Assembly: GCA_001770655.1 (NCBI GenBank) | Contig: MERQ01000086.1 | Span: 18,948-82,947, forward strand | DNA length: 64,000 nt | Reading direction: 5' to 3' | Origin: Betaproteobacteria bacterium RIFCSPLOWO2_12_FULL_68_20 | GTDB taxonomy: Bacteria; Pseudomonadota; Gammaproteobacteria; Burkholderiales; SG8-39 | In this document: positions 1 to 64,000 of the stretch, piece after piece | Layout: each line of letters opens with the position of its first letter | Numbering within the stretch: the stretch's first letter is position 1 | Position numbers and translations under genes: made by a program | Notes under the pieces: model-generated | What the model saw: the letters and a program-made list of their open reading frames with translations, nothing else | Databases searched by the model: none | Told to the model about the DNA's origin: nothing

Positions 1-39
1 TTCGTCGCCGAGGGCGCCGAGGGCGCGAAGCGCTTCGCT

Positions 40-237
40 TCAGGCAAGGGGCGGCACGGGGATTTCGGCGACATCTGAGCGCTCGCGGCGCTCGCGAAGC
101 CCGCGCATCACCGCCTCGCGCTCGGCACCGCTCATCCGGCTCCAGCGGGCGATCTCCTCGAGCGTGCGAAAGCAGCCCCGGCACAGCCCGTGCTGCGGGT
201 CCATCACGCACACCTTGACGCACGGCGTCTCGATCAA
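40..237 (-). CDS. DUF1289 family small Cys-rich protein
   Basis: A 65-residue protein with four cysteines near its N-terminus (residues 6, 10, 19 and 22) in a CxxxC...CxxC layout followed by LEEIARW. This is the pattern of the DUF1289 family, thought to bind a metal; no function is established. I chose the TTG at 237 because its TTGA overlaps the stop of the HMG-CoA lyase gene, and the domain starts right after it. It is the last gene of the liu operon seen here. The longer same-frame reading through the lyase gene is an antisense-like GC artefact. Confidence 0.75.
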
Positions 238-1148
238 GGCGCCTTGACCTTCCGCTTCGCCGCGATCGCCTTGCCGGCCTTGGAGGAGGGCTCGCGCCCG
301 AGCAGGCCGCAGATCCACTCGCCGATGTCGACCAGCTTGTCGAGATCGACGCCGGTCTCGATCCCCAGCCCGTTCATCATGTAGATCACGTCCTCGGTCG
401 CGACGTTGCCCGACGCCCCGGCGGCATAAGGGCAGCCGCCCAGGCCGGCCACCGAAGCGTCGAACGTCGCCACGCCCAGCTCGAGCGAGGCGTAGATGTT
501 GGCGAGCGCCTGGCCGTAGGTGTCGTGATAGTGGCCGGCGAGCCGCCCGATCGGCACGCGCTGCGCGCACGCCTCGATCATCGCCCGTGTCTTGCCGGGG
601 GTGCCCACGCCGATGGTGTCGCCGAGCGACACCTCGTAGCAGCCCATGTCGTGGAGCGCTGCGGCGAGTTCGGCGACCTTCTCCGGCGCGATGCTGCCTT
701 CGTAAGGACAGCCGAGCGCGCAGGAGATGTAGCCGCGCACCTTGATTCCGGATGTCGCGGCCGCCTCGGCGACCGGCCGGAAGCGCTCCAGCGACTCGGC
801 GATCGAGCAGTTGATGTTCCTGCGCGAGAACGTCTCGCTCGCCGCGCCGAAGATCGCCACCTCGCTCGCGCCGGCCGCGCGCGCGGCCTCGAAGCCTTTC
901 AGGTTCGGGGTCAGCACCGGGTAGGCGACGCCGGGTTTGCGCCGGATGCCTTCGAGAACTTCGGTGTGATCGGCCATCTGCGGTACCCACTTCGGCGAGA
1001 CGAAGGCCGTGGCTTCGACTGCCGCAAGCCCGCAGTCGGCGAGGCGCTCGATCAGCTCGATCTTCACCGCGGTCGGCACTTCGCGCGGCTCGTTCTGCAG
1101 CCCGTCGCGCGGCCCGACCTCGACGATGCGCACTTTCCCCTTTGACAT
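234..1148 (-). CDS. mvaB: hydroxymethylglutaryl-CoA lyase (LiuE/MvaB)
   Basis: Cleaves HMG-CoA to acetoacetate and acetyl-CoA, the last step of leucine degradation, in the cytosol. The protein (304 aa) opens with [15 protein letters not shown], the TIM-barrel metal and substrate motif of the HMGL-like family, and carries GLGGCPYA near residues 232-239, the signature loop with the catalytic cysteine. The ATG at 1148 (MSKGKVR) is preferred to the ATG five codons upstream because it overlaps the stop of the hydratase gene by one base (TAATG), which suggests translational coupling. Length fits the bacterial family. Confidence 0.95.
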
Positions 1149-1924
1149 TACTTCTTCGTCCAAGACGGTTTGCGCTTTTCAAGAAAAGCGGCGATGCCTT
1201 CCTTTCCCCCGGGAGAAGCGCGCATCTCGGCGATGCGCTTGGCGGTGTCGGCGATGATCGCCGCGTCGATCGGGCGCGCGGCAACGGCGCGCACCAGCTC
1301 CTTGACTTTCCCGTGCGCCACGGGTCCTCCGGCGAGCAGCTGCTCGACCAGCGCGTCGATCGTTGCATCGAGCTCGCCTGCCGGCACCAGCAGCGACAGC
1401 AACCCGAGGCGGTGCGCCTCCTCGGCGCCGAACACCTCGGCGGTGAGGAAATAGCGCCGCGCCGCGCGCTCGCCGATCGCCCGGATCACGTACGGGCTGA
1501 TCGTGGCCGGCGACAGGCCGAGCTTCGCTTCCGAGAAGCAGAACTTCGCCTCGGGCGTACCGACCGCGATGTCGCAGGCGGCGACCAGCCCGGTCGCGCC
1601 GGCGAAAGCCGGGCCGTGCACGCGCGCGATGGTGGGCTTGGAAAGATGGTCGAGCGCGTTGAGCATCGCCGCGAGCGCCCGGGCATCGGCGACGTTTTGC
1701 TCGTGGCTGTAGCCCGCCATGCGCTTCATCCAGTTGAGGTCCGCCCCGGCGCAGAACGCCGGGCCGTTCCCGGCGAGCACCACGACGCGCACTTCGGCAT
1801 CTGCGTCGAGGTTCCTGAACGCGTGCGTCAATTCCGCCACCAGCCGGTCGTCGAAGGCGTTGCGCACTTCCGGGCGGTCAAGAGTGACGCGCGCGACCGG
1901 TCCGCGCTTTTCGACGAGCAGCAT
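1148..1924 (-). CDS. liuC: methylglutaconyl-CoA hydratase / enoyl-CoA hydratase family (LiuC)
   Basis: A 258-aa crotonase-fold protein. The oxyanion-hole segments [14 protein letters not shown] (about residues 56-69) and [19 protein letters not shown] (about 102-120) are clear. Its position between the carboxylase beta subunit (2-nt gap) and HMG-CoA lyase (1-nt overlap) identifies it as the hydratase that turns 3-methylglutaconyl-CoA into HMG-CoA. The family assignment is seen in sequence; the exact substrate is inferred from the operon. In the usual liuRABCDE order liuD would follow here, but it does not. Confidence 0.92.
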
Positions 1925-1926
1925 GG

Positions 1927-3534
<1,608 letters not shown>

Positions 3535-3535
3535 C

Positions 3536-4138
3536 TCACCAGCCCCCGGTGGCGAGCCAGCGCTCGAGCTGGTCGAAGCGATCCACGCCCCAGAAGGGCT
3601 CCCCGTCCACCACGACGTAGGGCGAGCCGAACACGCCCTTGGCGATCGCCGCCTCCACCTCGGCGCGGGTCTTGTCCTTCACCGCCTGGTTGTCGAGCGC
3701 GGCGCGCACCTCGTCGGCGTCGCAGCCGACCGAGGCCGCGATTCTCACCACGTTATCCGTCTCCGAGATGTTGATGTCATCGACGAAGTAGGCTTTGTAC
3801 AGAGCCTTGGCAAGCTCGACGGCCTTCTGCGGATCCTTTTCGGCGAGCCAGTAGTAGGCGCGCGCCGCGGCGACGGTCGAGACCGGGAACGCCGAGGGCA
3901 GACGGAACGGCACGCCGTGGAACTTCGCCGAGCGAACGAAATCGCGCGCGAAGTAGTCCTTCTTCACCGGCAGCTCGGAGAGCGGCTTCGCTCCGGTCAC
4001 CTTGAACGCGGCGCCGAGCAGCATCGGCCGCCAGGTGACGGAGCGGCCGTGCTTCGCCGCGATGGCCTCGATCTTGTGCGAGCCGAGGTAGCCGTACGGC
4101 GAGGAAAAGTCGAAGTAGAAGTCGATCGCCTGTTTCAT
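3536..4138 (-). CDS. 2-hydroxychromene-2-carboxylate isomerase family protein (DsbA fold)
   Basis: A 200-aa DsbA-like thioredoxin-fold protein of the glutathione S-transferase kappa/HCCA isomerase group. It begins [16 protein letters not shown], where the serine pair replaces the CxxC of DsbA, and has the cis-proline-type segment [20 protein letters not shown] near residues 158-177. No signal peptide is visible, so it should be cytosolic. Its ATG overlaps the stop of the upstream acyl-CoA dehydrogenase by four bases. Homologues commonly travel with acyl-CoA catabolic operons; what it isomerises or reduces in this pathway is unknown. Confidence 0.88.
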
Positions 4139-5268
4139 GCTCCCTCCAGTTCGCGCCCGATCACCAGCCGCTGGATGTCGTTCGCGCCCTCGTAGATCCT
4201 GGTTGCGCGCACGTCGCGCCACAGCCGCTCGACCGGGAAGTCGGCCACGTAGCCGTAGCCGCCGTGGATCTGGATCGCGTCGGAGCACACCTTCTCGGCC
4301 GCGTCCGACGCGAACAGCTTCGCCATCGAGGCTTCCTTGAGGCAGGGCTTGCCCGCATCGCGCAGCTGCGCCGCGTGCAGGTAGAGCTGGCGCGCCGCCT
4401 CGATTGAGGTGGCCATATCGGCGAGCCGGAAGTTGACCGCCTGGTGCTCGATCAGGCGCTTGCCCATGCTCTTGCGCTCTTTCGCGTAGGCGAGCGCGCA
4501 GTCGAGCGCGGCGCGCGCCACGCCGGTCGCCTGCGCGGCGACATTGATGCGTCCGGATTCGAGGTTCGCCAGCGCGATGCGGTAGCCGACGCCTTCCTGG
4601 CCGAGCAGATTCGCCGCCGGGACGCGGCAGTTCTCGAGCAGGATCTGCGCGGTGTCGGAAGCGTGCTGGCCGGCCTTTTCCTCGATGTGCGCCACCACGT
4701 AGCCCCGGGACGAGGTCGGCACGACGAAGGCGCTGATGCCTTTCTTGCCTGCACCCTTGTCGGTCACCGCGAACACCACCGCGATCTCGGCGGTCTTCCC
4801 GGAGGTGATGAATTGCTTCACGCCGTTCAGCACGTATTCCGCGCCCTTTCGCTCGGCGCGCGTGGCGATCGCCGAGGCATCCGAGCCGACCTGCGGCTCG
4901 GTGAGCGCGAACGCGCCGCCGAACTTTCCCTTCGCGAGCGGCTCGAGGTAGTCCTTTTTCTGGCGCTCGTCGCCGTAGCCGGCGAGGATGCCCGCCACCA
5001 GGTTGTTCACCGCGACGATGGTGGCGGTCGCGCAATCGCCCGCCGCGATCTCCTCGCAGGCGATCGCGAGCGCCGTGTAGTCCAGGCCCGCGCCGCCCCA
5101 TCGCTCCGGGATCGCCACGCCGTACAGGCCAATCTCCGCGAGCCCCTTTAGCGCCTCCGCGGGAAACTCCTTCTCGCGGTCCCAGCGCGCGGCATTCGGC
5201 CACAGCCGCTCGCGCGCGTAGCGGCGCACCGCCTCTCGGATCTCCTCGTGCTGGGCCGAAAGCGCCAT
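4135..5268 (-). CDS. acyl-CoA dehydrogenase
   Basis: A 377-aa flavoprotein of the short-chain acyl-CoA dehydrogenase type. FAD and substrate motifs are clear: ALTEPQVGSDASAI (about 130-143), GVKQFITSGKTA (about 158-169) and the C-terminal RIYEGANDIQRLVIGREL, whose Glu is at the SCAD-type catalytic position. The isovaleryl-CoA dehydrogenase of this operon carries its base elsewhere, so this is a second dehydrogenase with a different substrate, possibly another branched or short acyl-CoA. It is coupled to the isomerase downstream (ATGA overlap) and starts two bases from the thioesterase stop. Confidence 0.93.
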   Translation of the reverse strand: MALSAQHEEIREAVRRYARERLWPNAARWDREKEFPAEALKGLAEIGLYGVAIPERWGGAGLDYTALAIACEEIAAGDCATATIVAVNNLVAGILAGYGDERQKKDYLEPLAKGKFGGAFALTEPQVGSDASAIATRAERKGAEYVLNGVKQFITSGKTAEIAVVFAVTDKGAGKKGISAFVVPTSSRGYVVAHIEEKAGQHASDTAQILLENCRVPAANLLGQEGVGYRIALANLESGRINVAAQATGVARAALDCALAYAKERKSMGKRLIEHQAVNFRLADMATSIEAARQLYLHAAQLRDAGKPCLKEASMAKLFASDAAEKVCSDAIQIHGGYGYVADFPVERLWRDVRATRIYEGANDIQRLVIGRELEGA

Positions 5269-5269
5269 G

Positions 5270-5683
5270 TCAGTCGGGCCGGATGTAGGTGACGGTGTGA
5301 TGGCTGAAGAGCCTGCCGCTCTTGCCGTGACAGCGCGCCGTGCCGTAAATGCGGCGCCGGCCGAGCCGCAGAATCTCCGCCGTGCAATACACGTGCTCGC
5401 CCTTTGCAGGAGCGAGAAACGCGGTGTTCAGCTCGGAGGTGAGCGCGTCGCTCTCCATGCCGAGCTTTGCCTTGATGGCGAGCCACATGGCGCAATCGGC
5501 CGCCGCCATCAGCGCCGGGCCGTTGATGATGCCGCCCGGGCGCTCGAGCGCGGCGCGGTGCGGCAGCTCGATCGTGCACGCCCCGTCGGCCGCGCGCAGC
5601 ACGCGGAAGCCGTAGTGGCGGATGAACTTGGAGCCGTCAAGGAGCGCCTGCAGCGCGCGCCTGGTGCTGCGCTTTCTTTTCAT
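5270..5683 (-). CDS. PaaI-type hotdog thioesterase family protein
   Basis: A 137-aa protein of the 4HBT/PaaI hotdog-fold family. Residues about 45-70 read ALERPGGIINGPALMAAADC, the hotdog helix region in which PaaI enzymes normally have HGG; here the histidine position is isoleucine/asparagine (GGIINGP). It ends SHHTVTYIRP, a typical hotdog last strand. The start codon touches the thiolase stop, so it is part of the operon. It probably hydrolyses or binds a short acyl-CoA; the altered active-site loop makes catalytic function less certain. Confidence 0.82.
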   Translation of the reverse strand: MKRKRSTRRALQALLDGSKFIRHYGFRVLRAADGACTIELPHRAALERPGGIINGPALMAAADCAMWLAIKAKLGMESDALTSELNTAFLAPAKGEHVYCTAEILRLGRRRIYGTARCHGKSGRLFSHHTVTYIRPD

Positions 5684-6868
5684 TCAGACGAGCTCGATCG
5701 CCATCGCGGTCGCCTCGCCGCCGCCGATGCAAAGGCTCGCGACGCCGCGCTTCAGGCCGTATTTCCGCAGCGCCCCGATCAGTGTCACCACGATGCGCGC
5801 GCCCGATGCGCCGATCGGATGTCCCAGCGCGCAGGCGCCGCCGTGCACGTTGACTTTGTCGTGCGGCAGGCCGTGCTCCTTCATCGCCGCCATCGTCACC
5901 ACGGCGAAGGCCTCGTTGATCTCGTACAGGTCCACCATCTTCGCGCTCCATCCGGTGCGCTCGAAGAGCTTCGCGATCGCGCCGACCGGCGCGGTGGTGA
6001 ACCATCCCGGCTCCTGCGCGTGGGTCGAATGGCCGATCACGGTCGCGAGAGGCGCGAGGCCGCGCTTCCCGGCGGTGGAGCGGCGCATCATGACCAGCGC
6101 CGCCGCGCCGTCGGAGATCGAGCTCGAGTTCGCCGCGGTGACCGTGCCGTCCTTCCTGAACGCGGCCTTGAGCGTCGGGATCTTCTCGAAGTTCGCCTTG
6201 AACGGCTGCTCGTCGGTCTCTGCGAAGCGCTCCTCCTTTCCGGCTTTGATGGCGAGCGGCGTGATCTCCCAGGCGAACCAGCCCTCCTTGTTCGCCTTCT
6301 GCGCGCGCTCGAGCGAGGCGATGGCGAACCGGTCCTGCGCTTGCCTGGAAAAGGCGTACTTCTGCGCGCAGTCCTCGGCGAAGCTGCCCATCAGGCGCCC
6401 CTTGTCGTAGGCGTCCTCCAGCCCGTCGTAGAACATGTGGTCGAGCACCTGCGCATGGCCCATGCGCAGGCCCGCGCGCGCCTTGGGAAGGAGATAAGGA
6501 GCGTTGGTCATGGATTCCATGCCGCCCGCGACGATCACCTCGGCGCTGCCGGCGGCGAGGAGATCGTGCGCCAGCATGGCCGATTTCATCCCCGAGCCGC
6601 ACATTTTGTTGACCGTGGTGCAGCCGGCCGAAAGAGGCAGCCCCGCGCCGAGCGAAGCCTGGCGCGCCGGCGCCTGGCCCTGGCCCGCCGGCAGCACGCA
6701 GCCCATGAACACTTCCTGGACGTCCTCGGGTCGGATCTTCGCGCGCTCGACCGCGGCGCGGATCGCCGCGGCGCCGAGCTCGGGTGCGGAGAAGCCCTTC
6801 AGCTCGCCCTGGAAGCCGCCCATCGGCGTGCGGGCTGCGGAGACGATGACGATCGGATCGGTTTGCAT
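5684..6868 (-). CDS. acetyl-CoA acetyltransferase (thiolase)
   Basis: A 394-aa degradative-type thiolase. The acyl-accepting cysteine sits in TVNKMCGSGMKS (about residue 90), the histidine in NVHGGACALGHPIGASG (about 342-358) and the proton-transfer cysteine in SLCIGGGEATA near the C-terminus. It would cleave acetoacetyl-CoA, or another 3-ketoacyl-CoA, made downstream of HMG-CoA cleavage. It lies 9 nt from isovaleryl-CoA dehydrogenase. The motifs make the enzyme class certain; chain-length preference cannot be read from sequence alone. Confidence 0.95.
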   Translation of the reverse strand: MQTDPIVIVSAARTPMGGFQGELKGFSAPELGAAAIRAAVERAKIRPEDVQEVFMGCVLPAGQGQAPARQASLGAGLPLSAGCTTVNKMCGSGMKSAMLAHDLLAAGSAEVIVAGGMESMTNAPYLLPKARAGLRMGHAQVLDHMFYDGLEDAYDKGRLMGSFAEDCAQKYAFSRQAQDRFAIASLERAQKANKEGWFAWEITPLAIKAGKEERFAETDEQPFKANFEKIPTLKAAFRKDGTVTAANSSSISDGAAALVMMRRSTAGKRGLAPLATVIGHSTHAQEPGWFTTAPVGAIAKLFERTGWSAKMVDLYEINEAFAVVTMAAMKEHGLPHDKVNVHGGACALGHPIGASGARIVVTLIGALRKYGLKRGVASLCIGGGEATAMAIELV

Positions 6869-6877
6869 GCCTGCCTC

Positions 6878-8041
6878 CTAGCTGGTTTCCGAGAACAGCT
6901 CCCTGCCGATCAGCCAGCGCCGGATCTCGGAGGTTCCCGCGCCGATCTCGTAGAGCTTGGCGTCGCGCCACAGCCTGCCGGTCGGGGTGTCGTTGATGTA
7001 GCCCATGGCGCCGAGCGCCTGGATCGCCTCGCCCGCCATCCAGGTGGCCTTCTCGGCGGAGTAGAGGATCGCGCCGGCGGCGTCCTTGCGCGTGGTCTCG
7101 CCGCGGTCGAGCCCCTGGCCGACGGCGTAGACGTAGGCGCGGCAGGCGGAGAAGGTGGCGTACATGTCGGCGAGCTTTCCCTGCATCAGCTGGAACTCGC
7201 CGATCGGCTGGCCGAACTGCTTGCGCTCGTGCACGTAGGGGATCACCACGTCGAGGCATGCGGCCATGACGCCGAGCGGCCCGCCGGCGAGCACCGCGCG
7301 CTCGTAATCCAGCCCCGACATCAGCACGTTCACGCCGCCACCGGACTCGCCGAGGACATTCTCCGCCGGCACCTCGCAGTCGCGGAACACCAGCTCGCAG
7401 GTGTTCGAGCCGCGCATGCCCAGCTTGTCGAGCTTCTGCGCCGTGGAGAAGCCCTTCATGCCCTTTTCGACGAGGAGCGCGGTGATGCCGCGCGGGCCGG
7501 CGCTCGCATCGGTCTTGGCGTAGACCACCAGCACCTGCGCGTCCGGCCCGTTGGTGATCCACATCTTGTTGCCGTTCAGAATGTAGCGATCGCCGCGCCG
7601 CTCGGCGCGCAGCCGCATGCCGACCACGTCCGAGCCCGCTCCGGGCTCGGACATGGCAAGAGCGCCGACATGCTCGCCGGCGACGAGCTTCGGCAGATAT
7701 TTCCTTTTCTGCGCCGCGCCGCCGTTCCTGCGGATCTGGTTGACGCACAGGTTGGAGTGCGCGCCGTACGAGAGCCCGACCGACGCCGAGGCGCGCGAGA
7801 TCTCCTCCATGGCGATGATGTGCGCGAGATACCCCATCATCGTCCCGCCGTACTCCTCCTCGACGGTGATGCCGAGCAGGCCGAGCGCGCCGAGCTTTCT
7901 CCACAGGTCGGCCGGGAACTCGTTCGCGCGGTCGATCTCCGCGGCGCGCGGCGCGATCTCCTTCAGCGCAAAATCGCGCACGGTGGCGCGCAGCATGTCG
8001 ATCGTCTCGCCGTGCGCGAAGCGCAGGAACGCGTATTCCAT
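6878..8041 (-). CDS. liuA: isovaleryl-CoA dehydrogenase (LiuA)
   Basis: A 387-aa FAD enzyme that oxidises isovaleryl-CoA to 3-methylcrotonyl-CoA. The catalytic base is recognisable in [18 protein letters not shown] (about 242-259), the position unique to isovaleryl-CoA dehydrogenase, while the C-terminal segment has [16 protein letters not shown] without the SCAD-type Glu. FAD motifs [16 protein letters not shown] and [13 protein letters not shown] are present. It stands second in the operon, four bases after the first thioesterase. Its electrons would go to electron-transfer flavoprotein, which is not encoded here. Confidence 0.96.
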
Positions 8042-8045
8042 ACCC

Positions 8046-8417
8046 TTACTCGGGCGTGTCGGGGGTGTCGGGAAGCATCATGAGCGTCTGCAGCATCGTC
8101 GCCACCGGCTTGCCGTCCTCAGCGTACACCTCGCCGCGCGCGACCGTGAGGGTGCGGCCCGGCCTGAGCACCTGGCCGCGCGCGACGGCGTAGCCGCAAG
8201 CGGTGTCGGCGATCATGCCGATCACCCCGCCGTGGACGTAGCCTTTCTGCTGCGTGAGATCGTCGCGGTACGGCAGCGCGATCTCGGCGTAACCGGGCTC
8301 TACCACGGTGAGCTCGGCCCCGATCAGCGCCATGGCCTTCTGGCGGCCGAAGCTCGCGCGCACGCGCGCGGCGAAGCCCGGGTCGACCGGCTGGAACTTC
8401 GCCCTGGGGGCGTCCAT
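8046..8417 (-). CDS. PaaI family thioesterase
   Basis: A 123-aa hotdog-fold protein with [20 protein letters not shown] at about residues 55-74, the HGG loop and helix of PaaI thioesterases. It is the first enzyme gene of the liu operon, directly below the 16-bp palindrome. On the minus strand the ATG follows GGCTTGGGCG with no good Shine-Dalgarno sequence, and a possible -10 lies only about 7 bases upstream, so the mRNA may be leaderless. It probably recycles CoA from stalled acyl intermediates. Confidence 0.88.
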
Positions 8418-8433
8418 CGCCCAAGCCTATGTT

Positions 8434-8449
8434 ACGTTTACGTAAACGT
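8434..8449. promoter_or_regulatory. 16-bp perfect palindrome, probable LiuR operator
   Basis: ACGTTTACGTAAACGT is its own reverse complement. It fills most of the 31-bp gap between the stop of the MerR gene and the first liu gene, and its right edge includes the first base of that stop. On the minus strand TTGACG (8452-8447) reads as a -35 and TAGGCT, 17 bases on, as a -10, so the palindrome lies in the spacer, where MerR-family regulators normally bind. Confidence 0.75.
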
Positions 8450-8850
8450 CAACCTCGGCGGCGCGCCACCAGCTGCTTGCGCACCCGGCGCTCGAACGCC
8501 GCGATCTCGGAGAGCTGCGCCTCGAGGTCGGCGCGCTGCTGCGCCAGGCTCGCCTTGTGGGATTCCAGCACGGCGAGGAAGCGCTCGAGCTGCGGGCGCT
8601 GGTCGCGGCCCGGCTCGTACATGTCGATCAGCTCGCGGATCTCGGACAGCGCGAGCCCCAGGCGCTTGCCGCGCAGCGTGAGCTTCAGACGCGTGCGGTC
8701 GCGCGGCGTGTAGATGCGGCGCTGGCCCTCGCGCCCCGGCGCGAGCAGCCCCTGGGCCTCGTAGAAGCGGATCGCGCGCGGCGTGACGTCGAACTCGCGC
8801 GCCAGATCGCCGATCGAATACTCCGCGCGTTCCTTTTCGATCGTCGGCAT
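8449..8850 (-). CDS. liuR: MerR-family transcriptional regulator (LiuR-like)
   Basis: A 133-aa DNA-binding protein: N-terminal MerR winged helix YSIGDLAREFDVTPRAIRFYEAQGLL split over residues 11-36, then a coiled coil (about 75-125) for dimerisation. There are no cysteines in the C-terminal part, so it is not a metal sensor. In Proteobacteria this type (LiuR) controls leucine/isovalerate catabolism and responds to a CoA intermediate; that role is inferred from its place upstream of liuA and beside a palindrome. I took the ATG at 8850 because the domain begins close behind it. Confidence 0.88.
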   Translation of the reverse strand: MPTIEKERAEYSIGDLAREFDVTPRAIRFYEAQGLLAPGREGQRRIYTPRDRTRLKLTLRGKRLGLALSEIRELIDMYEPGRDQRPQLERFLAVLESHKASLAQQRADLEAQLSEIAAFERRVRKQLVARRRG

Positions 8851-8883
8851 GTTAGGGTGCGCGCGGATTCTACCGCTTCCACC

Positions 8884-9957
8884 GTGAGCGCCGCCCCGTC
8901 CCTCGAGTATCCGTTCGGCGAAATGCCGGCGCCCGGCGCGACCCTCGAGGTCGCGCCGGGCGTGCGCTGGCTGCGCATGCCGCTGCCGTTCAAGCTCGAC
9001 CACATCAACCTGTGGCTGCTCGAGGACGAGCTCGACGGTGCGCCCGGCTGGACGATCGTGGATACCGGGATCGGCGACGCGGGCACGCGCGCGCTGTGGG
9101 AACGGATTTTCGAGGCTTGTCTCGACATGCGGCCGGTGCGCCGCATCATCGTGACTCACTACCACCCGGACCACGCGGGCAACGCCGCGTGGCTCACGCA
9201 GCGCTTCGGCGCCGAGCTGTGGATGACGCAGGCCGAGTACCTGACGGCGCACGCGGTGCGCGAGAGCCTCGCCGGCTATACCACCGAAGCGGTGCTCGAG
9301 GTGTTCCGACGCAACGGGCTCGCCGAGGAGCGGCTCGGCGGCATGGCGGCCCGCGGCAGCAACCGCTATGCGCAGCTCGTCCCGGAGTTTCCCCGCTCGT
9401 ACCGCCGCATACTCGAGGGCGACCTGGTGCGCATCGGCGGGCGCGCATGGCGCGCCATCGTCGGCCACGGCCACGCGCCCGAGCACCTGACGCTCTACTG
9501 CGAGGCGCTCGGCGTCGCGATCGCGGGCGACATGCTGCTCTCCACCATCTCGACCAACGTGAGCGTGTGGTCGATCGACCCGGAAGGCGATCCGCTGCGC
9601 CTGTTCCTCGAATCGGTGGCGCGCTACCGGGAGCTTCCTGCGGGCACGCTGGTGCTGCCCTCGCACGGCAGGCCCTTCCGCGGCGCGCACCAACGGGTGG
9701 CGCAGCTCGAAGCGCACCACGAGGCGCGCCTCGCCGAGCTGGAGGGCGCGCTCGCCGGCGGGCCGAAGAGCGCAGGCGAGCTTCTCCCCGTGATCTTTCC
9801 GCGGCGCCTGGACGTGCACGAGACGTTCTTCGCCATGGGCGAGGCGATCGCGCATCTGCACTACCTCTACTACGCCGGGCGGATCGGGCGAGCGTCGGGC
9901 GCAGACGGCGTCATGCGCTACGCGCCGCGCGCCGGCGCCGCGCGCGCCGCGGCATGA
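8884..9957 (+). CDS. MBL-fold metallo-hydrolase
   Basis: A 357-aa metallo-beta-lactamase-fold hydrolase, probably dinuclear zinc. Ligands: THYHPDHAG (about residues 92-100), the VGHGHAPEH histidine (about 197), GDMLLSTIS (Asp, about 216) and LPSHGRPF (His, about 262). The C-terminal 90 residues resemble the LACTB2/winged-helix extension. The GTG at 8884 is chosen because it follows the divergent MerR promoter gap and gives a normal family length. Its stop overlaps the PHA synthase start (ATGA). Substrate unknown; the coupling suggests a thioester or hydroxyacyl ester connected to PHA metabolism. Confidence 0.85.
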   Translation: MSAAPSLEYPFGEMPAPGATLEVAPGVRWLRMPLPFKLDHINLWLLEDELDGAPGWTIVDTGIGDAGTRALWERIFEACLDMRPVRRIIVTHYHPDHAGNAAWLTQRFGAELWMTQAEYLTAHAVRESLAGYTTEAVLEVFRRNGLAEERLGGMAARGSNRYAQLVPEFPRSYRRILEGDLVRIGGRAWRAIVGHGHAPEHLTLYCEALGVAIAGDMLLSTISTNVSVWSIDPEGDPLRLFLESVARYRELPAGTLVLPSHGRPFRGAHQRVAQLEAHHEARLAELEGALAGGPKSAGELLPVIFPRRLDVHETFFAMGEAIAHLHYLYYAGRIGRASGADGVMRYAPRAGAARAAA

Positions 9958-11735
9958 CCGGCGACCCCGCCGCCCTGGCGCGCGCCTGCCACGAGGCCGC
10001 CGAGCGCTCGGCGAGGATCCTGGGCGATTTCGCGCAGAAGTCCGCCGCCGGCCTTTCGTCGGCGGTGCGCGACGAGCTGGGCATTGCCAAGGCGTTCATG
10101 GACCTCTACGCGCGCGCGGCGGCCGACCCGAGCGTGATGGCGGCGCTGTCGGTGAATCTCTGGGTCGACTACTCGCGCCTGTGGCACTCGAGCTGGATGA
10201 AGCTCTTCGGCGTGGACGCGCGGCCGGTCGCCGAGCCGGCGCAGGGCGACTCGCGCTTCAAGGACGACGACTGGTCCGAGCACTTCGTGTTCGACCTGCT
10301 CAAGCAGTCCTACCTCATCGCCGCGCGCCACATCCAGCACGCCGTGGCGGGCGTGGAGGGGCTGCCGGAGGACTCGGAGAAGAAGGTCGCGTTCTTCACG
10401 CGCCAGTACGTGGACGCGCTCTCGCCGACCAATTTCGTGCTCACCAATCCCCAGGTGCTGCGCGAGACGGCGGCCTCGGGCGGCCAGAACCTCGTGAGGG
10501 GCCTCAACAACCTGCTCGCCGACATCGAGAAGGGGAACGGCGAGCTGCGCATCTCGATGACCGACGAAGCCGCCTTCCGGCTCGGCAGCAACGTCGCCAC
10601 CACGCCGGGGAAGGTCGTCTACCAGAACGATCTCATGCAGCTCATCCAGTACCAGCCGGCCACCGCGGACGTCTACCGGCGCCCGCTCGTCATCGTCCCG
10701 CCCTGGATCAACAAGTACTACATCCTCGACCTGCGCGAGAAGAATTCCTTCATACGCTGGGCGGTGCAGCAGGGCCGCACGGTGTTCGTCGTCTCCTGGG
10801 TCAATCCGGATGGGCGTCTCGCGCAGAAGGGCTTCGACGACTACATGCTCGAAGGGCCGCTCGCGGCGCTCGACGCGGTCGAGCGCGCGACCGGCGAGAC
10901 AAAGGTCGATTTCATCGGCTATTGCCTCGGCGGGACGCTGCTCGGGGGCACGCTCGCCTACCTCGCGGCGAAGGGCGAGGACCGGGTCGGCTGCGCCTCG
11001 TATTTCGTGAGCCTGCTCGATTTCTCGCAGCCGGGCGAGCTGGGCGTGTTCATCGACGAGGAGCAGGTGGCGAACCTCGAGCGGCGCATGAACGAGCGCG
11101 GCTATCTCGAGGGCTCGGAGATGGCGGGCACATTCAACCTGCTGCGCGCGAACGACCTGGTGTGGTCGTTCGTGATCAACAACTATCTGCTCGGAAAGGA
11201 CCCGTTTCCCTTCGACCTCCTGTACTGGAACTCGGACTCGACCCGCATGCCCGCGCGCATGCACAGCTTCTACCTCAGGAACATGTACATCCGGAACCTG
11301 CTCGGCGTGCCGGGGGGGATCTCGCTCGCCGGCGTGCCGGTCGATCTCTCGAACGTGAGGCTGCCGTCGTACTTCATCTCCACCGTCGAGGACCACATCG
11401 CGCCGTGGAAGACCACCTACCGCGGCGCGCGCTACCTCGGCGGCGCGGTGCGGTTCGTGCTCGGCGGCTCGGGCCATATCGCGGGCATCGTCAATCCGCC
11501 GGCGGCGAAGAAATATCACTACTGGACGAACGAGGCGTTTCCCGAATCCGCCGACGCATGGTTCGCCGGCGCGGCGCAGCATCCCGGGTCCTGGTGGGAG
11601 GACTGGCAGGCATGGATGGACGCGCACAGCTCGAATGAGCCGAGGGTGCCGGCGCGCGTGCCGGGCGAGGGCGGGCTCAAGGCGCTCGAGGATGCGCCGG
11701 GCAGCTACGCGATGCTCAGGCTCGGGAAGTCATAG
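9954..11735 (+). CDS. phaC: class I poly(3-hydroxyalkanoate) synthase
   Basis: Polymerises (R)-3-hydroxyacyl-CoA into storage polyester on the granule surface. The protein (593 aa) has the N-terminal PhaC domain and an alpha/beta-hydrolase core. The lipase-like box is FIGYCLGGTLL with the nucleophilic cysteine; Asp is in STVEDHIAPWKTTY and His in GGSGHIAGIVNPP, completing the Cys-Asp-His triad. Size and the lack of a PhaE/PhaR neighbour fit class I. No phaA, phaB or phasin is nearby. Start overlaps the hydrolase stop by four bases; its 3' end overlaps the convergent SDR gene by six. Confidence 0.96.
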   Translation: MTGDPAALARACHEAAERSARILGDFAQKSAAGLSSAVRDELGIAKAFMDLYARAAADPSVMAALSVNLWVDYSRLWHSSWMKLFGVDARPVAEPAQGDSRFKDDDWSEHFVFDLLKQSYLIAARHIQHAVAGVEGLPEDSEKKVAFFTRQYVDALSPTNFVLTNPQVLRETAASGGQNLVRGLNNLLADIEKGNGELRISMTDEAAFRLGSNVATTPGKVVYQNDLMQLIQYQPATADVYRRPLVIVPPWINKYYILDLREKNSFIRWAVQQGRTVFVVSWVNPDGRLAQKGFDDYMLEGPLAALDAVERATGETKVDFIGYCLGGTLLGGTLAYLAAKGEDRVGCASYFVSLLDFSQPGELGVFIDEEQVANLERRMNERGYLEGSEMAGTFNLLRANDLVWSFVINNYLLGKDPFPFDLLYWNSDSTRMPARMHSFYLRNMYIRNLLGVPGGISLAGVPVDLSNVRLPSYFISTVEDHIAPWKTTYRGARYLGGAVRFVLGGSGHIAGIVNPPAAKKYHYWTNEAFPESADAWFAGAAQHPGSWWEDWQAWMDAHSSNEPRVPARVPGEGGLKALEDAPGSYAMLRLGKS

Positions 11736-12491
11736 CGGGAGGTCGCGCGGCTTGCGCGGCGCGCGCGCTGCGAGCCGGTCGTAGAGCCACCCGGGAGTCG
11801 CTCGCAGAACCAGCGACGCGAGCGCCATCTGCCAGGGGATCACCGCGAGCCTGCGGCGCGCGGCGATCGCGCGCGCGATGCGGCGCGCGGCCTCGTCAGG
11901 CGAAAGCAGGAAGGGCATCCGGTACTTGTTCACGCGTGTCATCGGCGTGTCCACGTAGCCGGGGCAGACGCACACCACGGAGACGCCGCTGCCGTGCAAT
12001 TCCGCGCGCAGGCTCTCGAGGTAGGCGATCGTCGCCGCCTTCGAGGCGCTGTAGGCGCCGGCGCCGGCGAGGCCGCGGAATCCCGCCACGCTTGCGATGC
12101 CGGCGAGCGTGCCGCGCCCCGCTTCGCGCATCGCGGGGGCGAAGGCGGCAAGCGTGGCCGCGAGACCGGCGACGTTCACGTCCAGGACGCGCTTGAGCTT
12201 TTCGATGTCCGCGAGATCGTCGCCGCGGGTGCCGATCGAGACCCCGGCGCCGGCGATGACCAGGTCGGGCGCGCCGAAGCGCGAGACGAAATTCTGCGCC
12301 GCCGCGGCGAGCGCCGGCGTATCGGAGACATCGAGCGGGTAGATTGCGCTTCGGCCGGGCAACGAAGCGGCCAGCGCCTCGAGCGGCTCTCGCCGCCTGG
12401 CGATCAGACCGAGCACGCAATCCGGGGATGCGTATCGCCGCGCCAGCGCCTCGCCGATGCCCGAGGAGGCGCCGGTGATGACGACGCGCAC
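11730..12491 (-). CDS. SDR-family oxidoreductase
   Basis: A 253-aa classical short-chain dehydrogenase. VVITGASSGIGEAL binds NAD(P); IASVAGF, YSASKAA and PGYVDTPM are the catalytic Ser, the YxxxK and the following loop. The C-terminus has a hydrophobic stretch (IPWQMALASLVLRATPGWL) seen in lipid-associated members of the family. It starts at GTG 12491, overlapping the DsbA stop by one base (TAGTG). The substrate is unknown; neighbours do not point to a pathway. Confidence 0.9.
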   Translation of the reverse strand: MRVVITGASSGIGEALARRYASPDCVLGLIARRREPLEALAASLPGRSAIYPLDVSDTPALAAAAQNFVSRFGAPDLVIAGAGVSIGTRGDDLADIEKLKRVLDVNVAGLAATLAAFAPAMREAGRGTLAGIASVAGFRGLAGAGAYSASKAATIAYLESLRAELHGSGVSVVCVCPGYVDTPMTRVNKYRMPFLLSPDEAARRIARAIAARRRLAVIPWQMALASLVLRATPGWLYDRLAARAPRKPRDLPL

Positions 12492-13132
12492 TATTTCTTG
12501 CGTCGCTCGGCCGCGGCGCGCTCGAGCAGGATTTCGACCACGCGCATCATCTCCTTCACGCCGCCCGCCATGCGCGCCGAGGTGAGATATTTCCCGTCGA
12601 TGACGAAGCTGGGCACGCCCTTCACGCCGTAGAGCTCGAGCGCCTTCTTGGAGGCTTCGACCTTGGCCTTGATCTCGGCCGAGTGCCACAGCTCCTGAAA
12701 GCGCTTCGCGTCCACGCCGTTGCCCGCGACCCACGCCACGACGTTCTTTTCCTCATTGAGCTGCCTGCCGTCGAAGTGGTGGTTGTCGTAAATCGGCCAG
12801 TGCAGCCGTGCGATCTCGTTCATCGCGCCGAGCGCGTAGAAGGTGCGGGCGAAGGATTCCGAGCTTTCCGTGAACACCGCGGGCACGCGCGCCATGGCGA
12901 TCGCCGGGCCCGCCTTCGCCAGCCACTTGGCGATGTGCGGCTGCGACTCGTAGCACACCGGGCAGCCGTAGTAGAAGAACTCGATCACTTCGATGCGATC
13001 GCCCGTGGCGACCGCGCGCGGCGGGCTGAGCTCCTGGTAGTCGCGCCCGGGGACCAGCTGCTGCGCCTGGGCCGACGTGCCGGCAAACGCCGCCGCGGCG
13101 ATCACGACAAAGCGCGAGAAATGGGCCGTCAC
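12491..13132 (-). CDS. dsbA: periplasmic thiol:disulfide oxidoreductase, DsbA family (CPVC)
   Basis: A 213-aa protein with a signal peptide (about 23 residues, ending AQAQ) and a thioredoxin fold. The active site FFYYGCPVCYESQPHIAKW carries CPVC rather than the CPHC of E. coli DsbA; the cis-Pro loop is GVKGVPSFVIDGKY. It would introduce disulfides into secreted proteins with a DsbB partner not seen here. A second, related gene follows upstream at 13182, so the two form a tandem pair, as is often found in Betaproteobacteria next to a SPOR protein and argS. Confidence 0.92.
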   Translation of the reverse strand: MTAHFSRFVVIAAAAFAGTSAQAQQLVPGRDYQELSPPRAVATGDRIEVIEFFYYGCPVCYESQPHIAKWLAKAGPAIAMARVPAVFTESSESFARTFYALGAMNEIARLHWPIYDNHHFDGRQLNEEKNVVAWVAGNGVDAKRFQELWHSAEIKAKVEASKKALELYGVKGVPSFVIDGKYLTSARMAGGVKEMMRVVEILLERAAAERRKK

Positions 13133-13181
13133 GGATTTCCCCCGCCGGTCAGTCTACCCCGATGCCTCGGGCGAAAAAAGC

Positions 13182-13811
13182 CTATTTCTGCCTGCGCACC
13201 ACCTCGATCAGGTAATCGACGGTGGCGAGCATCCCCTCGCGCGTGCGGCCCTGCTCCGGGCTCACCGTGTAGCGGCCGTGCACCGCGAGCGCCGGCGTGC
13301 CCTCGATCTTGTAGGCGGCGGAGAGCTGCGCCGCGCGGCGCACCTTGCTCTGCACGCTGAAGGATCTCGAGACCTCGTCGAATTTCTTCACGTCGACGCC
13401 GTTCTTTTCCAGCCAGTGGGCGAGCGCCTGCGGGTCGTCGGTGCGCAGCCGCTCGCGGTGGATCGCGTCGAAGAACGGCCGGTGCACCCTGTCGAGAACG
13501 CCGAGCGCCTCGAACGAGTAGAAAGTGGCCGCATCGCGCGCCCAGCGCTCGTTGAACACCGCCGGCACCCGGCGCAACTGTGCGTCGGCGGGCAGCTTCG
13601 GGGCCCACTTCTCGACCAGCGGCTCGAGGTTGTAGCAGTGGATGCAGCCGTACCAGAAGAAGTAGATGACCTCGATCTTGCCGTTCGTCTCGACCGGCTG
13701 CGGTGGCCTGAGCTCGCTGAACTGCGGGCGGGGCTGGGCGCGCGCCACGGGCGCGAGCGCGAAGGGAGCGAGCGCGAGCACGGCGGCGAGGCGTCGTCGG
13801 GCGTGGTTCAT
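13182..13811 (-). CDS. second periplasmic DsbA-like thioredoxin (CIHC)
   Basis: A 209-aa exported protein (signal peptide about residues 1-25, ending ARA) of the DsbA family with active-site CIHC in FFWYGCIHCYNLEP and the cis-Pro loop IEGTPALAVHGRY. It aligns well with the neighbouring CPVC protein along its whole length, so the pair arose by duplication. The different dipeptide between the cysteines would change the redox potential, suggesting separate duties. Its start is one base from the SPOR-protein stop. Confidence 0.9.
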   Translation of the reverse strand: MNHARRRLAAVLALAPFALAPVARAQPRPQFSELRPPQPVETNGKIEVIYFFWYGCIHCYNLEPLVEKWAPKLPADAQLRRVPAVFNERWARDAATFYSFEALGVLDRVHRPFFDAIHRERLRTDDPQALAHWLEKNGVDVKKFDEVSRSFSVQSKVRRAAQLSAAYKIEGTPALAVHGRYTVSPEQGRTREGMLATVDYLIEVVRRQK

Positions 13812-13812
13812 G

Positions 13813-14430
13813 TCAGTTCGTCCTCTCGCTTGCGGAATCGCGGATCTTGACCAGGCTCGCGTCGATTCCGTTCTGCGCGAGAGCCTGGCGCACGCGGTTG
13901 ATCTCGTCCACCTTGCGGTACGGTCCCAGGCGCACCCGGTACCAGGTGCCTTTGTCGGGCAGGCTCGCCGGCTCCACGCTCGACTCGAAGCCGAGGATGG
14001 CGAGCTTCGCCTTCTGGTTGTCCGCGTCGGCCGGGTTCTGGAACGAGCCCGCCTGGAGGAAGTAAACGTCCCTGACCGGTTCCTGTTGACCGCGCGCGGC
14101 GCCGCGAAGCTGCTCCTTCAGCTCGCGCTCCGTGACCGGCTCCTCCTGCCCCGGCAGGATCTTGTAGAAGTCGAATTTCGGCTTCTCGGGTGCCTTGGGG
14201 GCCTCGGCGCCGCCTTGCGGGAGTCCGGCGATCGCCGGCGACTTCGCCGCAGCGTTCTTCTCGGCGGGCTTTGGCTTCGAGGAGGCGAACGGGACCGGCG
14301 TCTTGTTGACGTAGAACGCGACCGCGAGCGAGATGCCCAGGCCGAGCAGCAGGCCGACGAACATCCCGAGCAGAAACCCGCCGCCGGAGTTGCGGCGCGT
14401 CGCGGAGGACATTCGGGCGGGTCTCGCCAT
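13813..14430 (-). CDS. SPOR-domain cell-division protein (FtsN-like)
   Basis: A 205-aa bitopic membrane protein: short cytoplasmic N-terminus, one transmembrane helix (about 20-41, GMFVGLLLGLGISLAVAFYV), an Ala/Lys/Pro-rich periplasmic linker, and a C-terminal SPOR domain starting YFLQAGSFQN that binds denuded septal peptidoglycan. The ATG at 14430 (MARPARM) overlaps the argS stop (TGATG); a start 24 codons upstream would lie inside argS. The layout is that of FtsN-type proteins, but identity as the essential divisome FtsN is not proven. Confidence 0.88.
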   Translation of the reverse strand: MARPARMSSATRRNSGGGFLLGMFVGLLLGLGISLAVAFYVNKTPVPFASSKPKPAEKNAAAKSPAIAGLPQGGAEAPKAPEKPKFDFYKILPGQEEPVTERELKEQLRGAARGQQEPVRDVYFLQAGSFQNPADADNQKAKLAILGFESSVEPASLPDKGTWYRVRLGPYRKVDEINRVRQALAQNGIDASLVKIRDSASERTN

Positions 14431-16172
14431 CACATCTTCTCGGGCGCACCGACGCCGAGGAGCGCGAGGCCGTTCGCAAGCGTGTGGCGCACCGCGGCGC
14501 ACAGCGCGAGGCGCGCGGCGCGCAGCCGCTCGTCCTCGACGAGGATGCGCTCGGCATTATAGTAGCTGTGCAACTCGGCGGCGAGCGCGCGCAGGTAGAA
14601 CGCGATCGAGTGCGGCGCCAGCTCGCGCGCGGCCTCCGCCACCAGCGCGGGAAACTCGCCGAGGCGCAGCGCGAGCGCGAGCTCGCGCGCGCCGGCGAGC
14701 GGAGAAAGCTCGGCCTGAGCGAGCCGCGCGGCGTCGCCTCCCCACTGCGCGAACACGCTGCACAGCCTCGCGTGCGCGTACTGCACGTAGTACACCGGGT
14801 TCTCGTGCGACTCGCTCCTGGCGAGGTCGAGATCGAAATCGAGGTGCTGGTCGCTCTTGCGCAGCACGTAGAAGAACCGCGCCGCGTCGTTTCCCACCTC
14901 CTCGCGCAGCTCCCGCAGCGTCACGAATTCGCCCGAGCGCTTGCCCATCGCGACTTTTTGCCCGCCGCGGTAGAGCACGGCGAACTGCACCAGCGCCACG
15001 GTGAGCCGCCCCGGGTCGACGCCGAGCGCGGCGAGCGCGCCCTTGACGCGCGCGACGTAGCCGTGATGGTCCGCGCCCCACACGTCGATCGCGCGGTCGA
15101 AGCCGCGCTCGAACTTGTGCAGGTGGTAGGCGACGTCGGAGGCGAAATAGGTGTACTGCCCGTTCTCGCGGCGCAGCACCCGGTCCTTCTCGTCGCCGAA
15201 AGCGGTGGAACGGAACCACAGCGCGCCGTCCTTCTCGTAGGCGTGGCCGCGCTCCGCGAGGGTGCGCGCCGCGCGCTCGACCAGCCCCTGCTCGTGGAGC
15301 GAGCGCTCCGAAGTCCAGCGGTCGAACGAGACGCGGAATGCGTCCAGGTCCTCGCGCTGCTCGGCGAGCATCTGGTCGAGCGCGAAGCGGTGCAAGAGCC
15401 GCCAGTCCTCGCCCAGGAACGAGCGCGCGTAGGCGACCTGCGCGTCGAGCGCCGCCTCCGGGTCGTCGCCCGCAGCCGCTTCGGGCAGCGCGATCGCGTC
15501 GCGCTCGAAGCGCACCGCGTGCGCCTCGGCAAGGCGCGCCGCGATGTCGCGCACGTAGTCGCCGCGGTAAGCCTGCTCCGGAAACGGCACCACCATGCCG
15601 CGCGCCTGCAGGTAGCGCAGCCACACCGAGAGCGCGAGGATGTCCACCTGGCGCCCGGCGTCGTTGACGTAGAACTCGCGCGCCACGCGGTCCCCGGCGA
15701 ACTCGAGCAGGCTCGCGAGGCTCGCGCCGTAGGCCGCGCCGCGGCCGTGGCCGACGTGCAGCGGCCCGGTGGGATTCGCCGAGACGAACTCGACCTGCAC
15801 CGACTCGGGCTTCTCGGCGCGCGCGCGCCCGTAATCGGACCCCTCGGCGAGAACGCGGCGAATCACCTCGAGCTTCACCGCCCTCGTCAGCCGCACGTTG
15901 AGGAATCCGGGCCCTTCGACGCCCAGGGATTCGCACGCCCCGCTGGCGCGGATTTCCTGCGCCGTCGCGGCGACGATTCGTTCGGCGAGCTCGCGCGGCT
16001 TGGCGCCGAGGGACTTCGCGACCTGGAGCGCGACTGAGCTCGAATAATCGCCGTGCTCGGGATTGCGCGGACGCTCGAGCAGGGCCTCGATGGCGCCGCC
16101 GGGAGCTAGCTGCCTCACCGCGTTGGTGAGGATGGCCTCGATCGTTTTCTTCGGGTCTTTCGGATCGGGCAT
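14430..16172 (-). CDS. argS: arginyl-tRNA synthetase
   Basis: Charges tRNA-Arg. The 580-aa protein has the N-terminal Arg-S tRNA-binding domain, the class I signature NPTGPLHVGHGRG (HVGH, about residues 115-127), a degenerate KMSKS-like loop VAMGKRSGEF, and the C-terminal DALR anticodon-binding domain ending ALLGVGAPEKM. Length matches the family. Upstream, a TATAAT on the minus strand gives it its own likely promoter, overlapping the 3' end of priA. Confidence 0.97.
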   Translation of the reverse strand: MPDPKDPKKTIEAILTNAVRQLAPGGAIEALLERPRNPEHGDYSSSVALQVAKSLGAKPRELAERIVAATAQEIRASGACESLGVEGPGFLNVRLTRAVKLEVIRRVLAEGSDYGRARAEKPESVQVEFVSANPTGPLHVGHGRGAAYGASLASLLEFAGDRVAREFYVNDAGRQVDILALSVWLRYLQARGMVVPFPEQAYRGDYVRDIAARLAEAHAVRFERDAIALPEAAAGDDPEAALDAQVAYARSFLGEDWRLLHRFALDQMLAEQREDLDAFRVSFDRWTSERSLHEQGLVERAARTLAERGHAYEKDGALWFRSTAFGDEKDRVLRRENGQYTYFASDVAYHLHKFERGFDRAIDVWGADHHGYVARVKGALAALGVDPGRLTVALVQFAVLYRGGQKVAMGKRSGEFVTLRELREEVGNDAARFFYVLRKSDQHLDFDLDLARSESHENPVYYVQYAHARLCSVFAQWGGDAARLAQAELSPLAGARELALALRLGEFPALVAEAARELAPHSIAFYLRALAAELHSYYNAERILVEDERLRAARLALCAAVRHTLANGLALLGVGAPEKM

Positions 16173-16186
16173 GGAAAAGGGCGCGA

Positions 16187-16192
16187 ATTATA
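16187..16192 (-). promoter_or_regulatory. probable argS -10 element
   Basis: The minus strand reads TATAAT here, 14 bases before the argS ATG, in the 28-bp gap after priA. It is a perfect consensus in very GC-rich DNA. No convincing -35 is found 16-18 bases upstream within the priA 3' end, so the element is supported by the -10 alone. Confidence 0.5.
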
Positions 16193-16200
16193 CGCCCCGG

Positions 16201-18201
16201 CTAGTCGAACTCGATCGGATCCACGTCGAGATGCCAGTGCAGCGTGCGCGGTGCCGTCTGGAAAAGCCGCGCGCTCCACGCGGCGAGAAAGTCCTGCAGG
16301 GCGGCGCGCGAGGGCGATTGCACCAGAAGCTGCGCGCGCTCCAGCCCGGCGCGGCGGGTGACGATGTGCGGCACCGGGTCGTAGACGCGCACCTCGGCGG
16401 GAACGGCGACCAGCCGCGCCGCCTCGCGCAGGAAGCGCATCGCCGAATCCAGCTTTTTCGCCTCCGCCCGCAGCGCCGCCTCGTGGACGAACGGCGGAAA
16501 CCCCGCAGCGCGCCGCTCGGCGAGCTGCGACGCGGCGAAACCGGCGTAATCGTGCCCGGCCAGCGCGGCGAACAACGGGTGCCCCGGGTAGCGCGTCTGC
16601 ACCATGACCTCGCCCGGCCGGTCGCGTCGCCCGGCGCGCCCGGCGACCTGCTCGAGCACCGCGAACAGGCGCTCCGGAGCGCGGTAATCGGTCGAGAGCA
16701 GCGCCGCGTCCGCGTTCAGCACCCCGACCAGCGTCAGGCCCGGGAAGTCGTGTCCCTTGGCGAGAAGCTGCGTGCCGACCAGGATGTCGGCCTCGCCGCG
16801 CCGGATCGCTTCCAGCGTGCGCGGCAGCTCGGCGCGGCGCCGCGCGCTGTCGCGGTCGATGCGCACCAGCCGGGCTTTCGGGAAGCGCGCCGCGAGCGCT
16901 TCCTCGACGCGCTGGGTGCCGCGCCCCATCGCGCTGAGATCCGCGTTGCCGCAGGTCGGGCAGGCGCGCGGAATCGGCGCCGCGGCCCCGCAGTGATGAC
17001 AGCGCAGGCGCGGGTCCGCCTTGTGCAGCACCAGGTGGGCGGTGCAGCGCTCGCAACCTGCCGCCCAGCCGCAGGCGTGGCAGGCGAGCACCGGGGCGTA
17101 GCCGCGGCGATTGATGAACACCAGGCTTTGCTCGCCGAGCGCAAGCCGCTTGCCGATCGCCGCGACCAGGGAAGGCGCGAAGCCTTGCTCGGCCGGCTCG
17201 CGGCGCAGGTCCACGACACGTACGTCGGGAAGGCGGGAGCCCGGCGACGCGCGCTCGGGCAGCTCCAGCCGCTCGTAGCGCCCGGCGAGGCAGTTGTGCC
17301 AGGTCTCGAGCGAAGGCGTCGCGGTGCCGAGCACCACCGGGCAGCCGGCGAGCTTGGCGCGATAGACGGCGGCGTCGCGCGCCGAGTAGCGCAGGCCTTC
17401 CTGCTGCTTGTACGAGCTGTCGTGCTCTTCGTCCACCACCAGCAGGCCGAGGCGAGGCAGGGGCGCCAGGACGGCAAGCCGCGTGCCGAGCACGATGTCC
17501 GCCTCGCCGCGCGCCGCGGCGAGCCAGGCCGAGGTGCGCGCCGCGTCGTTGAGGCCGCTGTGCAGCACGGCGAGCCGCGCCCCCGGGAACGCGTGCCTGA
17601 AGCGCGCCTCGAGTTGCGGCGTGAGACCGATCTCCGGCACCAGCGCGAGCGCCTGGCGAGCGCGGTCAATCGCGCGCGCGATGAGGTGCAGGTACACCTC
17701 GGTCTTGCCGCTGCCGGTCACGCCGTGCAGGAGGAACGCATGGAACGCACCGAGCGTGGCCCCGATGCGCTCGATGGCGCGCGCCTGCGCAGCCGTCGGA
17801 ACATGGCTCGGCACGAAACGTGCGGGCGACGAGCCGTCGCCCGCCGCGCCGGCATCGCGCGGCGACCTGCGCGGCAGCGGCTTCACCGAGCGCAGCCGCG
17901 GCGGAAGCGACGCGATCATGGTCTCGCCGAGCGGGCGCTGGTAGTAGCCGGCGAGGAAACGCATCAACTCGAGCCATTCGGGGGAAAGGCGCGGCGCATC
18001 GTCGCGCACGGAAGCGATCGGCCTGAGCTTGTGCGCGGGAATCTCGCTCTCGCTCGCCGCACCGGCCACGATGCCGAGGCGCTGGCGCGTGCCGAACGGC
18101 ACGACCACGCGATCGCCGAGGGTGGCCTGCAATGTTTCGGGCAGCGCGTAATCGAACAGCAGCGCGAGCGGAACGTCGAGCGCGACGCGCAGCAGGTTCA
18201 T
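16201..18201 (-). CDS. priA: primosomal protein N' (replication restart helicase)
   Basis: A 666-aa superfamily 2 helicase that reloads the replisome at stalled forks. It has the N-terminal 3'-DNA-binding domain, Walker A LLHGVTGSGKTEVYL, Walker B LLVVDEEHDSSYKQQ, a zinc-binding cysteine cluster (CHACGWAAGCERC and later CHHCG, CPTCG), motif V TQLLAKGHDFPGL and motif VI QVAGRAGRRDRPGEV. I place the start at MNLLRVALDV (ATG 18201), where family homology begins; a same-frame ATG 20 codons upstream adds an unrelated segment. Confidence 0.96.
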   Translation of the reverse strand: MNLLRVALDVPLALLFDYALPETLQATLGDRVVVPFGTRQRLGIVAGAASESEIPAHKLRPIASVRDDAPRLSPEWLELMRFLAGYYQRPLGETMIASLPPRLRSVKPLPRRSPRDAGAAGDGSSPARFVPSHVPTAAQARAIERIGATLGAFHAFLLHGVTGSGKTEVYLHLIARAIDRARQALALVPEIGLTPQLEARFRHAFPGARLAVLHSGLNDAARTSAWLAAARGEADIVLGTRLAVLAPLPRLGLLVVDEEHDSSYKQQEGLRYSARDAAVYRAKLAGCPVVLGTATPSLETWHNCLAGRYERLELPERASPGSRLPDVRVVDLRREPAEQGFAPSLVAAIGKRLALGEQSLVFINRRGYAPVLACHACGWAAGCERCTAHLVLHKADPRLRCHHCGAAAPIPRACPTCGNADLSAMGRGTQRVEEALAARFPKARLVRIDRDSARRRAELPRTLEAIRRGEADILVGTQLLAKGHDFPGLTLVGVLNADAALLSTDYRAPERLFAVLEQVAGRAGRRDRPGEVMVQTRYPGHPLFAALAGHDYAGFAASQLAERRAAGFPPFVHEAALRAEAKKLDSAMRFLREAARLVAVPAEVRVYDPVPHIVTRRAGLERAQLLVQSPSRAALQDFLAAWSARLFQTAPRTLHWHLDVDPIEFD

Positions 18202-18281
18202 TGCGGCGGTGCCCTTCGCTGCGTTGCCATAATCGCCGTAATTCCTTCGGCGCAAAGGCAAATTCGGCGCGCCGGAAAGTC

Positions 18282-18466
18282 TGTGGATAATCCTGTGAGT
18301 AAGCTCGTCATGACTCGGTCACGTGCCGGGCGGTGCTGGCGGCTCGCAGGAGAAAGCCGGTGCTCCAGGCTCTGTTATCCCATTAGAACAATGGCTTATC
18401 CAGCTTTCCCTGGGCGATGCCCTGGAGAGCGCGAAAAACCATGCAGGAACAGGATTTTGTGCATAA
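18282..18466. other. cluster of DnaA-box-like 9-mers in the priA-hemE gap
   Basis: The 266-bp gap holds TGTGGATAA (18282-18290, a perfect DnaA box on the minus strand), TGTGAGTAA (18294-18302), TTATCCCAT (18375-18383), TTATCCAGC (18396-18404) and TGTGCATAA (18458-18466), the last four with one or two mismatches. No AT-rich unwinding element stands out. It may be a replication-linked DnaA-binding site, or chance plus promoter sequence for priA. Confidence 0.45.
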
Positions 18467-18467
18467 G

Positions 18468-19553
18468 TCAAGAGCTGCGCAGCATCCGACTGTAAGCGCG
18501 CACTTCGTCTACCAGCGCCGCAACCGACTCGACCGGTGTGCGCGGAAGAACGCCGTGACCCAGATTGAAGACGTGCCCGGGCGCGCCGCCGAAGGCGTCG
18601 AGCACGCGCCGCACCGCGGCCCGCACCTGTTCGGGCGGCGCAAGCAACGCGGCGGAATCGAGATTGCCCTGGAGCGCGACGCGGCCCGCAGCCGCGCGAC
18701 GCGCCGACGCCGGATCGGTGGCAGCGTCCAGTCCGATCGCGTCGCAGCCGCTCGCGGCCATCGCCTCCAGCCATGCGCCGCCGCCCTTGGTGTAGAGGAT
18801 GCTCGGCACGCGCCGGCCCTCGCGCATTTTTGCCAGTCCCGCGAGCACGCGGCGCGAATACGCGAGCGAGAACGTCTCGTAGTCGGCGTGCGCGAGCGTG
18901 CCGCCCCAGGTGTCGAACAGCATCACCGCCTGCACGCCGGCCTCGATCTGGGCGTTCAGATAGTCGGTCACGGCGCGCGCGTTGATCTCGAGGAGCCGGT
19001 GCAGGAGCTGCGGGCGCGAGTAAAGCATCGTCTTCAGCGCCGGCCAGTCGTCGCTCCCGCAGCCCTCGACCATGTAGCAGGCCAGCGTGTAGGGGCTGCC
19101 CGAAAATCCGATGAGCGGCACCCGGCCGGCGAGCGCGCGCCGCAGCTCGCGCACCGCGTCGAGCACGTAGCCGAGCTCGAGCGCCGGATCGGGTGCGGCG
19201 AGCGCGCGCACTGCGACTTCGTCGCGCAGCGGCCGCTCGAAGCGCGGGCCCTCGCCCTCGGTGAAGTAAAGGCCCAGCCCCATGGCGTCCGGAAGAAGAA
19301 GAATGTCCGAAAAGAGGATCGCGGCATCGAGCGCGAAACGCTCGAGCGGCTGCAGCGTCACCTCGGTCGCGAGAGCCGGAGACCTCGCAAGCGCGAGAAA
19401 GCTGCCGGCGCGGGCACGGGCGGCGTTGTACTCGGGGAGGTAGCGGCCGGCCTGGCGCATCAGCCACACCGGGGTGCGATCGGTCGGCTCGCGCGCGAGC
19501 GCGCGCAGCAGCGCGTCGTTGCTCAGATCAACTTTCCGGTGATGTGCTTCCAT
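18468..19553 (-). CDS. hemE: uroporphyrinogen-III decarboxylase
   Basis: A 361-aa TIM-barrel enzyme that removes four acetate carboxyls from uroporphyrinogen III to give coproporphyrinogen III in heme synthesis. [15 protein letters not shown] near the N-terminus is the substrate-binding signature, [12 protein letters not shown] carries the catalytic Asp, and [14 protein letters not shown] the conserved C-terminal His loop. The ATG at 19553 gives [12 protein letters not shown]; its first 31 bases overlap the 3' end of the EVE-domain gene. Length is normal (E. coli 354). Confidence 0.96.
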
Positions 19554-19981
19554 TCGGATCGGCTCACCGGGGTGATCGAGAGCCGGTTGCCGCGCCTCAG
19601 GAGCCACATTCGCGCGAGCGGCTTTTGCGCTCGCAGCTCGGCAAGCCGCAACAGCCGGGTCTTCCTGAGCGCGCGCACGTCGACGCAAACCCAGCGGGGG
19701 CAGTGCTTGCTCGCCTTCGGATCGTAGTAGGGGCTGCTGCGCTCGAACTGGCTGGCATCCGGGTAAGGCCGCGAAGCGATCTCGGCGATCCCGGCGATCC
19801 CCGGCTCGGCGCAGCTCGAGTGATAGAACAGCACGCCGTCGCCCACGCGCATCGCGTCGCGCATGAAATTGCGCGCCTGGTAGTTGCGCACGCCGCTCCA
19901 GGGCGTGACGCCACCGGGCGCGCCGAGCGCATCGTCGATCGAGCACTCGTCGGGCTCGGATTTCATCAGCCAGTAGCGCAC
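19523..19981 (-). CDS. EVE domain-containing protein
   Basis: A 152-aa single-domain EVE (PUA-fold) protein like thymocyte nuclear protein 1. It opens [17 protein letters not shown] and has [19 protein letters not shown] and [15 protein letters not shown], the aromatic-cage segments that recognise modified bases in this fold. GTG at 19981 is the only start that preserves the first strand. It overlaps hemE by 31 bases and lies just downstream of the 6S RNA. EVE proteins are thought to read modified DNA or RNA; the bacterial housekeeping version here has no proven role. Confidence 0.9.
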
Positions 19982-19989
19982 GGAGATGG

Positions 19990-20168
19990 CGCCCCCCGCG
20001 CATGCCGGTGGGCTCGGCTCCCGAACCCTGCCAACAAGGGTGGTCGCTTTCCGGTCACATCAGGTTCGTCCGACGAGGGACGATCACAACAGTGACGCTG
20101 GAGTCCGCAACCTGTGGAAGCTATCGGTTCGGAAATATTGAGCCCTGTCGCGCACGGCAGGGGACGTG
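19990..20168 (-). ncRNA. ssrS: 6S RNA (SsrS)
   Basis: The minus-strand transcript of this region folds like 6S RNA, the sigma70-holoenzyme mimic. Its ends pair (CCCCUGCCGUGC near 20163 with GCAUGCGCGGGG near 19995); an inner stem pairs GGGCUC with GAGCCC; a large internal bubble opens at AAUAUUUCC, matching the GAUAUUUC of the E. coli RNA; the apical arm is GUCAC/GUGAC capped by CGUCC-loop-GGACG; and a CCCU...AGGG hairpin stands on the 3' side of the bubble. It lies directly downstream of zapA, as ssrS does in E. coli. A TAGAAT -10 is at 20180-20175. Ends are approximate. Confidence 0.78.
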
Positions 20169-20199
20169 ACGGCTATTCTAAACCTGCGGCGCGCAGGAT

Positions 20200-20511
20200 C
20201 TAGAACAGCTTGTCCTGCTTGGCGAGCGCGGCATCGAGCTGGGCTTCAATCTGACCGATACGGCGCTTCGCCCGTCCGAGATCGAAGCCGCCGCCGAGTT
20301 TCATGCCGAGCATCTCATGGGCGACATTGAGCGCGGCCATGACGGCGATCCTCTCGGCGCCCATCACCTTGCCGGCCTTCATGATCTCGTTCATCTTGGC
20401 GTCGAGGTAGGCGACCGCCTGCATCAATGCCTCGCGCTCTCCCTCGGCGCAGGCGACGCGGTAGCTGCGTCCGAGCAGCGTGACCTCGACCGTTCTCGCG
20501 CCTTCTGCCAT
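20200..20511 (-). CDS. zapA: cell division protein ZapA
   Basis: A 103-aa protein that binds and bundles FtsZ at the Z ring. VEVTLLGRSYRVACAEGE is the N-terminal beta domain that contacts FtsZ; residues about 30-100 form the long coiled coil for dimer and tetramer formation, including AALNVAHEMLGMKL. The length is typical. It lies 59 bases downstream of the zapB-like gene and immediately upstream of 6S RNA, the usual proteobacterial arrangement. Confidence 0.93.
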   Translation of the reverse strand: MAEGARTVEVTLLGRSYRVACAEGEREALMQAVAYLDAKMNEIMKAGKVMGAERIAVMAALNVAHEMLGMKLGGGFDLGRAKRRIGQIEAQLDAALAKQDKLF

Positions 20512-20570
20512 GCCTGGTCAGTTCCCCCTTTGTTCCTGGCTGGCGGCGGTTGGCGGCCGCCGCGCGGACA

Positions 20571-20780
20571 TCACGCCGGAAGCCGGGAAAGCAGGCTCTC
20601 CAGCCTCGCCTTGGCGCCGTCGATCTTCTCGTGCAGGCGCTTCGCGTCGTTCTGCGCCGCGGCCAGCTGCCGCCTCAGCTCGACGTTCTCGGTGCGCAGC
20701 CGCTCGCACAGCGAAACGAATTGCGCGACCTTCGACTCGAGCGACGTGAACTCCGCTTCCACGCCCCAACTATGTTGCAA
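20571..20780 (-). CDS. small coiled-coil protein (ZapB-like, TIGR02449 type)
   Basis: A short, almost entirely coiled-coil protein (LESKVAQFVSLCERLRTENV and on) found upstream of zapA in many Beta- and Gammaproteobacteria, where it is presumed to act at the Z ring. The extent given begins at TTG 20780 (69 aa); GTG 20762 (63 aa) is more likely, since a TTGACG-17-CATAGT promoter would place transcription start almost at that GTG. No Shine-Dalgarno fits either start well. Confidence 0.75.
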   Translation of the reverse strand: MQHSWGVEAEFTSLESKVAQFVSLCERLRTENVELRRQLAAAQNDAKRLHEKIDGAKARLESLLSRLPA

Positions 20781-20797
20781 ATTTCATGCAGCGTCAA
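20769..20797 (-). promoter_or_regulatory. sigma70-type promoter for the zapB-like/zapA genes
   Basis: On the minus strand TTGACG (20797-20792), a 17-base spacer and CATAGT (20774-20769). The -35 matches five of six consensus bases. The predicted start, seven bases on, is about position 20762, the first base of the GTG candidate start codon, implying a leaderless or nearly leaderless mRNA. Confidence 0.6.
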
Positions 20798-20865
20798 GCA
20801 GTAAGGGCCGATTGTGCATGTATTTCATGATCTTGTGCGCGAGCGGCGCGCCGCACCGGGTCGGG

Positions 20866-21035
20866 ATATGATGTCGGCTCGCTTCCGGGTGTTCGGGAAT
20901 CAGGTTAAAGGCCTGTACTGCCCCCGCAACGGTAGGCGAGTGAGGGCGCCCCACGCATGGCCACTGCGCTCATCGCAACGATGAGCGCGGGAAGGCGGGA
21001 CGCCAAGACTCGCGAGTCCGGAGACCGGCCGGGAA
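20866..21035 (+). promoter_or_regulatory. cobalamin riboswitch
   Basis: The leader of the receptor gene has the conserved cobalamin aptamer pieces in order: GGTGTTCGGGAATC, then CTGCCCCCGCAACGGTA (20918-20934), GCGGGAAGGCGGGA, and the B12-box-like GAGTCCGGAGACCGGCC ending near 21030. A GGCGTC/GACGCC hairpin follows just before the AGGGAGG ribosome-binding site of the gene at 21084, so cobalamin binding probably blocks translation. No U-tract terminator is present. The 5' boundary is approximate. Confidence 0.93.
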
Positions 21036-21083
21036 GCCTTCTCGCCACTTTGCGGCGTCGGGGACGACGCCAGGGAGGTTTCC

Positions 21084-23147
21084 ATGCATCGCGCGCTCTC
21101 CGGCCTCCTCGCCGGGCTGTTCGTTTCCGTTTCATTCGCCCAGGACGACGCGATCCTTGTCGAGGCGACCCGCTTTCCCGAGAACGTGCGCCGGCTGCCG
21201 GCGAGCGTCACCGTGCTCACCGAGGAGGACATCGCACGCAGCGCCGCGCGCACTGTTCCCGAGCTGCTCGCCGAGCAGCCGGGGATCACCATGAAGGATT
21301 TCTTCGGCAACAATGCCGCCGCGACCTCGATCGACCTGCGCGGCTACGGCGTCACCGGGCCGCAGAACACGCTGATCCTGCTCGACGGCCGGCGGCTCAA
21401 CGACTTCGACCTCTCGGGGGTGCAGTGGTCCGCGATCCCGCTCGCCGCGATCGAGCGCATCGAGATCCTGCGCGGCACCGGCGCGGTGCTCTACGGCGAT
21501 GCGGCCTCCGCCGGCGTGGTCAACATCGTCACGCGCTCTCCGCTGCGGCAGGGGCGGCGATTCGAGGCCCTGGCGCGCGCCGGGACGTTCAACACCACGG
21601 AAAGCCGGCTCGGCGGCAGCTTTGCCAACGCCGGCTTCGGGGTGAGCGGGTCCTTGTACGGCTACGGATCGGACGGGTATCGCGCCAACAACCGCAACGA
21701 GCAGCAGAACAACGCCCTCAACCTGCGCTGGGCGCTCGGCGAGGGGGCGCTCGATCTTCGCCTGGGCACCGACCGGCAGGACCTGAGGCTTCCCGGCGCG
21801 CGCCGCGTCCAGCCCTCGATCGGCCTGGACGAATACTCCGCCGATCCGCGCGGGGCGCAGACGCCGCTCGACTACTCGAGCCGCGACGGCGCGCGCGCCG
21901 GGCTTTCGTTCATGCAGCGCTTCGGCGAGGCCGAGCTCTCGGTCGGCGTGGACGCGCGCGACAAGGACCAGCGCTCGTACTTCGACCAGGGGGGGTTCCC
22001 GGCGTACCGGGCGGACCGGCTGGATCTGCGCTCGTTCACGCCGCGGCTGCGCGTGCCGTTCGCGACCGGCGGCCTGCGCCACCGGCTCACGCTCGGCGCC
22101 GACTGGCACGCCTGGCGCTACCGCTCGCGGCGCACCGACCGGCCGGAAAGCCTCGGCCAGCCGACCAACCGCGTCACGGTGACGCAGGACACCCAGGGCT
22201 TCTACGCGCAGGACGCGATCGAGCTCGCCCCCGCAACGATCGCCACGCTCGGCCTGCGCACGGAGCGCGCGAGATACGCGGGCGACGACACGGCCGACCC
22301 TGCGGCCCCCGCCTGCTTCGGCTGCACCGCGGCGCCGCCGGTGCGCGAGACGCAGAAGGCGCGCGCCTGGGAGCTGGGGCTGCGCCACGCATTCGACGCG
22401 CGATGGACGGTCTTCGGACGCGCCGGGAGGAGCTTTCGCCTGGTGAACGCCGAGGAGATCTACGAGAACGACGTCTTCTTCGCCTCGCAGTTCCAGCTGC
22501 TGCGCCCGCAGCAGGCGCGCACTCACGAGACGGGCCTCGAGTGGCGCTCCGGCGCGCACGCGCTGCGCGGCGCGCTTTTCCACACCAAGGTGATCGACGA
22601 GATCCACCTCGATCCGTTCACCACCGGAGCCGGCAACATCAATCTGCCGCCGTCGCGCCGCCAGGGGCTCGAGCTCGACGCTCGCTGGCAGGCGATGCCC
22701 GGGCTGCGCTTCGCCGGCGCGTATGCCTACACTGAGGCGCGGTTCCTCGAAGGCGTGCTGCCAGGATCGCCGTTCGCGATCGGCACCGGCTTGCCGATCG
22801 CAGGCAGGACGGTGCCGCTCGTGCCGCGGCACAAGCTCAATCTGGGCTTCGCCTGGGACGCGGCGCCGCGCACGCGCGTTTCGGCCGCGCTCACCGCCGT
22901 GAGCAGCCAGCTGCTCGACAACGACGAGCCGAACACGCTCGCCCATCGCATCCCGGCTTACGCCGTCGTCGACGTCAAGCTCGCGCAGGCGTTCGCCGGC
23001 GCTCGCCTCGCGCTCGCGGTGAACAACCTGTTCAACAACGGCTACTACACCTACGCGGTGCGCAGCGCGTTCGTCGCCGACCGCTATGCGGTCTACCCGC
23101 TGCCCGGCCGCGCGCTTTATCTGACGGCGGAGCTGTTTGTGCCCTAG
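21084..23147 (+). CDS. btuB: TonB-dependent outer-membrane receptor, BtuB-like
   Basis: A 687-aa outer-membrane receptor, predicted to import cobalamin. A signal peptide (to about SFAQ) precedes a TonB-box-like DAILVEATR, then the plug domain (VTVLTEEDIARS, RGYGVTGPQNTLILLDGRRL, IERIEILRGTGAVLYGDAA, GVVNIVTR) and a 22-strand barrel ending in an aromatic-rich ALYLTAELFVP. The riboswitch directly upstream makes a corrinoid the likely ligand. ATG 21084 follows AGGGAGG at good spacing. No btuCDF or tonB is adjacent; instead an LPS-core operon starts 12 bases after its stop. Confidence 0.93.
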   Translation: MHRALSGLLAGLFVSVSFAQDDAILVEATRFPENVRRLPASVTVLTEEDIARSAARTVPELLAEQPGITMKDFFGNNAAATSIDLRGYGVTGPQNTLILLDGRRLNDFDLSGVQWSAIPLAAIERIEILRGTGAVLYGDAASAGVVNIVTRSPLRQGRRFEALARAGTFNTTESRLGGSFANAGFGVSGSLYGYGSDGYRANNRNEQQNNALNLRWALGEGALDLRLGTDRQDLRLPGARRVQPSIGLDEYSADPRGAQTPLDYSSRDGARAGLSFMQRFGEAELSVGVDARDKDQRSYFDQGGFPAYRADRLDLRSFTPRLRVPFATGGLRHRLTLGADWHAWRYRSRRTDRPESLGQPTNRVTVTQDTQGFYAQDAIELAPATIATLGLRTERARYAGDDTADPAAPACFGCTAAPPVRETQKARAWELGLRHAFDARWTVFGRAGRSFRLVNAEEIYENDVFFASQFQLLRPQQARTHETGLEWRSGAHALRGALFHTKVIDEIHLDPFTTGAGNINLPPSRRQGLELDARWQAMPGLRFAGAYAYTEARFLEGVLPGSPFAIGTGLPIAGRTVPLVPRHKLNLGFAWDAAPRTRVSAALTAVSSQLLDNDEPNTLAHRIPAYAVVDVKLAQAFAGARLALAVNNLFNNGYYTYAVRSAFVADRYAVYPLPGRALYLTAELFVP

Positions 23148-23159
23148 TACACTGACGGG

Positions 23160-24254
23160 ATGGTGAAGGACGCCGTCCCGCTCTCGGAATGCTCGCGGGC
23201 GCTGGTCATCAAGCTGCGCCACCACGGCGACGTGCTGCTCGCCGCGCCGGTGTTCGACGCGCTCAAGGCGCGCGCGCCTGGCATGGAGGTGGACGCGCTG
23301 GTCTACGACGACACCGCCCCGATGCTCTCGGGCCATCCCGCGCTCGCCCGGGTGCACCGCGTCGGCCGCGCCTGGCGAGCGAGCGGCGCCGCGGCCAGGC
23401 TCGCGGCCGAGTGGCGGCTTTTTTTCGCGCTGCGCGCGCGGCGCTACGACCTGATCGTGCACCTCTCGGAGCAGCCGCGCGGCGCGTGGCTCGCGCGCAC
23501 GCTCGGGGCGCGCTATAGCGTCGCGCCCGCGATTGCGGGCCGCGGATCGCTCTGGAAGCGGAGCTTCACGCACCTGTTCGCGCTGCTCGCGAACGGCCGG
23601 CGCCATCAGGTGGAGCTCAACCTCGACGCCCTGCGCCGGATCGGCGTGCAGCCCGCGGCGGGCGAGCGGCGCGTCATCTTCGTGCCGGGAGAGAAAGCGG
23701 AGAACCGCGCCCGTTCGCTTCTCGCCGAGCACGGGCTGGCCGAGCGCGGCTTCGTGCACCTGCACCCGGCCTCGCGCTGGCGCTTCAAGTGCTGGCCGGC
23801 GCAGCAGAACGCGGAGCTGCTCGATCGCCTGGCCGCGGACGGGCTTCGCGTCGCTCTCACCGCCGCTCCGGACCCCGGGGAGCTTGCGCTGGTGGACGAG
23901 ATCCTGCGGCGCGCGAGGGCCCGGCCGGCCAACCTGGCGGGCCGGCTCTCGATCAAGGAGCTGGGCGCGCTCACTGCGCGCGCGCGGCTGTTCGTCGGCG
24001 TGGACTCGATGCCGATGCACCTCGCGGCGGCGATGGGCACGCCGACTGTCGCGCTGTTCGGCCCGAGCGGAGAGCTGGAGTGGGGCCCGTGGAACGTCGC
24101 GCACCGGGTGGTGACGAGCGCGCACTCCTGCCGGCCCTGCGGCCTGGACGGCTGCGGCGGCGGCAAGGTGAGCGAGTGCCTGACCACGCTCGCGGTCGAG
24201 CCGGTGCACGCGGCGGTGCGCGAGTTGCTCGCGCGGCCGCGCGGCGCGGCATGA
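23160..24254 (+). CDS. GT9 lipopolysaccharide heptosyltransferase (WaaQ-like)
   Basis: A 364-aa family 9 glycosyltransferase that would add heptose to the LPS inner core in the cytosol. ALVIKLRHHGDVLLAAPVF is the N-terminal nucleotide-sugar domain in the form typical of heptosyltransferase III; HLHPASRWRFKCWP and FVGVDSMPMHLAAAMGTPTVALFGPS are the acceptor and donor signatures. A C-terminal Cys cluster (CRPCGLDGCGGGKVSEC) is common in this subgroup. It starts 12 bases after the receptor stop and overlaps the next gene by four bases. Confidence 0.92.
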   Translation: MVKDAVPLSECSRALVIKLRHHGDVLLAAPVFDALKARAPGMEVDALVYDDTAPMLSGHPALARVHRVGRAWRASGAAARLAAEWRLFFALRARRYDLIVHLSEQPRGAWLARTLGARYSVAPAIAGRGSLWKRSFTHLFALLANGRRHQVELNLDALRRIGVQPAAGERRVIFVPGEKAENRARSLLAEHGLAERGFVHLHPASRWRFKCWPAQQNAELLDRLAADGLRVALTAAPDPGELALVDEILRRARARPANLAGRLSIKELGALTARARLFVGVDSMPMHLAAAMGTPTVALFGPSGELEWGPWNVAHRVVTSAHSCRPCGLDGCGGGKVSECLTTLAVEPVHAAVRELLARPRGAA

Positions 24255-25405
24255 GCGCGCGGCTGAGGTTGGCCATCGTGCGCCAGCGCTACAACCCTTA
24301 CGGCGGCGCCGAGCGCTTCATCGAGCGCGCGCTGCCCGCGCTCGAGCGCGCGGGCGCGGAGGTGACGCTGATCGCCCGCAGCGCCGATGGCTGGGGCGCC
24401 GCCCACGTGTTGCGCGCGGATCCCTTCTATGTGGGCAGCCTCTGGCGCGACTGGTCGTTTGCGCGTGCGGCACGCGCGGCCTGGGGCGGGGAGGGATTCG
24501 ACCTGGTCCAGTCGCACGAGCGCATCCCGGGCTGCGACGTGTACCGCGCGGGCGACGGCGTGCACCGCAGGTGGCTCGAACTGAGACGCTCCGCTTCAGC
24601 CCCGCTCGAGCGTGCGCGGATCGCGCTCAACCCGCATCACCGCTACCTTTGCGCGGCCGAGAAGCGCATGTTCGAGCACCCACGGCTGCGCGCGGTGATC
24701 TGCAACTCGAACATGGTGCGCGACGAGATTGCGCGTGCGTTTCGCATTGCCCCCGCGAAGCTGCACGTGATCCGCAACGGCGTGGACCTGGAGCACTTCC
24801 ACCCCGGCGAGCGCGCGGCGCGGCGGGCGGCGGCGCGCGACGGGCTCGGCTGCGGTGCCGGCGACACGGTGTTTCTTTTCGTCGGCTCGGGATTCGCAAG
24901 GAAGGGCCTGGCGGCGGCGATCGACGCTCTCGCGGCGGCGCGGGGCGAGGCGTTCCGGCTGGTGGTCGCCGGACGCGACCGCGCGCAGCCGGCCTTCGAG
25001 GCGCGCGCGCGCGACGCCGGCCTCGGCGAGCGGGTGCGGTTCCTCGGCGCGCGCGAGGAGCTACGGCCGCTGTACGCGGCGGCGGATTGCTTTATCCTTC
25101 CGACCCGCTACGATCCGTTTCCGAACACAGCGCTCGAGGCGCTCGCGATGGGAGTTCCGGCGATCGTCAGCTCGCGCTGCGGCGCGGCCGAGCTGATCGA
25201 GCCGGGAGAAAACGGCTGGGTGTGCGAGCCCGACGATGCCGCCGGGCTGGCCCGGCTGATGCGCGAGGCCGCGGCCGCGCGGCACGCGGAGCGCCGCAGC
25301 CGCGCGGCACGCGCCACCGCCGCGCGGTTCGGCCTCGAGCAGATGGCCGCGCAGCTCGCCGGGCTCTACGCCTTGCTCGGGTCGGACCACGAGCGCATGA
25401 CATGA
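24251..25405 (+). CDS. GT4 glycosyltransferase (WaaG-like LPS core transferase)
   Basis: A 384-aa GT-B retaining transferase. VRQRYNPYGGAERFIERALP is the N-terminal acceptor loop seen in WaaG-type LPS glucosyltransferases, VICNSNMVRDEI and VIRNGVDLEHFHP follow, and the donor site is EELRPLYAAADCFILPTRYDPFPN with the EX7E-like NTALEALAMG. It is embedded between WaaQ-like and MsbA-like genes with four-base overlaps, so a core-oligosaccharide role is likely. Donor sugar is not readable from sequence. Confidence 0.9.
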   Translation: MSARLRLAIVRQRYNPYGGAERFIERALPALERAGAEVTLIARSADGWGAAHVLRADPFYVGSLWRDWSFARAARAAWGGEGFDLVQSHERIPGCDVYRAGDGVHRRWLELRRSASAPLERARIALNPHHRYLCAAEKRMFEHPRLRAVICNSNMVRDEIARAFRIAPAKLHVIRNGVDLEHFHPGERAARRAAARDGLGCGAGDTVFLFVGSGFARKGLAAAIDALAAARGEAFRLVVAGRDRAQPAFEARARDAGLGERVRFLGAREELRPLYAAADCFILPTRYDPFPNTALEALAMGVPAIVSSRCGAAELIEPGENGWVCEPDDAAGLARLMREAAAARHAERRSRAARATAARFGLEQMAAQLAGLYALLGSDHERMT

Positions 25406-27210
25406 ACCCCGCCACCGACGACGGCCGAAGACTCTACTTGCGCCTGCTCTCGTACGTGCGGCCGCACGCGCGCGCGTTCGCGATCGCGGTGATCGGCATG
25501 GTGATGGCGGCGGCGACCGAGCCGCTGTTTCCGGCGCTCATCAAGCCGCTGCTCGACGGCGGTTTCGCCGCGGGCGCCGCGCCCGCGCTGCCGCCGGCGG
25601 TGTTCGCGGCGGCGATCGTCGGCATTTTCGTGCTGCGCGGGCTGCTCACCTTCGTTTCGTCCTACTTCCTCGCCTGGGTCGCGAACCGGGTGGTGCTCGA
25701 CCTGCGCGCGGCGATGTTCGCGCGGCTGGTGCGCTTTCCGGCGAAGTTCTTCGACGACCACAGCTCGGGCGTGCTGCTCTCGAAGGTGGCCTACGACGTG
25801 GGCGGAGTCATGGCGGCAGCGACGACGGTGCTCACCATTGCGATCAAGGACACGATCGCGGTCGCCGGGCTGCTCGCCTGGCTGCTGTACATCAACTGGA
25901 AGCTCACCCTCATCGCGCTCGCGGTCGGTCCGCCGATCGCCTGGGCGGTGCGGCTGCTCTCGCGCCGGCTGCGCAGCATGGCGCGCGGGGCGCAGCACGC
26001 GATGGGCGAGCTCGCGCACGTGCTCGAGGAGTCGATCGAGTGCCACAGGGTGGTCAAGGTGTTCGGCGGACAGGACTACGAGTCCGGGCGCTTCGCGCGC
26101 GCCAACCAGCTGCTGCGCGGCTTCAACATGCGCCAGACGGTTCCCGCGGCGCTCACCACGCCCATCACCTACACGCTCGCCGCCGCGGCGCTGTCCGTGA
26201 TCGTCTACATCGCGCTCCAGGAGTCGCTCGCGAATCGCGCCACCGTGGGCGAATTCGCCTCGTTCATCACCGCGATGCTGATGCTGCTCGCGCCGCTCAA
26301 GCGCCTGACCGAGCTGAACGCCCCCTTGCAGCGCGGCCTTGCCGCCGCCGAGAGCGTGTTCGAGATGATCGACACTCCGGTCGAGGAGGACCGCGGCACC
26401 ATCGTGCTGCCGCGCGCGCGCGGCGAGGTGGTCTACGAGAACGTCGCCTTCACCTATTCGACCCGGACCGAGCCGGCACTCGCCGGGGTGAGCCTGCAGG
26501 TGCGGCCGGGCGAGACGGTGGCGCTCGTCGGCGGTTCGGGCGGCGGCAAGACCACGCTGGTGAACCTGCTGCCGCGCTTCTACGCGCCGGGCGCGGGGCG
26601 CATCCTGCTCGACGGCCACGACATCCAGACGCTCACCCTGGAGAGCCTGCGCGCCAACATCGCGCTGGTGAGCCAGGACATCGTGCTGTTCAACGACTCG
26701 ATCTATGCCAACATCGCCTACGGGCGCATGGGCGGCGCAGCCGCGCGCGAGGTGATTGCCGCCGCGGAAGCCGCGCACGCGATCGGGTTCATCCGCGAGA
26801 CGCCCGAGGGGCTGAACACGCTGATCGGCGAGAACGGCCTGCGCCTCTCGGGCGGGCAGCGCCAGCGCCTCGCGATCGCGCGCGCGCTGCTCAAGAACGC
26901 GCCGGTGCTGATCCTGGACGAGGCGACCTCATCGCTCGACACCGAGTCCGAGCGCCAGGTGCAGGCGGCGCTCGAGACACTGATGCGCGGGCGCGCCACC
27001 ATTGTGATCGCGCACCGGCTCTCCACCGTCGAGCGCGCCGACCGCATCGTGGTGCTCGAGCGCGGCCGCATCATGGAGTCCGGGCGGCACGCCGAGTTGC
27101 TCGCGCGCGGCGGCGTCTACGCGCGGCTCTATCACCTGCAGTTTACGGCCGAGGCGGTCTCCCCCGTGCCAGGGGCCGGGCCGCGCAGGGCGGGGGGCGG
27201 CGCGCTCTAG
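25402..27210 (+). CDS. msbA: ABC transporter, lipid A-core flippase (MsbA-like)
   Basis: A 602-aa half transporter: six transmembrane helices in the first 320 residues and one ATPase domain. Walker A is GGSGGGKTTL, signature LSGGQRQRLAIARALL, Walker B VLILDEATSSLD and the H-loop IVIAHRLS. Fusion of a membrane and an ATPase domain and the location among LPS-core genes fit MsbA, which flips lipid A-core across the inner membrane. It starts at ATG 25402 with an ATGA overlap. A longer same-frame reading back to 24571 runs through the GT4 gene and is not real. Confidence 0.92.
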   Translation: MNPATDDGRRLYLRLLSYVRPHARAFAIAVIGMVMAAATEPLFPALIKPLLDGGFAAGAAPALPPAVFAAAIVGIFVLRGLLTFVSSYFLAWVANRVVLDLRAAMFARLVRFPAKFFDDHSSGVLLSKVAYDVGGVMAAATTVLTIAIKDTIAVAGLLAWLLYINWKLTLIALAVGPPIAWAVRLLSRRLRSMARGAQHAMGELAHVLEESIECHRVVKVFGGQDYESGRFARANQLLRGFNMRQTVPAALTTPITYTLAAAALSVIVYIALQESLANRATVGEFASFITAMLMLLAPLKRLTELNAPLQRGLAAAESVFEMIDTPVEEDRGTIVLPRARGEVVYENVAFTYSTRTEPALAGVSLQVRPGETVALVGGSGGGKTTLVNLLPRFYAPGAGRILLDGHDIQTLTLESLRANIALVSQDIVLFNDSIYANIAYGRMGGAAAREVIAAAEAAHAIGFIRETPEGLNTLIGENGLRLSGGQRQRLAIARALLKNAPVLILDEATSSLDTESERQVQAALETLMRGRATIVIAHRLSTVERADRIVVLERGRIMESGRHAELLARGGVYARLYHLQFTAEAVSPVPGAGPRRAGGGAL

Positions 27211-27231
27211 GCGGGCGGGAACGGCGAGCGC

Positions 27232-27987
27232 TCAGGCGCGCCGGCGCGCGGACTGCCAGGACTTGAAGTACTTGAGGAAGGTGTAGGCCGCGGCGTAGGC
27301 GCCCGCCGCGAGCCCGACCAGGCCGTCGCGCCAGCCGCCCTTGCGGAAGTACCACTTGAGGAAGGCAAGCACCCCCCCCGCGGCGGCGCGCGCGAGCGAG
27401 GGGCTCACGCGCGAGTAGCGCACCCGGCGCGAGGTGTAGGCGTCGAGCTTCTGCTGCATCTCCCCGAGGGTGCGGAAGGTGTCGTGGCGCACGCGCCCCG
27501 GCAGGATCTCGGTGCGCGCGAACCCCACCGCCTTGTCGTCCACCGGCGCGTCGTTGAAGCGCACCCTCGAGCGATTGAACAGCCGCACGGGATAGTCGGG
27601 CGACGAAACCGGATAGATGGCGTGCACCTCGCGCCCCAGCACGTGCCAGTGGCGGCTGAGCCGGAACGCGGTGCCCGCCTCAGGCTCGGGGCCGGCCTTG
27701 AGCCCGCGCAGCCCGGCGACCGTGCGCGCGTCCAGCACTTCGTCGCTGTCGATGCACAGCACCCAGTCGTTCCTCGCCAGGGAGACGGCGTGGTTCATCT
27801 GGTCGGCGTGCGTACGATACGGACGGTGGATGGGCGCGAGCCCGAACGCCGCGCAGATCGCCAGCGTGTCGTCGCTGCTGCCCGAGTCCACCACCACGAG
27901 CTCGTCGGCCAGCTCGAGCAGGGGCGGGATCACCTCGCGCAGCAGGCGCTGCGAATCGAACGTGAGCAGGCAGACCGTGAGCTTCAT
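27232..27987 (-). CDS. GT2 glycosyltransferase, LPS core type (WaaE/KdtX-like)
   Basis: A 251-aa family 2 transferase: LTVCLLTFDSQRLLREVI, VVVDSGSSDDTLAIC and the DxD-type CIDSDEVLD of the GT-A fold. PVSSPDYPVRLFNRSRVRF and the conserved VHD/RHDTFRT segment are typical of the WaaE/KdtX group that adds glucose to inner-core heptose. A C-terminal hydrophobic, basic stretch (about 205-245) may anchor it to the membrane. It is convergent with msbA and is probably a single-gene unit, with its start facing the GT9 gene at 28123. Confidence 0.88.
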   Translation of the reverse strand: MKLTVCLLTFDSQRLLREVIPPLLELADELVVVDSGSSDDTLAICAAFGLAPIHRPYRTHADQMNHAVSLARNDWVLCIDSDEVLDARTVAGLRGLKAGPEPEAGTAFRLSRHWHVLGREVHAIYPVSSPDYPVRLFNRSRVRFNDAPVDDKAVGFARTEILPGRVRHDTFRTLGEMQQKLDAYTSRRVRYSRVSPSLARAAAGGVLAFLKWYFRKGGWRDGLVGLAAGAYAAAYTFLKYFKSWQSARRRA

Positions 27988-28122
27988 GGCGGGCAATAAA
28001 GGTAACCCAGATAAAATGTCGCGGATACGTTTCTGACGGTGTCACCATGAATTCGCGCGATATCACCACCCGCACTTCTCCATTCCGGCGAACAGCCTCT
28101 GGTTTCATCTCCGGGTGCTGAA

Positions 28123-29220
28123 GTGACCAGCCGCTTGGGCATCCGGGCGAGGATTCTGGCTCGCGCCGCGGCGGGTCGCTTGGCGGCGCGCCGGCGAGCC
28201 GCGGTCGCCGACCCGCGCAACATCCTCGTGGTATCGACCTTGCTGATCGGCGACGCACTGCTGCTCGCGCCCCTGCTCGCGAAGCTGCGCCTGCGCCATC
28301 CGGGCGCAGCGATCAGAATGACCGCGTCCCGCCACGCGGCGGCGTTGTTCGCCGGGCGACCCTACGGCGTGGAGGTGCGACCATTCGATCCGCGCGACGC
28401 GGGCAGCCTGTCGGCGCTCTCGGCCTGGCCGGCGCCTGACTTGGCGTTGGTGCCCGGTGACAACCGCAATAGCTGGCTCGCGGCTGCGCTGGGCGCTCGA
28501 TGGATCGTGGCGTTCTCCGGCGACCGGCCGTCGCACAAGAACTGGATGGTGGACGAACTTGTGGCATGGCCCGAGCGCCCGGGGGCGTGGAGCGACATCG
28601 CGGCGACCCTCGTCGCTGGATCCGCGCCTCCGCCTTACCGCCCGGACGTCTGGCCGGCACCCGTCGCGGCTGACTTCGAACGGCCTGCCGGCCGCTATGC
28701 GGTACTTCACGTCGAAGCGAGCACGCCGCTTAAGCAATGGGAAGACTCGAAATGGCTCGCGCTCGCCGAAACGCTCGCCGCCGGGGGGCTCGCACCGCTG
28801 TGGAGTGCGGGTCCCCGGGGCGAGCCGCAGCTGCGGCGGATCGACCCGAAGGGGCGCTTCTCGGCGCTCGGGCACCGGCTCGACCTCGCCCAGCTCTGGC
28901 ATCTGGTCGCCGGCGCGGCGCTCCTCGTCTGTCCCGATACCAGCGTGATGCATATCGGGCGGCTCACCGGGACGCCTACCATAGGGCTCTTCGGGCCGAC
29001 CTCGGCGACGCTCTACGGCCCGGGCGAGTTCTGGCGCGAGGCGCCCTTTCGCGGGGTGACGGTGGATAACTTCCCCTGCCGCGACCAGGACACGCTGTTC
29101 AAGCGCCGGATCGAGTGGATCCGCACCTGCCGCCGGACCACCGCCGAATGCCCGGCGCCGCGCTGCCTGCACGCGCTCGGCGTCGACGCGGTGATGCGGG
29201 CGGTGCGCGAGCTCGTCTGA
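28123..29220 (+). CDS. GT9 glycosyltransferase (heptosyltransferase family)
   Basis: A 365-aa GT9 protein with NILVVSTLLIGDALLLAPLL (about residue 33 on), VLHVEASTPLKQWEDSKW and CPDTSVMHIGRLTGTPTIGLFGP, the family signatures. It differs from the other three GT9s here by a basic N-terminal extension and a Cys-containing tail (FPCRDQ, CRRTTAECPAPRC). The GTG at 28123 is preceded by a 24-codon ORF (28047-28121) whose stop is adjacent. It begins a plus-strand run of six overlapping or closely spaced genes. Acceptor unknown. Confidence 0.85.
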   Translation: MTSRLGIRARILARAAAGRLAARRRAAVADPRNILVVSTLLIGDALLLAPLLAKLRLRHPGAAIRMTASRHAAALFAGRPYGVEVRPFDPRDAGSLSALSAWPAPDLALVPGDNRNSWLAAALGARWIVAFSGDRPSHKNWMVDELVAWPERPGAWSDIAATLVAGSAPPPYRPDVWPAPVAADFERPAGRYAVLHVEASTPLKQWEDSKWLALAETLAAGGLAPLWSAGPRGEPQLRRIDPKGRFSALGHRLDLAQLWHLVAGAALLVCPDTSVMHIGRLTGTPTIGLFGPTSATLYGPGEFWREAPFRGVTVDNFPCRDQDTLFKRRIEWIRTCRRTTAECPAPRCLHALGVDAVMRAVRELV

Positions 29221-29232
29221 CGCGGTGCCTCG

Positions 29233-30018
29233 ATGATCCAGGACAATCAAGCGCTGCTTTTCCGATTGCTCGGCGAATGCCTGGGCAGCTTCCACCCGCG
29301 CGTGATTTTCGACATCGGGTCGCGCGACGGCAACGAAAGCATGCGCTTCGCGGAACGCTATCCCGATGCGCGCATCTTCGCCTTCGAGTGCCACCCCGAG
29401 CTGCTGCCCGCTTGCCGCGATGCGCTGGCGCCTTTCCGCGGCATCGAGCTGGTGCCGCGCGCGGTATCGCTGGTGACCGGCCGGATCCCGTTCTTTCCCA
29501 TCGACCACGCGCGCTCGAGGGTCGACTCGCCCGACGGCAATCCCGGCGCAAGCAGCATCCTGCGCGCGTCGGGCAAGTACGTATGCGAGACCTACGTGCA
29601 AAACGAAGTGACGGTTCCGAGCACGCGGCTCGACCATTTCTGCGCGCAGCGCGGGATCGCCCACCCCGACCTGATGTGGATGGACATCCAGGGCGCGGAA
29701 CTCGACGCGCTGCGGTCGCTCGGCGCGCGCCTCGCGTCGTGCTCGCTGCTGCACGTCGAAGTCGAGTTCGTCGAGATCTACGCGGGTCAGGCGCTCTTTC
29801 CGGAGGTGCGCGAGTATCTCGAGGCGGGCGGTTGGTCGTTCGCGGGATTCACCAGCTATTCCCGCTATTTCGCCGACGCGGTGTTCCTCAACGACCGCGC
29901 GTTCGGCCGCGCCGCGCTGCGCTGCGCGAAAGACGTCCTCGGCACCGCGCGGCTCATCTGGAAGTACCGCCGCCACGCGCTCAAGCGCCGCATCCGGGCG
30001 CTGGCCGGATTGTCGTGA
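29233..30018 (+). CDS. FkbM-family SAM-dependent methyltransferase
   Basis: A 261-aa methyltransferase of the FkbM type. Motif I is VIFDIGSRDGNESMRFAE with the downstream acidic IFAFECHPE, and the family's WMDIQGAELDALRSLG is present near residue 153. FkbM proteins O-methylate hydroxyls of sugars or polyketides. Its place between two GT9 genes, overlapping the second by four bases, suggests that it methylates a core or O-antigen sugar. The target cannot be told from sequence. Confidence 0.88.
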   Translation: MIQDNQALLFRLLGECLGSFHPRVIFDIGSRDGNESMRFAERYPDARIFAFECHPELLPACRDALAPFRGIELVPRAVSLVTGRIPFFPIDHARSRVDSPDGNPGASSILRASGKYVCETYVQNEVTVPSTRLDHFCAQRGIAHPDLMWMDIQGAELDALRSLGARLASCSLLHVEVEFVEIYAGQALFPEVREYLEAGGWSFAGFTSYSRYFADAVFLNDRAFGRAALRCAKDVLGTARLIWKYRRHALKRRIRALAGLS

Positions 30019-30962
30019 GCGACGCAGCCCGTGCCGCGCGTGCGGCCGAGACGCGCATCCTGCTTTGTCACCGGCTGAACCTCGGCGACCTGGTGCTCGC
30101 GAGCCCGGCGCTCCAATGGTTCGCGCGGCGCAATCCCGGCGTGCATTTCGGGCTTTACACGAACGATTTCGCCGCGCGCGTGGGCGAGCTCCTGCCCGGG
30201 ATCGAACGGGTCATCCGCTACCGCAAGTTCGACGCGTACGGACTGCCCGAATGGCGCGCATTGCTCGAGGCCCGGCGCTGGCGGCCGGAGTCCGTGATCG
30301 GCCTCACGCCTGCTGCCGACTGGAGGCTCGCGCTCAGGGTGCGCCTGCTCGGAGGGCGCGTCGCGGCAGGCGCGCCGGAGGGCGCGCCGCGCCATGTTGC
30401 CGAAAGGCTCGCTTGGCTGCTCGGCTGGCGCGGCGAGGAGGTTCTTCCGCCGGTGCGGCTCGCCATGCCCCGCGGCAACGGCGCCGGGCGCGACGTGGCG
30501 ATCTGGGTTTCGGCGCGAAAACCGAGCAACCGCCCGCGCGCCGCGCAGGTCCTCGAGATCGTGCGCGCCTTGCGCGCGCGCCGCCCGGGCGTGACGATCG
30601 GAGTATTCGCTTTGCCGGAGCGCAGCGATAATGCCGCGCACCTTCCCGACGCCGAGGAGCAGGCCGCCCTTGCGGCGGGGCTCGCGGATGTCGGCCTGGG
30701 GCTGGAGACGCCGCTTCTGGACCGGTTTCTCGGCGAGCTCGCCTCGAGCGGCTCGGTGATCTCGCCCGACGGCGGCATCGCGCATATCGCCGCCGGGTTC
30801 GGCAAGCCCGTGGTCGTGCTGTCCGGGAACGTGGACATCGAGGCCTGGCGCCCCTACAGCCCGCTTGCGCGCAGTCTGCAGGCGCCTTCGCGCCGGGTCG
30901 CCGATCTGCGGCCCGAAGAGATCGTCGCGGCGTGGCAAAGCGGTGTCGCGCGTCCTGCTTGA
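30015..30962 (+). CDS. GT9 glycosyltransferase (heptosyltransferase family)
   Basis: A 315-aa GT9 protein. ILLCHRLNLGDLVLASPAL is the N-terminal signature, IWVSARKPSNRPRAAQVLEI the central segment (the usual GASWPAKRWP is altered), and ISPDGGIAHIAAGFGKPVVVLSGNVDIEAWRPY the donor site. The GTG start at 30015 overlaps the methyltransferase stop. It is shorter and more divergent than the WaaQ-like protein at 23160, so a different acceptor is likely. Confidence 0.85.
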   Translation: MSDAARAARAAETRILLCHRLNLGDLVLASPALQWFARRNPGVHFGLYTNDFAARVGELLPGIERVIRYRKFDAYGLPEWRALLEARRWRPESVIGLTPAADWRLALRVRLLGGRVAAGAPEGAPRHVAERLAWLLGWRGEEVLPPVRLAMPRGNGAGRDVAIWVSARKPSNRPRAAQVLEIVRALRARRPGVTIGVFALPERSDNAAHLPDAEEQAALAAGLADVGLGLETPLLDRFLGELASSGSVISPDGGIAHIAAGFGKPVVVLSGNVDIEAWRPYSPLARSLQAPSRRVADLRPEEIVAAWQSGVARPA

Positions 30963-31863
30963 TTTCCGCAACGGCCACCCCGGCCTGCGCGAAGCGTTCG
31001 AAGCGCTCGGCCACGAGGTGCTCGAGAACGCCGAGGGCGACCTGGCGGGGGCCGGGCTGTGCGTGGCCGACCTCACCGACTGCGCGCGGCGCATCCGGCG
31101 CACTCTGAACCTGAGGCGGAAGCTCGCCGCCTGCGGCGCGGCCTTCGTCGCGCTCGACCGCGACGCGCCCTGGCATCGCGGCGTGCACCGGGGGCGCCTT
31201 GCGGCGCTCGCTTGGCTCGCGCCGTTCGACGCCTGCGCGACGCACTCGATGCAGTCGGCCCGACGCTTCTCCGCGCGCAGCTTTTACTGCCCGAACGCCG
31301 CGAGGGAGAGCCTGTTTCGCTGCTCGGACGATGAACTGCGAGCGATGCGCGATCCGGCCTATTTTCGCTGGGACGTCTCGTTCGTCGGAAACCTCGACTC
31401 GCGCCGCTACCCCGAGCACGCGAGACGCGTGGAATTGCTCCGCGCGCTCGAAGCGCGGCTCGGGCCTCGGAATCTGAGGGCTCTTTTCCGGGACGGATCG
31501 GGCCTCGCCGAATCGCAGCAGGTCGAGATCATCAAGCGCTCGCGCATCAACCTTTCGGCGCTCGCGGCCTGCGACGCCGGCAGCGAGCCGAGCTGGGGCT
31601 TGCCCGAGCGCTGCTACGGCGTTCCCGCGGCGGGCGGGTTCCTGCTTTCGGACCGCCGCAGGCACGCAGCGGACGATTTTGCCGCTGACGAGCGGGCCGA
31701 GCACGCGAGCCTGGACGATTGCGCCGCAAAGATCGAGCATTTCCTGGCGCATCCCGACGCGGCCCGCGCCGTCGCCGAGCGCGCGCATGCGCGCGTGATG
31801 CGCGAGCACCTCTACCGGCACCGCGCCGCGCGGTTGCTAGACTTCGCCGTCCATGCTCGCTGA
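30943..31863 (+). CDS. CgeB-like glycosyltransferase
   Basis: A 306-aa protein resembling the CgeB/GT1-like family (glycosyltransferases with a C-terminal Glyco_trans_1_2 domain). VRVGNL-type DVSFVGNLDSRRYPEHARRV lies mid-protein, and INLSALAACDAGSEPSWGLPERCYGVPAAGGFLL is spread over about 205-240, the donor-site region where such proteins read (P)xRxFExxAxG. I start it at GTG 30943, overlapping the GT9 gene by 20 bases, since homology begins there. Substrate unknown; the neighbours suggest LPS or O-antigen sugar transfer. Confidence 0.78.
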   Translation: MSRVLLDFRNGHPGLREAFEALGHEVLENAEGDLAGAGLCVADLTDCARRIRRTLNLRRKLAACGAAFVALDRDAPWHRGVHRGRLAALAWLAPFDACATHSMQSARRFSARSFYCPNAARESLFRCSDDELRAMRDPAYFRWDVSFVGNLDSRRYPEHARRVELLRALEARLGPRNLRALFRDGSGLAESQQVEIIKRSRINLSALAACDAGSEPSWGLPERCYGVPAAGGFLLSDRRRHAADDFAADERAEHASLDDCAAKIEHFLAHPDAARAVAERAHARVMREHLYRHRAARLLDFAVHAR

Positions 31864-33082
31864 GCTCAGGAAAGTCCGCTATCCGCTCGAGACCGGGCTG
31901 CTGGTCGCGCTCGCGTTCTTCCTTCCGCTGCTGGAAGCGCCGAAAAATTACGCCTGGCTCGCCTACGCCGCCGTTTGGCTCGCGAACCGGATCCGCGCGC
32001 GGGAGTTCGGCGGCAGCTGGGACCTGTGGGACACGCTGATCGCGCTGTGGATCGCCTCGGGCTATCTGGTCGCCGCCTTGGCCGGTCTCGAAGGAAGCGA
32101 GTGGCGCGGCGCGACCGACCTGCTGCGCTACGCGAGCATCCTGTGGCTCGTGAAGCGCGGCGGCTACTCGGCGCGCGAGCTGCGCTGGGTCCTCGGTGCT
32201 CTGGTCGCGTCCGTCGTCATCGGGCTCGCGGTGGGATACGGGCGCCTGTGGAGCGGGATCGGCAAGAGCCGCACGCTGCAGCTCCACTCGGTCGGCCACG
32301 TCAATCACACCGCGATCTACCTCGCGATCATGCTCGGCGTGTGCGCCTCGTGGCTCGCCGCGCGCTGGCAGGCGTGGCGCGCCGGCAGGCGCGCTGCCGC
32401 CGCCGCGATCGCCGCGCTCGTGCTCGCCTCGCTGGTGGTGACCGCGAGCCGCGGGGCGGTCGGGGTCGGGCTCGCGTTGCTGGTCGTCCTCGGCGCCGCC
32501 TGGTGGCCGCGCTGGCGCGCGCCGCTCGCCGCGAGCCTCGGCGCGGTGGCGCTGGTCGCGGCCGGAGCGCTCACGATCGGCGCCGAGGTGATCCGCAAGC
32601 ACGAGGACAACGTCGCGGCGCAGAACGTTCTGTCCTTTCGCGAAGGGATCTGGCGCACGTCGCTCGCCGCGTGGGAGCGCCATCCCTGGTTCGGCGTCGG
32701 CATGGACAACTACAGCCGCGTCACCGAGGACCTGGTGAAGGCCTGGCGCGCCGAGGCGGGAAAGGATTTCGATCCGGCGCGCTACGTGCGCTTCCCGCAC
32801 GCGCACAGCCTGTACTTCAACACCCTCGCCGAGCGCGGGCTCGCCGGCTCCGCGGCGCTCGGCGCGGTGCTCGCCGCCTGGCTCTGGTGGCTGGTGCGCC
32901 GACGGCCGGCGGCAGGGGACCCCGACCTCGATTGGCTGCTCTGGGGCGGCGCCGCGGGGGCCTTTCTCGTCACCGCCGGCGCCGGGGTCGTGAACACCAC
33001 GCTTCACCATGAGCACGGCATCCTCGCCGCGCTGCTGCTCGGCCTATGGCTCTCGAGGCTCAAGGCACGCCCCGCATCCTAG
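31853..33082 (+). CDS. waaL: O-antigen ligase family membrane protein (WaaL/Wzy_C)
   Basis: A 409-aa polytopic membrane protein, about 10-12 helices. The Wzy_C hallmarks are present: SRGAVGVGLALLVVL, then a periplasmic loop with WFGVGMDNYSRV and the His motif FPHAHSLYFNTLAERG. Such proteins either ligate O-antigen from undecaprenyl diphosphate to lipid A-core or polymerise it. Location beside LPS-core transferases and a WecA-type gene favours the ligase. It overlaps its upstream neighbour by 11 bases and the next gene by 37. Confidence 0.85.
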   Translation: MLAELRKVRYPLETGLLVALAFFLPLLEAPKNYAWLAYAAVWLANRIRAREFGGSWDLWDTLIALWIASGYLVAALAGLEGSEWRGATDLLRYASILWLVKRGGYSARELRWVLGALVASVVIGLAVGYGRLWSGIGKSRTLQLHSVGHVNHTAIYLAIMLGVCASWLAARWQAWRAGRRAAAAAIAALVLASLVVTASRGAVGVGLALLVVLGAAWWPRWRAPLAASLGAVALVAAGALTIGAEVIRKHEDNVAAQNVLSFREGIWRTSLAAWERHPWFGVGMDNYSRVTEDLVKAWRAEAGKDFDPARYVRFPHAHSLYFNTLAERGLAGSAALGAVLAAWLWWLVRRRPAAGDPDLDWLLWGGAAGAFLVTAGAGVVNTTLHHEHGILAALLLGLWLSRLKARPAS

Positions 33083-34041
33083 TCGTCCGGCGCGACAACA
33101 TCGGCGACCTCGTCTGCACGACGCCGCTCATCGACGCGCTGCGGGCGCGGCACCCGGGCGCGCACCTTGCCGCCCTCGTTACCACCTACAACGCCGCGGT
33201 GCTCGCGCGCAATCCGGCGCTCGACGCGGTGCACGTGTATGAAAAGCTCAAGCATCGATCCGGCTCGTTCCTCGCCAACGTCCGGGCGCGCCTTCGGCTT
33301 TACTCGCGGCTGCGCGCTGAACGGCTCGATTGCGTGCTGGTGCCCGCTCCCGCGCCTCGGTCGCTGCGCCTCGCGAGGAGCCTCAAGCCGAAGCAGGTGA
33401 TCGCAGCCGCTGCGGCGCCCTCAGGCACCCGGCACGAGGTCGAGCGCACGTTCGCGCTCGGCGCCGCGCTCGGCGTCGAGGGAGCGCCCGGCCCGATGCG
33501 CGTCTACCCCGAGGCGAGGCTCCAGGCGCAGCTGCGCGAGCGGCTTGGAGCCGGCCCGTGGGTCGCGGTGCATATCAGCGCGCGGCGGCCGGCGCAGCGC
33601 TGGCCGCTCGAGCGCTACGCCGGGCTCATCGAGGCGCTGGCGCGCGAAGCGCGCGTGATGCTGCTTTGGGCGCCGGGCGCGAAAGACGATGCGCGCCATC
33701 CCGGCGACGACGAGGCGGCAGCGCAGCTCCTCGAGGCCGCGCGCGCTGCCGCGCCGGTGGCCGTGCCGACGCCCGAGCTGGCGACGCTGATCGCCGCGCT
33801 TTCGCTCGCCGAGCGCGTGGTGTGCCCGGACGGCGGAGCGATGCACCTCGCCGCCGCGCTCGCAAAGCCGGTGGTGGCGCTCTTCGGCGATTCGCCCCCG
33901 GAGCGCTGGCGGCCCTGGGGCGTGCCGCACCGCGTGGTGCGGCCCGAGTCGCGAAATGTCGCGGATCTATCGGTCAGCGCTGTTCTCGACGCGTACGCGC
34001 AGCTCGCGCGCGAAAGCGGTGACAAGCAGCAGCGCCGCTAG
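33046..34041 (+). CDS. GT9 glycosyltransferase (heptosyltransferase family)
   Basis: A 331-aa GT9 protein, the fourth in this block. ILVVRRDNIGDLVCTTPLIDAL, VAVHISARRPAQRWPLERY and VCPDGGAMHLAAALAKPVVALFGDSPPERWRPWG are the expected segments and lie closest to the ADP-heptose:LPS heptosyltransferase consensus. The start at ATG 33046 overlaps the ligase gene by 37 bases, and its 3' end overlaps the convergent initiating-transferase gene by 75 bases, an unusually long antiparallel overlap. Confidence 0.88.
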   Translation: MALEAQGTPRILVVRRDNIGDLVCTTPLIDALRARHPGAHLAALVTTYNAAVLARNPALDAVHVYEKLKHRSGSFLANVRARLRLYSRLRAERLDCVLVPAPAPRSLRLARSLKPKQVIAAAAAPSGTRHEVERTFALGAALGVEGAPGPMRVYPEARLQAQLRERLGAGPWVAVHISARRPAQRWPLERYAGLIEALAREARVMLLWAPGAKDDARHPGDDEAAAQLLEAARAAAPVAVPTPELATLIAALSLAERVVCPDGGAMHLAAALAKPVVALFGDSPPERWRPWGVPHRVVRPESRNVADLSVSAVLDAYAQLARESGDKQQRR

Positions 34042-35046
34042 CGAGACGAAAGCGTAGAACATCACCCAGTCGGGGATCCCGGCGCGCCAGCCGCCTATGC
34101 CGACGGCTCCGCCGAGCGCGGAGGCTGCGATCAGGATCCAGCTCGTCGCCGGCGCCGACCAACCGCGCGCGATCAGCAGGTAGTGCAGGTGCTCGCGATC
34201 GGGGTCGAACATGCTGGCGCGGCGCAGCAGCCGCACGAACATTACCCGCCCCATGTCGAGCAGCGGCACCGCGAGCACCCACACCGGCGTGATCGCGGGC
34301 ATGGTGCGGCGCTCGCCCTGGGTGAGGTCGATCGCGAACCAGCAAAGCGCGAGCCCCAGCATCATGCTTCCCGCGTCGCCCATGAACACCGCGGCCTGCC
34401 TGCGGCCCGGCAGCCGCAGGTTCCAGGCGAGGAACCCGGCGATGGCGGCGGCAAGCAGGAGAAGCAGCACCGCCTGGCTTCCGAGCCCCTGCAGCGTCGC
34501 CGCGAACGCGAGCCAGAGCGCCGCCACCAGCGCCACGCCGCCGGCGGCGCCGTCGAGGCCGTCCACCATGTTGATCGCGTTGATCACCCCGAGCGCGCAC
34601 ACCACCGAGAACGGGATCGCCCAGTGGTAGAGCGTCACCGGCCCCAGCCCGAGCAGGTCGCCCAGCCCCGCCACCTGCACGCCCGCCCACGAGGTCATGA
34701 GGAGCGCGGCGAGGAGCTGCAGCCAGAATTTCGCGCGCGGCGTCACGTCGTGCATGTCGTCGGCCGCCCCGCCGGCAACGAGCAAACCGAGCGCCGCGAC
34801 CAGCGCGAGCGTCGGACCGGCCACCAGCCCGGAGGCGAGCGCCGCGGCGGCGAATCCGGCGTACATCGCGATGCCGCCGGTGATCGGGGTGTCGCCCTCG
34901 TGCTGCTTGCGCCCGCCGGGCCGGTCGACGAGCCCGATCCTCGCCGCGACGCGCGCCAGCCCGCGCGCGGCGAGCGCCGAGACCGCAACGGCGAGCAGGA
35001 GAAAGAACACCAGCCGGTTGGCGGCGAGCGGAAAGGACTCCGCCAT
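33967..35046 (-). CDS. undecaprenyl-phosphate sugar-1-phosphate transferase (WecA/MraY family)
   Basis: A 359-aa polytopic membrane enzyme of the GT4/MraY-WecA family, which starts polysaccharide repeats by moving a sugar-1-phosphate onto undecaprenyl phosphate. It has DRPGGRKQHEGDTPITGG, INMVDGLDGAAGG (metal-binding Asp pair), VFMGDAGSMMLGL and DREHLHYLL, in the right order, with about ten helices. WecA-type (UDP-GlcNAc) specificity is plausible but unproven. ATG 35046 (MAESFPL) is preferred; the gene upstream ends two bases earlier, so the two are co-transcribed. Confidence 0.9.
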   Translation of the reverse strand: MAESFPLAANRLVFFLLLAVAVSALAARGLARVAARIGLVDRPGGRKQHEGDTPITGGIAMYAGFAAAALASGLVAGPTLALVAALGLLVAGGAADDMHDVTPRAKFWLQLLAALLMTSWAGVQVAGLGDLLGLGPVTLYHWAIPFSVVCALGVINAINMVDGLDGAAGGVALVAALWLAFAATLQGLGSQAVLLLLLAAAIAGFLAWNLRLPGRRQAAVFMGDAGSMMLGLALCWFAIDLTQGERRTMPAITPVWVLAVPLLDMGRVMFVRLLRRASMFDPDREHLHYLLIARGWSAPATSWILIAASALGGAVGIGGWRAGIPDWVMFYAFVSLAALLLVTAFARELRVRVENSADR

Positions 35047-35048
35047 GA

Positions 35049-36335
35049 TCAGAACGCCGACACCATGCGCTGCCACAGCTCGGCGAGCGGGATCGGCTCG
35101 GCGGCGGGCGAGGCGCGCGCGCCGGTGTCGAGGAAGTAGCCGACGCCGTTGTGCTGCCCGTTCTTGAGCGCGACGAACACCACTTCCCGCGAAAGATCGT
35201 CCACCGCCGCCCCCTCGAAGCGCGCGGCGAACCCCGGCGCGATCTCGCGCGGATAGGTGAGCATGACGAACAGCGTGTCGCCGCGGTTGTCCACCTCGAA
35301 CAGCGCAGCGCCGTCCGGCGCGCGGCCCGAGGCGAGCCGCGCCGCGCTATGCCGCGCCTGCGCCGCGTCCTTGCAGGCCACCAGGAAGTCGCGCGACATC
35401 CTCGGCTCGACGCGCTCGAAATCGCAGCCGATCGCGCGCAGGAACGCGCCGTGGTCGCGCAGCCGCCAGTAGAACGCCGGCTCGTCCATCGCGTCCTGGT
35501 GCAGCCCGGTGGCGAGCATCACGCGCGGTCGCGGCTCGAGTGCGAGGCACTCGCCGACGATGCGGTCGTAGAGGCGGTAGATCTCGAGCACCGGGTCGAC
35601 CGCCGGCGGAAGGTACCAGGCCGGGTTGCGGTACGGGCCGCGGTAGGCGGCCGAGTTGAAGAGGTAGTGGTGCTGCAGGTGCGCCGCGCCGTTCAGGAAC
35701 AGCGTCGCGAAATCGGGGCGCGTGCGGCGCCACAGCCGCACGAAGCAGTCGGCGAGAAAGCGGTCGAGGAACACCGCGCGCGGCCAGTGGTTGCGCAGGC
35801 CGGCAAAGCCGAGCTCGAAATACTCGCCCCAGTGCGCCGGCCGCGCATAGGCCGCGAGGCCGAGCGCGAGCTCGAGCGCAGACAGCGGCGTGACGCGGCC
35901 CTGGGCGTTGTCGCCCACCGCCTGGCAGATCGCTTGGTACGCGGCGCGCATGAGCGCCGGCGCCGCGACGCTGGTGCGGGTCCACGGATCGGGAACGAAG
36001 AACGCCGCGTCCGCCACGGCGTTCGCCGCGTTCATCGGCGAGAACGCGCCGACCTTGAGCCCCTTGCTTGCGAGCTCCTCCCAGATCTGGCGCAGGCCCG
36101 CCTGCGGCCCGTCGCCGAGGCGGAACACCTTGTGCTCGGCGTAGGCCTTGCCGGTGTGCACCGTCAACCACTGGATCCACGGCTCGATGTGCTCGTAGGC
36201 CGCTTCGGAGCGGGTGCGCGAGTAGCCGTGCGCCGCGATGAGGCGCCCGAACTGCGGCAGCTCGCCGCGGCGGGCGTAGTGCTCCACGAACTCGAAGTTG
36301 AGCTCGTTCAGCTCGAGGCACAGGAGCGCGGTCAC
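35049..36335 (-). CDS. alkaline-phosphatase-superfamily-like protein, altered active site
   Basis: A 428-aa protein whose layout resembles type I phosphodiesterase/phosphoglycerate mutase-like hydrolases: an N-terminal LLCLELNELNFEFV strand, the TGK-containing segment EPWIQWLTVHTGKAYAEH where such enzymes bind metal and the nucleophile, a central LFLNGAAHLQHHYLF, and VMLATGLHQDAMDEP where the superfamily normally reads SDHG. Several metal ligands seem replaced, so its catalytic state is doubtful. It has no signal peptide. It heads the two-gene operon with the initiating transferase and diverges from rmlB. Confidence 0.62.
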   Translation of the reverse strand: MTALLCLELNELNFEFVEHYARRGELPQFGRLIAAHGYSRTRSEAAYEHIEPWIQWLTVHTGKAYAEHKVFRLGDGPQAGLRQIWEELASKGLKVGAFSPMNAANAVADAAFFVPDPWTRTSVAAPALMRAAYQAICQAVGDNAQGRVTPLSALELALGLAAYARPAHWGEYFELGFAGLRNHWPRAVFLDRFLADCFVRLWRRTRPDFATLFLNGAAHLQHHYLFNSAAYRGPYRNPAWYLPPAVDPVLEIYRLYDRIVGECLALEPRPRVMLATGLHQDAMDEPAFYWRLRDHGAFLRAIGCDFERVEPRMSRDFLVACKDAAQARHSAARLASGRAPDGAALFEVDNRGDTLFVMLTYPREIAPGFAARFEGAAVDDLSREVVFVALKNGQHNGVGYFLDTGARASPAAEPIPLAELWQRMVSAF

Positions 36336-36403
36336 GGCCCGGGGATTATGCAGCAGGATGCGATAATCGACTCATGCTTGGAACCCTTGGCGCCTAGCCC
36401 GCG

Positions 36404-37429
36404 ATGCTGCTGGTCACGGGCGGTGCCGGCTTCATCGGCTCGAATTTCGTGCTGTCGACGATCGCGGCGACGGGCGAAGCGGTCGTCAACCTCGACAAGC
36501 TCACTTACGCGGGCAACCTGCGCAACCTCGAGTCGCTCGCAGGCGACGCGCGCCACGCGTTCGTCCAGGGCGACATCTGCGACCGCGCGCTGGTGCGCGA
36601 GCTGCTCGCTCGGCACAAACCCCGCGCGATCGTGCACCTCGCGGCCGAGAGTCATGTCGACCGCTCGATCGCCGGGCCGGCGCCCTTCGTTCAGACCAAC
36701 GTCGCCGGCACGTTTTGCCTGCTCGATGAGGCGCGCGCGTACTGGGAGGCGCTGCAGGGCGCCGAGCGCGAGCGCTTCAGGTTCCTGCACGTCTCGACCG
36801 ACGAGGTGTACGGCTCGCTCGGGCCGGACGATCCGGCGTTCACCGAGAAAACGCCGTATGCGCCGAACAGCCCCTATGCGGCGTCGAAGGCCGCCGCGGA
36901 CCACCTGGCGCGCGCCTATCACCGCACCTACGGCCTGCCGACGCTCACCACCAACTGCTCGAACAATTACGGTCCCTATCAGTTCCCGGAAAAGCTGGTC
37001 CCGCTGGTGATCCGAAACGCGCTCGCGGGCGAGCCGCTTCCCGTCTACGGCGACGGGCAGAACGTGCGCGACTGGCTCTACGTGCTCGATCACTGCGAGG
37101 CGCTGCGCCTCGTGCTCGAGCGCGGGCGAGCGGGCGAGACCTACAACATCGGCGGCGGCGGGGAGCGGCCGAATATCGTTCTGGTGAGGGCGATCTGTAC
37201 GCTGCTCGAAGAGGCGCGGCCGCGCAGGAACGGGAGCTACGCCGACCTCATTTCATTCGTAACGGACCGCCCCGGCCACGACCGGCGCTACGCGATGGAC
37301 GGAATGAAGATCGCGCGCGAACTGGACTGGCGGCCAGCCGAGAGCTTCGACACGGGGTTGCGCAAGACCGTGCGCTGGTATCTCGAGCACCGCGCCTGGG
37401 CCGACGAGGCGGCGAGGCGGGCGGCATGA
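36404..37429 (+). CDS. rmlB: dTDP-glucose 4,6-dehydratase
   Basis: Second enzyme of dTDP-L-rhamnose synthesis; converts dTDP-glucose to the 4-keto-6-deoxy sugar. The 341-aa SDR protein has [14 protein letters not shown], the Thr-Asp-Glu catalytic motif in [12 protein letters not shown], the YxxxK in [15 protein letters not shown] and [15 protein letters not shown]. It starts the rml operon at ATG 36404 and overlaps rmlA by four bases. A GATAAT about 40 bases upstream is a weak -10 candidate. Confidence 0.97.
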
Positions 37430-38301
37430 AAGGCATCGTCCTCGCCGGCGGCTCTGGAACACGGCTCTACCCGGTGACGCGCGCCGTGTCCAAGCAGCTC
37501 CTGCCGGTGTACGACAAGCCGATGGTGTACTACCCGCTCTCGACGCTGATGCTCGCCGGCGTGCGCGACTTCCTCGTCATCTCGACGCCGCAGGACACGC
37601 CGCGGTTCGAGGCGCTGCTGGGCGACGGAAGGCGCTGGGGCATCCGGCTTCGCTACGCGGTGCAGCCGCGGCCCGAAGGCATCGCGCAGGCTTTCCTCAT
37701 CGGGCGCAGCTTCATCGGCCGCGACCGGGTGGCGCTGGTGCTCGGTGACAACATTTTTCACGGCCACGATCTCACGGCGCTGCTTCAGCGCGCCGCGGCG
37801 CGAAAGCGCGGCGCCACCGTGTTCGCCTACCCGGTCGAGCATCCCGAGCACTACGGCGTGATCGAGTTCGACCGCCGCGGCCGCGCCGTCGGCATCGAGG
37901 AAAAGCCCAGGCGGGCGCGCTCGCGCTACGCGGTGGCGGGGCTTTATTTCTACGACCGGCACGTGGTCGAGATCGCCTCCGGGCTCAAGCCCTCGGCGCG
38001 CGGCGAGCTGGAGATCAGCGACGTCAACCGCGCCTACCTCGAGCGGGGACGGCTCTCGGTGGTGGCGCTCGGGCGCGGCATCGCGTGGCTCGACACCGGC
38101 ACGCACGAGTCGCTGCTCGAGGCCTCGCACTTCATCGAGACCATCGAGCGCCGCCAGGGCCTGAAGATCGCCTGCCCCGAGGAGATCGCCTTCCGCATGG
38201 GCTACATCGGCGCGCGGCAGCTCGCGGCGCTCGCGCGGGCGATGAAATCGAGCAGCTACGGCGACTACCTGCGGCGAGTGCTCGCCGAGCGCGTGTTTTG
38301 A
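37426..38301 (+). CDS. rmlA: glucose-1-phosphate thymidylyltransferase
   Basis: Makes dTDP-glucose from glucose-1-phosphate and dTTP. The 291-aa protein begins [22 protein letters not shown], the nucleotidyltransferase signature, and has [29 protein letters not shown] and [14 protein letters not shown]. Length and motifs match the RmlA/RffH group. It overlaps rmlB (ATGA) and rmlC (TGATG), so rmlBAC are translationally coupled. Confidence 0.97.
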
Positions 38302-38846
38302 TGAAGGCGCTGCCCGCGGCGATCCCGGAGGTGATGATCCTCGAGCCGCGCGTGTTCGAGGACGCGCGCGGACTCTTCTTCGAAGCCTACAACCGGCGAG
38401 CGTTCCACAAGGCAATCGGGCTCGACGTCGAGTTCGTGCAGGACAGCCACTCGCGCTCGGCGAGGAACGTGCTGCGCGGCCTTCACTACCAGGTGCGACA
38501 GGCGCAGGGAAAGCTCGTGCGGGTCGCCGAGGGCGAGATCTACGACGTGGCAGTGGACCTGCGCAGAAGCTCGCCCGGCTTCGGCCGCTGGGTGGGGGAG
38601 CGGCTCGACGCCCGCTCGCGGCGCATGATGTGGATCCCCGCCGGCTTCGCGCACGGCTTTCTCGCGCTCTCGGAGCACGCCGAAGTGCTCTACAAGGCGA
38701 CCGACTACTACGCGCCCGAGCACGAGCGCACGCTCGCCTGGAACGACCCGGATCTCGCCATCGCCTGGCCGATAGCAGGCCCGCCGCTCGTCTCGGACAA
38801 GGACCGGCGCGGCGCGGCGCTCGCCGCGGCGGAGACTTTCCCTTGA
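38301..38846 (+). CDS. rmlC: dTDP-4-dehydrorhamnose 3,5-epimerase
   Basis: A 181-aa cupin epimerase. VFEDARGLFFEAYNRRAF, the catalytic His in VLRGLHYQ, QAQGKLVRVAEGEIYDVAVD, the Tyr region YKATDYYAPEHE and WNDPDLAIAW are all canonical, unlike the two divergent RmlC-like proteins elsewhere in the window. It is followed by a GC-rich hairpin (38853-38868) without a U-tract, then by the RES-Xre pair instead of rmlD. Confidence 0.96.
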   Translation: MKALPAAIPEVMILEPRVFEDARGLFFEAYNRRAFHKAIGLDVEFVQDSHSRSARNVLRGLHYQVRQAQGKLVRVAEGEIYDVAVDLRRSSPGFGRWVGERLDARSRRMMWIPAGFAHGFLALSEHAEVLYKATDYYAPEHERTLAWNDPDLAIAWPIAGPPLVSDKDRRGAALAAAETFP

Positions 38847-38874
38847 GCCGCCGCGCGGGCTCCCGCGCAGTCGC

Positions 38875-38903
38875 TTGCCGTGTGGACGAATGACCGATAG
38901 AAT
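38875..38903 (+). promoter_or_regulatory. promoter of the Xre-RES toxin-antitoxin pair
   Basis: TTGCCG (38875-38880), a 17-base spacer and TAGAAT (38898-38903), 30 bases before the antitoxin ATG; AAGGAG at 38920-38925 is its ribosome-binding site. Both boxes match four to five of six consensus positions, and it lies after the rmlC stop, so the pair has its own promoter inside the rhamnose operon. Confidence 0.72.
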
Positions 38904-38933
38904 CATGCCAAGTGTCCGTAAGGAGCCCGAGTC

Positions 38934-39371
38934 ATGACATCGATGGCCGCAATCGCGGGGGTGCTCGGAGGCAGCAGGGCGGTCGGCGCCAGGCCGAAAA
39001 CCGCCGCCGACTGGCAGGCGGTGATCGAGGAAGGAATCCCGGTCGGCTCGGCGGAGGCGCTCAAGCGCGCGATCGCCGTGCCCGACCGCGAGCTCGCGGC
39101 GCTGCTCGGCATCAGCGAAAAGACTCTCTCGCGCGGGCGCGCGGCGGGCGGCAGGCTCGACCCGGTGGCGAGCGACAGGCTGTTCCGCGTGGCGCGCATC
39201 GGCGCGCTCGCGATCGGGGTCTTCGAAAGCGAAGCCGCTGCCGCGGACTGGCTCAAGCGCCCGCAGATCGGGCTGGGCGGCCGCGTGCCGCTCGAGCTGC
39301 TCACCACCGACGTCGGCCGCGACCAGGTCGAGAAACTGCTGCTGCGCATCGAGCACGGCGTCTACAGCTAG
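38934..39371 (+). CDS. Xre/MbcA/ParS-type antitoxin of a RES-Xre module
   Basis: A 145-aa DUF2384 protein: an N-terminal Xre-like helix-turn-helix (GSAEALKRAIAVPDRELAALLGISEKTLSRGR spread over about 39-70) and the MbcA/ParS toxin-binding domain (DRLFRVARIGALAIGVFESEAAAADWLKRP and PLELLTTDVGRDQVEKLL). It would neutralise the RES toxin and repress the shared promoter. The gene pair sits between rmlC and rmlD. The start follows AAGGAGCCCGAGTC with good spacing. Confidence 0.93.
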   Translation: MTSMAAIAGVLGGSRAVGARPKTAADWQAVIEEGIPVGSAEALKRAIAVPDRELAALLGISEKTLSRGRAAGGRLDPVASDRLFRVARIGALAIGVFESEAAAADWLKRPQIGLGGRVPLELLTTDVGRDQVEKLLLRIEHGVYS

Positions 39372-39386
39372 CCCCGGCCAGGCGCC

Positions 39387-39845
39387 GTGCCCGCGGCGTA
39401 TCGCATCGTCAAGGCGCGCCACGCGCGCGCGGCGTTCAGCGGCGAGGGCGCGAGGCTCGCCGGCGGGCGCTGGAGCCTGCCGGGCGACACGGTGGTCTAC
39501 GCATCCGCCTCGCTTGCGCTCGCCGCGATCGAGACCTTCGTTCATCTCGGCGAATCCGGCCTTCATCTGCGCTTCGTGCATTTCCGCATCGAGATCCCGG
39601 AAGGCGCCGCGATCGAGCGGTGCACGAAGCCGCCGCCGCACTGGCGCGCCGAGCCGCCGCGAGACGAAAGCATGCGCTACGGCTCGCGCTGGCTGCGCTC
39701 GGGACGGACCGCGGTGCTCCAGGGTCCCTCGGCGATCGTGCCCTCGGAAAGCAACTACCTGCTCAACCCGCGCCATCCCGACTTTCGCCGCATCCGGATC
39801 GGCCGCGCCCTGCCCTTCGTGTTCGATCCGAGGATGTGGAAGTGA
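39387..39845 (+). CDS. RES-domain toxin (NAD+-degrading family)
   Basis: A 152-aa RES-family toxin. The name-giving residues are present: Arg in AYRIVKARHA, the GEGARLAGGRWSLPGDTVVYASASLALAAIET region, and Ser in VPSESNYLLNPRHPDF near the C-terminus, which ends PLPFVFDPRMW-like (ALPFVFDPRMWK). Family members deplete cellular NAD+. GTG 39387 lies 15 bases after the antitoxin stop. The open frame and intact motifs suggest it is active, held by the antitoxin. rmlD begins 10 bases downstream. Confidence 0.93.
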   Translation: MPAAYRIVKARHARAAFSGEGARLAGGRWSLPGDTVVYASASLALAAIETFVHLGESGLHLRFVHFRIEIPEGAAIERCTKPPPHWRAEPPRDESMRYGSRWLRSGRTAVLQGPSAIVPSESNYLLNPRHPDFRRIRIGRALPFVFDPRMWK

Positions 39846-39855
39846 CGGGGCCGGC

Positions 39856-40716
39856 GTGAGGGTCCTGCTCACCGGAAAGAACGGACAGGTGGGGAGCGAG
39901 CTCGCGCGCCTGCTCGCGCCCTCCTGCGAGGTGACCGCGACCGACCGCGCGTCGCTCGACCTCGCGCACGCCGACGCGATCCGGCACGCGGTGCGTGAAT
40001 CGCACCCGGACGTGATCGTCAACGCGGCGGCCTATAACGCGGTGGACCGCGCCGAAAGCGAGCAGGATGTCGCTTTTGCCGTGAACACGAAGGCGGTCGG
40101 CGTGCTCGCCGAGGAGGCGAAGCGGCTCGACGCGCTGCTGGTTCATTTCTCGACCGATTACGTGTTCGACGGCGAAAAGCGCTCGCCCTACGTGGAGACC
40201 GACGCGCCCAACCCGCTCGGCATCTACGGCAGGAGCAAGCTCGAAGGCGAGCGCGCGGCCGCGGCGAGCGGCTGCGATCACCTGGTCCTGCGCACGAGCT
40301 GGGTGTTCGGCGCGCACGGCGCGAGCTTCGTGCGCGCGATCCTGCGCGCCGCGCGCGAGGGAAAGGCGCTGCGCGTGGTGTCGGACCAGGTCGGCCTGCC
40401 CACCTCGGCCGCGGCGCTCGCGCGCGCGGTGGCGCAGCTCCTCACCGCGCACGCTTCGGGCTGGGGATTCCCCGGCGGCCTCTACCACGCCTCGTCGTCG
40501 GGGGAAGCCGTGTCGCGCTCAGGCTACGCCAGGGCGATCCTCGCCGAGGCGGGGATCGACGCGCCGATCGATGAAGTGTCGTCCGATGAATACGCTGGCG
40601 CCGCCAGGCGGCCGAACTACTCGGTGCTCGACAGCTCCAAGCTTCACCGCACCTTCGGCATCGCGCTCCCCGACTGGCGGGCGGAGCTGCGTGCGGCGGT
40701 GCGCGCGATCCACTAA
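39856..40716 (+). CDS. rmlD: dTDP-4-dehydrorhamnose reductase
   Basis: The last step of dTDP-L-rhamnose synthesis. A 286-aa SDR protein with VLLTGKNGQVGSELA, VNAAAYNAVDRAE, FSTDYVFDGEK and YGRSKLEGE, the RmlD/StrL hallmark series. GTG 39856 is the start that keeps the full Rossmann motif. It is separated from rmlBAC by the toxin-antitoxin pair and is nine bases upstream of gmd, so it may depend on the toxin-antitoxin promoter or on read-through. Confidence 0.95.
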   Translation: MRVLLTGKNGQVGSELARLLAPSCEVTATDRASLDLAHADAIRHAVRESHPDVIVNAAAYNAVDRAESEQDVAFAVNTKAVGVLAEEAKRLDALLVHFSTDYVFDGEKRSPYVETDAPNPLGIYGRSKLEGERAAAASGCDHLVLRTSWVFGAHGASFVRAILRAAREGKALRVVSDQVGLPTSAAALARAVAQLLTAHASGWGFPGGLYHASSSGEAVSRSGYARAILAEAGIDAPIDEVSSDEYAGAARRPNYSVLDSSKLHRTFGIALPDWRAELRAAVRAIH

Positions 40717-40725
40717 CATTCGGCC

Positions 40726-41811
40726 GTGAAAAAGACCGCGCTCGTCACCGGCATCACCGGGCAGGACGGGGCCTACCTGGCCGAGCTCCTGCTCGCGAAG
40801 GGCTACGAGGTGCACGGCGTGAAGCGCCGCTCCTCGCTCTTCAACACCGCGCGCATCGACCACCTCTACCAGGATCCGCACGAGAAGGGGGCGCGGCTGG
40901 TGCTGCACTACGGCGACATGACCGACGCGCTGAGCCTGCTGCACGTGATCGGCGAGGTGAAGCCCGACGAGATCTACAACCTCGCCGCGCAGAGCCACGT
41001 GCAGGTGTCGTTCGAGGAGCCCGAGTACACCGCCCAGGCCGACGCGCTCGGGGCGCTGCGCGTGCTCGAGGCGATCCGCACGCTCGGCCTCAAGGACCGC
41101 ACGCGCTTCTACCAGGCCTCGACCTCGGAGCTCTACGGCCTGGTGAAGGAAACGCCGCAGCGCGAGACCACGCCGTTCCACCCGCGCTCGCCCTACGGAG
41201 TCGCCAAGCTCTACGCCTACTGGATCACGGTGAACTACCGCGAGGCCTACGGAATCTACGGCTGCAACGGCATCCTCTTCAACCACGAGAGCCCCCTGCG
41301 CGGCGAGACTTTCGTCACGCGCAAGGTCACGCGCGGTCTCGCGCGCATCAAGCTCGGGCTTCAGGAGCGGCTCTACCTCGGCAACCTGGAGGCGAAGCGC
41401 GACTGGGGCCACGCGCGCGATTTCGTCGAGGCGCAGTGGCTGATGCTGCAGCAGAGCGAGCCCGAGGACTACGTGATCGCGACCGGCGAGCAGCACAGCG
41501 TCCGGGAGCTGGTCGAGCGCGCCGCGGCCGAGCTGGACATGAGGATCGACTGGAAGGGCAAGGGCGCGCAAGAGAAGGGCTACGACGGGAAGGGCCGCTG
41601 CATCGTCGCGCTCGATCCCCGCTACCTGCGTCCGGCGGAGGTGGAGACGCTGCTCGGCGACGCGTCGAAGGCGCGCGCCAAGCTCGGCTGGCAGCCGAAG
41701 GCGCGTTTTGCCGAGATCGTCGCCGAGATGGTGCGCGAGGACCTGAAGGCCGCCGAGCGCGACGCCCTCGTGGAAAGGCACGGCTACCGGGTGCCGAATC
41801 AGCATGAGTAG
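40726..41811 (+). CDS. gmd: GDP-mannose 4,6-dehydratase
   Basis: Converts GDP-D-mannose to GDP-4-keto-6-deoxymannose. The 361-aa SDR protein has [63 protein letters not shown] (YxxxK) and [15 protein letters not shown], all diagnostic of Gmd. GTG start at 40726. Its 3' end overlaps fcl by eight bases. Together they supply GDP-L-fucose, or a shared intermediate for other 6-deoxyhexoses. Confidence 0.97.
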
Positions 41812-42781
41812 CATGGGCGAGAATTCGCGCATCTACGTCGCGGGCCACGCGGGCCTCGCGGGTTCCGCGATCGTGCGCGCGCTCGAGCGCGCGGGCTGCG
41901 GGCGCCTGATCCTGCGCCGGCACGCCGAGCTCGATCTCGCCGACGCCGCCGCCACGCGGGCGTTCTTCGAGCGCGAGCGGCCCGAGCAGGTCTTCGTCGC
42001 CGCCGCGCGGGTGGGCGGCATCGTGGCGAACGACACCTACCCTGCTGACTTCATCCAGCAGAACCTCGCCATCGAGCTGAACGCGATCCACGAGGCCTGG
42101 CGCGCGGGCGCGAAGCGGCTGCTCTTCCTCGGATCGTCGTGCATCTATCCCCGCGATTGCCCGCAGCCGATGAAGGAGGAATACCTCCTCACCGGGCCGC
42201 TCGAGCCGACCAACCGCGCCTACGCGGTGGCCAAGATCGCGGGCATCGAGCTGTGCCGCTCCTACAACCGGCAGCACGGCACGAAATTCCTCGCCGCGAT
42301 GCCGACCAACCTGTACGGCCCGGGCGACAACTACGATCTCACGACCTCGCACGTGCTGCCGGCGCTCATCCGCAAGCTGCACGAGGCAAAAGCGCGCGGC
42401 GCGAAAGAGGTGGTGCTGTGGGGGAGCGGCCGGCCGCGGCGCGAGTTCCTCTACAGCGACGACATGGCCGAGGCGTGCGTGTTCCTGATGCAGCTTCCCG
42501 ACGCGGCGTTCGAGCGGCTGGTCGCGCCGGGCTCGGTGCCGCTCATCAACGTGGGCGCGGGCGAAGACCAGACGATTCTCGAGCTCGCGCACCTGGTCGC
42601 CGGGGTGATCGGCTTTCGCGGCAGGTTCGTGCACGACACCTCCAAACCCGACGGCATGCCGAAGAAGCTTCTCGACAGCTCGCGCCTCGGCGCGCTCGGC
42701 TGGCGCGCGCGCATCGGCCTGCGCGAAGGCATCGGGCTCGCCTATCGGGATTTCCTGAAGAGCCACGCCGCCGCGGCATGA
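41804..42781 (+). CDS. fcl: GDP-L-fucose synthase
   Basis: An epimerase/reductase that makes GDP-L-fucose from the Gmd product. A 325-aa protein with [54 protein letters not shown] (YxxxK) and the long conserved [12 protein letters not shown]. The catalytic Cys and His region ([15 protein letters not shown]) is intact. The ATG at 41804 overlaps gmd; a second ATG four codons on is possible. It overlaps the epimerase gene that follows by four bases. Confidence 0.96.
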
Positions 42782-43788
42782 GGGTCCTCCTGACCGGCGC
42801 CGCCGGCTTCATCGGCATGCACTGCGCCGAGCGGCTGCTCGCGCGCGGGGACGAGGTGGTGGGCGTGGACAACCTGAGCGCCTACTACGACGTGAGGCTG
42901 AAGGAGGCGCGGCTCGCGCGCCTTTCGCCGCACCGGGGATTCCGATTTGTCCGGCTCGACATCTCCGAGCGCGAAGCGATGGAGCGGCTCTTCGCCGCCG
43001 AGCGGCCGAGCCGCGTGCTGCACCTCGCGGCGCAGGTCGGGGTGCGCCACTCGCTCGTAGATCCCCACGCGTACGTGCAGGCGAACCTGGTCGGCTTCGC
43101 CGACCTGCTCGAAGGCTGCCGCGCCGCGAAGGTCGAGCACCTGGTGTTCGCCTCCAGCTCGAGCGTCTACGGCCTGAACGCGCGGCTGCCGTTCTCGGTG
43201 CACGACAACGTGGACCATCCGCTCTCGCTCTACGGCGCGACCAAGAAGGCGAACGAGCTGATGGCGCACGCCTACTCGCACCTCTTCAGCCTGCCGGCGA
43301 CGGGGCTGCGCTTTTTCACCGTGTACGGTCCTTGGGGGCGGCCCGACATGGCGCCGATGCTTTTTGCGCGCGCGATCCTCGAGGGCAAGCCGATCGACGT
43401 CTTCAACGAAGGGCGCATGCGGCGCGACTTCACCTACGTGGACGATATCGTGGAAGGCGTCGTGCGCGTGCTCGATCGCGCGCCCGCGGGCGATGCGAAG
43501 TTCGATCCCGCGCGCCCGGATCCCGGCTCGAGCAGCGCGCCGTGGAAGATCTACAACATCGGCAACCACGAGCCGGTCGAGCTGCTGCGCTTCATCGAGG
43601 TGCTGGAAGAAGCGCTCGGGCGCAAGGCGAAGAAGAACCTCCTGCCGATGCAGCCGGGCGATGTCGCCGAGACCTTCGCCGAGGTCGAATCGCTCGAAGC
43701 CGAATTCGGCTTCAGGCCGAGGAGGCCGCTCGCCGAGGGCGTGGGGCGCTTCGTGGATTGGTACCGCTCGTACTACGGCGCCGGCTGA
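42778..43788 (+). CDS. UDP-glucuronate 4-epimerase-like SDR
   Basis: A 336-aa extended [85 protein letters not shown] and FTVYGPWGRPDMAP match the CapI/UDP-glucuronate 4-epimerase group, which makes UDP-galacturonate. The PWGRPDM motif and AQVGVR distinguish it from GalE. It ends the plus-strand operon that started at rmlB. No UDP-glucose dehydrogenase to feed it is present in the window. Confidence 0.9.
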   Translation: MRVLLTGAAGFIGMHCAERLLARGDEVVGVDNLSAYYDVRLKEARLARLSPHRGFRFVRLDISEREAMERLFAAERPSRVLHLAAQVGVRHSLVDPHAYVQANLVGFADLLEGCRAAKVEHLVFASSSSVYGLNARLPFSVHDNVDHPLSLYGATKKANELMAHAYSHLFSLPATGLRFFTVYGPWGRPDMAPMLFARAILEGKPIDVFNEGRMRRDFTYVDDIVEGVVRVLDRAPAGDAKFDPARPDPGSSSAPWKIYNIGNHEPVELLRFIEVLEEALGRKAKKNLLPMQPGDVAETFAEVESLEAEFGFRPRRPLAEGVGRFVDWYRSYYGAG

Positions 43789-43858
43789 GCTTGCACCGCA
43801 TGAATGTCCCGCCGGCGCCGTTCAGGCAGTCATTCCGCGGGGTCAGGGTCGGGCTTTC

Positions 43859-43966
43859 CTAACTCCGTCTGCGGGCTCTGAAGAGATCGCGATGCGTTCC
43901 CGTTCGGTGAAGCACGACTCGATGGCGCAGGACGCGGTAGATCAGCAGCCAGTCCGCATCTCCCTC
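43859..43966 (-). pseudogene. C-terminal remnant of a YafQ/RelE-family toxin
   Basis: Reading straight on from the antitoxin gene, the frame that overlaps its stop encodes 35 residues with DADWLLIYRV and, further on, RTGTHRDLF, which are the last strand and catalytic-end motif of YafQ-type mRNA interferases, then a stop. Nothing upstream supplies the first 50-60 residues, since that DNA is the antitoxin gene itself, and there is no start codon. So the N-terminal part of the toxin was deleted. Confidence 0.72.
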
Positions 43967-44201
43967 ACAGCCGCTTCAGGTACGCGACGGCATCCCGTGC
44001 GGTACTGAAGCGGCGGACCTTGCCTTCGCGCTCCTCGCGGCGCGACTGTTCCAGGGTGCGGCGCGCCGCTGCATTCAGCTCGTAGTCGCGCGTCGCGATC
44101 TCCAGCGCCCGGCGCACTGCCGCCTCGGCGTCGCGCCGGCCGGTAGCCGCCTGGGCGCGCTTGAGAAGCGATTCGGGAATGCGAACGGTAACTGTGGCCA
44201 C
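43965..44201 (-). CDS. ribbon-helix-helix antitoxin-like protein
   Basis: A 78-aa protein beginning VATVTVRIPESLLKRAQAAT, a ribbon-helix-helix DNA-binding motif, followed by a helical, Glu/Arg-rich C-terminus of the kind that wraps a toxin. GTG 44201 follows AGGAGAAGACA, a good ribosome-binding site. Its stop overlaps the first codon of the toxin remnant, so this is an orphaned antitoxin. Longer readings to 44549 lack coding character. Confidence 0.75.
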   Translation of the reverse strand: MATVTVRIPESLLKRAQAATGRRDAEAAVRRALEIATRDYELNAAARRTLEQSRREEREGKVRRFSTARDAVAYLKRL

Positions 44202-44370
44202 TGTCTTCTCCTGATTGCCTGCGGCATTGTAGTCCGGACCCGTCTGAAAAATCATGCTCTGACGCAAGCGACCCGCGATGCGCCGGATTGGGGCCGTGGT
44301 TGAGTGGCAGATCGAGCCGATGGAAGTGCTCGGCGCGATCTCGCCGCGGCTGCCGGCGCCGGTCGGGCGG
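44202..44370. other. non-coding stretch between two toxin-antitoxin-like units
   Basis: About 170 bases with no credible gene on either strand; the apparent open frames are GC-driven. It should hold the promoter of the orphan antitoxin (CATTGTAGTCC region), but no clear -35/-10 pair is seen. Confidence 0.4.
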
Positions 44371-44553
44371 CTATTTCCGGTCGGGATCAGCCGCTCGAGG
44401 CACGGCTCGCGGCGCGTGGGCCCGCGCCCTGCGCAGCGCTTCAATCGAACCGCGGAGCGATTCCGCGAGGCGGACTTTCTCCGGCCAGGACAAGGCGGCG
44501 CGGCTCTTTTGCCATCGCGCCTGCTTCGCCAGCACGTCCGGAATTTCACTCAT
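44371..44553 (-). CDS. small protein paired with the nucleotidyltransferase gene
   Basis: A 60-residue protein (MSEIPDVLAKQARWQKSRAA then SWPEKVRLAESLRGSIEALR), helical and basic toward the end. Its ATG lies inside the last codons of the nucleotidyltransferase gene (eight-base overlap), which argues for translational coupling. Similar short proteins with SWPEK and a following helix accompany such nucleotidyltransferases in other genomes, as far as I recall. The Arg/Ala/Pro-rich tail could be non-native, so the true C-terminus may be damaged. Function unknown. Confidence 0.55.
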   Translation of the reverse strand: MSEIPDVLAKQARWQKSRAALSWPEKVRLAESLRGSIEALRRARAHAPRAVPRAADPDRK

Positions 44554-45055
44554 CCAGGAACTTCGCTTCGAATCTGCGCCAGGCATCGGCCAGGCCGTGT
44601 CGCGACGCCAGCGACGCGATCTGGTCCCGGGTCGCGCTCGATGATTCCAGCAGGGCCAGGATGCGAGCGTAGTCCTTCGCCCGGCCGGCGGTCAATGCGA
44701 TGACGGCCAGATGGTCCGCTCGCACCACCCGCAGCGCAGTTCCCTCGAAATCCGCGGTGTCCGCCTGCTCGAGCGCCTCGCGCGTGAGGGAACTGAAGAC
44801 CGGCACAAACTGCACCGGCCATGCTCCCACCTTCATCGCCTCGCCTTCGGCGGAAAATCCGCGCCGCGCACAGAACTCGTAGATTCCGGCCAGGACGTCG
44901 ATGCGCTCCGGCGTCGGCACCGCGACCAGGACGTCCGCGTCCAGCGTCGCCACCGCCTCGGTGTAGCGCATCTGGGCCATCGCGCCGAAGAGGGCGTAGT
45001 TCTCGATCACGCCGGCGGACCGCATGTCGTTGAGCAATTGCGCCAGCTCCCTCAT
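44546..45055 (-). CDS. nucleotidyltransferase-like protein (DUF6036/AbiEii-like)
   Basis: A 169-aa protein. YALFGAMAQMRYTEAVATLDADVLVAV is the minimal nucleotidyltransferase motif: the G(G/A)xA helix start, then the acidic pair in TLDADVLV. The rest (EFCARRGFSAEGEAMKVGAWPVQFVPVF) has the pattern of DUF6036-type stand-alone nucleotidyltransferases, some of which are toxin or antitoxin parts. It overlaps the small downstream gene. No HEPN partner is visible. Activity and target are unknown. Confidence 0.72.
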   Translation of the reverse strand: MRELAQLLNDMRSAGVIENYALFGAMAQMRYTEAVATLDADVLVAVPTPERIDVLAGIYEFCARRGFSAEGEAMKVGAWPVQFVPVFSSLTREALEQADTADFEGTALRVVRADHLAVIALTAGRAKDYARILALLESSSATRDQIASLASRHGLADAWRRFEAKFLDE

Positions 45056-45089
45056 GCGGCCAAGTTAGCACTTTCTGGGAGAATCGGGC

Positions 45090-46205
45090 ATGGCCCCGCC
45101 TGAGGCGATCCCTTTCGTCGACCTGAAGGCCCAGTACGCCGCCCTGCGCGAAAGCATCGACGCGCGCATCCGGCGCGTGCTCGACCACGGGCAGTACGTC
45201 ATGGGCCCGGAAGTGCGCGAGTTGGAGGAGCGGCTCGAGGCCTGGACCGGGGCCAAGCACTGCGTGACCGTCGCTTCGGGCACCGAGGCGCTGCTCATTT
45301 CGCTCATGGCGCTCGGCGTGAAGCCCGGCGACGAGGTGGTGACGACGCCCTTCACCTTCGTCGCCACGGCCGAGATGATCGTGCTCCTCGGCGCGAAGCC
45401 CGTGTTCGTGGACGTGGAAGCCGACACCGCCAACATCGACGCCTCGAAGATCGAGGCGGCGATCACCCCGCGCACGCGCGCGATCCTGCCGGTGTCGCTC
45501 TACGGCCAGCCCGCCGACATGGACGAGATCAACGCGATCGCGGCGAGGCACGGGCTGCCGGTCATCGAGGACGCGGCGCAGAGCTTCGGCGCGACCTACA
45601 AGGGCAGAAAGAGCTGCAACCTCTCCACGATCGGCTGCACCAGCTTCTATCCCTCCAAGCCGCTCGGCTGCTACGGCGACGGCGGGGCGATTCTCACGAG
45701 CGACGACGCGCTCGCGCAGGCCGCGCGCGAGATCCGCGTGCACGGCGATTCGGGCCGCTACCGGCACACGCGCATCGGGGTCGGCGGGCGCATGGACACG
45801 ATCCAGTGCGCGGTGGTGCTGGCGAAGCTGGAACGCTTCGAGTGGGAAGTGAAACGGCGAATTGAAATCGCGTGCCGGTATGACAAGCTGCTGTCGTCCC
45901 GCTTCCGGGTCCTGAAAGTGAGGCCGGACCGTACCAGCGTCCACGCGCAGTACACGGTGCGCGCAGTGAATCGCTCCGCGCTCGAGGCAACACTCAAAGC
46001 GAAGCGCATCCCGACTGCGATCCATTATCCGGAGCCGCTGCACCGGCAGCCCGCCTACGCCGCCATGTTCGCCGCTCGATCGTTTCCCGCGGCGGAGCTC
46101 CTCGCGAGCGAGGTGATCAGCCTGCCGATGCACGCCTACCTGGATGAAGCGGCTCAGTCGCGTGTCGTCGCAGCGATGCACGACGCGCTCGCGCCGGCCG
46201 CCTGA
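45090..46205 (+). CDS. DegT/DnrJ/EryC1 sugar aminotransferase (WbpE-like)
   Basis: A 371-aa PLP enzyme. IPFVDLKAQYAAL, ASGTEALLISLMALG, PFTFVATAEMIVLLGAKPVF, VIEDAAQSFGATYKG and the Schiff-base lysine in CTSFYPSKPLGCYGDGGA are all present. The YGQPADMDEI and SCNLSTIGCTSFYPSKPLG wording is that of WbpE/WlbC, which aminates the 3-keto group of UDP-GlcNAc-uronic acid. No wbpA, wbpB or wbpD homologue is in the window, so the actual keto-sugar substrate is open. Its 3' half recurs as a fragment at 51563. Confidence 0.92.
   Translation: MAPPEAIPFVDLKAQYAALRESIDARIRRVLDHGQYVMGPEVRELEERLEAWTGAKHCVTVASGTEALLISLMALGVKPGDEVVTTPFTFVATAEMIVLLGAKPVFVDVEADTANIDASKIEAAITPRTRAILPVSLYGQPADMDEINAIAARHGLPVIEDAAQSFGATYKGRKSCNLSTIGCTSFYPSKPLGCYGDGGAILTSDDALAQAAREIRVHGDSGRYRHTRIGVGGRMDTIQCAVVLAKLERFEWEVKRRIEIACRYDKLLSSRFRVLKVRPDRTSVHAQYTVRAVNRSALEATLKAKRIPTAIHYPEPLHRQPAYAAMFAARSFPAAELLASEVISLPMHAYLDEAAQSRVVAAMHDALAPAA
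45628..46205 (+). repeat. direct repeat copy 1 (3' half of the aminotransferase gene)
   Basis: From CGATCGGCTGCACCAGC to the end of the gene this DNA recurs at 51563-52134 in the same orientation. Similarity is nearly complete at the protein level over the first 75 residues and drifts afterwards. This copy belongs to the intact gene. Confidence 0.88.
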
Positions 46206-46241
46206 TGGAGAGGCCGGCGCGGTCGGCCCCGGCGCGGCGCT

Positions 46242-46297
46242 TATAATTTCGCACGATGCACTCGAAGGCCTATTTCCAGGAAGTCGTGAAGGTCTGA
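46242..46297 (+). promoter_or_regulatory. TATAAT element and 13-codon mini-ORF before rfbF
   Basis: A perfect TATAAT (46242-46247) lies in the GC-rich gap. Nine bases on, ATG 46256 opens a 13-residue frame (MHSKAYFQEVVKV) that stops at 46297, 15 bases before the rfbF start. The peptide resembles the N-terminus of sugar-phosphate isomerases (GmhA type) but is too short to prove this. It may be a promoter with a leader ORF, or a gene remnant. Confidence 0.45.
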
Positions 46298-46312
46298 CGC
46301 GGGTCCCGACGC

Positions 46313-47080
46313 ATGAAAGTGGCGATTCTGGCAGGCGGCTTCGGCACCCGGCTCGCGGAGGAGACGGAAGCGCGTCCCAAGCCGATGGTCGAGATCGGCG
46401 GCAAGCCGATCCTGTGGCACATCCTGCAGCACTACGCGCGCCACGGCTTCAAGGAGTTCTACGTCGCGCTCGGCTACAAGGGCGACGCGATCAAGCGTTT
46501 CTTCCTCGAGCACCACACCTTGAGCGGCGACATCAGCGTCGATCTCTCGAGCGGCCGGGCGACGGTCGTTTCGCCCGCCGTCGCGGACTGGAAAGTGCAC
46601 CTCGTGGAGACGGGCGAGAGCACGCTGACCGGCGGGCGCATCAAGCGGCTCGAAAGGCAGCTCGGCGCGGCGCCGTTCATGCTCTCGTACGGCGACGGGG
46701 TGTCGAACGTGCCGCTCGACAAGCTGCTCGAGTTTCACCGCAGGCAAGGCACGCTCGCGACGGTGACCGCGGTGCGCCCGCAGGCGCGCTTCGGCGGCAT
46801 CGAGTTCGACGGCGACCGGGTCGCCGGCTTCAGCGAGAAGGCGCAGATCCACGAGGGCTGGGTCAACGGCGGCTTCATGGTGCTCGAGCCGGGCGTGTTC
46901 AGGTACCTGAAGGGCGACGACGCGGTGCTCGAGGTGGACCTGCTCGAGCGCCTGGCCGAGGAGAAGCAGCTCTCGGCGTACCGGCACGAGGGCTTCTGGC
47001 AGTGCATGGACACGCTGCGCGACAAGCGCTACCTCGAGGAGCTGTGGCGCAAGGGCGATCCGCCCTGGAAGACGTGGTGA
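46313..47080 (+). CDS. rfbF: glucose-1-phosphate cytidylyltransferase
   Basis: Makes CDP-glucose, the entry to CDP-sugar synthesis. The 255-aa protein starts [31 protein letters not shown] and has the RfbF-specific [25 protein letters not shown] and [14 protein letters not shown]. Length is typical. It is the first gene of the six-gene module and is followed one base later by rfbG. Confidence 0.96.
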
Positions 47081-47081
47081 C

Positions 47082-48077
47082 ATGAGCTCGCCCGGGAGCG
47101 CGGAATTCTGGCGCGACCGCCCGGTGCTGGTCACCGGCGCGACGGGGCTGCTCGGCGGCTGGATCGTGAAGGCGCTCCTCGAGCTGCGGGCGGACCTGGT
47201 GTGCCTGGTGCGCGACTGGGTGCCGCAGAGCGAGCTGGTGCGCCGCGGCCTGCTCGAGAAAGCGAAGGTCGCGCGCGGCGACGTGCGCGACCAGGCTGTG
47301 CTCGAGCGAGTGCTGAACGAGTACGAGATCGATACGGTCCTGCACCTCGCGGCGCAGACGATCGTCGGCACCGCCAACCGCAACGCGGTGTCCACTTTCG
47401 AGACCAACGTCGGCGGGACCTGGGCGCTGATGGAGGCTGCGCGGCGCTGTCCGACGGCGAAGCAGATCATCCTTGCCTCCTCGGACAAGGCCTACGGCGA
47501 CCAGACCCGGCTGCCGTACACGGAAGACATGCCGCTTCAGGGCAGGAACATGTACGACGCGAGCAAATCGTGCGCGGACCTGGTGGCGCAGTCCTACGCG
47601 CACGTGCACGCAGTGCCGGTTGCGATCACGCGCTGCGGCAACTTCTACGGCGGCGGCGATCTCAATTGGAACCGCATCGTCCCCGGAACCATCCGCTCGG
47701 TGATCCGCGGCCAGCGGCCGGTGATCCGCTCCGACGGCACGTTCGTGCGCGACTATATCTACGCCGAGGACGCGGTGGGAGCGTATCTCTTCCTCGCCGA
47801 GCACCTGGCGGCGAATCCCGCGCTGCGCGGCGAGGCGTTCAATTTCTCGAACGAGAGCCAGATCGGCGTCCGCGACCTGGTGGGGAGGATCCTGCGCATG
47901 ATGGGCTCGAAGCTCGAGCCCGACGTGCGCAACGAGGCGACGAACGAAATTCGGCACCAGTACCTGAGCGCCGGGAAGGCGCGGCGCGTGCTCGGCTGGA
48001 AGCCGAGGTTCGATCTCGATTCCGGGCTGGAGCGCACCATCGCCTGGTACCGCGAGTTCCTCGCGGAGAGGGGCTGA
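47082..48077 (+). CDS. rfbG: CDP-glucose 4,6-dehydratase
   Basis: Converts CDP-glucose to CDP-4-keto-6-deoxyglucose. The 331-aa SDR protein has [52 protein letters not shown] (the SDK replaces STDE as in CDP-specific enzymes) and [15 protein letters not shown]. No rfbH (3-dehydratase) follows, so the product is not directed to the usual 3,6-dideoxyhexoses; a C-methyltransferase is there instead. Confidence 0.95.
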
Positions 48078-48085
48078 AGAGCGGC

Positions 48086-49297
48086 ATGGCGTGCATCTCG
48101 TGCGGCGGGTCACGCCTTGCGCCGGTGCTCTCGCTCGGCAAGACGCCGCTCGCCAACGCGCTTCTGACCGCGGAGCAGCTCGCCCGGCCCGAGCCGCGCT
48201 TCGCGCTCGAGCTGGTGTTCTGCCCGGACTGCTCGCTCGTTCAGATCACCGAGCGCGTGCCCCCGGAGCAGCTGTTCGGCGAGTACGCGTATTTTTCCTC
48301 GTTCTCCGACACCACCGTCGCCGCCGCGAAGGCGCTCGCGGAACGCCTGGCGCGCGAGCGCGCCCTGGGGCCGGGGTCGCTCGCGATGGAGCTCGCGAGC
48401 AACGACGGGTACCTGCTCCGGCACTACCGCGACGCGGGCGTGCCGGTGCTCGGGATCGAGCCGGCGGCGAACATCGCCAGGGTCGCGAACGAGCGCGGCA
48501 TCCGCACGCGCTGCGAGTTCTTCGGGCGCGAGCTGGCGGAAACACTGGCGCGCGAGGGCTGCCGCGCGGACGTGCTGCACGCGAACAACGTGCTCGCGCA
48601 CGTGCCGGACCTGAACGGTTTCGTCTCGGGCATCGAGCGCGCGCTCAAGCCTTCCGGCGTCGCGGTGATCGAGGTGCCGTACGTGCGCGACCTGATCGAG
48701 AAGTGCGAGTTCGACACCATCTACCACGAGCACCTGTGCTACTTCTCGGTGAGCGCGCTCGATGCGCTCTTCGCGCGCCACGGGCTGGGGCTCGCCGGCA
48801 TCGAGCGCATTCCGGCGCACGGGGGATCGCTGCGGCTCTTTGCCGCGCCCGGCGCGCCGCGCGGCGCGGCGACGAAGGTGCTGCTGGACGAGGAGCGCTC
48901 GCTGGGGATGCTGGAGCTTGCCTACTACGCGGGCTTCGGGCAGCGGGTGGAAAAGCTGCGCCGCGACCTGGTCGCGCTCCTCGCGCGCCTGCGGGGCGAG
49001 GGCAAGCGCATCGCCGCGTACGGCGCATCGGCCAAGGGAAGCACGCTGCTCAACTATTTCGGCATCGACGCGCGCCATCTCGAATACGTGGTCGATCGCA
49101 GCACCGAGAAGCAGGGGCGCTACACGCCGGGCACGCACCTGCCGATCCTGCCGCCCGAGCGGCTGCGCGAGGACCGGCCCGACTACCTGCTGCTGCTGGC
49201 GTGGAACTTCCTCGACGAGATCGCGGCGCAGCAGGCCGAGTATCGCGGGCGCGGAGGGCGCTTCATCGTCCCGGTGCCCGAAGTCCGCGTGATCTGA
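48086..49297 (+). CDS. sugar C-methyltransferase (TylC3/NovU-type)
   Basis: A 403-aa protein with the three-part build of ketosugar C-methyltransferases: an N-terminal zinc-binding domain (CISCGG at 3-8 and FCPDCSLVQI about 48-57), a SAM-binding core (SLAMELASNDGYLLRHY, about 100-116; HANNVLAHVPDLNGF) and the C-methyltransferase C-terminal domain (YGASAKGSTLLNYFGI, about 310-325). The HIYHEHLCYFS-like IYHEHLCYFSVSAL contains the His/Tyr catalytic residues. It would put a methyl group next to the 4-keto of the RfbG product. Confidence 0.9.
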   Translation: MACISCGGSRLAPVLSLGKTPLANALLTAEQLARPEPRFALELVFCPDCSLVQITERVPPEQLFGEYAYFSSFSDTTVAAAKALAERLARERALGPGSLAMELASNDGYLLRHYRDAGVPVLGIEPAANIARVANERGIRTRCEFFGRELAETLAREGCRADVLHANNVLAHVPDLNGFVSGIERALKPSGVAVIEVPYVRDLIEKCEFDTIYHEHLCYFSVSALDALFARHGLGLAGIERIPAHGGSLRLFAAPGAPRGAATKVLLDEERSLGMLELAYYAGFGQRVEKLRRDLVALLARLRGEGKRIAAYGASAKGSTLLNYFGIDARHLEYVVDRSTEKQGRYTPGTHLPILPPERLREDRPDYLLLLAWNFLDEIAAQQAEYRGRGGRFIVPVPEVRVI

Positions 49298-49301
49298 CGG
49301 C

Positions 49302-49832
49302 ATGCGGTTCCTCGAGACGGGCCTCGCCGGCGCCTGGCTGATCGAGCCGGAGCCGGCCGAAGACGAGCGGGGCCTGTTCGCGCGCACGTACTGCGAGCGC
49401 GAGCTCGCCGGGCGCGGCATCCGCGCCAGGTTCGTCCAGTGCAGCACCTCGTTCAACCGCCGGGCGAATACGCTGCGCGGCATGCATTACCAGGCCGAGC
49501 CGGCCGCCGAGGAGAAGATCGTGCGCTGCACGCGCGGCGCGATCCACGACGTCATCGCCGATCTGCGCGCCGGCTCCCCGACCCGGCTCAAGTGGTTCGC
49601 CGCCGAGCTGACCGCCGACAATCGCCGGGCGCTCTACGTTCCGAGAGGCTTCGCGCACGGCTTCAAGACGCTCGCCGACGCGAGCGAGATCTTCTACCAG
49701 ATATCCGAGTTCTACGATCCGGCGCTCGCGCGCGGGGTGCGGTGGAACGACCCCGCGCTGGGAATCCGCTGGCCGGGCGGCGAGCCGATCCTGTCCGAGC
49801 GGGACCGCGGCTACCCCGACATCGCTGCATGA
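49302..49832 (+). CDS. RmlC-like sugar-nucleotide epimerase
   Basis: A 176-aa cupin of the dTDP-4-dehydrorhamnose 3,5-epimerase family but divergent from RmlC at 38301. It has EDERGLFARTYCERELA, the catalytic His in TLRGMHYQAEP, KIVRCTRGAIHDVIADLR and the Tyr in IFYQISEFYDP. In this module it probably epimerises the CDP-4-keto-sugar at C5 (or C3). Five bases separate it from the methyltransferase; it overlaps the reductase by four. Confidence 0.88.
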   Translation: MRFLETGLAGAWLIEPEPAEDERGLFARTYCERELAGRGIRARFVQCSTSFNRRANTLRGMHYQAEPAAEEKIVRCTRGAIHDVIADLRAGSPTRLKWFAAELTADNRRALYVPRGFAHGFKTLADASEIFYQISEFYDPALARGVRWNDPALGIRWPGGEPILSERDRGYPDIAA

Positions 49833-50731
49833 GCGCCGCCGCGAAAAAGGTGCTCGTCACCGGCGCGCGCGGCTTCATCGGGCGGCGCTGCCTGCCGCTC
49901 CTTGCCGCGCGCGGCTACGAGGTTCACGCGGTGTCGTCCGCCGAGTGCCGCGACGCCGGGGCGACCTGGCATCGCTGCGACCTGCTCGACGACAGCGAAG
50001 CGGCCGCGCTCTTGCAGCGCCTGCGGCCCACGCACCTGCTGCACCTTGCGTGGATCGCGACGCCCGGCGAGTTCCGGGCGAGCCCTGCCAACCTGGACTG
50101 GCTTGCCGCCGGCGTGCGCCTCGCGGGCCGGTTCTTCCGCGAGGCGGGCGTGCGCGCCGTGGGAATGGGCTCGTGCGCGGAATACGGGGTGTCCGCCACG
50201 CCGTGCCGCGAGGACTCGACGCCGCTCGAGCCCGGCACGCTCTACGGGGAAGCCAAGGCCGCCATGTACTACGCCCTGCGCGCGGCCGCGCGCGGGCGCG
50301 GGACCTGGGCGTGGGCGCGCCTGTTTTTCCCCTACGGGCCCGGCGAGCCGCCGGGGCGGTTCATCCCGGGCGTGATCGCGGGCCTTCTGCGGCGCGAGCC
50401 GGTCGCATGCACGCACGGTCGCCAGGTGCGCGATTTTGTCTACGTGGACGATGCGGCGGAAGCCTGCGCGGCGCTGCTCGACAGCGGCGCAAGCGGCGCC
50501 TACAACGTCGGGTCCGGGGAAGGCATCACGCTGAGGCGGGCGGCCGATCTCATCGTGGCGCAACTGGGCCACGGCGAGCTCCTTCGGTTCGGCGAGCGCG
50601 CCGCGCCGGCCGATGACCTCGAGTACGTGGTGGCCGACCCGGTCAAGTCGCGTCGCGACCTCGGCTGGGCCGCGCGCGTCGGGCTCGAGGAAGGGATCCG
50701 TCGCTCGATCGCGGCACACGCGGGAAACTGA
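49829..50731 (+). CDS. NAD(P)-dependent sugar epimerase/reductase
   Basis: A 300-aa extended SDR: VLVTGARGFIGRRCLPLL, HLLHLAWIATPGEF, GMGSCAEYGVS, LYGEAKAAMYYALRAAA (YxxxK) and RQVRDFVYVDDAAEACAALL. The AWIATPGE wording resembles reductases of CDP- and GDP-4-ketosugars (for example CDP-abequose or tyvelose synthases). In context it likely reduces the C4 ketone, finishing the CDP-sugar. The start overlaps the epimerase stop. Confidence 0.85.
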   Translation: MSAAAKKVLVTGARGFIGRRCLPLLAARGYEVHAVSSAECRDAGATWHRCDLLDDSEAAALLQRLRPTHLLHLAWIATPGEFRASPANLDWLAAGVRLAGRFFREAGVRAVGMGSCAEYGVSATPCREDSTPLEPGTLYGEAKAAMYYALRAAARGRGTWAWARLFFPYGPGEPPGRFIPGVIAGLLRREPVACTHGRQVRDFVYVDDAAEACAALLDSGASGAYNVGSGEGITLRRAADLIVAQLGHGELLRFGERAAPADDLEYVVADPVKSRRDLGWAARVGLEEGIRRSIAAHAGN

Positions 50732-50733
50732 CC

Positions 50734-51504
50734 ATGCGCATCACCATCGACACCGACAGGAAGACGGTCTCCGTAGGAGAGGGCGCCGGGGCGCAATCGC
50801 ATCCGCTCTACGCGAAGCGCGCTTTCGAGCTCGTTTCGGACCTGTGGCTCAGGCTGTCCTGGGTGCAGAAGTACTCCTACACCTTCACCTGGATGGGCCG
50901 GCCGATCATCCAGCACCCGGAAGACCTGGTGCGGCTTCAGGAGGTGATCTACTTCCTGAAGCCCGACGTCATCATCGAGACCGGCATCGCGCACGGCGGC
51001 TCGCTCGTCCTTTCCGCCTCGCTGATGAAGGCGATGGGCCGCGGGCGCGTGGTCGTGGGCGTGGACATCGAGATCCGGCCGCACAACCGTGGCGCGATCG
51101 AGGCGCACGAGCTCTTTCCCATGATCCGCCTGATCGAAGGCGACTCGACCGCGCCCGAGGTCGTCGCGCGGGCGGCGAGTCACGTGCGCCCGGGGGACAA
51201 GGTGCTGGTGATCCTGGACTCCAATCACAGCCTCGAGCATGTGAGGAAGGAGCTCGAGGCCTACCACCGGCTCGTCACCCCCGGCTCGTACATCGTCGCG
51301 ACCGACGGCATCATGCGCGACCTGTGGGACGCGCCGCGCGGCGAGGCGGGCTGGAAGACCGACAACCCGGCGCAGGCGGCGCGCGAGTTCGTCGCCGCGC
51401 ACCCCGATTTCGCGATCGAGCAGCCGGCCTGGCGGTTCAACGAGAGCGCGCTCGACAAGGTCATCACCGGCTGGCCCGACGCCTGGATCAGGCGCCGCGG
51501 CTAG
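50734..51504 (+). CDS. CmcI/RhlI-type cephalosporin hydroxylase family methyltransferase
   Basis: A 256-aa SAM-dependent methyltransferase of the family annotated cephalosporin hydroxylase (CmcI), which includes rhamnosyl O-methyltransferases. PDVIIETGIAHGGSLVLSAS is motif I, GVDIEIRPHN binds SAM, LIEGDSTAPEV and VLVILDSNHSLEHVRKELEAY carry the metal-binding acidic residues, and YIVATDGIMRDL follows. It probably O-methylates a sugar of the polysaccharide. Two bases separate it from the reductase; it closes the module. Confidence 0.86.
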   Translation: MRITIDTDRKTVSVGEGAGAQSHPLYAKRAFELVSDLWLRLSWVQKYSYTFTWMGRPIIQHPEDLVRLQEVIYFLKPDVIIETGIAHGGSLVLSASLMKAMGRGRVVVGVDIEIRPHNRGAIEAHELFPMIRLIEGDSTAPEVVARAASHVRPGDKVLVILDSNHSLEHVRKELEAYHRLVTPGSYIVATDGIMRDLWDAPRGEAGWKTDNPAQAAREFVAAHPDFAIEQPAWRFNESALDKVITGWPDAWIRRRG

Positions 51505-51562
51505 GCGATCGCTACCGCGCATCGTTCAACACGCTACGGGACATCGCCCTCGTGGACTTCGT

Positions 51563-52131
51563 CGATCGGCTGCACCAGCTTCTACCCGTCCAAGCCGCTT
51601 GGCTGCTACGGCGACGGCGGGGCGATCTTCACGAGCGACGATGCGCTCGCGCAGGCCGCGCGCGAGATCCGCGTGCACGGCGAGGCCGGCCGCTACCGGC
51701 ACACACGCATCGGCGTGGGCGGTCGCATGGACACGATCCAGTGCGCGGTGGTGCTCGCCAAGCTCGAGCGCTTCGACTGGGAGGTCGAGCGGCGCATCGC
51801 TATCGGGCGCCGGTACGACGCCTTGCTCGCTTCGTCGGTGCGGCTGCTCAAGGTCCGGCCCGATCGCACCAGCGTCTACGCGCAGTACACGGTGCGGGCG
51901 CGGGATCGCGCCGCGCTCCAGGCCGGTCTCGAGACAGGCGGCATCCCGACCGCGATTCACTACCCGCTCGCGCTGCATCAGCAGCCCGCCTACGCGGCGC
52001 TCGCTCCCGGTGCGAGCCTGCCTCGCGCCGAGCAGCTCGCGCGCGAAGTGATCAGCCTGCCGATGCACGCGTACCTGCGGGAGGCCGACCAGGAGCAGAT
52101 CGCCGGCGCGGTCGCGGCGGCGATGAGATAA
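51563..52131 (+). pseudogene. 5'-truncated second copy of the WbpE-like aminotransferase
   Basis: In one frame this encodes the C-terminal 190 residues of the aminotransferase at 45090, from SIGCTSFYPSKPLGCYGDGG (with the PLP lysine) through YAQYTVRARDRAALQ to the end. The N-terminal half, including the PLP-phosphate and Asp motifs, is missing, and the 58 bases upstream are unrelated. An internal ATG at 51673 would give 152 residues with no lysine, so the product should be inactive. Confidence 0.88.
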
Positions 52132-52134
52132 TCG
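51563..52134 (+). repeat. direct repeat copy 2 (aminotransferase fragment)
   Basis: Same orientation as copy 1 at 45628-46205. The two copies lie 5.9 kb apart and enclose rfbF, rfbG and four further genes. The junction on the left is abrupt, at CGATCGGCTGCACC. Confidence 0.88.
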
Positions 52135-52217
52135 CGCGATGCTCCTCGAGGCCGCCGCGCGACCCGACGCGAGCGCCACGCCGTAGCGCCGCAACTTCGC
52201 CGGCGCCTGGTCAAACG

Positions 52218-53723
52218 ATGAAACTCAATCCGACGCGGGAAGCCAACCTCGCTCTGCTTGCGAGCTGCCTGTGGCCGTTCCTCAACCTTGTGAACTACAA
52301 CAAGAGCCAGCTCGAGGTTGAATATGTGCTGGTGCTCCTGTCGGTTCCGGTCCTGCTGTTCGTCTGCGGAATCGGCGCATTGCGGCTTCTTGGCCGATTC
52401 TCCAGGCGGGACGAGACGCCGCGATTCACGTTTGCCCTGGCTATCGCGGTCGCGCTGTTCTTCAACTACCACGCGATATACGACGTTCTCGCCGCCCTGG
52501 CCTTGCCGCGCATCAACTACGCATATCTTACGCTGTCGACCTTGCTTCTGCTCGCAGCGCTGCGCTTTTTCAATCCGGCCGTGATCCGGGTGAGCCTCGT
52601 ATTCTTCGTCGTTGCCGGCGCGATCCCCGCGTTCGAGGCAATGAAGTACCGGAGCGGCGGAACGGCCTCTTCGGCGCAAATGAACGCGAGGCCCCTGTCA
52701 CCGCTTTCTCCGGAAACAAGGAAGCGAAACGTCTACCACGTCATCCTGGATTCCTATCCCCGTGACGATCAGCTCAGGAAATTGTTCGGTTTCGACAATT
52801 CGAGGACTCTCGATGCCTTGCGCAATCGCGGGTTCTACGTTGCAGCGCAGGCTCTCGCGAACTATCCCAGCACGTTCCTGTCGGTGAGCTCCGGTCTCGT
52901 CGGCGAGTATTTGCTTGGAGACGGCGACGAGTTCCAGGACATGCTGCAATTCGCCGATCTGATGCGCGGGAACAATCCAATGATCAGGCGCTTGAAGCTC
53001 TCGGGCTACAAGTACGTTCACGCGCAAGGCCATCTCTACACGATCTGTGTCGGGTACGAAGACTGGTGCATCGACCCGTACCAGCAGCTTCTCAGCTCGC
53101 GCGATCTGCTGGACGTGATCGTTCAGACCACGCCGATCAGGCGCTTTTGGCGTCCGATAGTCCGGGGATCCGCTGTGCCGCTTTCCTATCTTCAAGCCCG
53201 GCTTGCTGCGATTCTCGAAGCCGAGAAGGGTCCTCTGGCCGTATTCGCGCATATCCTTCCGCCCCACTCGCCGTGGACGGTGACAGCGGACTGCCGGCCC
53301 AGAGACGATCCAGCGCTGGCGTGGAGCGAGAGCACGAAGCAGCATTTTCTGGACAGCTTGACTTGCGTAAACACCCAGCTCACGCAATTCGTCGGTTTCC
53401 TGGATTCGGCCGATCCGGAGGCGATCGTCGTCATTCAATCCGATCACGGCACCAATTCGCTGCTCGCCGCGGATTCCGCCGTCAAGCGCTGGACGGCGGA
53501 GCAGTTCGAAGAGCGATTCGCCATCCTCATGGCGGTCCGGGTGCCGGAGCAATGCCGCAAGTGGCTCTACCCTTCGATGTCGCCCGTGGACGTCCCCGCG
53601 CTCGTGTTTGCGTGCCTGGAGGGCAAGCAACCGGTTTACCGGCCGTACCAGTCGTTCCTCGTCGAAGTCCCCACGGACAAGGAGCCGGGGCGCGTCAAGC
53701 GGTATCGGCGGGCAGCACGATGA
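52218..53723 (+). CDS. membrane-anchored sulfatase/phosphoethanolamine-transferase-like protein
   Basis: A 501-aa protein: five transmembrane helices in the first 140 residues, then a periplasmic alkaline-phosphatase-superfamily domain. Metal and nucleophile motifs are NVYHVILDSYPRDD, YPSTFLSVSSGL (Thr or Ser nucleophile), FAHILPPHSPW and VVIQSDHGTNS. The build is that of LTA-synthase or EptA-like transferases, which move phospho-groups onto envelope glycans, but the substrate is unknown. ATG 52218 is where the first helix starts. Codon third positions are less GC-rich than those of its neighbours. Confidence 0.82.
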   Translation: MKLNPTREANLALLASCLWPFLNLVNYNKSQLEVEYVLVLLSVPVLLFVCGIGALRLLGRFSRRDETPRFTFALAIAVALFFNYHAIYDVLAALALPRINYAYLTLSTLLLLAALRFFNPAVIRVSLVFFVVAGAIPAFEAMKYRSGGTASSAQMNARPLSPLSPETRKRNVYHVILDSYPRDDQLRKLFGFDNSRTLDALRNRGFYVAAQALANYPSTFLSVSSGLVGEYLLGDGDEFQDMLQFADLMRGNNPMIRRLKLSGYKYVHAQGHLYTICVGYEDWCIDPYQQLLSSRDLLDVIVQTTPIRRFWRPIVRGSAVPLSYLQARLAAILEAEKGPLAVFAHILPPHSPWTVTADCRPRDDPALAWSESTKQHFLDSLTCVNTQLTQFVGFLDSADPEAIVVIQSDHGTNSLLAADSAVKRWTAEQFEERFAILMAVRVPEQCRKWLYPSMSPVDVPALVFACLEGKQPVYRPYQSFLVEVPTDKEPGRVKRYRRAAR

Positions 53724-53769
53724 CGGGCCGGAAGAGCGAGTGCTAGAATATTTTAACTTGCGACCACCT

Positions 53770-54015
53770 ATGGACTTTACCGGGATGTCCCGCGTTCGAG
53801 CGCTTCGATTGGTCGCGCTGGCGTTCTTGATTGCAGGCGCACCGGCAGCGCATGCGTACCTCGATCCGGGCACGGCCAGCGTCCTTTTCCAGGCGGCGAT
53901 CGCGGGCGTGCTCGCAGCGCTTTTCTACGTGAAGGAAATCTGGCGCCGCGTGAAGGCGTTTTTCACCGGCGAGGAGCGACGCTCCGCGCCGGACGTCTCC
54001 GATCGCAACCCCTGA
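53770..54015 (+). CDS. small YLDPGT membrane protein
   Basis: An 81-aa protein (76 if it starts at ATG 53785, after a better ribosome-binding context). A signal peptide or first helix ends AAHA, then AYLDPGTASVLFQAAIAGVL, the conserved motif of a family of tiny membrane proteins often beside sulfatase-like or glycan genes, a second helix, and a basic tail. Its stop overlaps the methyltransferase start (TGATG). Function unknown; an accessory subunit of the upstream enzyme is a fair guess. Confidence 0.75.
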   Translation: MDFTGMSRVRALRLVALAFLIAGAPAAHAYLDPGTASVLFQAAIAGVLAALFYVKEIWRRVKAFFTGEERRSAPDVSDRNP

Positions 54016-55478
54016 TGTCGCGCGATGCGGCGGTTGGGGGGTCGTTCCGCGATCCCAGCGGGTTCGTTTTCGTTGACTCCGGCACGCTGTATCGCCAAGT
54101 CAACCGGTCGTATCGGGGTCACTACGAAGCTCTGATCGCCTCCGGTCTGTACCGAGATCTGGTCGAGCGCGGCTTGCTGGTTCCGCATGAGGAGGCGGCG
54201 ATTGGCTTGGCGCTCTCCGACGAAGCGTACAAGGTCATCCGGCCGCAGCCGGTTCCCTTCGTGTCCTATCCCTACGAGTGGTGTTTCGGCCAGCTCAAGG
54301 CGGCGGCGCTGGCGACACTCGAATTGCAGCGGATCGCCCTGTCGAAAAGCATGACCCTCAAGGACGCGAGCGCCTACAACGTTCAGTTCATCGGGACGCG
54401 GCCAGTTTTCATCGACACGCTGTCGTTCGAGCGTTACGAGGAGGGTGCGCCATGGGCTGCGTACAGGCAGTTCTGTCAGCATTTCCTCGCCCCTCTCGCC
54501 TTGATGGCGTACAGGGACGTGCGCTTGGGGCAGCTGCTGCGCGCCAATATCGACGGCGTCCCGCTCGACCTTGCCGCCCGCCTGTTGCCCGCCCGCAGCA
54601 TGGCCTGCCTGCCAATCCTGCTCCACATTCACCTGCACGCTAGAAGCAAACCCGTGCAGGCCCCGTCGCGCCCGCGGGATAAGGCGTCGCACCGGCCGAT
54701 AAGCGCTCGCGCCATGATGGCGCTCATCGACAGCCTCCGGCAAGGTATCGAATCGTTGCGCTGGCGCCCCGAGGAGTCTATCTGGCGCGAGTACTACCGC
54801 GACCTGTCGTACTCCGATGCGGAAGTGGCGCGGAAGAAATCGCTGGTGTCCGAATTTCTGGATCTCGCCGGGCGGGATACGGTCTGGGACCTGGGCGCCA
54901 ACACCGGTGTCTACAGCCGGATCGCCGCATCCAGGGGCATCTATACAGTGTGTTCGGATTTCGACCCGGCATGCATCGAGCTGAGCTATCTGGACGCGTG
55001 CCGAAACGATGAGCGCAGCCTCTTGCCTCTTATTCTGGACCTCGTCAATCCGAGTCCGTCACTCGGCTGGAACCATGCGGAGCGCAGCTCGCTCGTCGAG
55101 CGCGGACCCGCGGATACCGTGCTGATGCTCGCGCTGGTCCATCATCTCGTGATCGCCAATAACGTCCCGTTCGGCCACCTTGCCGGTTTTGCTGCACGGG
55201 TATGCCGGAATCTGATCGTCGAATTCGTGCCGAAGCGGGATCCCATGGTGGAACGCCTGCTTGCGAGTCGCAGGGACGTTTTTCCGGAGTACGAGCAGGG
55301 CGCGTTCGAGGCGGCGTTCGAGCGCCGATTCACAATCAGGCGCAGAGACGCCGTGACCGCCACCGGACGAATGTTGTATTTGATGACTTCCAAAAAGCCG
55401 GCCGATCCGCGAGAGGGATCGGAACCGGCGGCATTTCAGGACCGCGTCGCCGCGGCAGCGGCGCGCGCTTCGACGTAG
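54015..55478 (+). CDS. large SAM-dependent methyltransferase (NoeA-like)
   Basis: A 487-aa protein with two parts. The N-terminal 230 residues begin SFRDPSGFVFVDSGTLYRQV and resemble NoeA-type proteins of glycan clusters; the C-terminal part is a class I methyltransferase (DTVWDLGANTGVYSRIAASR, CSDFDPACIEL, ADTVLMLALVHHLVI). The combination is typical for this family, not a chance fusion. It is coupled to the YLDPGT gene and converges on the gene at 55436, overlapping it by 43 bases. Substrate unknown. Confidence 0.8.
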   Translation: MSRDAAVGGSFRDPSGFVFVDSGTLYRQVNRSYRGHYEALIASGLYRDLVERGLLVPHEEAAIGLALSDEAYKVIRPQPVPFVSYPYEWCFGQLKAAALATLELQRIALSKSMTLKDASAYNVQFIGTRPVFIDTLSFERYEEGAPWAAYRQFCQHFLAPLALMAYRDVRLGQLLRANIDGVPLDLAARLLPARSMACLPILLHIHLHARSKPVQAPSRPRDKASHRPISARAMMALIDSLRQGIESLRWRPEESIWREYYRDLSYSDAEVARKKSLVSEFLDLAGRDTVWDLGANTGVYSRIAASRGIYTVCSDFDPACIELSYLDACRNDERSLLPLILDLVNPSPSLGWNHAERSSLVERGPADTVLMLALVHHLVIANNVPFGHLAGFAARVCRNLIVEFVPKRDPMVERLLASRRDVFPEYEQGAFEAAFERRFTIRRRDAVTATGRMLYLMTSKKPADPREGSEPAAFQDRVAAAAARAST

Positions 55479-56314
55479 CGTCGCAGCTCGTCCAGGGCTT
55501 CGGCGATCGACGACTGCCCGACCAGCTCTCGCAGCACGCCGAACCTGCTTGCGAGGGTCCGGTCCACGGGCGGGCCGACGTTGTCGACCTTCCGGATCCG
55601 GAACTTCGTTCCGTAGGCCCGCTGCATTTCGCAGAGCAACTCGAACTTGTCGAGCGCATCGTTCGGCACGAAGTGGTGCGTGTGCGACACGCGGAGCAGC
55701 GCCTCGTAGGCATTGGCTGCGATGATCGTCTCGCAAAGCCGAGCGAACTGCAGCGTCGTCACGCCGTTCCAGCGGTGGTGCGCGAAGCCGTTCAGCTCGG
55801 CGCCGTCGGGGTTCGCGAGGAACCATTCCAGCAGGCTCACCCTGCCCTTGAGCTCCGGCCCGATGATCGAGCAGCGGACATTGAGCATACTGCCGTCGAA
55901 CGGCTCGCCGAGGCTCTTGGTCTTGCCGTAGACATCGAGGGGGTCGTGCGCGTCGGATTCGAGATATCCGCCCTTGGCGCCGGAATACACGCAGTCGGTC
56001 GCGATCTGGATCAGGCGGGCGCCGGTCTTGCCCGCGGCAGCCGCGAGCCGGTGGGGGAACAGCGCATTGACGACGATCGCGCGCCGGACGCCGGCCGGAT
56101 CGTCGTCCTTGCAGTACGGCTTGATGATCCCGATGCAATTGACGATGTAATCGGCGCGAAGCGCGAGCGGCTGCGCCGCCCCGAGCGCGAAGCTCTCCGC
56201 GTCGAACGTCGTGCGGTCGCTGCCGACGACCTCGAGCGCCGGGTTCCGGCTCAGGTAGCCGTTGGTCATCGACCCGAGCATTCCGGTCGATCCCAGCACG
56301 AGAACGCGGGTCAT
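55436..56314 (-). CDS. RmlD-like NAD(P)-dependent sugar reductase
   Basis: A 292-aa SDR of the dTDP-4-dehydrorhamnose reductase family: VLVLGSTGMLGSMTNGYL, YIVNCIGIIKPYCKDDDP, IQIATDCVYSGAKGGY (the Asp-Cys-Val form) and VYGKTKSLGEP. The CIGIIKP and HHFVPNDALDKFELL wording separates it from true RmlD and suggests another ketosugar. ATG 56314 overlaps the upstream gene (ATGA). It ends the minus-strand operon. Confidence 0.86.
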   Translation of the reverse strand: MTRVLVLGSTGMLGSMTNGYLSRNPALEVVGSDRTTFDAESFALGAAQPLALRADYIVNCIGIIKPYCKDDDPAGVRRAIVVNALFPHRLAAAAGKTGARLIQIATDCVYSGAKGGYLESDAHDPLDVYGKTKSLGEPFDGSMLNVRCSIIGPELKGRVSLLEWFLANPDGAELNGFAHHRWNGVTTLQFARLCETIIAANAYEALLRVSHTHHFVPNDALDKFELLCEMQRAYGTKFRIRKVDNVGPPVDRTLASRFGVLRELVGQSSIAEALDELRRYVEARAAAAATRS

Positions 56315-56757
56315 CGGTTCTCGACCTCCCATACGCCGTTGCCCCAGTAGTCGGCCGGATAACGATAGTCGTCGCCCTTCGATTCCTCGAGCGACGCGGT
56401 GGAGAAGAACAGGATCTGGCTGTCGTCCTCCAGCGCGCGAAAGCCGTTGGCGTAACCCGGCGGAATGTAGACGACCGCAGGCTTGCGGGACGAGAGCACG
56501 AACCGGCTCACCTTGGCCTGCTTGCTCGGCGCGGCGACGTCATCCAGCGGGACCGCCGCCAGGATGATCGTGCCCTTCGCGACGTAGACGTACTTGCCCT
56601 CCTTCAGATGGCCGTGAAATGCCCGGATCACGTCCCGCGAAAAATTCTCGACCTTGTAGAACCGCCTGACGTTCTCGAAACCGAATTCGTTGACGAAGGA
56701 GACCGTGCCGCGGTCGTCCGCCGCGAGGCCACCCTCCCATGTGCGAATAGCGTCCAC
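56311..56757 (-). CDS. RmlC-like cupin sugar epimerase
   Basis: A 148-aa cupin: GTVSFVNEFGFENVRRFY, VIRAFHGHLKEGKYVYVAKGTI, AVVYIPPGYANGFRALE and FFSTASLEESKGDDYRYP. The FHGH motif stands where RmlC has LRGxHxQ, keeping the catalytic His, and PPGYANGF matches the usual PxGFAHGF. It is shorter than RmlC. Next to a reductase and an epimerase it may epimerise a keto-sugar; a non-catalytic role cannot be excluded. Confidence 0.8.
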   Translation of the reverse strand: MDAIRTWEGGLAADDRGTVSFVNEFGFENVRRFYKVENFSRDVIRAFHGHLKEGKYVYVAKGTIILAAVPLDDVAAPSKQAKVSRFVLSSRKPAVVYIPPGYANGFRALEDDSQILFFSTASLEESKGDDYRYPADYWGNGVWEVENR

Positions 56758-56790
56758 TTGCAGTCTCCCTGGGGCGATCGCCGCGCCGGG

Positions 56791-57741
56791 CTAGCTGCCC
56801 CGGATCTCGTCGAGCGTCGCCCGCACGAAATGAGTATTGTAGTAGCGCGGGTCGAGGGGGTTCTTGATACGGTGCGAGCGCAGCAGGTCGAGCATCCTGT
56901 GGACTTCCTCCTCGACGCTGACCTTCGGCCTGAAGATGAACGCCTTCTCCGCCTTTTCGGTCGACACCTGGTAGTTGCGCTGATCCTCGAATTTCATGTC
57001 GACGACCTCGACGACCAGGTCGGGGAAGATGTTCTTGTAGATGCCCGCGAGGTCGATGATCTTCACGTTCCTCATGCTGAGGTTGAAGACGTCGTTGTAG
57101 TCGCGGGTTACGGCCTCGACGAAGTAGGAGGCGACGTCGCGCACCGCGAGGATCGGGCGCCATTGCTCGCCGCCGAACACGGTGATCTTGCCCTCCTTGA
57201 GCGCTTTGTAGGTCAGCACGTTGATCACCAGGTCGAGCCGCAGGCGCGAATACTCGTCCCCGACGCCGAACAGGGTGCCGAGCCGGAACGCCATGCCGCG
57301 GTGCTCGAGCACCACTTTTTCCGCCTCGAGCTTGGTCTCGGCGTACGCCGAGAGCGGCATGGTCGGGCTTGTCTCGTGCAGGATGCCGTGCTGCGCGCCG
57401 TACACCGAGCAGGTCGAGGGGTAGATGAGCCTGCGCTTTGTGCGCTCGAGGAACCGCCTGACCGAGTGGAAGTTGATCTCGTAGGTGAGCCCCGGGTCCT
57501 GGGCGCAGGCGCCGTCACCCACGATGCCGGCGAGCCAGATGATCGTGTCGTACTTGGGCGACATCGTCACCAGTTCGTCGGTGTCGCGGATGTCGCCGTA
57601 CACGAACGGCACATTCTTCAGGAACCGCTCCTCGTACATCAGGCAGTCGAACACGGTGACGTGATAGCCCTTCTGCACCAGCTGATCGGTCAGGCAGCCG
57701 CCGATATAGCCCGCACCGCCGATCACCAGGATGTTGCGCAT
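56791..57741 (-). CDS. NAD-dependent epimerase/dehydratase
   Basis: A 316-aa extended SDR: ILVIGGAGYIGGCLTDQLVQKG, VFDCLMYEERFLKNVPFVYGD, IIWLAGIVGDGACAQDP, YPSTCSVYGAQ and SAYAETKLEAEKVVL (YxxxK). The GDGACAQDP loop and STCSVYG motif are shared with a group of sugar epimerases in O-antigen clusters whose product is not settled. ATG 57741 overlaps the stop of the 2-epimerase gene; a start 20 codons upstream would lie inside that gene. Confidence 0.86.
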   Translation of the reverse strand: MRNILVIGGAGYIGGCLTDQLVQKGYHVTVFDCLMYEERFLKNVPFVYGDIRDTDELVTMSPKYDTIIWLAGIVGDGACAQDPGLTYEINFHSVRRFLERTKRRLIYPSTCSVYGAQHGILHETSPTMPLSAYAETKLEAEKVVLEHRGMAFRLGTLFGVGDEYSRLRLDLVINVLTYKALKEGKITVFGGEQWRPILAVRDVASYFVEAVTRDYNDVFNLSMRNVKIIDLAGIYKNIFPDLVVEVVDMKFEDQRNYQVSTEKAEKAFIFRPKVSVEEEVHRMLDLLRSHRIKNPLDPRYYNTHFVRATLDEIRGS

Positions 57742-58814
57742 CAGATCCTTTCCTTGAGGATGTTGACGATTCGCTCCGCGGTCCTTCCGTCGCCGAGCCA
57801 CTGGAGTTTTTCCTCGGACACTCGGTAGCCCCGCAGGAACTGCAGGGATTCGCGCACCATGTCCTCGATCGGCCGGGTTTCACCCACCAGGATGCTGTTG
57901 CCGTTCTCCATCGACTCGGGACGCTCGGTGCAGTTGCGCGGCACGATCGCCGGCACCCCGAGCAGCGGGCACTCCTCCTGGCAGGTGCCCGAGTCCGACA
58001 CGACTGCGCGGGCGCCGTATTGCAGCTCCAGGTACCTGCGGAACCCATACGGGCCCACCAGCTCGACCCGCCTGAGCCCCTCGAGCAGGCCGTGCGCCTC
58101 GATCATGCGCACAGCGCGGCTGAACCGCACCAGCTTAACCGGAAGGTCGAGCGCCTCGCCGAGCCGCTCGAGGAAGGTCAGGATGTAGCGGTACTGCGCG
58201 GGGCTTGCGAGGTTCTCGTTGCGGTGGATATCCGCCACCAGGTAGTCCTTCGGCCTCGGCCCGCGCGGCATGTACTGGCGCACGATCTCGGTAATCGTGT
58301 TCCCGACCACGTGGATCACCTCGGCGGGCTTGTTTTCCTTCAGCAACCGCTCGCGGTAGACCGGCGTGTACACGAACACGTGGTCCGAAACGTAGTCGCA
58401 GATGACCCGGTTGACCTCCTCGGGCATGCGCCGGTCGTAGGAGCGCATCCCGCCTTCGATGTGTCCGATGGTATAGCCTTCCTTGAACAGAATCGGGCTC
58501 ACCAGCACCGAGTTCGAATCCCCGAGGAAAAGTATCACGTCGGGATCGAGCTTTTCGCGCTCGAAGAGACAAAAAATCTCTCTGGAGAGATAGGAAAGCT
58601 GCTCGTAGTGCGTGCGGCTGCTCGCGCCGGTGGCGAGGACGTGGTCGGGTGCGCGGATCTTCAGGTCCTCGAAGAATACGCGACTCAGCGCATCGTCATA
58701 GTGCTGCCCGGTGTGCACCATGACGTGGTCGAACTGCTCGTCGAGGCGCCGGAACACCTCCTTCATGCGGATGAAATCCGGCCGGATCCCGGTGATCGTG
58801 ACGACTCGCTTCAT
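57741..58814 (-). CDS. UDP-N-acetylglucosamine 2-epimerase family protein
   Basis: A 357-aa GT-B-fold epimerase of the WecB/WbpI/FnlC family. MVHTGQHYDDALSRVFFEDL, FLGDSNSVLVSPILF, HIEGGMRSYDRRMPEEVNR (with the catalytic Glu pair) and VSDSGTCQEECPLLGVPAI are clear. The usual GTRPE is GIRPDFIRM, and the conserved THRxEN is DIHRNEN, so the substrate may not be plain UDP-GlcNAc. It overlaps neighbours on both sides by one to four bases. Confidence 0.87.
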   Translation of the reverse strand: MKRVVTITGIRPDFIRMKEVFRRLDEQFDHVMVHTGQHYDDALSRVFFEDLKIRAPDHVLATGASSRTHYEQLSYLSREIFCLFEREKLDPDVILFLGDSNSVLVSPILFKEGYTIGHIEGGMRSYDRRMPEEVNRVICDYVSDHVFVYTPVYRERLLKENKPAEVIHVVGNTITEIVRQYMPRGPRPKDYLVADIHRNENLASPAQYRYILTFLERLGEALDLPVKLVRFSRAVRMIEAHGLLEGLRRVELVGPYGFRRYLELQYGARAVVSDSGTCQEECPLLGVPAIVPRNCTERPESMENGNSILVGETRPIEDMVRESLQFLRGYRVSEEKLQWLGDGRTAERIVNILKERI

Positions 58815-59704
58815 CGGTGCGCGGGTGCTGATTGCACGCTCATGCGCCGGATGAACTCGGCGCGATCCGCCGGCAGCGCGTAGCCCGGCGCGGTCTCGCC
58901 GTAGGTGCGCAGCGCGAGCGTCGCGCGGTAAACGCCGGGCGCGAGGCGCATCATCTGCAGCACCGCGAGCTTGGCGAGGCTGCGGGCGCTGAGCGCGAGC
59001 CACTGCGGCGCCGTGAGCGGCAGCAGCCGCCGCCGCCAGATGCGCCACAGCTGCGCCAGCTGCGCCCGGTGCGTGCGGATCGCCTTTTCCACCGAGATCT
59101 CGCGCTCTTCCATGTACACCGTGAGCGCGTCCTCCACGAATTCGCCGCGCCAGCGCCCGCCCAGCACCCACACGAGGGTCGCGTCCTCCCCCGCGGCGAG
59201 GGCCGGATCATAGCCGATCTGGCGCGCGATCTCTAACCTGCAGCCGAGCGTGTGGTGCACGAAATGGCGCGGCAGCCCGAGCGCCGCGGGGTGGAACCCG
59301 CGTACGCCCTTGAGGCGGAAGCCGTTGTCGACGACCGCGGCGTACGAGCAGCAGAAGTCGAACCCGGCGGCGCGCGCGCGCTCGATGCGCTCGAGCCGAT
59401 CGGGAAAATAGAGATCGTCGGCGTCCCACACCACCATCCAGTCGCCGCGCGCGGCGTCGAGCGCGCGCGCGCGCGCCGAGCCGCGGCCGCGGTTCGCCGC
59501 GTGCGCGAGCAGCCGCACCCGCGGGTCGGAAATCGCGCGCACCTTCTGCGCCGTGCCGTCGGTCGAGCCGTCGCCGACCACGATCCATTCCCAGTCGGGG
59601 AAGGTCTGCGCGGCGAGCATCGCATAGCTGCGCTCGATGAAGCCGGCGCCGTTATACACCGGCGTGATCACCGAGAACGCGGGTCTGCGGCCGCCGGCGC
59701 TCAT
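58811..59704 (-). CDS. GT2 glycosyltransferase
   Basis: A 297-aa family 2 transferase. FSVITPVYNGAGFIERSYAM, WIVVGDGSTDGTAQKV, DWMVVWDADDLYFPDRL (DxD) and AAGEDATLVWVLGGRW form the GT-A site. The C-terminal 90 residues are basic and amphipathic and may touch the membrane. It has ATGA overlaps with both neighbours. Donor and acceptor are unknown; it should add one sugar of the repeat unit. Confidence 0.9.
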   Translation of the reverse strand: MSAGGRRPAFSVITPVYNGAGFIERSYAMLAAQTFPDWEWIVVGDGSTDGTAQKVRAISDPRVRLLAHAANRGRGSARARALDAARGDWMVVWDADDLYFPDRLERIERARAAGFDFCCSYAAVVDNGFRLKGVRGFHPAALGLPRHFVHHTLGCRLEIARQIGYDPALAAGEDATLVWVLGGRWRGEFVEDALTVYMEEREISVEKAIRTHRAQLAQLWRIWRRRLLPLTAPQWLALSARSLAKLAVLQMMRLAPGVYRATLALRTYGETAPGYALPADRAEFIRRMSVQSAPAHR

Positions 59705-60633
59705 CGCAGCGTCCACAGGACCCGGTGCGCGACCCGGTTCACCAGGCCGTTCGCGATCAGGTGCCAGGTGCGAAGCCGGCGGAAATTTGCCGGGTCGAGC
59801 TTCGCCGCCGCCCACAGGAGCCTGAGCGCCTCGGCGAAGCGCCCCGATCTCAGGTGCAGCCGCGCCGCGAGTAGCCGCGCGCTGCTCAGCGCCTCGTCCT
59901 TCGCTTCTGCGAATTCGCGCGGCGCGCGCCCGAGGCGGAAATACTCCTCCATCACTTCGAGCGGCTCGGCGGCGCGCTCGGGCGAAACTGGCGCGAACGA
60001 CTGCGAGCCGTCGTGCACGCGGTACGCGGCGAGCATCTCCGGGATGCGGCGGAAGGGGCCTCCGGAAGCGAGCCGCAGCCACAGCTCGAAGTCCGGGATC
60101 TGGCGCAGGCGCTCGTTCCACGGCCCGGCGCGCTCGAACGCGCGGCGCCGCAGGAACACTCCCGGGCCGGGCGCGCACACCAGGCGCAGCACCATCTCGC
60201 GGTGGCTGAATTCCGGGACCGCGACGCGCCGAATCGGCCGGCCGTCCGGATCGACCAGCAGGAAATCGCAGTAGCAGAGCACCGCGTCGGGATGTCTTTC
60301 GAGGCATTCGACGGCCCGGCGCACCGCACCCGGCAGGAGGTAGTCGTCGGCGGCGAGATAGGCGAGCACCTCGCCCCCAGAGCGCGCCCAGCCCCGGTTG
60401 ATCGCGTTCGCCTGGCCGGCGTTTTCCTGCGCGATCACGGTGCAGCGCTCGCGGTATTGCCGCATCAGCTCGCGCGAGCCGTCGCTCGAGCCGTCGTCGA
60501 CCACGATCAGCTCGAGGGGCGCATAGTGCTGCGCGAGCACGCTCTCGATCGCCTGCCGCAGGTACGCGGCCTGGTTGTAGCACGGGATTACGATCGAGAC
60601 CTGCGGCCGGGGCGCGGTCGATTGCGGGCTCAT
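59701..60633 (-). CDS. GT2 glycosyltransferase
   Basis: A 310-aa family 2 transferase with VSIVIPCYNQAAYLRQAIES, IVVDDGSSDGSREL, VLAYLAADDYLLPGAV (DD site) and QIPDFELWLRLAS. It is closely related to the next gene (60630): both carry CAPGPG, RIPE/RVPK...HRVHDGSQSF and a similar helical tail, so they are tandem duplicates. I use ATG 60633 (MSPQST), overlapping the upstream stop by four bases. Confidence 0.9.
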   Translation of the reverse strand: MSPQSTAPRPQVSIVIPCYNQAAYLRQAIESVLAQHYAPLELIVVDDGSSDGSRELMRQYRERCTVIAQENAGQANAINRGWARSGGEVLAYLAADDYLLPGAVRRAVECLERHPDAVLCYCDFLLVDPDGRPIRRVAVPEFSHREMVLRLVCAPGPGVFLRRRAFERAGPWNERLRQIPDFELWLRLASGGPFRRIPEMLAAYRVHDGSQSFAPVSPERAAEPLEVMEEYFRLGRAPREFAEAKDEALSSARLLAARLHLRSGRFAEALRLLWAAAKLDPANFRRLRTWHLIANGLVNRVAHRVLWTLR

Positions 60634-61568
60634 GACCTGGAGCGCCGCCGGTTCAGCCGCCACAGGATCCGGTGCAGGGTCCGGTCAACGACGCTGTCGA
60701 TCACGATCAGGACCGTGCGCTTGCGGAACGCGAGCACCGGCGCGATCGCGAACGCCTGCGCCAGGCGCAGCAGCGCGGTGAACCAGCGCCCGGCGCGCCA
60801 GTGCAGCCGCGCGGTGAGGATGTGCGCCTGGCCGAGCGCGCGCCGGCGAAACGGCGCCACTTCGGCGGGCAGGTCCGGCCGCCGAAGGTACTGGGCGAGC
60901 ACCTTCCGCGGCTCCTCGGCCTTCTGCCGCGCCGAGCGCGCGTACGATTGCGACTCCTCGTGCACGCGATGCAGCGCGAGCACCTTCGGGACGCGCACGA
61001 ACCGGCCTTGCAGGCCGAGCCGGAGCCAATACTCGTAGTCGGGAACCTGGCGCAGCGTCGTGTCCCAGCCGCCCGCAGCCTCGAACACGCGGCGCCGGAA
61101 CAGCGCCCCCGGGCCGGGCGCGCACACTGCGTCGACCACCATCTCGTAATAGCTGTACTCGGGCGCATTGACCTCGCGGATGAAGTGTGAGCGCGGGTCG
61201 ATCAGGTTGAAATCCGGGTAGGCGAGCACCGCGTCCGGGTTCGCGCGCAGGCATTCGACCAGGGTGTCGACGGCCTCAGGGAGAAGCGCGTCGTCCGCGC
61301 TCAGGTACCCGAGCAGCTCGCCGCGCGCCAGGCCCCAGCCCTTGTTGAGCGTCGCCGCCTGCCCCATGTTGGGATGCGTCTCCCAGTGGAGCGCGCTGCC
61401 GTGCTTGGCGAGCACCGCGCGCGTGTCGTCGGTCGAACCGTCGTCGAGCACGATGAGCTCGACGCGGGGGTAGCGCTGCGCGAACACGCTCCGGATCGCC
61501 TCGTCTACGAACTCCGCGTAGTTGTATGCGGGGATCACGATCGACACCAGGGGATTGGCCTCGGACAT
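60630..61568 (-). CDS. GT2 glycosyltransferase
   Basis: A 312-aa family 2 transferase: VSIVIPAYNYAEFVDEAIRS, LIVLDDGSTDDTRAV, LLGYLSADDALLPEAV and QVPDYEYWLRLGLQG. It parallels the 59701 protein along its length, including YPDFNLIDPRSHFIREVNAP against the neighbour's YCDFLLVDPDG segment. It starts four bases from the GT4 stop. Probably transfers a sugar similar to that of its twin. Confidence 0.9.
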   Translation of the reverse strand: MSEANPLVSIVIPAYNYAEFVDEAIRSVFAQRYPRVELIVLDDGSTDDTRAVLAKHGSALHWETHPNMGQAATLNKGWGLARGELLGYLSADDALLPEAVDTLVECLRANPDAVLAYPDFNLIDPRSHFIREVNAPEYSYYEMVVDAVCAPGPGALFRRRVFEAAGGWDTTLRQVPDYEYWLRLGLQGRFVRVPKVLALHRVHEESQSYARSARQKAEEPRKVLAQYLRRPDLPAEVAPFRRRALGQAHILTARLHWRAGRWFTALLRLAQAFAIAPVLAFRKRTVLIVIDSVVDRTLHRILWRLNRRRSRS

Positions 61569-61572
61569 GCGC

Positions 61573-62775
61573 TCAATCGCTCGCCAGCGAGGCGCGGGAC
61601 TCGCCTGCCACCTGCCGGTACAGGGCGACCGCCTGGGGCGAGAGGACGTCGCGGTTGAGCCGCGTCTCGGCGGTCGCCCAGTTCTCCTCGGCCGCGCGGT
61701 CGACCAGCGCGTCGTCCGCGAGCGCGCGGCGGATCGCCGTTTCGACGACCTCCGGATCCTCGGGCGGCACGAGCAGCGCGGTGCGGCCGTCGACCACCCA
61801 CTCGTCGGCGCACGCGGTGCAGCTCTGGATCGGAAACGACCCCATCAGCAGCGCCTCGAGCAGCGAGGTGCTGATCGCGTCCCCGATGCTCAAGCCGATC
61901 GAGATGCGCGCCCTACCGTGCAGCGCGAGGACCTCGCGGTGCGGCGTGCCCTGCGGAACGATCGCCGTCTCGATGCCGGTGTTCGCGCTGAAGAGCTGCG
62001 CGGCGAGCTTCACTTCCTCGGATGCGGAGTATATGTGGATCGCGTAGCCCGCCAGCGCATCCGCGCAGCGCTCGAGCGCCCGAAGTCCGACCAGCGCCCG
62101 CCCGGCCCATCCCTGGTAGCCCTTCAGCATGATGAGGCGGCGCGCGGCGGGGGCGCCGGGCGCGCGCAGGCTACGGGCCTGCGCCAGGTCGAAACCCCCG
62201 CCGTTGGGCCGCACCGGCAGGACCTTCCCGCGCAGGCCGTGGCCGCGGGCGAGCGCCACGTCGCGCTCGCATTCGCACGAATAGTAGTCGCACTCGGCGA
62301 GCACCTGGCGGATGCGCTCCCGGTGCTCGGGAAGCCGCCCGAAAAGCGAGATGTCGCTGCCCCAGTTGGTCGCGATCCATTTCGGGAAGCGCCCGTCGAG
62401 AAGCTTTTTCGCCTCGAGCGTGAGATAGCCTGCGGCCTGGAACTCGAGCGAATGCACCACGTCGGGCCGCACGCGCCGGATCAGCCGCGCCAGCCGACTC
62501 GCGCGGTAGGCCGGGAAAAACCGCCCGAGCAGGAGTCGCGCCCCGTAGGCAAGCATTCTCGATCCCACTCCGATTCCGCGCAGCCGCGTCGAATGATCGA
62601 GCCTGTCCTGCCGGCCGTAGACCGAGTGGTGCACCACGACATTGCGCAATTGCGCGTGGGTCGCGCCGAAATCCTGGCTCGGGAAGAGATGCACCTCCCA
62701 TCCCTCGCCCGCGATCTGGCCGATCCAGCGCGCGGTGTGGATGCTGTTCGACATCGCGACGAAGACGATCTTCAT
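61573..62775 (-). CDS. GT4 glycosyltransferase
   Basis: A 400-aa GT-B transferase. IVFVAMSNSIHTARWIGQIA is the N-terminal loop of GT4 enzymes; VLPVRPNGGGFDL and a C-terminal ISIGLSIGDAISTSLLEALLMGSFPIQSC (spread over about 325-353) replace the usual EPFGLxxxEAMAxG. SIGDAIS...LLEALL keeps a Glu seven residues on. The start at ATG 62775 overlaps the upstream GT2 stop (ATGA). Confidence 0.87.
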   Translation of the reverse strand: MKIVFVAMSNSIHTARWIGQIAGEGWEVHLFPSQDFGATHAQLRNVVVHHSVYGRQDRLDHSTRLRGIGVGSRMLAYGARLLLGRFFPAYRASRLARLIRRVRPDVVHSLEFQAAGYLTLEAKKLLDGRFPKWIATNWGSDISLFGRLPEHRERIRQVLAECDYYSCECERDVALARGHGLRGKVLPVRPNGGGFDLAQARSLRAPGAPAARRLIMLKGYQGWAGRALVGLRALERCADALAGYAIHIYSASEEVKLAAQLFSANTGIETAIVPQGTPHREVLALHGRARISIGLSIGDAISTSLLEALLMGSFPIQSCTACADEWVVDGRTALLVPPEDPEVVETAIRRALADDALVDRAAEENWATAETRLNRDVLSPQAVALYRQVAGESRASLASD

Positions 62776-63890
62776 GCAGGCGACGCGCCGCTTCGCGCCA
62801 GGATCCGGGTGCGCACGGTGTCCTTGAGGACCTGCCAGGCGCGTTTCGCCGCGTCGCCCCGGAAGTGGCGCGTCTCCGCGGCGGTCAGTAAACCGGTGCA
62901 GGCGAGGGCCGCGTAGCGCCGGATCGAGCGCAGCCTCTGCCCCGGCGCATCGAGCGGCCCGCGGTCCGGTCCGTTGACGAGCTGGTAGACGCGCTTCGTG
63001 AGATCTTCTCGCATCACCGCCGCTTCGCCGAGCCCGAGCGCCGCGGCCGCGCCGAGGCAGTATCGATGGTACCGGACGATCAGCTCGATCGCCGGCGGGA
63101 TCAGCGCTTCTGCCGCGCGCGCGTGCTCTCTCGCGGCGGCGATCACCTCGAGCGGGAATTCCTCGCCCAGCGTCTCCGCGAGGATCGACCGGCAGATCCG
63201 CAGCGCCGTGTCGTGCTGGACCGCGCCGAAGCGCGACGTGACGTTGACGTCGTGCTTGCGCAGCCGCAGCAGCACCGTCTCGAGGTTGGCGAGCGCCGTC
63301 ACCCGGGTTGCGCGCCACCACAGGTCGTAGTCCTCGCAGTGCCTGGCCTCCGACCGGTATCCGCCAAGGCTCGCTGCGATCTCCGTTCGCATCATCGCGC
63401 TGGGGTGCGCGATCGGGCTGTAGAAGGCGAGCGCCCAGCGAATAAGGTTGTGGCTGGCGGGAAAGCGCACCAGGATGCCGGGCGCTCCCTGCGCGTCCAT
63501 CAGCTCGATGGCCGAGCCGAGCACGCCGACCTCGGGATGCGCGTCGAGAAACGCGACCTGCTGCGCGAGCCGGTCCGGCAGGCTGATGTCGTCCGCGTCC
63601 ATGCGCGCTAGGTATTCCCCGTGCGCCTCCTCGAGCCCCCGGTTGAGGGTGGCGATCACGCCTCGGTTGGAAGAATTGCGCAATAACCGGATGCGCGGGT
63701 CGGCATACCCGCGCACGATCTCGCAACTGCGGTCCGTGGAGCCGTCGTCGATGATCAGGAACTCGAAATCGGCGAAACTCTGCCCAAGGATGCTTTCCAC
63801 GGCCGAGGCCAGATACGGTTCCCCGTTGTATACCGGCATCAGCACCGTCATCCGCGGCGCAGCCCTCGATTGCACTGCCGTCGGGGTCAC
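62772..63890 (-). CDS. GT2 glycosyltransferase
   Basis: A 372-aa family 2 transferase: TVLMPVYNGEPYLASAVESI, FLIIDDGSTDRSCEIV, YLARMDADDISLPDRL (DxD) and HCEDYDLWWRA. The GTG at 63890 gives 13 residues before the fold begins; ATG 63851 (MTVLMPVYNG) is an alternative. The C-terminus, residues about 240-370, is helical and lacks a recognised domain. It lies 13 bases downstream of the partial gene at the window edge. Confidence 0.88.
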   Translation of the reverse strand: MTPTAVQSRAAPRMTVLMPVYNGEPYLASAVESILGQSFADFEFLIIDDGSTDRSCEIVRGYADPRIRLLRNSSNRGVIATLNRGLEEAHGEYLARMDADDISLPDRLAQQVAFLDAHPEVGVLGSAIELMDAQGAPGILVRFPASHNLIRWALAFYSPIAHPSAMMRTEIAASLGGYRSEARHCEDYDLWWRATRVTALANLETVLLRLRKHDVNVTSRFGAVQHDTALRICRSILAETLGEEFPLEVIAAAREHARAAEALIPPAIELIVRYHRYCLGAAAALGLGEAAVMREDLTKRVYQLVNGPDRGPLDAPGQRLRSIRRYAALACTGLLTAAETRHFRGDAAKRAWQVLKDTVRTRILARSGASPA

Positions 63891-63903
63891 GCGGTTCGCT
63901 CCG

Positions 63904-63999
63904 CTAGCCTCTTACCCAGCCCTCGGGAATCAGATCCTTGGTGTCCAGGGTTTCCAATTTGAACCATTGGCTCGGAGCGATCACTATTTTTGCGGGGTT
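63904..63999 (-). CDS. 3' end of an unidentified gene (runs off the window)
   Basis: The only open minus-strand frame reaching the window edge gives 31 residues that start NPAKIVIAPSQWFKLETLDT and end LIPEGWVRG before a TAG at 63906-63904. It looks like a genuine protein C-terminus and lies 13 bases before the GT2 gene, so it is probably part of the same operon. I do not recognise the family. Confidence 0.55.
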   Translation of the reverse strand, partial: NPAKIVIAPSQWFKLETLDTKDLIPEGWVRG

Positions 64000-64000
64000 T

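Follow-up and report, generated by a model that had tools for sequence, protein, structure and literature searches.

A probably horizontally acquired noeA-noeB-type cassette predicted to modify a surface glycan or glycolipid with phosphate

The rhizobial genes noeA and noeB received their names as host-range genes in 1995, according to the accessible part of that literature, and no biochemistry of the NoeA or NoeB family was found in the literature searched. A kinase-methyltransferase architecture with conserved neighbors was already described in 2022 for Legionella Lani_1194; the available section of that paper (PMC9758233) gives Lani_1193 in 65% and Lani_1195 in 38% of 816 neighborhoods, predicts an alkaline-phosphatase fold for Lani_1195, and lists kinase-type residues of Lani_1194, namely an Arg for PKA K72 and equivalents of D166, N171, and D184. 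WbdD, the chain terminator of E. coli O9a, makes methyl phosphate on the O-antigen, and its residues H132, H133, and R203 are essential and confer phosphate specificity (PMC3482155). On the outer side of the membrane, the available part of PMC11379886 describes BcsF as a single-spanning subunit that interacts with the EptA-type transferase BcsG.

The window, the whole 64,000-nucleotide stretch analyzed here, contained three consecutive genes on the + strand. The first (52218–53723) encoded a NoeB-like membrane enzyme of 501 amino acids with an alkaline-phosphatase/sulfatase fold, the second (53770–54015) a YLDPGT mini-protein of 81 amino acids, or 76 from the second ATG at 53785, and the third (54015–55478) a NoeA/Lani_1194-type protein of 487 amino acids with kinase-like and methyltransferase halves. 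As first noted from the sequence, the mini-protein stop overlaps the methyltransferase start, the final base of the TGA (54013–54015) being the first base of the ATG at 54015. The trio had also been placed directly after a truncated aminotransferase, and the upstream degT fragment bordering the cassette (51563–52131, + strand) was indeed partial by DNA alignment and by Pfam profile coverage; its segment 51563–52077 showed 80.7% DNA identity over 517 columns to 45628–46142, a part of the degT gene at 45090–46205, and its product matched only positions 207–359 of the 360 in the Pfam profile.

The trio is real and recurs across many kinds of bacteria. The initial annotation had proposed a coupled unit, and this was borne out by adjacency and by co-occurrence exceeding chance. 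The mini-protein gene adjoined the kinase-methyltransferase gene in 77 of 80 related loci, which were the best-scoring ones and no random sample, and among 229 genomes of the class, 8 contained both genes, 4 the mini-protein only, and 2 the kinase-methyltransferase only (Fisher p = 1.3e-10; 2e-9 after removal of the window genome). In genome G108, the mini-protein and the kinase-methyltransferase were on separate contigs. A phosphotransferase-type gene lay within 2.5 kb of the mini-protein in 17 of 17 mini-protein-anchored loci of adequate score, as detected with a profile of 12 sequences of which 8 came from loci within the 17; a NoeA-type gene was within 2.5 kb in 11 of these loci and missing in 6. 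This set excluded ten mini-protein-like loci under 39 bits (L048–L057), none of which had a phosphotransferase-like ORF and one of which had a NoeA-like ORF. No phosphotransferase-like ORF was present in 10 of 41 well-covered loci, and all 10 kept the mini-protein beside the kinase-methyltransferase. Distance correlations over 57 loci were r = 0.39, 0.58, and 0.29 (each p ≤ 0.0005), values inflated by relatedness. A fourth constant partner was rejected because no family occurred in more than 3 of the 89 neighboring ORFs, from 182 candidates collected, that were scanned with Pfam and NCBIfam.

The third-position GC content of the trio was 0.77, 0.78, and 0.78, lower, as had been noted initially, than that of every one of 15 comparison genes (Pfam-matching window genes outside the trio; mean 0.891, sd 0.035, minimum 0.830; Mann-Whitney p = 0.0012). 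Codon usage also differed: the distances of the trio genes to the 15 genes were 0.138, 0.204, and 0.145, and those of the 15 themselves were 0.072–0.164, with one short comparison gene (0.164) above two trio genes. Neither of the two outcomes that had been named initially as refuting the observation, chance-level co-occurrence and indistinct codon usage, occurred. Among 48 automatically called ORFs, a rougher sample that included wrong-frame picks, third-position GC averaged 0.87, and several ORFs had 0.78 or less. Total GC was 60–65% in the trio versus 69% in the window. The low third-position GC, the finding that 23 of 24 genomes of the same family lack the kinase-methyltransferase, and its placement in a tree with 21 phylum labels suggested that the cassette was probably acquired horizontally.

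The third gene product was 35–36% identical over 93–96% of its length to S. meliloti NoeA (tblastn, listed Sinorhizobium/Ensifer rows; E = 3e-69 to 8e-69), and its predicted model had a pLDDT of 84.5 and a pTM of 0.87. Its earlier designation as a methyltransferase stood for the C-terminal half, which is of the WbdD type, and left out a kinase-like N-terminal half (54015–54764, + strand) suggested by conserved residues and by the model. The order of strands and loops in this half fits a protein-kinase-like fold. R27, D117-x4-N122, and D134 were invariant in 11/11, 47/47, and 32/32 aligned rows, most of which came from a scan whose seeds included a pattern with D117 and N122; their PKA positions were assigned from the available text on Lani_1194 in PMC9758233 and not by superposition. 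The kinase-like half had no Pfam match (RIO1 appeared in 1 of 47 rows at E = 0.066), one chance match at E = 2 among PDB sequences, an E value of 0.49 against the WbdD kinase in hhalign, and negative hhalign results against APH and Kdo profiles (18 of 30 and 7 of 15 rows, the rest dropped for stops in their stretch), with the APH-Kdo positive control at 94%. No protein kinase was among the 50 structural matches listed for the model, except WbdD through its methyltransferase domain. Because the methyltransferase domain fills this list, with matches covering residues 253–462, the absence is no evidence against a kinase fold. From the motif, the model, and the available section of PMC9758233, we infer that the N-terminal half acts as a kinase.

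The phosphate-methyltransferase-type domain (54771–55400, + strand; residues 253–462) was homologous to WbdD. Four WbdD sequences were the best PDB matches of its profile (E = 3e-4 to 5e-4), a single hhalign comparison with WbdD spanned both His residues (E = 2.7e-10, 96.8%), WbdD ranked 1 and 2 in Foldseek, and the structural match to WbdD reached Z 16.9 over 184 residues. The top structural matches also included methylphosphate capping enzyme (Z 17.7) and BCDIN3D (Z 17.0), which has phosphate activity, and many ordinary methyltransferases tied with WbdD at Z 16–18. WbdD H132 and H133 aligned with H376 and H377 in the profile search, hhalign, and MAFFT, and R203 was placed on R452 by one MAFFT alignment; the essential Y16 had no aligned counterpart in MAFFT. 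H376, H377, and R452 were invariant in 47/47, 11/11, and 14/14 aligned rows. Since the His pair is also present in NodS-type methyltransferases, R452 alone discriminates, other sugar methyltransferases being without an equivalent of R203 (PMC3482155). Homology and the three conserved residues support a predicted specificity of this half for phosphate.

The first gene product had been described as a sulfatase-like protein with five helices and a periplasmic SDHG domain. Its model (pLDDT 82.4, pTM 0.83) contained, as described, five long helices (residues 5–27, 34–59, 64–82, 101–117, and 120–146), then shorter ones, and a C-terminal domain with S408-D-H-G411, so that an alkaline-phosphatase-superfamily domain lies behind N-terminal membrane helices as in EptA/LtaS-type enzymes. 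The proposed placement of one enzyme in the cytosol and the other outside it likewise agreed with prediction. Type I sulfatases carry a formylglycine motif with Cys or Ser in C/S-x-P-x-R, and the EptA, MCR-1, EptC, BcsG, and LtaS phosphotransferases use a Thr nucleophile. The T219 position was Thr in 68 and Ser in 1 of 69 NoeB-like rows, a selected set from which phosphotransferase ORFs outside the set lengths and scores were dropped, and its neighborhood NYPSTFLSVSS contained no formylglycine motif. In the same rows, the predicted metal ligands were D178 (68/69), H350 (69/69), D409 (69/69), and H410 (62/69). Foldseek ranked EptA and MCR-1 first and second in a loose whole-chain alignment that included the membrane part, and EptA, EptC, BcsG, and YejM were among the best structural matches. 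Sulfate chemistry was set aside. The Thr nucleophile and the EptA/MCR-type model make phosphate chemistry likelier, and fold and nucleophile support a predicted EptA/MCR-like phosphotransferase, though true sulfatases match equally well in structure.

The window mini-protein matched no Pfam family above the cut-off and no NCBIfam family. Its predicted signal peptide (53770–53856, + strand) ends in A-H-A before Tyr30, and the YLDPGTAS motif (53857–53880, + strand) would form the mature N-terminus. Among 97 aligned family members, a set leaving out sequences at 40 bits or less, Ala occupied −1 in 77 and −3 in 57, T or S occupied +5 in 94, G +6 in 94 (A in the window member), S +7 in 95, and Q +11 in 94; the leading Y, D, and P of the motif, found in 97, 96, and 91 members, owe part of these counts to the pattern that brought the rows into register. 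Judged by this pattern, the mini-protein looks like a signal-peptidase-processed single-span peptide, and its conservation beside the kinase-methyltransferase bears out the initial suggestion of an accessory partner. A plasmid search with the mini-protein as query gave no match, though NoeA-anchored plasmid loci contain it, which we ascribe to the short query. Three loci (L017, L018, and L023) had a divergent second YidC copy close to the mini-protein, and in L098 a YidC-type gene adjoined it; these were the only loci with a YidC profile match among those scanned. Such copies would fit an insertase devoted to a small spanning peptide; because they are rare, they were kept out of the main model.

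Taken as a whole, the locus is probably a horizontally acquired noeA-noeB-type cassette for phosphate modification of a surface glycan or glycolipid with methyl phosphate as the product, a reading to which we give a probability of about 0.55. The kinase-like half of the cytosolic NoeA-like protein would phosphorylate a hydroxyl, and the WbdD-like half would then methylate that phosphate. The exported mini-protein would be cut by signal peptidase to a single-span peptide of about 50 residues that exposes YLDPGTxS on the outer membrane face and keeps a basic tail inside, as the family pattern suggests, and from the gene association may be an adaptor keeping both enzymes at one site. The NoeB-like protein, as an EptA/MCR/LtaS-type transferase, would pass a phospho-group via phospho-Thr219 on the outer face. 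Restriction to LPS as the general function was set aside as unlikely, because relatives occur on contigs labeled Chloroflexi, Bacillota, and archaeal (Altiarchaeales).

Alternatively, the two enzymes might modify one polymer independently, the NoeA-like protein forming a WbdD-like chain end by capping a lipid-linked glycan in the cytosol with methyl phosphate and the EptA-like enzyme adding phosphoethanolamine or phosphoglycerol from a phospholipid on the outside, with the mini-protein serving the outer enzyme only (compare BcsF and BcsG). This reading, which we hold to be rather unlikely, accounts for the 6 of 17 mini-protein-anchored loci in which NoeA is missing within 2.5 kb while a transferase is near in all, and for the high rank of EptA, EptC, BcsG, and YejM among the structural matches; however, the 10 well-covered loci that retain the mini-protein beside the kinase-methyltransferase without a phosphotransferase-like ORF argue against the mini-protein partnering the outer enzyme alone.

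The phosphate itself would disappear if the NoeA-like protein were an ordinary sugar or lipid O-methyltransferase using a degenerate kinase-like domain for binding. The kinase is without sequence-profile support and many plain methyltransferases equal WbdD in structural score, but R27, D117, N122, and D134 are active-site-like and invariant in 47/47 rows (D117 and N122 partly by selection), and R452 matches a WbdD residue missing from other sugar methyltransferases (PMC3482155), which leaves this explanation improbable. Least credible is a true sulfatase paired with a methyltransferase on a sulfated polysaccharide. It draws on a Pfam Sulfatase match that for the window protein is weak (22.3 bits, under the cut-off of 25), on a PDB sequence search in which the outer-enzyme family profile matched sulfatases in 17 of 17 rows, and on sulfatases tying with EptC in structural Z, yet a nucleophile position occupied by Thr, or once by Ser, and lacking the formylglycine motif, together with EptA and MCR-1 as top Foldseek matches, loosely aligned over the membrane part too, makes it very unlikely.

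A further and rather speculative reading is a closed methyl-phosphate cycle across the membrane. On the inner face, a lipid alcohol, either diacylglycerol or a polyprenol, would be phosphorylated and then methylated by the NoeA-like protein, giving a lipid methyl phosphate. The NoeB-like protein would move the methyl-phosphate group via phospho-Thr219 onto an outside glycan, and the freed lipid alcohol would go back to NoeA, the processed YLDPGT peptide coupling both faces. If true, such a methyl-phosphate transferase system would be very widely distributed, and NoeA and NoeB would employ it to tailor a rhizobial symbiotic signal. The analysis names a concrete candidate product for noeA/noeB, methyl phosphate, and candidate residues for mutation, and it adds a third gene to the noeA-noeB operon. 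Because the kinase-methyltransferase tree spans so many phylum labels, solving one case would account for an envelope modification across many uncultured lineages.

Compared with known systems, the NoeB-like protein has the overall fold, N-terminal membrane helices, and Thr nucleophile of EptA, MCR-1, EptC, BcsG, and LtaS at an identity of about 9–16% (listed rows), and unlike them it is paired with a mini-protein and NoeA. BcsF, compared by description only, resembles the mini-protein as a single-span transferase partner, with no mention of a signal-peptide and YLDPGT layout in the available part of PMC11379886. WbdD and the NoeA-like protein each join a kinase-like to a methyltransferase domain, the latter homologous with His-His-Arg counterparts (Arg by MAFFT placement only), whereas their kinase halves have no relation detectable by hhalign. 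WbdD runs methyltransferase, kinase, coiled coil; the window protein is reversed, with the kinase-like half N-terminal and only a short low-confidence helix modeled after the methyltransferase domain. The E. coli HS O9 cluster has neither the mini-protein nor an EptA-like enzyme annotated. WbdD belongs to an ABC-transporter-dependent O-polysaccharide locus (wzm/wzt). Of 10 window genes scanned, 9 matched, among them an O-antigen-ligase domain, glycosyltransferases, sugar-nucleotide enzymes, and a methyltransferase, and none was an ABC transporter.

Legionella Lani_1194 has, by the available section of PMC9758233, the kinase-methyltransferase architecture of the window protein; from the like-ordered locus L020 we infer that Lani_1193 is the mini-protein, and the section on Lani_1193–1195 names no processed membrane mini-protein and no methyl-phosphate product. 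The S. meliloti noeA-noeB genes (nod-box n5) form the same trio: nodL and noeA flank the ORF of a 71-amino-acid YLDPGTGS mini-protein, which shares 23 bases with noeA and is likewise found in Rm1021 and S. medicae WSM419, and S. meliloti NoeB matches Pfam Sulfatase. The two loci differ in gene order, which is mini-protein, noeA, noeB in S. meliloti and noeB, mini-protein, noeA in the window, and in context, a Nod-factor operon in the former and a polysaccharide cluster in the latter.

The sulfatase-like (NoeB-like) outer enzyme gene (52218-53723, 501 aa), the YLDPGT mini-protein gene (53770-54015, 81 aa), and the methyltransferase gene (54015-55478, 487 aa) were present in the window where the initial annotation had placed them, and the mini-protein stop overlapped the methyltransferase start by one base common to both. 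The lower third-position GC noticed for this trio was confirmed, since its GC3 of 0.77-0.78 was under that of every one of 15 Pfam-supported window genes (mean 0.891, minimum 0.830; Mann-Whitney p 0.0012). Codon-usage distance pointed the same way, at 0.138-0.204 for the trio versus 0.072-0.164 in the comparison genes, the value of 0.164 for one short comparison gene being larger than those of two trio members. The bordering aminotransferase was indeed truncated: at 51563-52131 it repeated part of degT (45090-46205), the DNA being 80.7% identical across 517 columns. The duplication stops just ahead of the cassette and is possibly the trace of an insertion or recombination event. The wider cluster encoded sugar-nucleotide enzymes, glycosyltransferases, and one protein with an O-antigen-ligase domain. 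Elsewhere in the window, 59991-60601 and 60938-61548, located in adjacent ORFs, showed 68% DNA identity over 617 columns and apparently represent a tandem duplication.

Co-occurrence of the families, on which the proposed coupling of the trio hung, was found in the class: the mini-protein was detected in 12 of 229 genomes, the kinase-methyltransferase in 10 (one having a 60-position fragment only), and both in eight (Fisher p 1.3e-10; 2e-9 with the window genome left out). In one of the eight (G108) the two genes were on separate contigs; in G041, which a single-sequence search had missed, all three genes were consecutive. In a wider draw of 349 genomes, a mini-like sequence was matched (E ≤ 0.01) in 20, the window genome counted. 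Sixteen other loci from this draw and 11 from the class draw gave 27 loci found through the mini-protein. Ten of these (L048-L057), with less than 39 bits or no match to the mini-protein profile, were set aside; several had a YIGPG layout, and a phosphotransferase-like ORF occurred in none and a NoeA-like ORF in one. A phosphotransferase-type gene, as judged by a profile made partly from these same loci, lay within 2.5 kb in all 17 retained loci, and a NoeA-like gene in 11 of the 17. The phosphotransferase match of L024 was weak by our own profile and strong by Pfam; at this locus (164-3588), the mini-protein adjoined a CDP-glycerol glycerophosphotransferase-type gene and a DUF3413-sulfatase gene, and the fetched stretch gave no NoeA match.

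A collection scan using 11 kinase-methyltransferases as queries gave at least 503 relatives, of which the best 80 loci were kept. In 77 of these 80, the mini-protein gene was an adjacent one in the same orientation (75 upstream, 2 downstream); the others were L071, L116, and L124, and in L071 and L116 the contig stops at or just before the gene. A phosphotransferase-like ORF was within the fetched stretch in 55 of the 80, and in 31 of the 41 loci flanked by 3 kb or more on each side; the other 10 well-covered loci all kept the mini-protein. Pairwise distances of the three proteins correlated over 57 loci (r 0.39, 0.58, and 0.29), with shared ancestry as a confounder. The trio is thus recurrent. 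On a contig labelled Altiarchaeales archaeon (L103), the mini-protein, the kinase-methyltransferase, and two phosphotransferase-like genes were consecutive. The window's own genome had a distant second NoeA-like protein (L138 7058-8656, 159 bits), with no Pfam match at E ≤ 0.01 and no mini-protein or phosphotransferase match in the fetched 16 kb.

WbdD, the E. coli O9a methyl-phosphate chain terminator, was the top Foldseek match of the kinase-methyltransferase model (pLDDT 84.5, pTM 0.87), and structural alignment to it gave Z 16.9 over 184 residues, a score tied by many ordinary methyltransferases. WbdD also gave the best PDB sequences for the methyltransferase-domain profile (E 3e-4 to 5e-4), reached only E 0.28-0.4 with the whole-protein profile, and aligned by hhalign, in a single comparison with E. 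coli HS WbdD (L141), at E 2.7e-10. According to the available text of PMC3482155, WbdD cannot methylate without H132, H133, and R203, these residues account for its use of phosphate as the nucleophile, and both histidines are also found in NodS-type enzymes. Three methods aligned the histidine pair to H376/H377, and MAFFT placed R203 on R452; all three residues were invariant (47/47, 11/11, and 14/14 rows). R452 is the discriminating residue, because the two histidines also occur in NodS-type enzymes. Tyr16, likewise essential in WbdD, gave no alignment to the window protein. These results supported the methyltransferase half as a homologue of WbdD, phosphate site included.

In the kinase-like half, R27, D117-x4-N122, and D134 were invariant in the aligned rows, and in the model they followed the strand and loop order expected for a kinase C-lobe. 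The invariance of D117 and N122 among scanned rows is partly selection, because the collection scan was seeded with two patterns and both residues lie within one of them. Sequence-profile tests for this half were negative; the motif, the model, and published analysis together suggest that it may carry out a kinase step.

For the outer-enzyme model (pLDDT 82.4), Foldseek ranked EptA and MCR-1 highest, the fit over the entire chain being loose (rmsd 14.7); EptC and sulfatases came next. A true sulfatase would account for part of this picture, since sulfatases tied in structural alignment with EptC, YejM, and BcsG (Z 20-21) and were the only PDB sequences matched by the family profile. Thr was the nucleophile in 68 of 69 selected rows and Ser in the other one, and D178 (68/69), H350 (69/69), D409 (69/69), and H410 (62/69) were conserved. 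The results supported an alkaline-phosphatase-type fold with a Thr nucleophile; phosphotransfer is favored because of this nucleophile, and a true sulfatase is very improbable.

The mini-protein was compared over 97 members above 40 bits, registered on a Y-x-D-type pattern that partly fixes the first residues. The residue preceding the Tyr was Ala in 77/97 and position -3 was Ala in 57/97, a signal peptidase I pattern, which suggests that a signal peptide may be processed there. After the Tyr came T/S at +5 (94/97), G at +6 (94/97), S at +7 (95/97), and Q at +11 (94/97), then a hydrophobic stretch, K/R at +25 (91/97), and W at +28 (83/97). The part starting at Tyr, with a median of 51 residues, is predicted to be N-out, C-in, and would act as an adaptor. 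A YidC-type insertase gene was near the mini-protein in L017, L018, L023, and L098, being a second, divergent copy in the first three genomes, and adjoined the NoeA-like gene in L140; its product could be an insertase dedicated to the small membrane-spanning peptide. Six loci set aside (L048, L049, L050, L051, L054, and L055) encoded small proteins with a hydrophobic start, an AYxGxGxG-type motif, a second hydrophobic stretch, and a basic tail; these may form a sister family to the YLDPGT proteins.

The kinase-methyltransferase was absent at E ≤ 1e-10 from 23 of 24 same-family genomes searched, some incomplete; the remaining one had a distant copy. In a 97-row tree carrying 21 phylum labels, the window protein paired with an Eisenbacteria sequence, not with its own class (SH-aLRT 86, branch unstarred). 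Same-family absence, tree placement, and low GC3 therefore point to, without proving, horizontal acquisition of the cassette. The most economical reading is that the trio would be an envelope unit making and placing a methyl-phosphate group, with its reaction order and substrates inferred; the boldest version would be a two-sided lipid cycle passing methyl phosphate to an outer glycan.

In the open-licence library searched, no paper was found for the YLDPGT string or for noeB together with methyl phosphate. The kinase-methyltransferase architecture and its conserved neighbors have already been reported in a Legionella pan-kinome paper: the NoeA homologue Lani_1194 is a kinase joined to a methyltransferase, a fusion found in 94% of about two thousand homologues, with Lani_1193 and Lani_1195 (alkaline-phosphatase fold) as conserved neighbors, and the available text suggests decoration of secreted molecules or the envelope, naming no product (PMC9758233). 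In the available texts of four papers, noeA and noeB are treated as host-range genes, and one describes a nodulation-deficient strain whose noeA is truncated (PMC4053727, PMC9048898, PMC10945364, PMC3899959). S. meliloti NoeA showed 35-36% identity with the window methyltransferase over 93-96%. In S. meliloti CP130052.1, the 71-aa "hypothetical" protein between nodL and noeA was the same mini-protein; its ORF, also present in S. meliloti strain 1021 and S. medicae WSM419, overlaps noeA by 23 bases, and noeB comes next.
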